From the NCBI GenBank assembly GCA_017858055.1, contig JAFMCA010000022.1:1-34596 (forward strand): a DNA stretch of 34,596 nucleotides. The letters are read 5' to 3'. Source of the stretch: Flavobacteriaceae bacterium (lineage in GTDB: Bacteria; Bacteroidota; Bacteroidia; Flavobacteriales; Flavobacteriaceae). Shown one piece after another: positions 1-34,596 of this stretch. Under the pieces are notes generated by a model. The model had not been told where the DNA came from. It saw nothing but the letters and a program-made list of their open reading frames with translations, and made no database searches. Position 1 is the first letter of the stretch; every line of letters starts with the position of its first letter. Both the position numbers and the translations under genes were made by a program.

Positions 1-18
1 CGTGTGCTCTTCCGATCT
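1..18 (+). other. Illumina adapter remnant (not genomic)
   Basis: The first 18 bases, CGTGTGCTCTTCCGATCT, are identical to the 3' end of the TruSeq read-2 adapter. They sit exactly at the end of the sequence and run into a protein reading frame that only becomes family-like after base 18. Genomic sequence therefore begins at base 19. The GTG at base 4 that appears to start the first gene is adapter. Confidence 0.95.
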
Positions 19-633
19 AGTAAAATAAAAAATATCATTTTTGACCTTGGTGGTGTTTTAGTCGATTGGAATCCCGAATATGTTTATTTAGACGTCTTTA
101 AAGGAGATCGTAAAAAAATGAAATGGTTTTTTGATGAAGTTTGCACCTTCGATTGGAACGAAAATCAAGACGCCGGATATCCCTTAGCTCAAGCTACTGA
201 AGATCGGATCAAATTATTTCCTCAGTATGAGGAATGGATACGTGTGTTTTACGGACGTTGGGAAGAAATGCTCGGAGGTCCAATTGAAGGCACTGTAAAA
301 TTATTAAAAGCCCTGGTTGCCAATCCAGATTATAGAGTTTTAGCCTTGACCAACTGGAGCGCAGAAACTTTTCCAGTAGCCTTAAAAAAATTCGAATTTT
401 TACATTGGTTTGAAGGTATTGTTGTTTCAGGAACAGAAAAAACAAGAAAACCTTTTGCAGATATTTATCAAATAACATTGGATCGTTATGCACTTAATGC
501 TTCCGATTCCTTATTTATCGATGACAATTTGCGCAATATCGAAGCGGCTCAAGCATTAGGAATACAAACCATTCATTTTAAAAATCCTGATCAGCTTCAA
601 GAAGCACTTCAGCTTCTCCAAATTGCCATTTAA
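19..633 (+). CDS. HAD-family phosphatase, YihX-like (5' end missing)
   Basis: Haloacid dehalogenase superfamily hydrolase, probably a sugar-phosphate or nucleotide phosphatase. The N-terminal motif I reads IIFDLGGVLVDW; the first Asp is the nucleophile, and the usual second Asp is Gly, as in the YihX-like group (DLGNV in YihX). Motif II is the T of ALTNWS, motif III the K of TRKPFADIY, and motif IV is FIDDNLRNIEAA. The helical cap lies between motifs I and II. The true start codon is lost because the contig begins in adapter; only about one to three residues seem to be missing, since motif I normally sits within the first 10 residues. The next gene, dnaB, converges on it. The superfamily call is firm; the substrate is unknown. 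Confidence 0.88.
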   Translation, partial: SKIKNIIFDLGGVLVDWNPEYVYLDVFKGDRKKMKWFFDEVCTFDWNENQDAGYPLAQATEDRIKLFPQYEEWIRVFYGRWEEMLGGPIEGTVKLLKALVANPDYRVLALTNWSAETFPVALKKFEFLHWFEGIVVSGTEKTRKPFADIYQITLDRYALNASDSLFIDDNLRNIEAAQALGIQTIHFKNPDQLQEALQLLQIAI

Positions 634-746
634 ATCCCTTCAACTCTTCAAAACTCTATGTTGTTGAAGTTAAGATATTCACAGCTCAAGATTTAATTTG
701 GGGAAATGGAGATCAAAAGGATCTGTTAATGCGACTTAATTTCTAG

Positions 747-2279
747 TTAAAAGGGGGTATCCTCCTCTTCTCCGTTGTTTAGATCACCAAATACATCATT
801 TGGATCTGGGAGACTACTGCTTGGAATGTCCAATGAATTAGGATTCATTTTGGATTGAAATTCAAAGGGGGAATCGAAGGTATCGAGATCCTCAAATTTA
901 CCTAAATGCCCAATAAATTTCATTCGAATATTGTCTAAGCCCCCGTTTCTGTGTTTGGCTACGATAAACTCAGCCTGACCTTGGGAAGGGGAACGTTCAT
1001 CATCATCCCATTCATCAATATTGTAGTATTCAGGACGGTAAATAAAGGATACGATATCCGCATCTTGTTCTATGGCTCCAGATTCTCGTAAATCGGAAAG
1101 CATAGGGCGTTTGGTTCCTCCTCTTGTTTCTACCGCTCGAGAAAGCTGTGAAAGTGCTATTACAGGGATATTAAGTTCTTTGGCAAGGGCTTTAAGATTT
1201 CTAGAAATCGTAGAGATTTCTTGTTCTCGATTCCCTGTTTTATTTGAGGTTCCTGCGGTCATTAACTGTAAATAATCGACAACAATGAGTTTGATTCCAT
1301 GCTGTGAGGACAAACGACGTGCTTTGGCACGCAGATCGAAAATCGATAAGGAGGGTGTATCATCAATATAGAGGGGTGCTTTTTCTAGATCTGTAACTTT
1401 AACATTCAGCTGCTGCCACTCGTGATCAGCTAATTTTCCTGTACGAAGCTTTTCGGAGGACAGTCCAGTCTCAGAGGAAATTAAACGGGTTATCAACTGA
1501 ATCGAGGACATTTCAAGGGAGAAGAAAGCCACGGGAATTTGTTTTGTAACGGCGATATTTCGAGCCATAGAAAGGGTCAAGGCTGTTTTACCCATCCCAG
1601 GTCGAGCTGCGATGATTATTAAATCACTGGGTTGCCATCCCGAGGTCAGTTTATCGAGTTTTTCAAAACCTGTACTTACCCCACTTAAACCGTCTTTCTT
1701 GGAGATTTCTTCAATTTTCTTTTTTGCTTCCAACACAAGATTTTGTGCAGATTCGGAAGACTTTTTAATATTCCCCTGAGTAACGTCGTACAATTTGGAT
1801 TCAGCTTCGTCTAAAAGATCAAAAACATCTGTAGATTCTTTATAAGCACTTTCGATAATTTCATTTGAAATACGGATTAAGCTTCGCTGGATATATTTTT
1901 GAAGAATGATCCTTGCGTGAAATTCGATATGAGCGGAGGAAGCTACCCGTTGAGATAATTGTACCAAGTAAAATTCACCTCCAACAATTTCTAACTTTCC
2001 TTTTTTTCGTAATTCGGCGGATACCGTTAATAAATCTATGGGTTGAGAATCCTGAAAAAGCTGGTAGATCGCTTCAAAAATATTCTGATGCGCTATTTTG
2101 TAAAAAGCATCGGGATGTAATAGATCAATAACCTCATCTACTCCTTTTTTATCAATAAGCATCGCTCCTAATACAGCTTCCTCAAGATCCAATGCTTGTG
2201 GAGGAATTTTCCCCTGCTGCATGCTAATTACCATGGGTTGCTGTGAATTTGCTAAACCAAGTGATTGTTTCTTTTCCAT
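747..2279 (-). CDS. dnaB: Replicative DNA helicase DnaB
   Basis: Hexameric helicase that unwinds DNA at the replication fork and recruits primase. The 510-residue length is normal and there is no intein. The N-terminal primase-interacting helical domain is about residues 25-130. The RecA-like motor follows, with Walker A ARPGMGKT (225-232), the SLEM motif (254-257), Walker B LIVVDYLQLM (331-340) and the arginine-finger region KHRNG (442-446). The acidic C-terminal tail (EEEDTPF) is typical of Bacteroidota DnaB. It is the last gene of a minus-strand run after accA, 108 nt away, and that gap may hold its own promoter. Start ATG at 2279 gives the expected N-terminus; the segment before PPQALDLEEAVLG is unconserved. 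Confidence 0.97.
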   Translation of the reverse strand: MEKKQSLGLANSQQPMVISMQQGKIPPQALDLEEAVLGAMLIDKKGVDEVIDLLHPDAFYKIAHQNIFEAIYQLFQDSQPIDLLTVSAELRKKGKLEIVGGEFYLVQLSQRVASSAHIEFHARIILQKYIQRSLIRISNEIIESAYKESTDVFDLLDEAESKLYDVTQGNIKKSSESAQNLVLEAKKKIEEISKKDGLSGVSTGFEKLDKLTSGWQPSDLIIIAARPGMGKTALTLSMARNIAVTKQIPVAFFSLEMSSIQLITRLISSETGLSSEKLRTGKLADHEWQQLNVKVTDLEKAPLYIDDTPSLSIFDLRAKARRLSSQHGIKLIVVDYLQLMTAGTSNKTGNREQEISTISRNLKALAKELNIPVIALSQLSRAVETRGGTKRPMLSDLRESGAIEQDADIVSFIYRPEYYNIDEWDDDERSPSQGQAEFIVAKHRNGGLDNIRMKFIGHLGKFEDLDTFDSPFEFQSKMNPNSLDIPSSSLPDPNDVFGDLNNGEEEDTPF

Positions 2280-2336
2280 GGCTCTAAAATACGTGCTATG
2301 TTTAGAACGACAAGCTTTCCGTCATGGAGAATGTGA

Positions 2337-2366
2337 AGAAAGTACTGTTTATAAGTTGCTTTACAA
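2337..2366 (-). promoter_or_regulatory. Possible dnaB promoter
   Basis: On the minus strand, TTG (2366-2364) is followed after 19 nt by TACTTTCT (2344-2337). The spacing is right for a Bacteroidota -33/-7 promoter, but the -7 box fits TAnnTTTG only in part. It lies in the accA-dnaB gap, about 58 nt before the dnaB start. Confidence 0.3.
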
Positions 2367-2387
2367 TGTTAACAACCTACAATTGTA

Positions 2388-3341
2388 TTAATCCTGATAG
2401 TTTCCCATCGCAATAAACTTTTCGCGACGTTGTTCAATTCTTTTTTGAGGAGTCAAACTTTGAATTTTGTTTAAGGAAACCATCAATTCTTTTCGCACAG
2501 CATTATAGGTTGCTTCCCGATCATAATGCGCACCTCCTAGAGGTTCCTTGATAATTTTATCAATCAACTTTAACTTTAGCATATCCTTGGAGGTGAGTTT
2601 AAGCGCCTCAGCTGCAATTTCCTTGTGTTCCCAGCTTCTCCATAAAATAGAAGAACAGGATTCTGGAGATATCACAGAATACCAGGTGTTTTCTAACATA
2701 CAGATATGATCCCCTACTCCTATTCCAAGGGCTCCTCCCGAGGCGCCTTCACCAATAATTACTACAATTATCGGGACGGAAATAGACATCATTTCATAAA
2801 TATTTCTTGCGATGGCCTCTCCTTGTCCACGTTCCTCAGCTTCTAAGCCGGGAAATGCACCTGGGGTATCGATAAAGCTGATGATTGGAATTCCAAATTT
2901 ATCAGCAGATTTCATTAAACGAAGTGCTTTCCGATACCCTTCTGGATTTGCCATACCAAAATTTCGGTATTGACGTGTTTTGGTATTGTAGCCTTTCTGT
3001 GTTCCTATAATCATAAAAGATTGCCCATCAATCTTACCTAAACCGCCTATCATGGCTTTGTCGTCCATAACATTTCGGTCGCCGTGAAGCTCTAAAAAAG
3101 AATCCCCACATAGCGCTTTGACATAGTCTAAGGTATAGGGTCTTGATGGATGTCTGGATAACTGAACTCGTTGCCAAGCCGATAAATTTCCATAAATCTC
3201 TTTTTTGGTTTCTTTTAGTTTTTTCTCGATTTGCTCACAGGTCTCTGTAACGTCAACATCGCTCTCATCTCCGATGATTTTACATTTCTCAAGTTGCTCA
3301 TGCAATTCCTTAATGGGAAGTTCAAACTCTAAATATTCCAT
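2388..3341 (-). CDS. accA: Acetyl-CoA carboxylase carboxyltransferase alpha subunit
   Basis: Alpha subunit of the carboxyltransferase that moves CO2 from biotin to acetyl-CoA, giving malonyl-CoA for fatty acid synthesis. At 317 residues it is full length for the bacterial family. Visible family blocks are [14 protein letters not shown] (60-73), ELHGDR (84-89), [10 protein letters not shown] (156-165) with the following [10 protein letters not shown], and the oxyanion-forming [12 protein letters not shown] (197-208). An N-terminal helical stretch (1-50) precedes the crotonase-like fold. The partner accD and the biotin genes accB/accC are not in the window, which is usual in this phylum. A good -7 box (TACATTTG) sits just upstream, so the gene can be expressed independently of the transporter gene before it. 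Confidence 0.97.
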
Positions 3342-3358
3342 AGGTTTACTTATTGTGA

Positions 3359-3366
3359 CAAATGTA
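3359..3366 (-). promoter_or_regulatory. -7 box TACATTTG for accA
   Basis: The minus strand reads TACATTTG, an exact match to the Bacteroidota consensus TAnnTTTG, about 17 nt before the accA ATG and just after the stop of the DMT transporter. No clear -33 TTTG is seen at the usual spacing, so the assignment rests on the -7 box and its position. Confidence 0.5.
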
Positions 3367-3374
3367 AAAATTCT

Positions 3375-4277
3375 TTAGTTATGGGTTTGTTTTTCTCGAA
3401 CTAGTTTTCTTCTTTGGTAATATCCGTTCAACAAAATGGTCCCCAAAACAATTATAAAACCAAAGTAAAAACTTCCACTCATGAGTTCTTCTTCACCCCA
3501 AATTAATAAGGAAAGTACAATTCCATATACCGGTTCTAAATTGATAATAATCATTACGGTAAAGGGAGACAAATGTTGCATAACGCGTAAAGAGATGTTG
3601 AAAGCATAGGAGGTACAAACCCATGCAAGCAAGACAATCCATAAAATATCCCATGCCTGCAATTGAAAATCTGCTGCAGTATATTGGCCAGAAAACAATA
3701 CTACAAGGAGGCCAAGGATTCCTCCTAGCAGTAATTCATAAAACGAAAGTGTGATCGGACGTGCTTTGGAAACTAACTGCGAATTTAAAATGGTAAAAAC
3801 AGCGGAAAGTAAAGCCGAAACCAATGCTACACAAATTCCGTATAAATGTTCATATTCTGCACGAAAGATAATTCCTACTCCAACAGCTATACATCCTCCA
3901 AAAAGCAATTCGTAAAGTAAAATTTTTCGCTTGTTAAGCAAAGGTTCAAGCATGGCAGTTATAAAGGCTACTGTAGCCAACATACTCAATGTTAAAGAAA
4001 CTCCAGCAACTTTGATCGCATGAAAAAAAGTAAGCCAATGAACTCCAATAATAAGACCGCCCAAGACCACTTTGGGCCAAAGTTGCTTGTCCAATCTGAA
4101 ATAACTTGGATGAAATAGTCCAAAATAGAGCGCAAGTCCCACACAAGCCAAGAGCATTCTATAAACTACTAAAGGGAGGGCATCTAGTGAGCAAAGTGCA
4201 CCTAAAATAGAAGAAAATCCAAAAATGAATACGATAAAATGATAGTGGATAAGACTCTGTGTTCTAACGTTTCGCAT
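3375..4277 (-). CDS. EamA/DMT-family transporter (RhaT-like permease)
   Basis: Inner-membrane protein of the drug/metabolite transporter superfamily, 300 residues, with about ten predicted membrane helices arranged as two EamA repeats (about 10-140 and 145-290). Typical features are an N-terminal helix ending near GALCSLDALPLVVYRMLLA, the GVHWLTFFHAIKVAGVSLTLSML block in repeat 1, and EPVYGIVLSLLIWGEEE in repeat 2. The substrate cannot be told from sequence. The start overlaps the end of the YjgP/YjgQ permease gene by 14 nt, so translation is probably coupled. The gene is inserted between the permease and accA in the same transcription direction. Confidence 0.9.
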   Translation of the reverse strand: MRNVRTQSLIHYHFIVFIFGFSSILGALCSLDALPLVVYRMLLACVGLALYFGLFHPSYFRLDKQLWPKVVLGGLIIGVHWLTFFHAIKVAGVSLTLSMLATVAFITAMLEPLLNKRKILLYELLFGGCIAVGVGIIFRAEYEHLYGICVALVSALLSAVFTILNSQLVSKARPITLSFYELLLGGILGLLVVLFSGQYTAADFQLQAWDILWIVLLAWVCTSYAFNISLRVMQHLSPFTVMIIINLEPVYGIVLSLLIWGEEELMSGSFYFGFIIVLGTILLNGYYQRRKLVREKQTHN

Positions 4278-5337
4278 GACGTAATAAAAAGAAAGCTAAA
4301 ACACCAAAGATCCCTAAAGGTAACCAGGCCGCTAAAAAAGGAGGGAAAGTAGATTTACTGACCAAGACACCAAATATTTTGTCAAAAAATATAAACAAAA
4401 ATCCCAAACTAATTCCAAAAGCTAGATTGACTCCCATCCCTCCCCTTCTTTTAAAAGAAGCTACTGCTACTGCAATCAGAGTTAAAATAAAAGCGGAAAT
4501 GGGAATGCTCCAGCGTTTGTGCCGAACCAATAAGTGATTGTTAATCAAAATGGAGCCTCTACTTTTTTCTTCCTCAATAAAGTCGTTTAATTCAGAGAAC
4601 GTTAAAGTCTCCGCGATATAATTAACAGGCGCGAGGTCGTTGATTTCAAAATCAAATAGAGTATCTTTTTGGGAAGTTTTCTCAGATAATTCCTGATCCC
4701 CCTTATAGCTGCGTTTGATGTAATTTGACAGTCGAAAAAGAGAATCTCGATCAATCCATCGGATACGTTCGGCTTGAATTTTAAACTCCATCACATTTCC
4801 CTCAAAATGCTCTAAAGTAAAGTTTGTCGCACGTTTTCGAATAGGATCGTAATCATTGACATAGATAAATTCATTTTCATTGATTTGCATAAAAACCTGA
4901 CTGGTATTTCTAGCTTCCTTTTTAACGAGATATTTATATCGAAAATCATTAAAGCCTAAATTGGACTTGGGTACAATATACATCCCTGCAAAAAAGGCGA
5001 AAATTGCTATACAACTCGCTGCAAATAAAAAGGGTTTGAGATAACGAAAAAAAGAAATTCCCGAACTCAATATGGCAATCACCTCAGTATTGTTTGCCAG
5101 TTTGGAGGTAAACCAAATGACGGATAAAAAAAGAAAAATAGGAAAGAGTAAATTAGCAAAATACCAAGTAAAATCAATGTAATACTCCATTATGACTAAT
5201 AAGGGAACCTCTTTTTCTTTAAACTTGTCGATTTTTTCTGCTACATCGACCATTATCCCAATGGGAATAAATAGAAGAATCATGACCAAAAAAGTCCCGA
5301 TATACCGCTTTATGATGTAATAGTCAATCAGTTTCAT
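4264..5337 (-). CDS. LptF/LptG-family permease (YjgP/YjgQ)
   Basis: Membrane subunit of the lipopolysaccharide exporter that, with LptB, pulls LPS from the inner membrane. I chose the ATG at 5337 (MKLIDYYIIKRY, 357 residues): it begins at the canonical N-terminal amphipathic segment and first helix and lies 2 nt after the tgt stop. An upstream ATG at 5382 would overlap tgt by 43 nt and adds a non-family segment. Membrane segments are seen at about 15-35, 50-75, 95-115, then a soluble periplasmic domain (about 125-260) and three C-terminal helices. The tgt-permease order is a common arrangement in Flavobacteriia. Whether it is the F or G paralogue cannot be decided here. Confidence 0.92.
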   Translation of the reverse strand: MKLIDYYIIKRYIGTFLVMILLFIPIGIMVDVAEKIDKFKEKEVPLLVIMEYYIDFTWYFANLLFPIFLFLSVIWFTSKLANNTEVIAILSSGISFFRYLKPFLFAASCIAIFAFFAGMYIVPKSNLGFNDFRYKYLVKKEARNTSQVFMQINENEFIYVNDYDPIRKRATNFTLEHFEGNVMEFKIQAERIRWIDRDSLFRLSNYIKRSYKGDQELSEKTSQKDTLFDFEINDLAPVNYIAETLTFSELNDFIEEEKSRGSILINNHLLVRHKRWSIPISAFILTLIAVAVASFKRRGGMGVNLAFGISLGFLFIFFDKIFGVLVSKSTFPPFLAAWLPLGIFGVLAFFLLRHAKR

Positions 5338-5339
5338 AG

Positions 5340-6470
5340 CTACAATCTGGGTTCCATTTGGCGAACCATCTGGGACTTCCAATTTGAAAAAGTTCCAGCT
5401 AAGATATGTTTTCTAGCCTCACGAACCAACCACAGGTAAAAACTCAAATTGTGCAATGTAGCGATTTGTTTTCCCAACATTTCATTGACCGTAAACAAGT
5501 GCCGAACATAGGCTTTGCTGTACTGTTGGTCCACAAAACAGTTTCCATTGGGATCTATTGGAGAAAAGTCACTTTCCCATTTTTTATTTTTTATGTTGAT
5601 CGTTCCTTCAGAGGTATACATCAAGCCGTTTCTTGCATTACGTGTGGGCAAAACACAATCAAACATATCTACTCCCAACGCGATGTTTTCTAGGAGATTG
5701 ATCGGAGTTCCAACTCCCATAAGATAGCGAGGCTTCTTCTCGGGAAGAACCTGACAAACTTCATCAGTCATGGCATACATTTCTTCAGCAGGTTCACCTA
5801 CAGAAAGTCCGCCTATTGCATTTGCAGGAGCGTCCATGGAAGCGATATAATGGGCAGATTCTTTTCTCAAGTCTGAATAGACACTACCCTGTACAATAGG
5901 AAAAAGTGTTTGCTCGTAATCGTAAAGCATCGGAAGGGATTGGTCTGCATCAACACAACGTTTTAACCATCTGTGAGTTCGATGCATGGAGGTTTTTGCA
6001 TAGTTGTAATCACAGGGATAGGGTGTACATTCGTCAAAAGCCATAATGATATCTGCACCAATCGCTCGTTGGATTTCTATCGCTCGTTCAGGAGTGAAAA
6101 AGTGATAGGATCCATCAATATGAGATTTAAATTTTACTCCTTCCTCTTTTATTTTGCGATTTGCGGAAAGGGAATACACTTGATAACCCCCAGAATCAGT
6201 TAAAATAGGCCTGTCCCAACCCATGAAGGCGTGTAATCCCCCAGCCTGTTTTAGTATTTCTGTTCCCGGGCGCAAATACAAATGGTACGTATTTCCCAAA
6301 ATGATGTCAGGGTTTACCTCTTCTTTGAGTTCTCTTTGATGAACTCCTTTAACCGTTGCAGACGTACCAACGGGCATGAATATGGGCGTTTGTATTTCCC
6401 CGTGATCCGTAGTTATTGTCCCTGCGCGGGCACTGGATTTTGGATCTGTAGTGTGAAGTTCAAATTTCAT
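5340..6470 (-). CDS. tgt: tRNA-guanine transglycosylase (queuosine synthesis)
   Basis: Exchanges guanine-34 of GUN-anticodon tRNAs for a queuine precursor. The 376 residues include LTDSGGYQV with D92 (substrate/general acid), FDECTPYPC, GGLSVGE, and the catalytic block DMFDCVLPTRNARNG with the nucleophile Asp at about 271. Unusual: the zinc site, which in Escherichia coli has three Cys in a CxCxxC arrangement plus His, here reads GNCFVD (309-314), so the first and third cysteines are Gly and Asp. Only C311 and H340 (in LHNLSFY) remain. Frame and flanking family sequence (SKAYVRHLF) are intact, so this is not a sequencing frameshift. It heads the minus-strand run that continues into the LPS permease. 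Confidence 0.96.
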   Translation of the reverse strand: MKFELHTTDPKSSARAGTITTDHGEIQTPIFMPVGTSATVKGVHQRELKEEVNPDIILGNTYHLYLRPGTEILKQAGGLHAFMGWDRPILTDSGGYQVYSLSANRKIKEEGVKFKSHIDGSYHFFTPERAIEIQRAIGADIIMAFDECTPYPCDYNYAKTSMHRTHRWLKRCVDADQSLPMLYDYEQTLFPIVQGSVYSDLRKESAHYIASMDAPANAIGGLSVGEPAEEMYAMTDEVCQVLPEKKPRYLMGVGTPINLLENIALGVDMFDCVLPTRNARNGLMYTSEGTINIKNKKWESDFSPIDPNGNCFVDQQYSKAYVRHLFTVNEMLGKQIATLHNLSFYLWLVREARKHILAGTFSNWKSQMVRQMEPRL

Positions 6471-6554
6471 TGGGCGTAAAGATACTATTCTAGAGTAATA
6501 TTTACGGGGCTTTTTGGCTGTTAATTAATATTTTAAAATCCCTTAAAATTCTCC

Positions 6555-6585
6555 TTTGAAAAGGCTTCTTAATGGACTACTTTTA
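6555..6585 (+). promoter_or_regulatory. Transketolase promoter
   Basis: TTTG (6555-6558), a 19-nt spacer and TACTTTTA (6578-6585) match the Bacteroidota -33/-7 layout, with only the last base of the -7 box off consensus. Transcription would start near 6590, about a dozen nt before the ATG at 6603. Confidence 0.5.
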
Positions 6586-6602
6586 CGGAAATTTTCAAAT
6601 TC

Positions 6603-7448
6603 ATGTCAGATTCTGTTTCATTAGAAAAAACAACCCTCCAAGTTCGTCGCGATATTTTAAGAATGGTACACAAAGTGAACTCTGGACATCCAGGAGGATC
6701 ACTAGGCTGTACGGAATTCTTTATCGCTCTTTATTTTGAAATTTTAGACCTTAACATCCCATTCTCCATGGATGGTAAAAATGAAGATTTATTCTTTTTG
6801 TCTAACGGACACATATCGCCTGTTTTCTACAGCACTTTAGCAAGAAGAGGCTATTTTCCTGTTGAAGAACTGAACACCTTTAGGCTAATCGATTCTAGAC
6901 TGCAAGGACACCCAACAACACACGAGGGACTTCCAGGGATTCGAGTTGCCTCAGGATCTTTAGGTCAAGGGCTATCAGTAGCGATAGGCGCAGCCTTATC
7001 AAAAAAATTAAACAAAGATCCCAAAACTGTCTATGTACTTATGGGTGATGGAGAATTACAAGAAGGTCAAAACTGGGAAGCTTTAATGTATGCCGCCGCT
7101 AAAGGCGTCGATAATTTGATCGCTACAGTCGATCTCAACGGGAAGCAAATAGACGGAACCACTGACGAAGTTTTAAATTTAGGTGATGTCCGCAAAAAAT
7201 TTGAAGCCTTTGGATGGGAGGTAATGGAACTTGAAGAAGGAAATTCAATTCCACACATTATTGCAACACTAAAAAAGGCAAAACAACAACTGGGTAAACA
7301 AAAACCAATTGCAATTCTTATGAAAACAGAAATGGGGAATGGTGTTAGTTACATGATGCACACGCATGCATGGCACGGAAAAGCACCAAACGATGAACAA
7401 CTGGCGATTGCATTAGCTGAAAACGAAGAGACCCTAGGGGATTATTAA
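6603..7448 (+). CDS. Transketolase, N-terminal (ThDP-binding) subunit
   Basis: First half of a split transketolase, which moves two-carbon units between sugar phosphates in the non-oxidative pentose phosphate pathway. The 281 residues carry the conserved SGHPGGSLG near the N-terminus (about 28-36), LGQGLSVAIGAAL, and the thiamine-diphosphate motif beginning GDGELQEGQNWEA and ending with DLNGKQIDG. The length equals the pyrimidine/Mg-binding half alone, as usual in Bacteroidota and Archaea. The C-terminal subunit starts 9 nt downstream, so the two are co-expressed. A promoter is visible just upstream, divergent from tgt. Confidence 0.95.
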   Translation: MSDSVSLEKTTLQVRRDILRMVHKVNSGHPGGSLGCTEFFIALYFEILDLNIPFSMDGKNEDLFFLSNGHISPVFYSTLARRGYFPVEELNTFRLIDSRLQGHPTTHEGLPGIRVASGSLGQGLSVAIGAALSKKLNKDPKTVYVLMGDGELQEGQNWEALMYAAAKGVDNLIATVDLNGKQIDGTTDEVLNLGDVRKKFEAFGWEVMELEEGNSIPHIIATLKKAKQQLGKQKPIAILMKTEMGNGVSYMMHTHAWHGKAPNDEQLAIALAENEETLGDY

Positions 7449-7457
7449 ATTATAGAA

Positions 7458-8411
7458 ATGTTAGATTATATAAATCAAGGAAGTAACGATACCCGCTCAG
7501 GATTTGGAGACGGTCTCACCGAATTAGGAAGAACAAATCCAAATGTAGTTGCACTTTGTGCAGATCTAATCGGTTCATTGAAAATGCAAACTTTTATCGA
7601 TGAAAACCCAGAGCGTTTTTTCCAAATCGGTATTGCTGAGGCAAATATGATGGGGATTGCCGCTGGTCTTACCATTGGCGGAAAAATTCCATTCACTGGA
7701 ACGTTTGCAAATTTTTCTACCGGTCGTGTTTATGATCAAATTCGTCAATCCATTGCTTACTCGGGCAAAAATGTAAAAATATGTGCTTCACACGCTGGGG
7801 TTACTCTAGGCGAAGATGGGGCTACACATCAAATTCTCGAAGATATTGGAATGATGAAAATGCTCCCAGGCATGACCGTGATCAACCCCTGTGATTATAA
7901 TCAAACAAAAGCCGCTACCATCGCTATTGCAGATTTTGAGGGGCCTGTTTATCTTCGTTTTGGACGTCCAAAAGTAGCAAACTTTACCACACCCGAAATG
8001 GGATTTACTATAGGAAAAGGTATTTTACTTCATCCTGGAGAGGATGTAACTATCGTTGCCACAGGTCACTTGGTTTGGGAAGCTCTTGAAGCTGCAAAAG
8101 TTCTCGCTAAACAAGGAATAAGCGCTGAAGTAATAAACATTCATACCATCAAGCCTCTGGATGAGGAAATCCTACTTAAATCAGTAGATAAAACTGGATG
8201 TATCGTGACTGCAGAAGAACATAACTATTTAGGAGGTATGGGGGAAAGTATCGCTGGGCTTTTGGCTAGAAAACATCCCACTCCCATGGAATTTGTTGCC
8301 ACCCAAGATTGTTTTGGGGAATCCGGTACACCTGAACAATTGATGGAAAAATACGGCTTGAATAAAGCGTCTATTGTTCAGAAAGTGAATGCTGTAATCA
8401 AAAGAAAATAG
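7458..8411 (+). CDS. Transketolase, C-terminal subunit
   Basis: Second half of the split transketolase; pairs with the product of the preceding gene to form the active site. In order it has the pyrimidine-binding domain with FQIGIAEANMMGIAAGL (the conserved Glu binds the ThDP pyrimidine), SHAGVTLGEDGATHQILEDIG, and the C-terminal transketolase domain with ATGHLVWEALEAAKVL and TAEEHNYLGGMG. 317 residues is the normal size. The ATG follows the upstream stop by 9 nt. It could be confused with a 1-deoxyxylulose-5-phosphate synthase half, but the split organisation and the short loops favour transketolase. Confidence 0.94.
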   Translation: MLDYINQGSNDTRSGFGDGLTELGRTNPNVVALCADLIGSLKMQTFIDENPERFFQIGIAEANMMGIAAGLTIGGKIPFTGTFANFSTGRVYDQIRQSIAYSGKNVKICASHAGVTLGEDGATHQILEDIGMMKMLPGMTVINPCDYNQTKAATIAIADFEGPVYLRFGRPKVANFTTPEMGFTIGKGILLHPGEDVTIVATGHLVWEALEAAKVLAKQGISAEVINIHTIKPLDEEILLKSVDKTGCIVTAEEHNYLGGMGESIAGLLARKHPTPMEFVATQDCFGESGTPEQLMEKYGLNKASIVQKVNAVIKRK

Positions 8412-8428
8412 AGAAACTTCCTTCTGTC

Positions 8429-9217
8429 TTAATTATCCGCATCTAAATAATCTGGGGTACCGTCACCATCTGTATCGTCTGGACCTCCATCACCATCATT
8501 ATCATATTCTTCAGCGGATGGAATCCCATCTCCGTCATGATCCGTCGGGTTAATGACGTATAAATTCACTTTAAAGATAAGCGGTGAATAGGCAGGAATG
8601 GAACCTGCTGATCGACTAAAATAACCCAATCCTGACGGGATAAAGAAAGCCCCTTGACCAAAACCATAAAACTCTATCGTGTTGTCATCATTAACGTTAT
8701 ACGCCCCTGCTTTAAAATTGGGCATAGCTTCACGGAACCCTCGCACCACTTGAGTAAGGTCAAACCATACGGGCGTTTTAGAGGAATCAAAAACCAAATC
8801 ATCTGTCAATAAACCTTCATACGAAAGGTAGGTTGAATCAACTGCTGAGGGGCTCTGCCCTATTCCTTCTCTCGCAACCAAATAATATAGCGTATGGTTA
8901 ATAAAGTCACCCCCTGAAGTTTGAACGCTGATTATTTTTTTCTTCACCTGATCTATTAGAGGTGTTTTTGAAATATTTTCGGTACTAATGGAATCAAAAA
9001 CTATTGCTCCTTTAAAATCTGGATTCTCAAAATCTTTATAGTTATAAAAATGAGTCTCTAAATAGGCTTCTAGAGTTTGGTTATCTTCAATAGCTTGCTC
9101 CTGAACATCACGTTGCTGAACTACTTCATCCTCCTTTTTACAGGCTGAAGTTAAAATAGCAAGGGTAAATAGGGATATAAAAATATTTTTCAAGATCAAT
9201 TCTTTTAGGGTGTGCAA
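8429..9217 (-). CDS. FKBP-type peptidyl-prolyl isomerase lipoprotein with Asp-rich tail
   Basis: Probable lipoprotein with a proline isomerase domain acting in the cell envelope. A hydrophobic segment ends in TSAC, a lipobox-like site, followed by charged residues. The FKBP fold lies at about 125-225 (DSSKTPVWFDLTQVVRGFREAM, then GQGAFFIPSGLGYF). The last 38 residues hold three DxDxDG-type repeats (DHDGDGIPSAEE, DNDGDGGPDD, DGDGTPDYLD) like calcium-binding thrombospondin type-3 repeats, an added module not needed for isomerase activity. The start is uncertain: the reading frame opens with TTG at 9217, and in-frame TTG codons at 9199 and 9193 lie nearer the signal peptide and follow an AAAAGAA stretch. 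It is divergent from the S4 gene. Confidence 0.85.
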   Translation of the reverse strand: MHTLKELILKNIFISLFTLAILTSACKKEDEVVQQRDVQEQAIEDNQTLEAYLETHFYNYKDFENPDFKGAIVFDSISTENISKTPLIDQVKKKIISVQTSGGDFINHTLYYLVAREGIGQSPSAVDSTYLSYEGLLTDDLVFDSSKTPVWFDLTQVVRGFREAMPNFKAGAYNVNDDNTIEFYGFGQGAFFIPSGLGYFSRSAGSIPAYSPLIFKVNLYVINPTDHDGDGIPSAEEYDNDGDGGPDDTDGDGTPDYLDADN

Positions 9218-9232
9218 GATACAATTTTCCTT

Positions 9233-9240
9233 TATTTTTG
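9233..9240 (+). promoter_or_regulatory. -7 box TATTTTTG for the S4-domain gene
   Basis: Exact match to TAnnTTTG, 25 nt before the ATG at 9266, placing transcription start near 9247. No convincing -33 element. Confidence 0.45.
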
Positions 9241-9265
9241 TGAGATATGATTAGGAAGTTTTAGT

Positions 9266-9652
9266 ATGCGTGTTGATCAATACCTGTGGTGCGTTCGTTT
9301 ATTTAAGTCTCGAAATCTTGCGAGCACTGCATGCAGAAAAGGACAGGTTACCGTCAATGGACAAATCGTCAAACCCTCAAGAGAAGTGCTGCCCTCGGAT
9401 CAACTAAAAGTGCGTAAAGATCAAATCTGGCATCATCTAGAGGTTATCGCCATTCCCAAAAGCAGGGTTGGTGCTAAACTTGTTGGACTTTATTGCTTTG
9501 AAAAAATTGATGCAGAAGATTTGGAACGTACACGCTTGCAGCAACTGGCAGTTCAAGCTCAGCGAGATCAAGGAACTGGGCGCCCTACAAAAAAAGAACG
9601 TCGTGAGATTGACGATTTAAATCAAGAGACCTCGGAAGAAGAAATTAAATAG
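9266..9652 (+). CDS. S4-domain RNA-binding protein, Hsp15-like
   Basis: Small RNA-binding protein of the Hsp15/HslR type, which in Escherichia coli helps recycle stalled 50S subunits carrying nascent chains. The S4 domain fills residues 1-50 (MRVDQYLWCVRLFKSR, then ACRKGQVTVNGQIVKPS and VLPSDQLKV). The C-terminal half is basic, with GRPTKKERREIDDL typical of the family. 128 residues matches the family. It lies 7 nt upstream of a phosphoribosyltransferase gene and is probably co-transcribed. The S4 fold is certain; the exact ribosomal role is inferred from family. Confidence 0.93.
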   Translation: MRVDQYLWCVRLFKSRNLASTACRKGQVTVNGQIVKPSREVLPSDQLKVRKDQIWHHLEVIAIPKSRVGAKLVGLYCFEKIDAEDLERTRLQQLAVQAQRDQGTGRPTKKERREIDDLNQETSEEEIK

Positions 9653-9659
9653 TAAGGAT

Positions 9660-10163
9660 ATGAATAGACAGGGTGATAAAATTAGAACCGCAGCAGAGAT
9701 TAAATCCAGTATTCGAAGAATCGCTTACCAGATATATGAAAATAATGTCGGAGAAAAATCACTGGTCCTTGTAGGCATTGCTGTACGTGGGAGCATATTA
9801 GCGCAACTTATTGGCAAAGAACTTGAGGCATGTAGTCCAATTCAAATTTTATACGCTGAATTAAAAGTAAACAAAGAAAATCCTCGTGACACCATTCAAT
9901 GTAGCATCCCATTGGAATCTATTGAATACAAATCCCTTGTGGTAGTTGACGATGTTCTCAATACAGGAAGCACCCTCATCTACGCTGTAAATTATTTATT
10001 AAAAGTACCTGTAAAGCAAATAAAGACGGCTGTTATGGTGAATCGGAATCACAAACAATTTCCAATCAAAGCAGATTTTAAAGGAATCTCCCTCTCAACC
10101 TCTGTAAACGAGCATGTCAGCGTAGAATTGGAAGGAGAAGAGGGCGGGATTTTCTTAAGATAA
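9660..10163 (+). CDS. PyrR-like phosphoribosyltransferase
   Basis: Type I phosphoribosyltransferase of 167 residues. The PRPP-binding loop is VVVDDVLNTGSTL (94-106), with the two acidic residues and the TGST phosphate loop intact. GIAVRGSILAQLI (39-51) forms the pyrophosphate-binding segment. Overall layout resembles PyrR (uracil phosphoribosyltransferase or pyrimidine attenuator), but no pyr operon is nearby and PyrR RNA-binding function cannot be shown. It follows the S4 gene by 7 nt. Its last 9 nt overlap the end of convergent aroK. Confidence 0.87.
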   Translation: MNRQGDKIRTAAEIKSSIRRIAYQIYENNVGEKSLVLVGIAVRGSILAQLIGKELEACSPIQILYAELKVNKENPRDTIQCSIPLESIEYKSLVVVDDVLNTGSTLIYAVNYLLKVPVKQIKTAVMVNRNHKQFPIKADFKGISLSTSVNEHVSVELEGEEGGIFLR

Positions 10164-10685
10164 TATTTCTCCAAGTTCTCGAACTACCTCCTCCACTGAT
10201 TTTTGATCTGTAGACACCTGAACCGTTGCTCTTTGGTAAAAAACAGCTCGTTCAAACAAATGCTTTCCTATAAATTCATGCAATTGATCTATTGTTTCAA
10301 GATGGGAGATCATGGGGCGGTAACTGCGTTCTGTAAAAAGTCGTTTTGTCAATTCAGCTAGACTAGTTTTAAGATAAACACTATGGACATTCGACTGTGA
10401 ACGTATAAATTCCATGGTATCGTAATAACAAGGAGTACCTCCTCCAAGAGAAACAACCAGAGCATCGGGGCTTAGTACTAATTCCTCTAAACACTTTCTT
10501 TCTAAAGCTCGGAAAAACAATTCCCCTTTAGTTTTAAAAATATTTGGGATGGAATCTTGTGCTTTTAACTCGATGTAATCGTCCAGATCTACAAATGAAA
10601 TCCCTAGATTTTTTGCGAGTTGAGTGCCAACGGCACTTTTTCCACTACCCATATATCCCAAAAGGATAATTTTATGCAAACTCAT
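10155..10685 (-). CDS. aroK: Shikimate kinase
   Basis: Phosphorylates shikimate in the aromatic amino acid pathway. The 176 residues contain Walker A GYMGSGKS (10-17), the shikimate-binding acidic pair in FVDLDDYIE (31-39), FFRALE with the substrate Arg (59), the Walker B/GGG block VVSLGGGTPC (77-86) and the lid RSYRPM. Length and motif order are typical of AroK/AroL. Its 3' end overlaps the convergent phosphoribosyltransferase gene by 9 nt. It is divergent from the tRNA pair. Confidence 0.95.
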   Translation of the reverse strand: MSLHKIILLGYMGSGKSAVGTQLAKNLGISFVDLDDYIELKAQDSIPNIFKTKGELFFRALERKCLEELVLSPDALVVSLGGGTPCYYDTMEFIRSQSNVHSVYLKTSLAELTKRLFTERSYRPMISHLETIDQLHEFIGKHLFERAVFYQRATVQVSTDQKSVEEVVRELGEILS

Positions 10686-10746
10686 TTTTTTGTTTATGCA
10701 GTGTAAATTTATAGTAAATCAAGGGGATAAATACATATTTGATAAT

Positions 10747-10754
10747 TATATTTG
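10747..10754 (+). promoter_or_regulatory. -7 box TATATTTG for the tRNA pair
   Basis: Perfect TAnnTTTG box 12 nt before the first base of tRNA-Lys, placing transcription start about 6 nt before the mature tRNA. No TTTG at the usual -33 spacing. Confidence 0.6.
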
Positions 10755-10766
10755 CAGCCTTAAAAA

Positions 10767-10839
10767 GATTCGGTAGCTCAGTTGGTAGAGCATCTCCCTT
10801 TTAAGGAGAGGGTCCTGGGTTCGAGCCCCAGCCAAGTCA
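10767..10839 (+). tRNA. tRNA-Lys (anticodon TTT)
   Basis: Full cloverleaf of 73 nt. D arm GCTC/GAGC (10776-10791); anticodon stem TCTCC/GGAGA with loop CTTTTAA, anticodon TTT at 10800-10802; five-base variable loop; T arm CTGGG/CCCAG with TTCGAGC loop; discriminator A at 10839. CCA is not encoded. The acceptor stem GATTCGG/CCAAGTC is imperfect: position 3 is a T-G wobble and position 5 a C-A mismatch (10771 against 10834). The gene is 6 nt before tRNA-Leu and likely shares its transcript. Confidence 0.95.
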
Positions 10840-10845
10840 CTCTTT

Positions 10846-10929
10846 GCGCACGTGGCGGAATTGGTAGACGCGCTAGCTTGAGGGGCTAGTGGGAGTATTC
10901 CTGTGGAAGTTCGAGTCTTCTCGTGCGCA
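10846..10929 (+). tRNA. tRNA-Leu (anticodon GAG)
   Basis: 84-nt class II tRNA. The acceptor stem GCGCACG/CGTGCGC is perfect; anticodon stem CTAGC/GCTAG with loop TTGAGGG, anticodon GAG at 10880-10882; a long variable arm follows; T loop TTCGAGT; discriminator A at 10929. CCA is not encoded. It reads CUC and CUU codons. Confidence 0.96.
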
Positions 10930-10953
10930 CTGTTTTTCTTAGAAATATTTTGT

Positions 10954-10961
10954 TATATTTG
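10954..10961 (+). promoter_or_regulatory. -7 box TATATTTG for the MerR/B12 regulator
   Basis: Perfect TAnnTTTG, 27 nt before the chosen ATG at 10989, with an AAAAGGAATAGG Shine-Dalgarno-like stretch between them. This supports the 10989 start over an upstream in-frame start inside tRNA-Leu. Confidence 0.55.
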
Positions 10962-10988
10962 AAGAAGCTTTTAAAAGGAATAGGATAC

Positions 10989-11912
10989 ATGAAAAGGATA
11001 AAAAGCACATTCAGCATTAAAAATCTAGAGAACCTCTCTGGTATTAAAGCTCATACGCTGCGCATTTGGGAAAAGAGATATAACCTTCTCGAGCCCGACA
11101 GAACCGATACCAACATTAGACGTTATAGTTTGGAAAGTTTAAAAAGACTTTTAAACGTGACCCTATTGTACAATCACGGTTTCAAAATTTCAAAAATTGC
11201 TGGTCTTAGTGATGAAGAAATTCCAGAATTAGTAAGGAGTATTGCATTAAAATCGAATTCAGAACAAGTATCCATCAATGCTTTTAAACTGGCAATGATC
11301 AATTTTGATTATGAATTATTTGATGAAAACTACAATGAAATTCTTCAACATCATGATTTTCAGCATATTTTTCTAAATGTGTTTATGCCGTTGATGCGTG
11401 AATTAGGAATTTTATGGCAAACCTTTGCTATTTCGCCTTCTCACGAGCATTTCATCACTAACCTTATCAAACAAAAAATTCATTTACAAACCGAATCCCT
11501 TCAGCGTACAAAAGCAAGAAGGAATGATCATCCTCCTTTTGTATTGTTTTTGCCGGAAAATGAAATCCACGAACTTGGTTTGTTGTATCTGAATTATTTA
11601 ATTCTAAACAGCGGCTATCGCACCATCTTCTTAGGGCAATCGATTCAAAATTCAAGTTTGGAAACGCTTTACAGTTATAATTCTGAGTATTACTTTGTGA
11701 CTTACCTTACTGTAGAACCCAATAAGGAGGAAATTATGCCTTTTGTTAATGATTTTCACACGAATTTATTAGAGGGAAGAAATTCAAAATTACTCGTTTT
11801 TGGTCCTCAACAGATCGAAATCGACCTAACGGCTTTACCAGGACAGATTGAATTGTATCGTTCTGTAGAGTCTTTTTCCTCAAAATACCTCGAAGAAAAC
11901 ATTTTAGTTTAA
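10989..11912 (+). CDS. CarH-like MerR-family regulator with cobalamin-binding domain
   Basis: Probable repressor of carotenoid genes, possibly sensing light or B12. From the ATG at 10989 it has 307 residues: MerR winged helix (about 8-75, FSIKNLENLSGIKAHTLRIWEKRY), a four-helix bundle (about 95-170), and a Rossmann cobalamin domain (about 183-300). The helical part has the Wx9EH motif (W143, E153, H154), which in CarH packs over adenosylcobalamin. The Rossmann part has ExHxxG (E192, H194, G197), where the His is the lower cobalt ligand, then a TxL at the expected distance; the final GG is GP. The residue after W143 is Gln, where Thermus CarH has the upper-ligand His132. crtB follows 62 nt downstream. 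B12 binding is inferred, not shown. Confidence 0.9.
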   Translation: MKRIKSTFSIKNLENLSGIKAHTLRIWEKRYNLLEPDRTDTNIRRYSLESLKRLLNVTLLYNHGFKISKIAGLSDEEIPELVRSIALKSNSEQVSINAFKLAMINFDYELFDENYNEILQHHDFQHIFLNVFMPLMRELGILWQTFAISPSHEHFITNLIKQKIHLQTESLQRTKARRNDHPPFVLFLPENEIHELGLLYLNYLILNSGYRTIFLGQSIQNSSLETLYSYNSEYYFVTYLTVEPNKEEIMPFVNDFHTNLLEGRNSKLLVFGPQQIEIDLTALPGQIELYRSVESFSSKYLEENILV

Positions 11913-11974
11913 GATTCTCAACAGAAATTTAATCGGTTTTTGTAGTTTTATTGACTATTTATCTGTTTATGGTA

Positions 11975-12814
11975 ATGAAAAAACTATTTGACCAAGTTTC
12001 TGAAGACTGTAGTAAAATTGTAACCAATTCCTACAGTACCTCATTTTCCTTGGCCACAAAAATGCTCCACCCCTCCATTAGGAATCACATCTACAATATA
12101 TATGGGTTTGTTCGTTTTGCTGATGAAATTGTAGATAGTTTCCACAACTATCCTAAAGAAGAATTACTGGACCGTTTTGAAGAAGATTTATTTTTTAGTA
12201 TTCAAAACGGAATCAGCCTGAACCCTATACTCAATTCCTTTCAGCATACAGTCAATGCATTTTCAATAGATATTGAACTCGTTCACGCCTTTCTCAGAAG
12301 TATGCGATGGGACCTGAATAAAAAAATATATGAAACAGAGGAGGAATATAAGGCATATATTTATGGATCTGCAGATGTTGTAGGGCTAATGTGTTTAAAG
12401 GTTTTTGTAAAAGGAGATCAGATAAAATACAATGAACTGGAATCCCCAGCTATGGCTCTTGGGTCTGCTTTTCAAAAAGTAAATTTCTTGAGAGACTTAA
12501 AAGATGATTTTCAAGGACTAAACAGAACCTATTTCCCGAGCATTAATTTCAATCAATTTGACGAGCATTCTAAAGCGGCTATCATTGAGGAAATTGAATC
12601 GGATTTTGAAAAAGCCTTAACTGGAATTTTTAATCTTCCTACAGAGGCTCAATTTGGAGTTTATACAGCTTATAAATACTATAGCAAATTGTTGAATAAG
12701 CTCAAGATAACACCTTCTGTTCAAATTCAAAACGCTCGAATACGAGTTCCCAACTATCAGAAAATGAGCATTTTTGCTAGTAGTTATTTAAAATACCGTT
12801 TTAACATACTTTAA
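11975..12814 (+). CDS. crtB: Phytoene synthase
   Basis: Condenses two geranylgeranyl diphosphates to phytoene, the first committed carotenoid step. From the ATG at 11975 it has 279 residues, with both Asp-rich Mg-binding motifs: DEIVD (50-54, in FVRFADEIVD) and DLKDD (174-178, in FLRDLKDDF), followed by RTYFP. SYSTSFSLA near the N-terminus is also typical. In-frame upstream ATGs (11951, 11969) would only add a few unconserved residues. A squalene synthase reading is possible from the fold alone, but the neighbouring crtZ and CarH-like regulator favour phytoene synthase. crtZ starts 11 nt downstream. No crtI lies between the regulator and this gene. Confidence 0.93.
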   Translation: MKKLFDQVSEDCSKIVTNSYSTSFSLATKMLHPSIRNHIYNIYGFVRFADEIVDSFHNYPKEELLDRFEEDLFFSIQNGISLNPILNSFQHTVNAFSIDIELVHAFLRSMRWDLNKKIYETEEEYKAYIYGSADVVGLMCLKVFVKGDQIKYNELESPAMALGSAFQKVNFLRDLKDDFQGLNRTYFPSINFNQFDEHSKAAIIEEIESDFEKALTGIFNLPTEAQFGVYTAYKYYSKLLNKLKITPSVQIQNARIRVPNYQKMSIFASSYLKYRFNIL

Positions 12815-12825
12815 ACTATTTTACA

Positions 12826-13269
12826 ATGAACTTTTGGTGGATTTTAACCCTGGTATCAACATTCTGTTTTATGGAATTTATGGCGTGGTTTTCACACAAA
12901 TACATTATGCATGGATTTTTGTGGTCACTCCATAAAGATCATCATGTAAAGGACCACAAATCATGGTTTGAACGAAATGATTTGTTTTTTATTTTTTATG
13001 CCCTAGTAAGTTCTGGCTTTGTGATCTTATGGGGTGAGGCCAATTTTTGGCTTGGATTGCCTATTGCTGCAGGTATTTTCCTTTACGGCTTAACCTATTT
13101 TTTGGTGCATGATATTTTTATCCACCAGCGCTTTAAAATTTTCAGAAATGCAAATGGAAAATACGCCAAAGGGATACGTAGAGCTCATAAGATCCACCAC
13201 AAGCATACTGGGAAAGAAGATGGAGAGTGTTTTGGAATGCTCTGGGTACCGATGAAATACTTTAAGTGA
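12826..13269 (+). CDS. crtZ: Beta-carotene hydroxylase
   Basis: Membrane di-iron hydroxylase that adds hydroxyls to the beta rings, giving zeaxanthin. 147 residues with about four membrane helices. All histidine boxes are present: HKYIMH (24-29), HKDHH (36-40), HDIFIH (95-100) and HKIHH (121-125). Length and the GKEDGECFGMLWVP ending are typical of bacterial CrtZ. It forms a two-gene unit with crtB. Its stop is 7 nt from the end of convergent surA-like gene. Confidence 0.95.
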   Translation: MNFWWILTLVSTFCFMEFMAWFSHKYIMHGFLWSLHKDHHVKDHKSWFERNDLFFIFYALVSSGFVILWGEANFWLGLPIAAGIFLYGLTYFLVHDIFIHQRFKIFRNANGKYAKGIRRAHKIHHKHTGKEDGECFGMLWVPMKYFK

Positions 13270-13276
13270 TTTTTAG

Positions 13277-14641
13277 CTATAGTTTTAACCAATTGTTGTT
13301 GAAGTCACAATTCCGTTGGTCTTTATTCACATAAATATAAGTAGATTCAATCTTTTCTTTCATCCAATCTTGAATCGCTTTCAATTGCTTTTCTTTTAAG
13401 GCTAGAGATTTAATCCGAACATAATCTATGGAATAATCCGCTTTGTGCTCATCAAAACGATTGCTCACTTTTAATATTTTATATTTTTTTAATCCCGAAC
13501 GATCTTCTTCAATAAGTGGAGAGGTAATCTCTTGATCCTCTAGATTTCTGATTTGACTGTACAATACGGGATCCAGATTAGTTAATTCAAAACGGGTATC
13601 TCCTGTTTGAGGGTTTATGAGCACTCCTCCGTTATATTTGGTCTCTTTTTCATCAGAAAAAGCCAATGCAGCATCTTTAAAAGAAATCTCACCGTCAATG
13701 ATTCGAGTTCTAAGCGTGTCTAATTTATTTTTTGCTTCCTGTAATTGCTCGGGTTCTATTCTTGGAGTCAATAAAATATGGCGTACGTCAACTTCTTGCC
13801 CTCTAATTTTATCCACCATCAATATATGCCAACCAAAGTCTGTCTTAAAAGGTTCTGAAATTTCTCCCTCCTCTAAACTAAAAGCTTCATCTCGAAACTC
13901 TTTTACCATTTGTGGGCGCTTTCTATTTAAAGTGTATTTGCCTCCTGAAGATCGTGAGCCAGGATCTTGAGAATACAATACCGCTTTTGAACCAAAACTT
14001 GATCCCCGTTCTAAAACATCTTCTCTGAATGACTTTAATTGACTAATTATCCGTTCTTGTTCACTTTCACTCACCTCTGGCTCGATGACGATTTGTGAAA
14101 TTTCCAATTCTGTTCCAAAAGTGGGCAAATCAATTTCGGGGATGGATTCAAAGAAAATCCGAACCTCTTCGGGGGTTACTTCTACATTCTCAATAATTTG
14201 GGATTGCATCATGGTAGAAAGTTTTTGGACTTTATTGATTTCAAAAATCTCTTGACGAAATTCTGCTTCATCCTCCTTATTATAAAATTCCAATACTTTT
14301 TCTATACTTCCTAACTGATTGGTAAAATTGTCAATGACTTGATCTACCGTAGCATAAATTTCCTCTGAACTTACTTCCAAACTGTCCTGAATAGCGTGAT
14401 GGGCATAGAGTTTGTCCTCCATAAGTTTACCCAACAATTGACACTTTGAAACCCCTTTCATATCAATCCCTTGAGATTGCATTTCAAGTATGGTTTTATC
14501 TATATCAGAATCTAAAATAACATAGTCTCCTATGACTGCAGAAACTCCATCAATTTTTATTCGGCTTGCCAATTCCTCTTGAGCTTGAATTCCAACTGTG
14601 AAAAAAAAGAGGGTGGTTACTAAAAAACTAATAGATCTCAT
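13277..14641 (-). CDS. SurA-like periplasmic chaperone with two parvulin domains
   Basis: Secreted peptidyl-prolyl isomerase and chaperone for outer-membrane proteins. The signal peptide from ATG 14641 ends FFFTVGIQAQ. A SurA N-terminal helical domain follows (about 20-170), then parvulin domain 1 (about 175-275: ELEISQIVIEP to GWHILMVDKIRG, with SSGGKY) and domain 2 (about 280-390: VDVRHILLTP with NGGVL). An alternative ATG at 14662 adds seven residues and deepens the overlap with the upstream gene from 14 to 35 nt. The upstream minus-strand gene encodes a related lipoprotein, so the two probably form a chaperone unit. Confidence 0.92.
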   Translation of the reverse strand: MRSISFLVTTLFFFTVGIQAQEELASRIKIDGVSAVIGDYVILDSDIDKTILEMQSQGIDMKGVSKCQLLGKLMEDKLYAHHAIQDSLEVSSEEIYATVDQVIDNFTNQLGSIEKVLEFYNKEDEAEFRQEIFEINKVQKLSTMMQSQIIENVEVTPEEVRIFFESIPEIDLPTFGTELEISQIVIEPEVSESEQERIISQLKSFREDVLERGSSFGSKAVLYSQDPGSRSSGGKYTLNRKRPQMVKEFRDEAFSLEEGEISEPFKTDFGWHILMVDKIRGQEVDVRHILLTPRIEPEQLQEAKNKLDTLRTRIIDGEISFKDAALAFSDEKETKYNGGVLINPQTGDTRFELTNLDPVLYSQIRNLEDQEITSPLIEEDRSGLKKYKILKVSNRFDEHKADYSIDYVRIKSLALKEKQLKAIQDWMKEKIESTYIYVNKDQRNCDFNNNWLKL

Positions 14642-15545
14642 AGGTTTTTGATTTAATCGCATCTTTAATTATATCTTTTTCGAATTGCTTTGTAAATTTC
14701 AATTTTCGCTGATTTCTAATAATGCTTTTGATGGTTGGTTCCAAAATTATTCTAGGAGGGGTCTCCCCTTTTTCTAAATAATTTTTTACAAAAAACAAAT
14801 ATACTCCCAATGAATCTTCGACTCTAAAAAATTGTGATTTTTTTAAATATTTTACTGCATTTTCTTCATTGAGGAAACTTAAGGATGAAAACAAATCTCT
14901 TTTACTAGACCAGATACTGTCGGACAATTTATAATTGATGTACTGAAAGGATAGAGAATCTAAAAACTCCTGATCCGTGTCTGTAAAACGCTCAAAACTG
15001 TTTTGGATTTCTTTTTCATCTACATTGTCTGGAGGAAGATGAATGTAACGAGCTAAATAAAGGGGTGCATTCAATTTAAAGACTTCTTCATTTAAGGAGA
15101 GAACAGAATCAATTTCTTGAGAGGTGATTTCAGATTCCAAAATAGAATTTACAACCGACTGTATATACGCATTGGTATATAATTCAAGACGGTATTGATT
15201 AATGAGGTTTTCAAGAGTCTTCATTTTATCATCGGGTAGATTCCGTTCTGCTAACTGAACCAATATTTGTGTTTTTGCCCAAGCATCGATATAGTTTCGA
15301 ACTTTAAAAAGGCTGTCGTTTTTATCTTCATAGGTTTCACCCTCTAGGGATATATCAGAGGCATAGAGATAGACGTTCCCTACTCGAGCAACTACCATTT
15401 CTTTTTTAGGCGCCCAATCGGAACAGGACAAACACAAGAAAAAAAACAGGAGAACAAATAGCGGATGCGCTCTTGCAACGAAAAATGAGCGAATTATTGT
15501 GTACTTATCAACAATTTTAAATTTATTTTTTAATAAGTTTTTCAT
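14628..15545 (-). CDS. SurA-related envelope lipoprotein lacking a parvulin domain
   Basis: Periplasmic protein of about 305 residues, probably lipid-anchored: a long hydrophobic signal ends LCLSC (Cys 41). After it, VVARVGNVYLYASDI resembles the N-terminal domain of SurA/PpiC proteins, and the rest is mostly charged helix (DAWAKTQILVQLAERNLPDD). I see no parvulin core. The chosen ATG at 15545 lacks a clear Shine-Dalgarno; an ATG at 15563 is possible. The n-region before the hydrophobic stretch is unusually long. The stop overlaps the SurA-like gene by 14 nt, so the pair is translationally coupled. It may be a partner chaperone; function is inferred from sequence similarity and position. Confidence 0.8.
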   Translation of the reverse strand: MKNLLKNKFKIVDKYTIIRSFFVARAHPLFVLLFFFLCLSCSDWAPKKEMVVARVGNVYLYASDISLEGETYEDKNDSLFKVRNYIDAWAKTQILVQLAERNLPDDKMKTLENLINQYRLELYTNAYIQSVVNSILESEITSQEIDSVLSLNEEVFKLNAPLYLARYIHLPPDNVDEKEIQNSFERFTDTDQEFLDSLSFQYINYKLSDSIWSSKRDLFSSLSFLNEENAVKYLKKSQFFRVEDSLGVYLFFVKNYLEKGETPPRIILEPTIKSIIRNQRKLKFTKQFEKDIIKDAIKSKTYEIY

Positions 15546-15631
15546 ATTATTGATTATCAGCACTTTAATTTGTTTAAAATATTTTAATAACTCATTAATA
15601 ATTCCTAAATTGCATTAAAATTGTTCTTCTG

Positions 15632-15958
15632 TTGAAGCAGCTGATACCCTTTTTAATCCTCCTCTTCACTTTTACTACTGTAGAAGCCAAACTTTTTCAC
15701 CCCTCAAAATTCAATTTTTCAAAGACACAAGATACTCCTAAGGCCGCATACATGAATGAAGAATTATATGTTACTGGTTTTAGTGGTTCAGGGACCATTG
15801 AAATTTATTCTATTATTGGGAATAAAATTAATGAAATTAAAGTTCAAGATCTTCAAGATTTTAAAATGAGCGTACCCCTTGAAAAAGGGAATATGTATAT
15901 TATTCGGGTCCTAACAACTGAGAAAATTCATACTCTAAAGATTATTGCTTCTTCTTAA
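15632..15958 (+). CDS. Small secreted protein, mostly a T9SS-like C-terminal domain
   Basis: 108 residues starting at TTG 15632. A signal peptide (about 1-19, FLILLFTFTTVEA) is followed by a 20-residue linker and then a domain (about 43-108) that resembles the type A sorting domain of type IX secretion: an IEIYSIIGNKI strand, a central acidic stretch, and GNMYIIRVLTTEKIHTLKII at the end. There is no room for a passenger domain, so the protein is essentially signal plus sorting domain. The reading frame is convergent with guaB (14 nt apart) and divergent from the chaperone lipoprotein. The coding call is good; the T9SS link is a by-eye similarity. Confidence 0.75.
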   Translation: MKQLIPFLILLFTFTTVEAKLFHPSKFNFSKTQDTPKAAYMNEELYVTGFSGSGTIEIYSIIGNKINEIKVQDLQDFKMSVPLEKGNMYIIRVLTTEKIHTLKIIASS

Positions 15959-15972
15959 TTCCTAAAGACAAA

Positions 15973-17445
15973 TTATTGTCCAGGACTATAGTTTGGTGCT
16001 TCTTTGGTCACTCGTATGTTGTGAGGATGACTTTCTCTCATTCCCGCCGAGGTAATGGTCACAAACTGTGCGTTGGTTTTTAATGCCTCTATTGTGGGAG
16101 CTCCACAATACCCCATTCCAGCTCGCAACCCCCCCACGAATTGATGGATACTTTCTTCCAAATCACCTTTGTAGGCAACTCGACCAACAATGCCCTCGGG
16201 AACTAATTTTTTTAAATCGTCTTCAACATCTTGAAAATAACGGTCTTTACTCCCTTTTTTCATTGCTTCCAACGAACCCATTCCTCTGTAGGTTTTGTAT
16301 TTCCTTCCTTCATAGATTACCGTTTCACCCGGAGACTCTTTTGTTCCAGCAAGTAAAGAACCCAACATTACCGAATCTGCACCAGCCGCTATAGCTTTAG
16401 CAATATCTCCCGTATAGCGAATTCCTCCATCTGCAATCACAGGAACACCAGAACCCTGGATTGCTTTACTCACCTCTACAATAGCAGATAATTGTGGGTA
16501 TCCTACCCCTGCAATTACTCGGGTGGTACAAATTGATCCAGGACCGATCCCTACTTTAACAGCATCCGCTCCCAAATCCACTAAATACTTCGCAGCACTA
16601 GCCGTAGCAATATTACCAACGGCAACATCTAAACTCGAAAATTGTTGCTTTACTTGTTTTAATACTCCAGCAACTCCTTTACTATGACCATGAGCAGTGT
16701 CGATGACCACAGCATCTACTCCTGCAGCGTTTAAAGCGGCTACTCGTTCTAAAACATCGGCGGTAACCCCAACCGCTGCAGCTACCCGTAAACGGCCAAA
16801 ATGATCTTTATTAGAATTTGGTTTGGTTGTGTGCTTGGTAATATCACGAAAGGTAATTAAACCAACTAAAGTATTGTCTTTAGAAACTACTGGAAGTTTT
16901 TCAATTTTATGTTTCTGAAGAATTTGTTCGGCATCTTTTAAGGAAGTTCCTTCATTAACTGTAATCAGGTTACTTTTGGTCATTACCTCTCGGATGGGTC
17001 GTGCGCTATTGTTTTCAAAACGCAAATCCCGATTTGTTACGATACCAATTAATTTTTTTTGTTCATCTACTATAGGAATACCTCCTATTCTATACTCCTG
17101 CATGTTTGCTTTTGCATCAGAGACTAAAGCGGTATCGGGCAAGGTTACTGGATCAATGATCATTCCTGACTCCGAGCGCTTTACCGTCCTGACTTTTGCA
17201 GCTTGTTCAGCGATCGTCATATTCTTGTGTAAAACACCAATACCGCCTTCACGAGCCATGGCAATAGCCATACTGCTTTCTGTTACGGTATCCATTGCAG
17301 CTGAAATAATTGGAATGTTAAGAGGAATCTTCCTGCTGAACATCGTTTTGATCGAGACTTCTCTGGGGAGTGTCTCCGAATAAGCTGGAACCAGAAGTAC
17401 GTCGTCGTAAGTTAAACCTTGGCCAATAAATTTGTTGGGTGTCAT
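15973..17445 (-). CDS. guaB: Inosine-5'-monophosphate dehydrogenase
   Basis: Oxidises IMP to XMP, the first step to GMP. About 490 residues. The N-terminal [13 protein letters not shown] leads into a TIM barrel interrupted by two CBS domains (about 95-205; [27 protein letters not shown] and [25 protein letters not shown]). The active-site loop is [17 protein letters not shown], whose Cys forms the covalent intermediate, and the flap has [11 protein letters not shown] start at ATG 17445 ([11 protein letters not shown]); the frame also opens with TTG at 17451, but 17445 fits the family and the promoter box better. Confidence 0.97.
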
Positions 17446-17473
17446 AAGCAACTAATAAGTAATTAATTGCATA

Positions 17474-17481
17474 CAAATATA
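17474..17481 (-). promoter_or_regulatory. -7 box TATATTTG for guaB
   Basis: Perfect TAnnTTTG on the minus strand, about 28 nt before the guaB ATG, giving a leader of roughly 20 nt. No clear -33 element. Confidence 0.55.
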
Positions 17482-17550
17482 CGGAAATTAAATAGGCGAT
17501 AACTAAAAATGGAAAGAAAACAAATCCTAGACAACAGTTCGAATAAAAGA

Positions 17551-17574
17551 AGTTACTCTTCCTTTAAGAGGACT
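17551..17574 (-). terminator. Putative terminator of the FecA-like receptor gene
   Basis: On the minus strand AGTCCTCTT (17574-17566) pairs with AAGAGTAACT (17560-17551) around the loop AAAGG, with one G-T wobble and one bulged A. A T-rich run TCTTTTATTC follows. It lies 19 nt beyond the receptor stop and before the guaB promoter. Confidence 0.5.
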
Positions 17575-17592
17575 TTCCCTTAATTTTGACTG

Positions 17593-19830
17593 CTACCAAT
17601 TAAATTGGACTCCCGCATAAGAGCCAAAAGGATGACCTGGGCGATACCCTGCAGGAACTCTAGAAGCTAAATAAACTTCATCAAAAAGATTGACCATTTG
17701 AGCAGTTAATCGAAAATGAGAATTGATATGATATTTAGCAGAAAAATCAACAATAAAACTGGAAGGAACCGCTTCAATTGATCCGTTAATTCCATTCCCT
17801 GCTTGAGTATTAAAAGAACCGTTTAATCTTGAACTGAGATTAAGTTCGTATTTTTTGTGCTCAATTCTCGCGGTTAAAGTCCACTGATTTTTGGAGATAT
17901 AGGGGACACGATCCCCGGTGCTTACCACTCCCCAAATGTCTTCATTGCTGCCAAAATTACTTTGAAACAGTGCATTCGTTAATGTATAGGCAAAACTAAA
18001 AGGCAATTGAACCGCTGCATTAACTGAGGCAAAGTTGTAGTTTAAAAGTACTTCTACCCCACTTACATGAACACTTCCCGCGTTGAATTGATCTAACGAG
18101 CCTGTACCTCCAGAAGCCGCTAAATCGCTTCCTAATAGATTGGTATAGTCGTTAAAGTAAGCAATCCATTCACCGCTTAATCTTCCCTTTGCAAATCGTG
18201 ATCCCAATTCATAATTGACACTTTCTTCGGGCTTTTCCCCAGGTGCGTTACCTGGAGGTGAAAACCCTTTGTGAATTCCTCCAAAAAAAGAAAGTTGATT
18301 TGAAAAAGTATAATTGAAACCTGCTCCAGGTATAAATGCTGTGATACTATTTTGTCGTGAATTACTTCCTGCTAGATTCCTATTCGGATTGGAACTTCCA
18401 TAGTCCAATCTTTTCAGTATAATCGACTCTGTCCGAAGTCCTGGGGTGAAGGTGAGATTATTGAATTTGTATTTATACAATACATAAGCAGCAAATGCTG
18501 TTGCACTAGTAATCCGATTCCCTTTGGCCCCCTTAGCTCCCTTCGAGGTGATGAGCATGGAGGCGTTCTGAATTTGATAGCCATCTTCCCATTGGAAACG
18601 ATCTTCTTCGTCATAATGATAACGTGCACCTACTTCCACGTCGTGAAAACCTCCAGAACTTCCATACCAATGTAAATCAACTTTTGTCTGGATTCCTTTA
18701 GCTGTATAGGTTCGGTTATTTGCTCTTAGGACAAGGGCATCTTTTTCAGAATTGAGGGTTCCTTTGAGAACACCTAAATAATTGGAATATTCCGTTGGAT
18801 TGGATAAAATAGTTTCTAAGCTCCTCGATACATTATCAAGGGTAACCTTATCTAATTTATACCAGTTTCGAGAAAAAGTATTTTTATACGCATTGGTTAC
18901 TATTTTAAAACGTGGGGTAAAGTCTACGCTGTGCGTCAGCATCAATTGTTTTTGGTTAGCATCCATTTCATCGTTCTGAGAGGCGGCATAACGCAAAAAG
19001 GGAGTTGAATTGAAATCCTCTTGGGTGATTCCTAAATAGGTCTCATTGGACAATTCGTCATAGAAATGGTATTTAAGTTCCAAAAATTGAGGAGTTTTGG
19101 AATCCTTGTCTGATTGAACTCGAAATTTGCCCATCAAATCGGTACTGTCAAATCCTGTGTTATCAGAGGAGTTTAGTTTTTTAAATCCATCCGAATTCAT
19201 GGAAAGGTATTCGAGTAGATAACTAAAGTTTTCGGAGGATTGCCCAATGCTGGTATTTATTTGACTGCTGTTGTAACTTCCATAAGAACTTTGAAATCGA
19301 GCTTTTAACTTTTCTTCGGGAAGAGCTGTTGAAATCATATTAATCACTCCTCCAGTGGTAAATGGTCCATATTGAACCTGACTGCTGCCTTTTAAAATTT
19401 CTATTCCTTCCATACGAGCTACTGAAGGAAAGTAATATGCAGCTGGCGAACTATACGGTGCCGGCGCAATTAAGACCCCATCTTCCATTAACGTTATTTT
19501 AGAACTACGCTGTGGAGAGGTTCCCCTTAAACTGATGTTTGGACGCAGTCCAAACCCGTCTTCTTCATAAAAATTAACCCCAGGAACTGCCTTTAATGCT
19601 CGATTAATGTCATTATATCCAAAATCACCCAATTCCTCAGTCGACAGATAATAGGAAGCTCCCGTACGGTTTTTCGCTACATATTTGTTCCCCAAAATGG
19701 TATTGGCCTTGATTATAACTTCATCAAGCTTTTGAATGGTATCCGTTGCTAAAGTGTATTCTTGGGCATTTAAAAATGAAAATAAGAGATTGATTTGAAT
19801 CAAAATCGCTATTGTCCGAGGCATTTGCAT
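17593..19830 (-). CDS. TonB-dependent outer-membrane receptor, FecA-like
   Basis: Energy-coupled outer-membrane transporter, 745 residues, probably for a ferric chelate. The signal peptide ends LLFSFLNAQ. The plug domain (about 30-170) carries GLRPNISLRGTSPQRSSKITLMEDG, APAPYSSPAAYYFP and GSSQVQYGPFTTGGVINMIS, a block very like FecA-type receptors. The remaining 570 residues form the beta barrel, ending in the aromatic strand FGSYAGVQFNW, which is a good outer-membrane end. The N-terminal carboxypeptidase-like domain of SusC proteins is absent, and there is no FecR signalling extension. The start is ATG 19830 or 19824. Two near-identical Fur-type palindromes bracket its promoter, which supports iron control. 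Confidence 0.93.
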   Translation of the reverse strand: MQMPRTIAILIQINLLFSFLNAQEYTLATDTIQKLDEVIIKANTILGNKYVAKNRTGASYYLSTEELGDFGYNDINRALKAVPGVNFYEEDGFGLRPNISLRGTSPQRSSKITLMEDGVLIAPAPYSSPAAYYFPSVARMEGIEILKGSSQVQYGPFTTGGVINMISTALPEEKLKARFQSSYGSYNSSQINTSIGQSSENFSYLLEYLSMNSDGFKKLNSSDNTGFDSTDLMGKFRVQSDKDSKTPQFLELKYHFYDELSNETYLGITQEDFNSTPFLRYAASQNDEMDANQKQLMLTHSVDFTPRFKIVTNAYKNTFSRNWYKLDKVTLDNVSRSLETILSNPTEYSNYLGVLKGTLNSEKDALVLRANNRTYTAKGIQTKVDLHWYGSSGGFHDVEVGARYHYDEEDRFQWEDGYQIQNASMLITSKGAKGAKGNRITSATAFAAYVLYKYKFNNLTFTPGLRTESIILKRLDYGSSNPNRNLAGSNSRQNSITAFIPGAGFNYTFSNQLSFFGGIHKGFSPPGNAPGEKPEESVNYELGSRFAKGRLSGEWIAYFNDYTNLLGSDLAASGGTGSLDQFNAGSVHVSGVEVLLNYNFASVNAAVQLPFSFAYTLTNALFQSNFGSNEDIWGVVSTGDRVPYISKNQWTLTARIEHKKYELNLSSRLNGSFNTQAGNGINGSIEAVPSSFIVDFSAKYHINSHFRLTAQMVNLFDEVYLASRVPAGYRPGHPFGSYAGVQFNW

Positions 19831-19853
19831 TTATTTAGATTAATTATAAATAA
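19831..19853 (-). promoter_or_regulatory. Fur-type operator, proximal copy (A)
   Basis: 23-nt imperfect palindrome with perfect 7-nt outer arms TTATTTA and TAAATAA, directly before the receptor ATG. The core TTAGATTAATTATAA has the 7-1-7 form of Fur/PerR boxes. 21 of 23 bases match copy B, which starts 59 nt away. It would lie in the untranslated leader, downstream of the -7 box. Confidence 0.6.
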
Positions 19854-19857
19854 AATG

Positions 19858-19865
19858 CAAATATA
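19858..19865 (-). promoter_or_regulatory. -7 box TATATTTG for the FecA-like receptor
   Basis: Perfect TAnnTTTG on the minus strand, 28 nt before the receptor start, lying between operators A and B. Binding at either site would interfere with polymerase. Confidence 0.55.
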
Positions 19866-19889
19866 TATTTTGAAATGAGAATAAAAAAA

Positions 19890-19912
19890 CTATTTAGAAT
19901 AATTATAAATAA
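19890..19912 (-). promoter_or_regulatory. Fur-type operator, distal copy (B)
   Basis: Second copy of the palindrome, with the core ATTTAGAAT-A-ATTATAAAT, whose 9-nt arms pair at 8 of 9 positions. It lies over the last codons and stop of the HMG-CoA lyase gene and just upstream of the receptor promoter. Confidence 0.6.
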
Positions 19913-20762
19913 AAATTTTGTGAGAAAAATTGTATGCGCTTTCGAAAGCAAGAACGTCCAAGGAAGGGGGTAATTCTTTTTGAGAAGTAATGAAAGAGAT
20001 CAATTTTTCCATAGGGATGTTTCCAACCAATTCGTCATGAGCCATTGGACAGCCCCCATGGCCTTTAATCGTTCCATCAAAGCGTTTACAACCCGCTAAA
20101 TAGGCAGCGTTTATTTTGGGATACCATTGCTCAGGATGAGAATGAAAATGGGCGCCAAATTCCAGTTCAGGATAGGCAGGTATCAAGGTTTTAAACAAAT
20201 GTTCTACATCTTCTGTTTGAGCTGTTCCTACGGTATCTGAAAGGGAGATAATTTTGACTCCTAAAGTGGCTAATTTTTCTACCCATGATTTGATAATGTT
20301 CGTACTCCAAGGATCCCCGTAGGGATTTCCAAAACCCATGGAGAGATATACTACCAATTCCTTTTGATGTGCAGCAGCGAGCTCTTGTATGCTTTTTAAA
20401 ATCTTTACCGATTCTTCAATTGTTTTTCCTGTATTTCGAACTTGAAAGTTTTCAGAAACGGAAAATGGATATCCCAAATAATGGATCTTTTGATAGTTGA
20501 CTGCCTCTTCTGCTCCTCTGAGATTTGCAACTATAGTGAGCAGTTTAGTAGTAGTTTCACTGCAATCTAAACCTTGGATTACTTCAGCCGTATCTGCCAT
20601 CTGAGGGATCGCTTTCGGATTGACAAAACTTCCGCAGTCTAGCGTGTCAAATCCTACTTTAAGTAGCATTTGGTAATAGGCTATCTTCATTGAAGTCGAT
20701 ACAGGGGTTTGAAATCCCTGTAAGGCATCCCGCGGACACTCTACTAACTTTATAGGCTTCAT
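19890..20762 (-). CDS. Hydroxymethylglutaryl-CoA lyase-like enzyme
   Basis: DRE-TIM metallolyase that cleaves HMG-CoA to acetoacetate and acetyl-CoA in leucine breakdown, 290 residues. The N-terminal VECPRDALQGF (7-17) supplies the catalytic Arg and Asp; the metal-binding HFHSH segment and the cysteine loop GHGGCPMAHDELVGN come later. The first loop reads CPRDALQG rather than the usual GPRDGLQ, so a related acyl-CoA lyase is possible. It follows the LysE-type exporter by 22 nt and is likely co-transcribed with it. Its last seven codons contain the distal Fur-type palindrome of the downstream receptor gene. Confidence 0.88.
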   Translation of the reverse strand: MKPIKLVECPRDALQGFQTPVSTSMKIAYYQMLLKVGFDTLDCGSFVNPKAIPQMADTAEVIQGLDCSETTTKLLTIVANLRGAEEAVNYQKIHYLGYPFSVSENFQVRNTGKTIEESVKILKSIQELAAAHQKELVVYLSMGFGNPYGDPWSTNIIKSWVEKLATLGVKIISLSDTVGTAQTEDVEHLFKTLIPAYPELEFGAHFHSHPEQWYPKINAAYLAGCKRFDGTIKGHGGCPMAHDELVGNIPMEKLISFITSQKELPPSLDVLAFESAYNFSHKIFIYNYSK

Positions 20763-20784
20763 AGCAATTTATTGGTGCATAAAG

Positions 20785-21405
20785 TTAAGGGTAAAATAAC
20801 ACCAAAGCAATCAAAGCAAGAATAACCGCTTGAAATCGATTCCAAAATATAGTCCTCTGTTGTAGGATTAGTTTTTTCCCTAATTGATCTGCCAATACTG
20901 AAACCATTGAAAATAGTAGTAATGCTTGAATAAAAAAAAGAGAGCCGAGAACAAAAAATTGAAATCCATAGGACCAAGTTTCATGAAACAAAAACCCGGG
21001 AAAAAAACTAATAAAAAACAGACTAACCTTTGGATTGGTCAAGTTCATTACTAGTCCAGTAAAATATAAATGCTCTTTTTTAACCGCAGTTCCAATCGAA
21101 GGTTCAAGAAGCTCATTCCTGCTTTTGGTTAGCCCTAACTTAATAGCTAAAAACAACAAATAGGTCCCTCCCAAACACTCCAGTATTCGCTGACTTTGAG
21201 GATATACAGCTAATAGGTTACCGACACCAAAAATAACAAACAGGGTATGTATCCACAACCCTGAAGTAAGCCCTAAACTTACTTGAATTCCTCTCCTCCA
21301 TCCTTTAGTCAGACTCGTACTAAAAACAAAGAGTAGGTCAGGCCCAGGAAGCAGCGTTAAAGCTACAGAGGACACTAAAAACAAAAAAAACCGTTCCAAA
21401 TCCAT
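20785..21405 (-). CDS. LysE/RhtB-family exporter
   Basis: Inner-membrane exporter of amino acids or related metabolites, 206 residues from the ATG at 21405, which is the family length. It has about six hydrophobic segments and the N-terminal signature LTLLPGPDLLFVFSTSLTKGWRRGI, followed by LGLTSGLWIH. An in-frame ATG at 21552 would add 49 residues that look like neither a membrane segment nor a family domain, so I reject it. It is the first gene of a minus-strand pair with the HMG-CoA lyase. The substrate is unknown; export of a leucine-related product would fit the partner but is speculation. Confidence 0.88.
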   Translation of the reverse strand: MDLERFFLFLVSSVALTLLPGPDLLFVFSTSLTKGWRRGIQVSLGLTSGLWIHTLFVIFGVGNLLAVYPQSQRILECLGGTYLLFLAIKLGLTKSRNELLEPSIGTAVKKEHLYFTGLVMNLTNPKVSLFFISFFPGFLFHETWSYGFQFFVLGSLFFIQALLLFSMVSVLADQLGKKLILQQRTIFWNRFQAVILALIALVLFYP

Positions 21406-21624
21406 CTTTTGATAGGGTAATTTAAATCCAATATAATGCATTTTAAGAGAGCGGGAGTTCAAAACAAAAACCTGGGAAGGAAGAAAATAGTCAACCTTCT
21501 CATTTTTAAATTCTTTTTTTAGTTGGAATTCAATCCGCATGGATAAATTCATGTTTTAGGAAAAATGGGGCAACGGTCCTTTAAGTGAACTTTCAAAAAC
21601 AGAAATTAGAATAATAATATTTAT

Positions 21625-21632
21625 TACTTTTA
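21625..21632 (+). promoter_or_regulatory. -7-like box TACTTTTA for the M28 peptidase
   Basis: TACTTTTA, one base from TAnnTTTG, 17 nt before the ATG at 21650. The same octamer lies before three other gene units in this window. Confidence 0.4.
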
Positions 21633-21649
21633 GGGATCAAACCATTCCT

Positions 21650-22633
21650 ATGAAAAAAATTTTTCTGGCATTTTTTGCCCTTCCCTATTTGCTTCAAGCA
21701 CAAAACTCATTCAACCCGACGGAATATGCTGAAACCATCACCTCAAAAGAACTCATGGAGCACCTGTATGTATACGCTTCCGATTATTTTCAAGGACGTG
21801 AAACGGGAACTGTTGGGCAGAAAAGAGCCATCGATTTTCTTCAAAATTTCTATTCCACCCATGGGATAGATCCCGCTCAAGGCACGGACAACTACAAACA
21901 ATCTATGGAACTCAACATCCAAGGAGTTCCAGTACAAACAGAAAATATTGCGGCCATCCTCAAAGGCACACTTTATCCTGAGGAATACATTGTCATTTCT
22001 TCTCATTTGGATCATATCGGCGTAACAAACGGCGCGATAAACAATGGTGCCGATGATGACGGTTCTGGAACGGTAAGTTTACTTGAAATTGCTGAAGCTT
22101 TTAAACTCGCTGCAGATGCAGGTCACGGACCAAAAAGATCACTAATTTTCCTACACGTAACGGGAGAAGAAAAAGGCTTATTGGGTTCTAGTTACTACGC
22201 TCAAAATCCCTTGTACCCATTACAAAATACCATGGCAAATTTAAATATTGACATGGTCGGAAGAACAGATCCCAAACGAGAAGATAAAGATCCTAACTAC
22301 ATCTATTTGATTGGTGCAGACAAACTGAGTCAAGATTTACATGACCTCTCTGAAGAAACCAACACCAAATACACCCAACTCAAGTTAGATTATACTTTTA
22401 ATGACGAAAAAGATCCAAACCGTTTTTACTACAGAAGCGATCACTATAATTTCGCAAAAAACAACATTCCTGTTATTTTCTATTTTAACGGAACACACGA
22501 AGACTATCACCAAGAGGGAGATACTCCTGATAAAATTAATTATCCCCTACTCGCTAAACGCACTCAATTGATTTTTTATACAGCTTGGGAATTGGCCAAT
22601 CGTTCTGAAAAAATTAAACTAAATAAATCGTAA
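21650..22633 (+). CDS. Secreted M28-family metallopeptidase
   Basis: Zinc aminopeptidase exported by a signal peptide (about 1-18, ending LPYLLQAQ); 327 residues. The cocatalytic zinc site is complete: H119 in SSHLDHIG, Asp in GADDDGSG (about 135), E173-E174 in HVTGEEKGLLGSSYY, D201 in NIDMVGR, and the final His in HEDYHQEGDTPDKI (287). SDHYNFA (263-269) is the usual substrate-pocket segment. No protease-associated domain or sorting domain is seen. It overlaps the next gene by 1 nt (TAATG), so the two are translated together. Confidence 0.94.
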   Translation: MKKIFLAFFALPYLLQAQNSFNPTEYAETITSKELMEHLYVYASDYFQGRETGTVGQKRAIDFLQNFYSTHGIDPAQGTDNYKQSMELNIQGVPVQTENIAAILKGTLYPEEYIVISSHLDHIGVTNGAINNGADDDGSGTVSLLEIAEAFKLAADAGHGPKRSLIFLHVTGEEKGLLGSSYYAQNPLYPLQNTMANLNIDMVGRTDPKREDKDPNYIYLIGADKLSQDLHDLSEETNTKYTQLKLDYTFNDEKDPNRFYYRSDHYNFAKNNIPVIFYFNGTHEDYHQEGDTPDKINYPLLAKRTQLIFYTAWELANRSEKIKLNKS

Positions 22634-23265
22634 TGAAAATCTATCAATTTGCCATTCTCTTCTTGTTGACAAGTCTTTTTGTGCATGCACAGGTCATGGA
22701 ATCGGAAATGGAGGAAACGGATCTGCCTAGAGTAAAACGAGTCGCTTTAGGAGTCAAATTGGGGATTCCTAATTTAACCAGTGGATCAGCAGAATTAATA
22801 CTTCCTTTTTTAAACAATCATTTTGCTCCTACGATAGAATACAGTAAAATTGGATTGAATTTTGAAAATATAGAAACCAATATTTCTTACACAGAATATG
22901 GAGTCAATTATTATTTCAATCAAAAAGGAAACGGTTTGTTTATTGGTGTAGGAAAAGCATCCTTATCTACAGACATTACTTTTACCGACCTCATATTTTC
23001 TAATGCTTTAGAAACCATTACTGGATCCGGATCCACAAATTTAGATCTAGAAACAACCAACTTTAAAATTGGAATTAAAACTGGAGGCACTTTTTACTTT
23101 AAATTTGAAGTTGGATACGGTATGGGAACCATACCCAATGAATTAAATTTCCAAGCAACTGCTAATGGTATTACAGAAAGTTTTTCCGAGGACATCCCTC
23201 CCATTCCAGGTTTGGGCAAAGACGGAATATTGATCGGGACTATTGGTTTTGGAATCGCTTTCTAA
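22633..23265 (+). CDS. Small outer-membrane beta-barrel protein of unknown role
   Basis: 210 residues with a signal peptide ending LLTSLFVHAQ. The mature part alternates polar and hydrophobic residues with many Gly and aromatic residues (ALGVKLGIPNLTSG, YGVNYYFNQKGNGLFIGVGKA, FKIGIKTGGTFYFKFEVGYGMG) and ends in the strand ILIGTIGFGIAF with a terminal Phe, as expected of an 8-10 strand outer-membrane barrel. I recognise no specific family. Its start overlaps the stop of the M28 peptidase by one base, so the two are coupled and may work together at the surface. Confidence 0.78.
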   Translation: MKIYQFAILFLLTSLFVHAQVMESEMEETDLPRVKRVALGVKLGIPNLTSGSAELILPFLNNHFAPTIEYSKIGLNFENIETNISYTEYGVNYYFNQKGNGLFIGVGKASLSTDITFTDLIFSNALETITGSGSTNLDLETTNFKIGIKTGGTFYFKFEVGYGMGTIPNELNFQATANGITESFSEDIPPIPGLGKDGILIGTIGFGIAF

Positions 23266-23299
23266 TTTTATTTTATTCAAATAAGCTTCTAAACACTAG

Positions 23300-23327
23300 T
23301 TTGGAATCCTCTTGTACACTACTTTTA
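23300..23327 (+). promoter_or_regulatory. Possible promoter of the TonB receptor/DUF4249 pair
   Basis: TTTG (23300-23303) and TACTTTTA (23320-23327) with a 16-nt spacer, slightly short of the usual 19. The -7 octamer is the same as before the transketolase and M28 genes. Confidence 0.4.
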
Positions 23328-23355
23328 CAGACCTATTCATTTAATTCATTTGTTA

Positions 23356-25728
23356 ATGATTCCAAAAAAAATGTGGTGTCTACCACTATTTTTTTTCTCT
23401 TTTTATTTAATCGGTCAGAATACTTATGTGCTCAGCGGTTATGTTTCGGATGCAGAAACCAATGAAAAACTAATCGGCGTAAATGTGTTGTTCCCAGAAT
23501 TGAAACAAGGAACAACAACAAATGAATACGGTTTTTACTCCCTCAGTATTCCACCTGGAATACAACAACTTGTAATAAGCTATTTAGGATTTGAAAGTGT
23601 AACGCAAAGCATTAACTTTTCTAAAGACACTGTTTTTGAGGTTAAATTGAATCCAGCCGTTGAAATATTAGAAGAAGTTATTTTAAATGAAAATGTAGAA
23701 CGTTTGAACCTCAAAAGTCCTCAAATGAGTGTTAATTCCTTAGCAATTAGTACCATAAAGAAAATGCCTGCTGCGTTGGGTGAGGTGGATATTATTCGTT
23801 CGATTACCCTGCTCCCTGGAGTTACCAATGGTGGTGAAGGCTCGTCGGGATTTAATGTCCGCGGTGGAGCTGCAGATCAGAATTTAATTTTATTGGATGA
23901 GGCTATTATTTTTAACTCCTCTCACCTCTTTGGCTTTTTCTCTGTTTTTAATCCAGATGCTATCAAGGACATCAAACTTTACAAAGGAGGCATTCCTGCC
24001 AATTATGGCGGACGCCTGTCTTCCGTACTTAACATCTACCAAAAAGACGGAAACAGCAATGATTTTAATGCACAAGGGGGCATGGGTCTAATCTCAAGTA
24101 GATTACTACTTGAAGGGCCTATAGAAAAAGAAAAGGGTTCATTTCTCATAGGTGGAAGAAGCAGCTATGCGCATTTATTTTTACCCCTTGTTGAAAGTGT
24201 TGGAGACAACAAAGGCTATTTTTATGACCTTAACACCAAACTAAGTTATACACTAGACTCCAAAAACAACCTTTTCCTTTCTGGGTATTTTGGAAGAGAT
24301 GTCTTTGACATTGCCAATTTGTTTAACAACGCCTACGGCAATTCGGTAGCAAACTTCCGCTGGAATCATTTGTTTTCAAATCAACTGTTCTCAAACCTCT
24401 CCTTGATCTATTCCGATTACGATTACGGGCTTGACTTTAGCTTTGCAGATTTTGTTTGGAATTCAAGCATCGTCAATTTTAATTTCAAATACGACTTTAA
24501 GCATTATTTGAATGAAAAAATCAAATTGGAATACGGCCTGAACAGTATCTATTACAAATTTGATCCAGGTTTAATAGAACCCACCAAGGAAGATTCTCAA
24601 GTTCAAACCAATAAATTAACTGATAAATTTGCAGTTGAAAGTGCTCTCTATATGGGGATAAACTATCAATTTAATGCGAAAACGAGCCTTCAAGTGGGCG
24701 GTAGACTCAGTAATTTTATACGCCTTGGGCAACAATTAAATCGATACGCAGACAACAACCCCTTGAATTACAATTCTGCTTTAAAACTTTATCAAAGCGC
24801 AGATCCCATTGGCGTAGAAACCTATTCTAAAGGAACCCTACTCAAGAATTTCACCAATTTTGAACCCCGTCTGGCTTTGTCCTATCTCAATAACACGAAC
24901 CAATCGTTTAAATTTAGTTATAACAGAATGGTACAGTACCTGCATTTGATTTCGAATACCAACTCCCCCACTCCCATTGATATTTGGGCACCAAGTGGGC
25001 GTTTTATCAATCCTCAATTATTAGATCAATTTGCCTTTGGGTATTTTAAAACCCTCCCTTCAAATGGTTATAATTTGGAATTGGAAGTTTTTCAAAAATT
25101 CATTCAAAACCGATTGGACTATATCGACGGTGCAGAGCTCATTGCAAATAATGCTATTGAGCAAGTACTCTTAAGCGGTCGGGCTAAAGCCAGAGGCTTG
25201 GAACTTTTAATTCGAAAAAATGAAGGCAAATTAACCGGTTGGATTGCCTATACTTTATCCCGCTCTGAACAAAAAACCCCTGGAAGAACCCCCACAGAAA
25301 TAGGAATAAACAATGGAGAATGGTATTTCACTCCCTATGATAAAACCCATGACATTTCTATAACAACAAATTACGCATTAAATAAAAAATGGGATTTGAA
25401 TGCCAACTTCTTGTTTCAAACGGGGCAACCCATCACCTACCCCGAAGCCCAATATCGTTTTTTGGATTTTTCAATTCCCAATTTTGAAAAGAGAAACAGC
25501 AGTAGGCTACCCAGCTATCACCGTTTTGATCTTTCTGCAATCTATACCCCTGATCGAAGTCAAAAAGCGTTTTCTGGACAATGGGTTTTTAGTATTTTCA
25601 ATGTTTACAACAGAAAAAATGCAGCTTCCATTCGGTTTCAACAAAATAGTGATACCGGTCAAAACGAAGCCATCCGCTTGTCCATTTTTGGAATAATCCC
25701 CTCCGTAACCTATAATTTTAAATTTTAA
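23356..25728 (+). CDS. TonB-dependent receptor with carboxypeptidase-like N-terminal domain
   Basis: Outer-membrane active transporter of 790 residues from ATG 23356; an in-frame TTG at 23350 is less likely. The signal peptide ends FYLIGQN. The N-terminal CarboxypepD_reg-like domain (about 25-110: LSGYVSDAETNEKLIGVNV, then TTNEYGFYSLSIPPG) is typical of Bacteroidota receptors. The plug (about 120-240) has GFNVRGGAADQNLILLDEA and YKGGIPANYGGRLSSVLNI. The barrel ends with SIFGIIPSVTYNFKF. The DUF4249 lipoprotein gene overlaps it by 1 nt, a pairing seen widely in Bacteroidota and analogous to SusC/SusD. The substrate is unknown. Confidence 0.94.
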   Translation: MIPKKMWCLPLFFFSFYLIGQNTYVLSGYVSDAETNEKLIGVNVLFPELKQGTTTNEYGFYSLSIPPGIQQLVISYLGFESVTQSINFSKDTVFEVKLNPAVEILEEVILNENVERLNLKSPQMSVNSLAISTIKKMPAALGEVDIIRSITLLPGVTNGGEGSSGFNVRGGAADQNLILLDEAIIFNSSHLFGFFSVFNPDAIKDIKLYKGGIPANYGGRLSSVLNIYQKDGNSNDFNAQGGMGLISSRLLLEGPIEKEKGSFLIGGRSSYAHLFLPLVESVGDNKGYFYDLNTKLSYTLDSKNNLFLSGYFGRDVFDIANLFNNAYGNSVANFRWNHLFSNQLFSNLSLIYSDYDYGLDFSFADFVWNSSIVNFNFKYDFKHYLNEKIKLEYGLNSIYYKFDPGLIEPTKEDSQVQTNKLTDKFAVESALYMGINYQFNAKTSLQVGGRLSNFIRLGQQLNRYADNNPLNYNSALKLYQSADPIGVETYSKGTLLKNFTNFEPRLALSYLNNTNQSFKFSYNRMVQYLHLISNTNSPTPIDIWAPSGRFINPQLLDQFAFGYFKTLPSNGYNLELEVFQKFIQNRLDYIDGAELIANNAIEQVLLSGRAKARGLELLIRKNEGKLTGWIAYTLSRSEQKTPGRTPTEIGINNGEWYFTPYDKTHDISITTNYALNKKWDLNANFLFQTGQPITYPEAQYRFLDFSIPNFEKRNSSRLPSYHRFDLSAIYTPDRSQKAFSGQWVFSIFNVYNRKNAASIRFQQNSDTGQNEAIRLSIFGIIPSVTYNFKF

Positions 25729-26549
25729 TGAAAACTATTTGGCTTTACTTAATGCTACTGATTGGATTGCTGTTCAGCTCTTGTGAGGATGTCGTTGAGA
25801 TAGACCTTAATTATACTAACGAACGCTTGGTTATTGAAGGGCAGCTCAATTGGATTAAAGAAACCAAAAAAACAGAACAACTCATAACGTTGTCCAAAAC
25901 CACTCCCTATTATGAAAACATAAGAATACCGGCATCGGGAGCTGAGGTTTTCATTAAAGACGAGCAAAACAACACGTATTCATTTAAAGAAAAAGAAAAT
26001 ACAGGGATTTATTATCCTTTAGATTCCCTTCCCTTTTTACCCAATGAAAAATTTATTCTTGAAATTGAGTTTGAAAATCAAAAATATCGTGGGGAAGAAG
26101 TCTCCTATCCAGTGGCCCCCATTTTTGAAATCAAACAAGATAGCATCCTTATTTTTGGGACTACAGCTACTCAAATAGAAGCTTACAGCCAAGACCCTGA
26201 GGAGGAAGTTAATTATACGTATTTTGAATTCAGCAGTGCAAGATTGGAAAACACCGAATACAATGTATATCGGGATGATTTTTCAAATGGTTCCCAATAT
26301 TATGGAGTGTTGTTAGACCGAGATTTTGAAAAAGGGGATCAAGTACGCATACGTCAATACAGTATTTCTAAAACTGCCTACCAATATTGGTTTTTGCTTC
26401 TCCTACAAAACACGCAACAAGGTGGTCCTTTTCAAACAACTCCCGCAAATTTAAACAGTAATGTGGTGAATCTAACAAAACCTGAAAACTCCCCTTTAGG
26501 ATATTTTCGAGTCTCTGAAGTTTCAGAAGTGTTTTATACAATCAAGTAA
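25728..26549 (+). CDS. DUF4249 lipoprotein paired with the TonB receptor
   Basis: Cell-surface lipoprotein of 273 residues; the signal ends LLFSSC (Cys 19), followed by EDVVEIDL, the family's usual start. The next part (LVIEGQLNWIKE, TLSKTTPYYENIRIPASGAEVFI) is a beta-sandwich-like segment, and the C-terminus has NLTKPENSPLGYFRVSEVS. It is translationally coupled to the upstream receptor (TAATG). Likely role: the substrate-capturing partner of the receptor. DUF4249 function is known only by association. Confidence 0.9.
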   Translation: MKTIWLYLMLLIGLLFSSCEDVVEIDLNYTNERLVIEGQLNWIKETKKTEQLITLSKTTPYYENIRIPASGAEVFIKDEQNNTYSFKEKENTGIYYPLDSLPFLPNEKFILEIEFENQKYRGEEVSYPVAPIFEIKQDSILIFGTTATQIEAYSQDPEEEVNYTYFEFSSARLENTEYNVYRDDFSNGSQYYGVLLDRDFEKGDQVRIRQYSISKTAYQYWFLLLLQNTQQGGPFQTTPANLNSNVVNLTKPENSPLGYFRVSEVSEVFYTIK

Positions 26550-26550
26550 T

Positions 26551-27141
26551 TCAAAAAGCATAAGAAAACCCAAGACTTAATAGGGGTGCTCTTTCATCAA
26601 TCACTCCAATGTTGACATTTTTATCTGAAAGGATTTGGGCTTCATTATCCGTAATGCCACGTTCTATTCGCGCTTCCAGTCCAAGTTTGCCTAAATGAAC
26701 TCTGGCTCCAAAATGGAGCCCTAAAGTAGATTCCCCTTGTACTGATTCTACAGTAAAGGAATCGGTATTTTCACTCAAATCATATCGATAGGTAGGACCC
26801 GCAAATGCACTAATCAAGGGCAATAATTTAAATCCAACGGAAACGGGTGCTTCAATTCTAGTTTTTCCTACGCTTAGGGCATCATAAGACGTTTCAAATT
26901 TTGAAAAATGCAATTCAGGTCGCAGATACAACATTGCGATCTTCAACTGACCATAGAGTCCAAGATTAAAACCATTGACTGCATTTTTAGCTTGGTCAAT
27001 ACTGGTCAATTCACTAGTGAGCTTCGTCAGGTTTCCCGAGGAACTTAAATTGATTCCCCCTACAATTCCATACTCAAAACCTTGACTTTGAATCGAGCTG
27101 ATTGCAAAGGATACAAAAAGAAGAAAGTAAATTTTTTTCAT
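26551..27141 (-). CDS. Outer-membrane beta-barrel (porin-family) protein
   Basis: 196 residues with a signal peptide ending SSIQSQ. The sequence has repeated amphipathic strands (FEYGIVGGINLSSSG, VNGFNLGLYGQLKIAMLYLRPELHFSK, VGFKLLPLISAFAGPTYRYDL, GLHFGARVHLGKLGLEARIERGI) and ends LLSLGFSYAF, consistent with an eight-stranded PorT/OMP_b-brl_2-type barrel. Function unknown. It converges on the DUF4249 gene with a 1-nt gap. It has a possible promoter 58 nt upstream. Confidence 0.85.
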   Translation of the reverse strand: MKKIYFLLFVSFAISSIQSQGFEYGIVGGINLSSSGNLTKLTSELTSIDQAKNAVNGFNLGLYGQLKIAMLYLRPELHFSKFETSYDALSVGKTRIEAPVSVGFKLLPLISAFAGPTYRYDLSENTDSFTVESVQGESTLGLHFGARVHLGKLGLEARIERGITDNEAQILSDKNVNIGVIDERAPLLSLGFSYAF

Positions 27142-27198
27142 GTTGCTGTATAAATTTGAGGCTAGTTTTATTCCAACCGATTGAAATTTAATATTTGT

Positions 27199-27206
27199 TA
27201 AAAGTA
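27199..27206 (-). promoter_or_regulatory. -7-like box TACTTTTA for the beta-barrel gene
   Basis: TACTTTTA on the minus strand, about 58 nt before the ATG at 27141; one base off TAnnTTTG. A TTTG is present upstream but at a non-standard 23-nt spacing. Confidence 0.35.
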
Positions 27207-27262
27207 ATTGAAATTATACAAATAATACCCAAACATTACACCCTCTGTATAGGGAGGAAGGA

Positions 27263-29503
27263 TTACCCAAGAAAGGGTTGCTTGTAGAACCGTTTGCCTT
27301 GCGCTTGGTACAGTGCATTGGCAAGAGCTCCAAAAGTTGGCGGATAGGTTGGCTCTCCCAGTCCAGTAGGGTCAAGATCATTTTTTACAAAATGAACCTC
27401 AATTGCATCTGGTGCTTCCTCCATTCGAATCATTCGATACGTATCAAAATTATTTTTATCTGGTTTTCCTTGATCAAATTTAAGTTCCCCATAGAGGGCA
27501 GTCCCTATGGCGTCAACCACTCCCCCTTCTGCCATATTTTTCGCACTGTCAGGATTAATTACTATTCCGCAATCAATAGCGCAAACTACTTTTTTAACAC
27601 GAGGATTTCCAGCTTCCATTTCAAGTTCCAAAACCTGCGCTACATAGGTATTATGACAAAAATATGCGGAAACACCCCGATGTCTAGATTGAGCTCCATG
27701 ACTCCAATTTGATTTCTCTCTAACGAGTTCTAAAACTCCTGCATAACGTTTTGGATCATAGTCATTCCCTTTCCCTACGGGCTGCTTTTGTGCGTTTTGA
27801 AGTAATTCTAAACGGAAAGCAATAGGGTCTTTCCCTGCTGTTTCTGCAACCTCATCCAAAAAAGATTGTTCTGCACTTGCCATAAAATTAGACCGAGGAG
27901 CTCGAAAAGATCCTACCGTAATATTAGAATCTATCGTCCAGTCTTCTGCAAGATAATTGGGTACAGCTCCAGCTGGAAATCGATTTTCTGATATGGGGCT
28001 TTCGGGTATTCCCCCTGCATTGACATGAAATGCAATTAATTGACCGTTAGCGTCCAAACCAGCTTTGTATTTGATTTGGTAGGAAGGGCGGTATATCCCG
28101 TAGGTCATATCATCTTCTCTGGAATAGATCAATTTTACGGGGGCTTCCATTTTTTGTGAAATGAGAGCAGCTTCTACCAACCAATGGGCGTATGATCTTC
28201 TCCCATAACCTCCCCCGAGTCTAGACATTTTTATTTCAATATTTTCAAGAGGAATCCCTAAACGTTCCGACAGAGTTTGTTCTGTAAATTCAGGTTTTTG
28301 AAGAGGACCAATAAGTTCAGCTTTATCGCCTCTTACGTCCGCAAAAAAGTTCATGGGCTCCATACAGTTGTGAGCTAAAAAGGGGGCTGTATATGTGCGC
28401 TCAATAATTTTTGCAGCAGATCCAAAGGCAGCTTCTGGATTGCCATCTTTTCTTCTAATCTGAGCAGGGTGTTTTGCTCTGGCTTCCATAAGTCGATAAT
28501 GATCTGAAGTGCTTTCCAATCCCGCTGGTGTATGTTGTTCCCATTTCGAGCCGAAACGATCTCTTGTTTCTGTAGTGCTCTCTATGGGTACAGAATGAAT
28601 TTGGACTTCTTTTTTTGCCTGCATGACTTGCCAAGTGGTTTCTCCTACGATAACGGCAACTTCATTGTAAGTTCGAGTATCAAAAAACTTTTTTTCAAAA
28701 TCATCATTAAAGACTTTTATCTTAAACACATCCCGTATGCCTGGCATAGATTTAGCACGATTCATATCAATTGATTCCAGTTTTAAACCAAAAGCAGGTG
28801 GATGAATGAGCATTGCAGTTAGCATTCCCTCCCGATGAGTATCGATTCCAAAAAGAGGTTTTCCAGTAACTATGTTGTTTATTTCAACGTTCTTTTGAGA
28901 CACGCCAATTAGGGTAAAGTCTTTTATCTTTTTTAATTCAACCTTTTCAGGTACGCTACGCTTTGCAGCAAGTGAAGCCAAATCGCCATAACCTATAGTT
29001 TTGCCGCTTTTTTCATGCACTACTAGACCACTTTTAGTTGTCAACTCAGCCAATTCAACATTCCAGAGAGCTGCAGCAGCTTCTTTAAGCATCGCTTTGG
29101 CACTAGCACCTGCCATTCGTAGACCTTGCCATCCACGACGTATGCCTTGACTTCCTCCAATAAATTGAAAACTAAATGCAGCTGTATCCAAGGGTGCTTG
29201 TTCCACAATTACATTTTTCCAATCTATATCCAACTCATCCGCTACAATCATGGGCATGGATGTTTTTACGTTTTGACCCCCTTCGGGATTAGGAGACAAG
29301 ATTGTAACCCTTCCATTTTCACCTATTTTTAAATAGCTATTTATTTCAAACCACTCCTTAGGTAAATTTTTAGTTTCTAATGGATTCCCCTGGGTAAGAT
29401 CACAAGAATTTAAAAAACCAAACCCGAGAACAAGACCGCCACTTGCCAAACTGCTGTTTTGAATGAAAGCCCTTCTACCTATGCTTGTTTTGAATGAAGT
29501 CAT
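27263..29503 (-). CDS. Molybdopterin-binding oxidoreductase large subunit (IorB/xanthine dehydrogenase type)
   Basis: Periplasmic molybdenum hydroxylase subunit, 746 residues. A twin-arginine signal (SIGRRAFIQ, R10-R11) points to folded, cofactor-loaded export; LNSC after the hydrophobic stretch could be a lipobox. NPEGGQNVKTSMPMI and the two aldehyde oxidase/xanthine dehydrogenase-type domains follow, with LGGGYGRRSYAHWLVEAA, SFRAPRSNFMASAEQSFLDE, and GLGEP near the C-terminus (catalytic Glu). The layout matches isoquinoline-1-oxidoreductase beta subunits, which need a [2Fe-2S] partner; no such gene lies beside it on either side. Substrate unknown. Confidence 0.92.
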   Translation of the reverse strand: MTSFKTSIGRRAFIQNSSLASGGLVLGFGFLNSCDLTQGNPLETKNLPKEWFEINSYLKIGENGRVTILSPNPEGGQNVKTSMPMIVADELDIDWKNVIVEQAPLDTAAFSFQFIGGSQGIRRGWQGLRMAGASAKAMLKEAAAALWNVELAELTTKSGLVVHEKSGKTIGYGDLASLAAKRSVPEKVELKKIKDFTLIGVSQKNVEINNIVTGKPLFGIDTHREGMLTAMLIHPPAFGLKLESIDMNRAKSMPGIRDVFKIKVFNDDFEKKFFDTRTYNEVAVIVGETTWQVMQAKKEVQIHSVPIESTTETRDRFGSKWEQHTPAGLESTSDHYRLMEARAKHPAQIRRKDGNPEAAFGSAAKIIERTYTAPFLAHNCMEPMNFFADVRGDKAELIGPLQKPEFTEQTLSERLGIPLENIEIKMSRLGGGYGRRSYAHWLVEAALISQKMEAPVKLIYSREDDMTYGIYRPSYQIKYKAGLDANGQLIAFHVNAGGIPESPISENRFPAGAVPNYLAEDWTIDSNITVGSFRAPRSNFMASAEQSFLDEVAETAGKDPIAFRLELLQNAQKQPVGKGNDYDPKRYAGVLELVREKSNWSHGAQSRHRGVSAYFCHNTYVAQVLELEMEAGNPRVKKVVCAIDCGIVINPDSAKNMAEGGVVDAIGTALYGELKFDQGKPDKNNFDTYRMIRMEEAPDAIEVHFVKNDLDPTGLGEPTYPPTFGALANALYQAQGKRFYKQPFLG

Positions 29504-29689
29504 TTTCTGAAAAATATATGTTCGATCTAATTTACAACATAAAATAGGTTAGACAAAAGCTGGGTTTAAATAGTATAGCCTCAATAAATTACTGTCAAAA
29601 AATAATCAATTCAAGAAAGCGATCCCTGATCACAAATTGAGTAAACACTCGAGAGTATTCTATTTTTTTTTGAGATATATTTTTTATTT

Positions 29690-29704
29690 AATAGTATTAC
29701 TATT
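29690..29704 (+). promoter_or_regulatory. Perfect 7-1-7 palindrome upstream of the export operon
   Basis: AATAGTA-T-TACTATT, a perfect inverted repeat of 7-nt arms around one base. It abuts, and shares one base with, the -7 box at 29704-29711, a natural repressor position. The regulator is unknown. Confidence 0.5.
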
Positions 29705-29711
29705 ATATTTG
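29704..29711 (+). promoter_or_regulatory. -7 box TATATTTG for the export operon
   Basis: Perfect TAnnTTTG, 36 nt before the small ORF's ATG at 29740. No TTTG at the usual -33 spacing, which may mean an activator is needed. Confidence 0.5.
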
Positions 29712-29739
29712 CGCTTAAATAAATTAAAAAAAGATTGTA

Positions 29740-29868
29740 ATGCTTTTAATACCGTTTGCTGCCTGTTTTTATTTTTTTATAAAATACTCTAAAAACCAGT
29801 ATCCAGTTTCATTAAACCTCCATTCCACTGAAAAGATAAAAACAAATAAAAAGTTTACGCCTGCTTAA
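29740..29868 (+). CDS. Possible 42-residue peptide at the head of the export operon
   Basis: ATG 29740 to TAA 29868, preceded by an A-rich stretch with AAAG. Residues 2-14 are hydrophobic (LLIPFAACFYFFI); the rest is polar and Lys-rich and ends KFTPA. There is no double-glycine leader motif and I recognise no family. It lies directly after the -7 box, with the ABC gene 90 nt downstream, so it may be a leader peptide, a small membrane protein or an exported peptide. It may also be a chance ORF in AT-rich DNA. Confidence 0.35.
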   Translation: MLLIPFAACFYFFIKYSKNQYPVSLNLHSTEKIKTNKKFTPA

Positions 29869-29958
29869 AAAAATATCCAAATGCTTTCATAACGTTTTCA
29901 TCTTAAACAAAACCATAATTCATACAATTCAAGTCTTTCAATTCTGTTAATTCCTTTT

Positions 29959-31623
29959 ATGAATACTTCAACATCTAAAACTTGGTCCAGATTTTTTAAT
30001 CTCCTCTCGTTAGAAAAAAGAGATATCTTTCAAATATTCAACTACGCTATTTTTACAGGAGCTTTGGCATTATCTCTTCCATTGGGGATCCAAGCCATTG
30101 TGAATCTTATTCAAGGGGCTCAAATATCGAGCTCTTGGATCATTTTGGTCATATTAGTTACTTTGGGGGTGAGTTTCACTGGAACGCTTCAGTTAATGCA
30201 ACTACGAATTATAGAAACACTTCAGCAGCGTGTGTTTACTCGTGCCAGTTTTGAGTTAAGTTATCGATTTCCAAAACTCAAAATGAATGCATTACGCAAC
30301 ATCTATCCCCCAGAACTTGCCAATCGTTTTTTTGATACCCTAAGCATTCAAAAAGGATTTGCAAAAATCCTTATTGATGTTCCAACAGCTTTAATACAAA
30401 TTGTCTTTGCTCTCATTCTTTTGTCTTTTTACCATCCGTTCTTTATCTTCTTCGGTCTGGGTCTGATATTATTGATGATTTTTTTATTTCAATATACCGT
30501 AAATCGAGGTCTGAATACTTCACTGGAAGAGTCGAAACACAAGTACCGTGTTGCCCATTGGATTCAAGAGATTGCTCGTTCAATCGTTAGTTTTAAGCTT
30601 TCTTCTACTTCGGATTTAAGCATGAAAAAAACCGATCAGTACGTTTCAAAATATCTGAATGCACGAGAAGCCCATTTTAGAGTAATCAAATTACAATACA
30701 TCAAATTAATTGGATTTAAAGTAGCAATTACCTCCGGTCTTTTAATTATTGGAGGCATCCTGGTTCTGAATCAACAAATGAATATTGGGCAGTTTGTGGC
30801 TGCAGAAATAATTATACTCTTGGTTATTGCTTCAGTAGAAAAATTAATCGTAAATCTTGAAACCTTATACGATATGTTGACCTCAATTGAAAAATTAGGC
30901 CAATTGGTTGATTTAGAAATCGAAAATCAAGAAGGTAAAATGTTGAATGAAAACGATCCCTTTATATTAGAACTAAAGGATATTGAATATGCAGTGCCCG
31001 ATTTAGAAAAACCCATTTTATCAGAAATTAATTTAAAGATACAACCCAAAGAAAAGATTTTAGTGCAAGGAGGCTCAGGTTCGGGGAAATCAAGTTTACT
31101 CCGTATACTCTCTGGCATTATTGAACCAACTAGAGGTACTGTTTTTGTCGGTCAGCACAACCTTAAAGCTTTACAATTACAAAGTTATCGCTCTACATTG
31201 GGCCTTTCTTTGTCAGATGAAGTCCTTTTCGAGGGTACAATTAGGGAAAATATAACGCTTGATGATGAAAACATTACAGAGACCACCATTCAACATCTCA
31301 TGGATGTTTTACATTTAGATAATTTTATTAAAACCTTGCCTCTTGGTCTTGAAACGATTATTCATCCTGAGGGTAAAATAATTTCCCAATCCACAAGTAA
31401 AAAACTTATTCTTGCACGAGCAATTTTACGCAAACCCCAAGGACTAATCTTGGAAGACCCTTTGGATGTCTATACTCCAGACGAATCAAAAAAAATTATT
31501 AATTATCTCTGTCTTGACAAGCATCCATGGTCAATGATTGTTGTAAGCAATAATGATTTTTGGGAAGAAAAATGTGATAAAATTATTCAATTAAACAAAG
31601 GAAAAATTAACGTTTTAAAGTAA
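29959..31623 (+). CDS. ABC exporter (type I secretion-like) with degenerate nucleotide-binding domain
   Basis: Membrane-ATPase subunit of a tripartite exporter, 554 residues: six-helix membrane domain (about 20-310) and nucleotide-binding domain (about 335-554). There is no N-terminal C39 peptidase. Walker A is intact (GGSGSGKS, 371-378). The other motifs are altered: the Q-loop Gln aligns with S419 (LGLSLSDEVLF); the LSGGQ signature is ISQST (475-479); Walker B plus catalytic Glu is LILED (496-500), so Asp-Glu is swapped to Glu-Asp; the H-switch His is N531. The frame is unbroken and the fold sequence is otherwise normal, so this is not a pseudogene. Genes for an HlyD-type adaptor and a TolC-type channel follow. 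Confidence 0.9.
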   Translation: MNTSTSKTWSRFFNLLSLEKRDIFQIFNYAIFTGALALSLPLGIQAIVNLIQGAQISSSWIILVILVTLGVSFTGTLQLMQLRIIETLQQRVFTRASFELSYRFPKLKMNALRNIYPPELANRFFDTLSIQKGFAKILIDVPTALIQIVFALILLSFYHPFFIFFGLGLILLMIFLFQYTVNRGLNTSLEESKHKYRVAHWIQEIARSIVSFKLSSTSDLSMKKTDQYVSKYLNAREAHFRVIKLQYIKLIGFKVAITSGLLIIGGILVLNQQMNIGQFVAAEIIILLVIASVEKLIVNLETLYDMLTSIEKLGQLVDLEIENQEGKMLNENDPFILELKDIEYAVPDLEKPILSEINLKIQPKEKILVQGGSGSGKSSLLRILSGIIEPTRGTVFVGQHNLKALQLQSYRSTLGLSLSDEVLFEGTIRENITLDDENITETTIQHLMDVLHLDNFIKTLPLGLETIIHPEGKIISQSTSKKLILARAILRKPQGLILEDPLDVYTPDESKKIINYLCLDKHPWSMIVVSNNDFWEEKCDKIIQLNKGKINVLK

Positions 31624-31628
31624 CTGCA

Positions 31629-32957
31629 ATGCTAAATATCTCAAAATACCCAATAAAAAACTTTGAGTTTGAGAAGTATAAATCAGGAAAAACTATTTTT
31701 TCAATTTCATACTTTCCGCAATTAAATCGATTTTTATTTGTTGTTTTTGTTGTCTTTTTGATCATCTTATTTTTACCCTGGACACAAAATGTTGTAGGGA
31801 AAGGATACGTAACCACATTAGAGCCTGAGAAACGCCCCCAAAGCATTCAATCTCCCATTCCTGGCAGGATCGATGAATGGTTTGTCCGCGAGGGAGATTT
31901 CGTGTCTAAAGGAGATACCCTATTAAAAATATCCGAAGTAAAGAGTGAATACTTTGATCTTGATCTTTTAACCCGTACAAAAGAGCAACTTGATGCTAAG
32001 CAAAACTCAGTAATCGCTTATACAAATAAGATAAACGCATTAGATTCTCAGCTTACGGCACTTCGTAGTGAGATGAAACTTAAAATAGAACAAGCAAAAC
32101 GAAAATTAATTCAAATAAAATTATATCTAGAAAATGACAGTTTAAAGAGGACGGCTGCAAAAACAGAACTTGAGATTGCAAAAATCCAATTGGAGCGAGT
32201 TAACACTTTATTTAATGAGGGTTTAAAAGCATCGCGGGATGTTGAAGAAAAGCAAATTAAAATTCGAGATGCTGAAGCTACCTTTGTAACTGCAGGAAAT
32301 AATTATGAAAATGCTAAAAGTGAAATTCTAATTGCTGCAACAGAAATTGAACGTCTTCAAGCATCATTTGAAGATAAACTTGCTAAGGTAAAATCTGAAA
32401 AAGCTTCAGCACAGTCTTCAAAATATGAAGCTGAAGGCACAGTTGCTAAGCTTAAAAATACACTTGCAAATTACACCCAAAGAGAAGCGTTAAAATATAT
32501 TACAGCACCACAACAAGGCAATATAAATAAGGCTCTAAAAGGAGGGATAGGGGAAACTTTTAAAGAAGGAGATCAATTGGTTTCTATTATGCCTGATAAC
32601 TACCAAATTGCTATTGAAACCTTTATCAGCCCTATTGACATACCATTGCTTCAAGTTGGAAAAACCGCCCGAGTTGAATTCGATGGATGGCCTGCAATTG
32701 TTTTTAGTGGGTGGCCAAATGCATCCTATGGAACCTATGGTGCCCGAGTAGTCGCAATTGAAAACTATATCAGTGAAAATGAATTATACCGTGTTCTTTT
32801 AGCTCCTGATCCAGAGGAAAATCCTTGGCCAGAAGAGGTAAGAATCGGATCCGGCGCAAGAACGATTGCATTATTAAGTGAAGTCCCTGTGTGGTTTGAA
32901 TTATGGCGACAGTTAAATGGCTTCCCTCCAGAATATTACAATTCCCAAAAAAAATAA
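31629..32957 (+). CDS. HlyD-family membrane-fusion adaptor
   Basis: Periplasmic adaptor that joins the ABC exporter to the outer-membrane channel, 442 residues. One membrane helix near the N-terminus (about 35-56, FLFVVFVVFLIILFLPW), then the first half of the lipoyl-like domain (SIQSPIPGRIDEWFVREGDFVSKGDTLLKI), a long alpha-helical hairpin rich in Lys, Glu and Ala (about 110-280), and the second half with KYITAPQQGNINKALKGGIGETFKEGDQL. A beta-barrel domain follows (VGKTARVEFDGWPAIVFSGWP). It starts 5 nt after the ABC stop, so the two are coupled. Confidence 0.93.
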   Translation: MLNISKYPIKNFEFEKYKSGKTIFSISYFPQLNRFLFVVFVVFLIILFLPWTQNVVGKGYVTTLEPEKRPQSIQSPIPGRIDEWFVREGDFVSKGDTLLKISEVKSEYFDLDLLTRTKEQLDAKQNSVIAYTNKINALDSQLTALRSEMKLKIEQAKRKLIQIKLYLENDSLKRTAAKTELEIAKIQLERVNTLFNEGLKASRDVEEKQIKIRDAEATFVTAGNNYENAKSEILIAATEIERLQASFEDKLAKVKSEKASAQSSKYEAEGTVAKLKNTLANYTQREALKYITAPQQGNINKALKGGIGETFKEGDQLVSIMPDNYQIAIETFISPIDIPLLQVGKTARVEFDGWPAIVFSGWPNASYGTYGARVVAIENYISENELYRVLLAPDPEENPWPEEVRIGSGARTIALLSEVPVWFELWRQLNGFPPEYYNSQKK

Positions 32958-32993
32958 CCTAAAAAATTGCCAACAGAAGAAAATAATTTGTGA

Positions 32994-34391
32994 ATGAAAA
33001 CATTAGTTACCCTTTTTCAAATCGCTTTTATTTTGGTTTTTATAGGTCAGCAATCCCTAAGGGCTCAAGAAGGCTTGTCCCTAGAGAAATACCTTGAATT
33101 AGTTAAAATGAATCATCCTTTTGTAAAACAAGCTCAATTAAAAATTGATGCAAGTGAAGCAAATTTGATGAAAAGTAAAGGTGTTTTTGATCCTAAATTA
33201 AATTTTAACCAGAAAGAGAAAAACTTTAAAGGAATTAATTATTATAAAAATCAAAAAACACAACTCATTGTTCCAACCTATTTTGGCATTCAGCTTGATG
33301 CACAAGTTCAAGAATCTAGCGGATTCTATTTAAATCCTGAAAATAATACCGATGGACAACTCTATGGAATTGGGGGATCCATTGATTTGAGTCAAGGGAT
33401 TTTATCAAATCCAAGACAAATTGCTTTAAAACAAGCAAAGCTATTCACAAAACAAGCAAAAGAAAGAAATGCACTAGAGGTAAATGAAATTTTAACTGCT
33501 GCAAGTCATGCTTATTTAGATTGGTATAAAGCTTATAAATCCTATCAAATTATTGAACAATTTGTTTCCAATGCTTTTTTTCGTTTTGAGGGTGTAAAAA
33601 AAAGAGTGCATACTGGAGATTTAGCCGCTATAGACAGTACTGAGGCTCGAATTGCATACTTTCAAAGACAAATTGAAAGGGAAAATGCTCAACTGGATTA
33701 TCAAAAAAATAAAATTGAAGTATCCAATTTTATATGGTTTGAAAGCCAACCCTTTGTTCTTAGTAATGAAATAGAACCCGAACTTAATGAAGAAGATTTT
33801 GTAATGCTCTTTAAGGCAGACAGTCTCGAAATTGAAAACCATCCTAAACTTCTTGAAATAGGATTCAAACGAAGCCAATTAGATCTGGAAAAGAGATTAC
33901 AGAAAAGTAATTTATTCCCTCAACTGAGTCTCCATTATCAATGGCTTTCTTACAGCAACCCGATTTCTAAGCTAAATTACACCATGGACCCGGATAACAA
34001 TATCACTGGAATCAAAGCTTCTTTTCCTCTGTTTCTTAGAAAAGAACGTGCAAATTTAAAATTAGCTTCAATAAAAGTAATCGATATGGAGTGGGAACAA
34101 GCGCAGACCAAAGTGGAATTAGAAAATAAAATTAAGGCCCTTTATCTCGCAAAAGAGAGGTTAAAAAACCAATGGGATATCGCAAAACAAATGGTAGAGG
34201 ATTATCGTTTGCTTTTAATTGGGGAACAAAAAAAATTTGCTGCGGGTGAAAGTTCTTTATTCCTAGTAAATTCTAGGGAATCAAAACTAATTGAAGCGCT
34301 TTTAAAATCAATATCGCTAGAGGTAAATCAAAAAAAAGCAGAAATAAATTATTATTATGCCCTAAATTTTCAATCAAATCCAATGAGTTGA
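32994..34391 (+). CDS. TolC-family outer-membrane channel
   Basis: Outer-membrane exit duct of the exporter, 465 residues with signal peptide ending QQSLRAQ. The N-terminal LSLEKYLELVKMNHPFVKQAQLKIDASEANLMKS is the typical first helix of an outer-membrane efflux protein repeat; the second repeat begins near NHPKLLEIGFKRSQLDLEKRLQKSNLFPQLSL. Long amphipathic helices make up most of the protein, as expected of the periplasmic tunnel. It is 36 nt after the adaptor gene and completes the ABC-HlyD-TolC set. The cargo is not encoded in an obvious form nearby. Confidence 0.93.
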   Translation: MKTLVTLFQIAFILVFIGQQSLRAQEGLSLEKYLELVKMNHPFVKQAQLKIDASEANLMKSKGVFDPKLNFNQKEKNFKGINYYKNQKTQLIVPTYFGIQLDAQVQESSGFYLNPENNTDGQLYGIGGSIDLSQGILSNPRQIALKQAKLFTKQAKERNALEVNEILTAASHAYLDWYKAYKSYQIIEQFVSNAFFRFEGVKKRVHTGDLAAIDSTEARIAYFQRQIERENAQLDYQKNKIEVSNFIWFESQPFVLSNEIEPELNEEDFVMLFKADSLEIENHPKLLEIGFKRSQLDLEKRLQKSNLFPQLSLHYQWLSYSNPISKLNYTMDPDNNITGIKASFPLFLRKERANLKLASIKVIDMEWEQAQTKVELENKIKALYLAKERLKNQWDIAKQMVEDYRLLLIGEQKKFAAGESSLFLVNSRESKLIEALLKSISLEVNQKKAEINYYYALNFQSNPMS

Positions 34392-34408
34392 TTGGATCCC
34401 TTTTTAAA

Positions 34409-34596
34409 TCAAATCGATTTCACCTTAAACTGATAAGTTCCTGATTCCAATTTTAGTTTAACGATACCCCTTTCGCTTTCTAAAATTTGAAGGGCTTTTG
34501 AATTCTTAACTTTTTTGTTTGATTCTTTGATATTTTTTAGTGAGCTCGATCTCAAATACAGCGTTGCAGAAGTATTGGCTGGGATTGAAATTTCAT
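34409..34596 (-). CDS. C-terminal fragment resembling a GH78 alpha-L-rhamnosidase (5' part outside window)
   Basis: The last 61 codons of a minus-strand gene, running off the window end and stopping at TGA 34411-34409. The visible protein begins EISIPANTSATLYLRSS and ends SGTYQFKVKSI, which resembles the C-terminal beta-sandwich of bacterial alpha-L-rhamnosidases (IPANTTATVYLP, then a repeated strand ending GxYxF). It converges on the TolC gene with 17 nt between stops. The coding call is good; the family call rests on a short segment. Confidence 0.6.
   Translation of the reverse strand, partial: EISIPANTSATLYLRSSSLKNIKESNKKVKNSKALQILESERGIVKLKLESGTYQFKVKSI

Follow-up and report, generated by a model that had tools for sequence, protein, structure and literature searches.

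A putative TolC-linked exporter family of the Bacteroidota with an ABC-type membrane domain and a degenerate or missing nucleotide-binding domain

The 34,596-nucleotide stretch of Flavobacteriaceae DNA analyzed here (the window) encodes an ABC-exporter-type half transporter with a degenerate nucleotide-binding domain (NBD). Comparison with its relatives suggests that it is part of a tripartite exporter that works with TolC and has an ABC-exporter transmembrane domain (TMD) at its core; the ATPase of this exporter is probably no longer the engine, and transport is most likely secondary-active. An earlier note on this DNA had proposed an undescribed system in which ATP may be bound and its hydrolysis impaired, or a gate driven otherwise, and this proposal has gained in plausibility because the whole family is degenerate and some of its members have no NBD.

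RESULTS

The window gene encodes an exporter-type protein with altered catalytic motifs

ORFs and Pfam matches agreed with the earlier description of a 554-residue half transporter with HlyD and TolC partners; the HlyD and TolC genes lie directly 3' of the ABC gene, and all three ORFs are intact (Table 1). No other ORF of the window matched the family profile (E <= 1e-5), so that, as far as members of this family are concerned, the scan agrees with the statement that a second ABC gene is missing there. The protein scored above the cutoff of Pfam ABC_tran and below that of ABC_membrane (21.1 versus 28 bits), its PDB sequence matches were ABC proteins (best 60 of 447 distinct sequences), and the 25 NCBIfam matches listed for it were all below the model cutoffs, TIGR03796 and TIGR03375 being the nearest among them. 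An AlphaFold2 model of the monomer (mean pLDDT 84) predicts a full-length type IV ABC exporter fold, that is, a six-TM domain plus an NBD, with TMD helices assigned by DSSP to residues 20-52, 59-106, 124-156, 161-207, 220-270, and 276-317. When the model was compared with the PDB, TM-scores of up to 0.86-0.88 (query) were obtained over the full length with the TM287/288 chains and TmrAB, and HlyB/D was also among the fold matches. The adaptor additionally matched TIGR01843 at 2.3e-30, below the cutoff of that model.

The register of the motifs was checked in one profile alignment with canonical ABC exporters of the same genome, one of which (L003) has Q, LSGGQ, DE, and H at the columns altered in the window protein. 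Ser419, ISQST, the ED pair, and Asn531 were all found where the earlier note had placed them, by translation as well as by profile alignment, and the Walker A motif is intact; the complete catalytic set (Q-loop, LSGGQ, DE, and His) is absent from the window protein, all four elements being altered. The three best-scoring other exporters of the genome share 20-24% identity with it.

The upstream neighbor of the operon is a molybdopterin-binding oxidoreductase gene on the opposite strand; a molybdopterin-cofactor-binding (xanthine dehydrogenase-like) large subunit is encoded at 27263-29503 (-). At 23350-26549 (+) an ORF for a TonB-dependent receptor-like protein shares one base with the next ORF, which encodes a DUF4249 protein. 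A promoter-like motif of this phylum is TAnnTTTG, and the site at 29704 was not above chance (43 sites found versus 45 expected in the window).

Table 1. Features of the window operon and of its ABC-type protein
Feature	Position	Strand	Basis
ABC-exporter-type half transporter, degenerate NBD, 554 aa	29959..31623	+	ORF and translation, Pfam ABC_tran, AlphaFold2
TMD, residues 1-319, six long helices	29959..30915	+	DSSP on AlphaFold2 model
Coupling helix 1 region, residues 117-121 (PPELA)	30307..30321	+	short helix in model
Coupling helix 2 region, residues 209-214, contains F212	30583..30600	+	short helix in model
TM6 Glu283, candidate proton-binding residue	30805..30807	+	conservation
TM6 Glu294-Lys295 pair	30838..30843	+	conservation; hydrophobic stretch
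Degenerate NBD, residues 337-554	30967..31620	+	model; ABC_tran 4.5e-18
Walker A, intact, GGSGSGKS, residues 371-378	31069..31092	+	translation
Q-loop position, Ser419 replaces Gln	31213..31215	+	translation, profile alignment
Signature position, ISQST (475-479) replaces LSGGQ	31381..31395	+	translation, profile alignment, family comparison
Walker B end and catalytic carboxylate, Glu499-Asp500 replaces DE	31453..31458	+	translation, alignment, family comparison
H-loop position, Asn531 replaces His	31549..31551	+	translation, alignment, family comparison
HlyD-family periplasmic adaptor, 442 aa	31629..32957	+	Pfam HlyD_3 1.6e-11; family-neighbor profile 660 bits
TolC-family outer membrane channel, 465 aa	32994..34391	+	Pfam OEP 1.8e-36; family-neighbor profile 484 bits

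The family is spread through the Bacteroidia

A 28-row family profile found a match in 198/395 sampled genomes of the window's class, Bacteroidia, and close relatives were present in 95 of the 296 genomes of its order, Flavobacteriales (E <= 1e-60). Closer to the window the distribution was patchy: a family gene occurred in 6/40 relatives' genomes, window included (E <= 1e-40), and the same threshold gave no match in 24 genomes of the same genus (G001-G024), only four of which are listed as at least 90% complete. Because these same-genus genomes, many of them incomplete, have no match, the window copy may have been gained sideways or kept alone.

The matches listed in a phylum-wide search formed two groups, scoring at least 381 bits or at most 187 bits, and fusion and fragment matches from elsewhere scored between them (211-380 bits). 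Proteins below 200 bits, ORFs running off a contig end, and duplicates by C-terminus were left out, and the 239 proteins then classified comprised 206 core relatives with an NBD, 14 outgroup proteins (L263-L276, from other classes of the phylum), and 19 proteins lacking an NBD. The outgroup was one side of a support-100 branch in a maximum-likelihood tree; when a FastTree tree was rooted on it, the root fell inside the outgroup. At least three core proteins (L247, L258, L277) also come from other classes, and 80 of the loci stem from a search that retained the nearest relatives, most of which carry the names of Flavobacteriaceae genera.

An N-terminal extension of low conservation is present in class-level relatives (L198-L209) and outgroup proteins (L263-L275) that are about 620-830 aa long, and one genome (G333) has two family copies of this long form (L203, L204). 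The extension aligns poorly and gave no Pfam match in the seven long relatives scanned; at a guess, it could be what remains of the C39-like domain found in HlyB/LssB.

Catalytic motifs are lost throughout the core

A survey of homologs, as the earlier note had suggested, revealed that the motif changes are repeated among the 206 core relatives with an NBD. LSGGQ was found in none of them, DE in 4, the H-loop His in 3, and the Q-loop Gln in 12, and when the Gln, LSGGQ, Glu500, and His positions were tallied together, 165 proteins kept none, 40 kept one, and a single protein kept two. The Walker B/Glu pair was ED in 110, KD in 29, EE in 14, EN in 8, DD in 8, and ND in 5, others accounting for the rest. 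A strict Walker A motif was present in 184/206, and some of the 22 altered motifs differ only mildly (Arg in place of Lys, or a different last residue). On the tree these alterations amount to 13 steps, no more than about 6 of them being required by well supported branches, and HlyD and TolC were kept at all ten altered-Walker A loci inspected. Because most relatives have kept the strict motif, nucleotide binding probably still matters in them.

The outgroup, which was divided from the core after its motifs had been seen, has Walker A in 14/14 proteins, DE in 13/14, and His in 11/14, with neither Gln (0/14) nor LSGGQ (0/14). This combination suggests that the signature and the Q-loop were lost first, the catalytic Glu and the His later, and Walker A last.

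Homologs with canonical motifs would, according to the earlier note, have marked the window copy as decaying. Proteins of other classes do retain DE and His, as just described, but the loss is lineage-wide and not a decay of the window copy. That this copy is a pseudogene, or a sequencing artifact of the window's assembly, is hardly credible: its motif changes are common to the core relatives, the three ORFs are uninterrupted, and wherever a column is at least 90% conserved (81 in the TMD and 16 in the NBD), its residue is the one most frequent in the family, for which reason a single decaying copy was rejected. These data outweigh the lack of same-genus matches (0/24, with the completeness given above) and the missing TetR gene beside the window copy, no TetR match being found by profile in the window (upstream stretch 29504-29958), versus 76 of the 80 named loci.

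Constraint on NBD and TMD is inverted relative to a canonical control

In pairwise comparisons of 205 core proteins, the NBD was the better conserved domain in only 37/20,910 pairs, with mean identities of 0.36 for the NBD and 0.59 for the TMD. In contrast, among 30 orthologs of a canonical exporter from the window's own genome, a control that represents a single family, the NBD was the better conserved domain in 419/435 pairs (identities of 0.67 for the NBD and 0.44 for the TMD). Domain constraint is therefore inverted in the family relative to this control, and the outgroup is intermediate (NBD better conserved in 20/91 pairs).

The NBD has been lost two or three times

TMD-only genes (332-339 aa), followed by HlyD and TolC genes, were found at nine loci (L259-L262, L289-L293), and at ten others (L279-L288) the TMD is fused to HlyD in one ORF of 744-781 aa, with TolC after the ORF in 10/10; HlyD sequence and TolC are thus present at 19/19 NBD-less loci. 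In Pfam scans, four TMD-only proteins matched ABC_membrane and not ABC_tran, and three fusions matched HlyD models and not ABC_tran, ABC_membrane being weakly matched in one. The nine TMD-only proteins and nine fusions among the 198 positive genomes are a minimum, with 21 of the 45 genomes that gave weak or incomplete-looking matches retrieved; the tenth fusion, L288, came from the order-level search.

The 92-row maximum-likelihood tree, calculated from TMD columns, contains three changes of NBD presence. The TMD-only proteins form a clade (support 99) that lies within proteins with an NBD (supports 96 and 97), nine of the fusions form another clade (support 100), and L288 sits on a long branch as a separate third loss. 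FastTree also gave three NBD-less groups with 239 rows, and the neighbors of L288 differed, being L297 in this tree and L068/L085 in the maximum-likelihood tree. The NBD has accordingly been lost two or three times; two losses are well supported, and the third is unsure because of the long branches of L288, L296, L297, and L298. All fusions may have a single origin, for which the starred branches leave room.

An NBD that was split off and is recognizably encoded elsewhere was rejected, since the NBD profile gave no match above 175 bits in 15 NBD-less genomes (nine TMD-only and six of the ten fusion genomes). Family NBDs scored 293-356 bits in four control genomes, whereas ordinary exporters score up to 177 bits, a background at which a very diverged NBD would also score. 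We also rejected a frameshifted NBD concealed in the interval between the TMD and HlyD genes: the two genes overlap by 8 bases at 7/9 TMD-only loci and are 34 and 66 bases apart at the other two.

These losses bear on the possibility of a slow but real ATPase, in which Walker A and E499/D500 would hydrolyze ATP in an unusual geometry and sustain export at a low rate, as the earlier note had imagined for the ED swap. An alternative catalytic geometry is not borne out, given that the pair varies and the NBD can be lost. The prevalence of strict Walker A (184/206) and of ED as the commonest pair would fit such an enzyme, but the signature, Q-loop, and H-loop are gone too, many relatives have K, N, R, or H at position 499, several lineages have an altered Walker A, the NBD is much less conserved than the TMD, and two or three lineages have lost the whole domain. 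We consider a slow ATPase quite improbable.

The operon contains HlyD and TolC and no partner ABC gene

The order of the family operon is TetR–ABC–HlyD–TolC. Of 160 loci, 123 have TetR at -1, 155 have HlyD at +1, and 155 have TolC at +2; a profile search detected HlyD at 157 and TolC at 156 of these loci, and where HlyD was missing (three loci) the sequence stops at the ABC gene or no more than 190 bases from it. A conserved cargo gene was not observed; beyond TetR, HlyD, and TolC no neighbor cluster occurred in more than 15/160 loci. In three outgroup genomes of one family (L272, L273, L275) a uvrA gene immediately precedes the operon, and at one TMD-only locus (L290) a separate ABC ATPase gene (11019-11867), taken as unrelated, lies past TolC and one further gene.

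In heterodimeric exporters such as TM287/288 and TmrAB, a degenerate half is combined with a canonical one, and the window protein shares their degenerate NBD motifs. The earlier note had accordingly considered a partner ABC protein encoded elsewhere. Such a pairing would suit the top fold matches of the model, which are TM287/288 and TmrAB, and the canonical exporters present in the window's own genome; degenerate sites in exporters other than homodimers are described in the available part of PMC7756269. Unlike TM287/288 and TmrAB, however, the family gene has no canonical partner next door: no exporter half was found in the operon at 200 loci, where 14 other ABC-like ORFs occur near the family gene and the three within 120 bases are UvrA. 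The own-genome candidate L003 is a general exporter found in 52/60 genomes, including one (G054) without the family gene (E <= 1e-60), and TMD-only or fused versions would need a partner supplying both NBDs. No stand-alone family NBD was recognized in the 15 NBD-less genomes either. The data thus give a partner no support, and we regard a heterodimer as improbable, though conceivable with a half transporter encoded elsewhere.

Charged residues of the TMD predate the loss of the NBD

Ten TMD residues (E86, K132, K136, S192, K195, G277, E283, K295, D305, and K312) are present in 203-206 of the 206 core proteins and in 19/19 NBD-less proteins. Only E283, E294, and K295 among the conserved charges fall within a hydrophobic stretch (the TM6 19-mer 280-298). 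The comparison with the canonical control was restricted to TM6 columns because TM2-TM5 of the control align badly with the family profile (gaps in 16-26 of 30). At these columns, Glu283 was conserved in 205/206 core, 13/14 outgroup, 9/9 TMD-only, and 10/10 fusion proteins versus 1/26 aligned controls, and K295 in 205/206 core, 9/9 TMD-only, and 10/10 fusion proteins versus 1/29 aligned controls. K132, K195, and K312 (14/14) and most of the conserved TMD charges are already present in the outgroup; the charges are older than the NBD loss and were therefore not gained with it.

Other positions differ in the NBD-less forms. The fusions have lost H159 (10/10), R123 (9/10), E119 (9/10), and E191 (8/10), and their D126 is mostly Glu; residue 301 is non-acidic in 6/9 TMD-only proteins. 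In coupling helix 1, E119 is kept in 202/206 core and 9/9 TMD-only proteins and in 1/10 fusions. Position 212 is Phe in 200/206 core proteins; in the nine TMD-only proteins it is Tyr in five, Phe in one, and Glu, Ile, or Leu in one each, with Lys213 replaced by Arg in 9/9, and in the ten fusions it is a gap in six, Tyr in two, Val in one, and Gln in one. The predicted coupling-helix-2 region thus changes along with the NBD, and in TMD-only proteins it appears altered and not plainly removed.

The conserved TMD also bears on the main rival to secondary-active transport, a passive or scaffold role in which the TMD would hold and gate the HlyD-TolC channel as a ligand-gated conduit (facilitator), the substrate flowing down its own gradient or being fed by another pump, and ATP binding being regulatory where it is kept. 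A conduit would explain why the NBD could be lost while TMD, HlyD, and TolC remain and why HlyD was fused to the TMD at ten loci, and energy coupling in the family is itself a prediction. Nevertheless, with 83/305 TMD columns at least 90% conserved and charges retained in TM6, the domain looks like an energized moving machine, and the NBD-less ABC precedents in the available parts of PMC13316013 and PMC4979069 are proton-coupled. We take the passive role to be unlikely, though less so than the other alternatives.

DISCUSSION

Taken together, the lost motifs, the inverted constraint, the lost NBDs, and the retained TMD charges make it very unlikely that ATP hydrolysis by a window-type NBD is the power source. 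In the mechanism that we favor, the window protein would be the inner-membrane subunit of the TolC-linked tripartite exporter. Its NBD, which lacks the parts of a hydrolyzing site and with which some lineages have dispensed, would be a relic whose Walker A motif may still bind ATP and which might serve as a dimerization or gating clamp. TMD charges (E283, E294-K295, E86, K132, K136, K195, D305, and K312) would take up protons or another ion, this uptake would drive alternating access of the TMD, and a small-molecule or peptide cargo would be handed to HlyD and then to TolC. Transport as such, its proton coupling, the remaining role of the NBD, and the kind of substrate are what we infer here: the HlyD and TolC partners point to export, and the TetR neighbor suggests a small ligand. 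The conserved TM6 Glu suggests proton coupling as in SbmA, and proton drive of this kind is, by analogy, our best guess for the family.

SbmA, of the SbmA/BacA group (SLiPT), is known already as an NBD-less relative of ABC TMDs that works as an importer; according to the available part of PMC13316013, it is proton-driven via a glutamate ladder, has an extra TM0 domain, and is without coupling helices. The present family, in contrast, is a putative exporter, the NBD persists in degenerate form in most members, and the TMD-only forms retain coupling helix 1; the window protein has the domain that SbmA/BacA lack, and 19 relatives do not. Neither the window protein nor the NBD-less proteins scanned (four TMD-only and three fusions of the 19) matched the SbmA/BacA Pfam model, the scanned family proteins matching PF00664, ABC_tran, or HlyD-type models. 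To our knowledge, SbmA has no HlyD/TolC operon.

A second precedent is provided by truncated exporters that, in the available part of PMC4979069, still export as ABC exporter TMDs without an NBD, MsbA-MD by proton-coupled efflux and LmrA-MD by apparent ethidium-proton symport. These are artificial truncations, whereas the removal of the NBD in the family is natural and fixed in several lineages. The three-part architecture is common to type I secretion (HlyB/HlyD/TolC, LssB) and NHLM exporters, and the window operon has the HlyD and TolC genes of the former; the competent ATPase of type I secretion, however, is not predicted for the family, in which the motifs are altered or the NBD is missing. 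A TolC-linked pump with an HlyD-like adaptor that is driven by the proton gradient exists in EmrAB-TolC, although its inner-membrane subunit belongs to the MFS and is not an ABC TMD.

No description of the family was found in searches of the open-licence PMC literature; it did not appear in the available parts of reviews on tripartite systems (PMC8277102) and on degenerate sites (PMC7756269), of a SbmA/BacA survey (PMC12003926), or of a Chryseobacterium genome paper (PMC9366087). Nor did these searches yield a series of TolC-linked proteins that includes living intermediates and fusions of TMD and HlyD.

The family may show how an exporter lineage driven by ATP was naturally converted to secondary-active transport, with the stages still visible, through loss of signature and Q-loop, then Glu and His, then Walker A (repeatedly), and finally the NBD, a reading for which we see the case as evenly balanced. 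With the same even confidence, the conversion may end in TMD-only and single-chain TMD-HlyD pumps, an ion-driven ABC-fold tripartite class beside those of the MFS and RND type. Studying the change from primary to secondary transporter is difficult, since what SbmA reveals is mainly the end point. Here the intermediates are living and have the same partners throughout, so that the outgroup (DE and His), the window type (Walker A only), Walker A-less forms, TMD-only proteins, and TMD-HlyD fusions would be comparable in one assay. In about half of the sampled genomes of the class, profile tools score as an ABC ATPase a gene whose product is probably not one.
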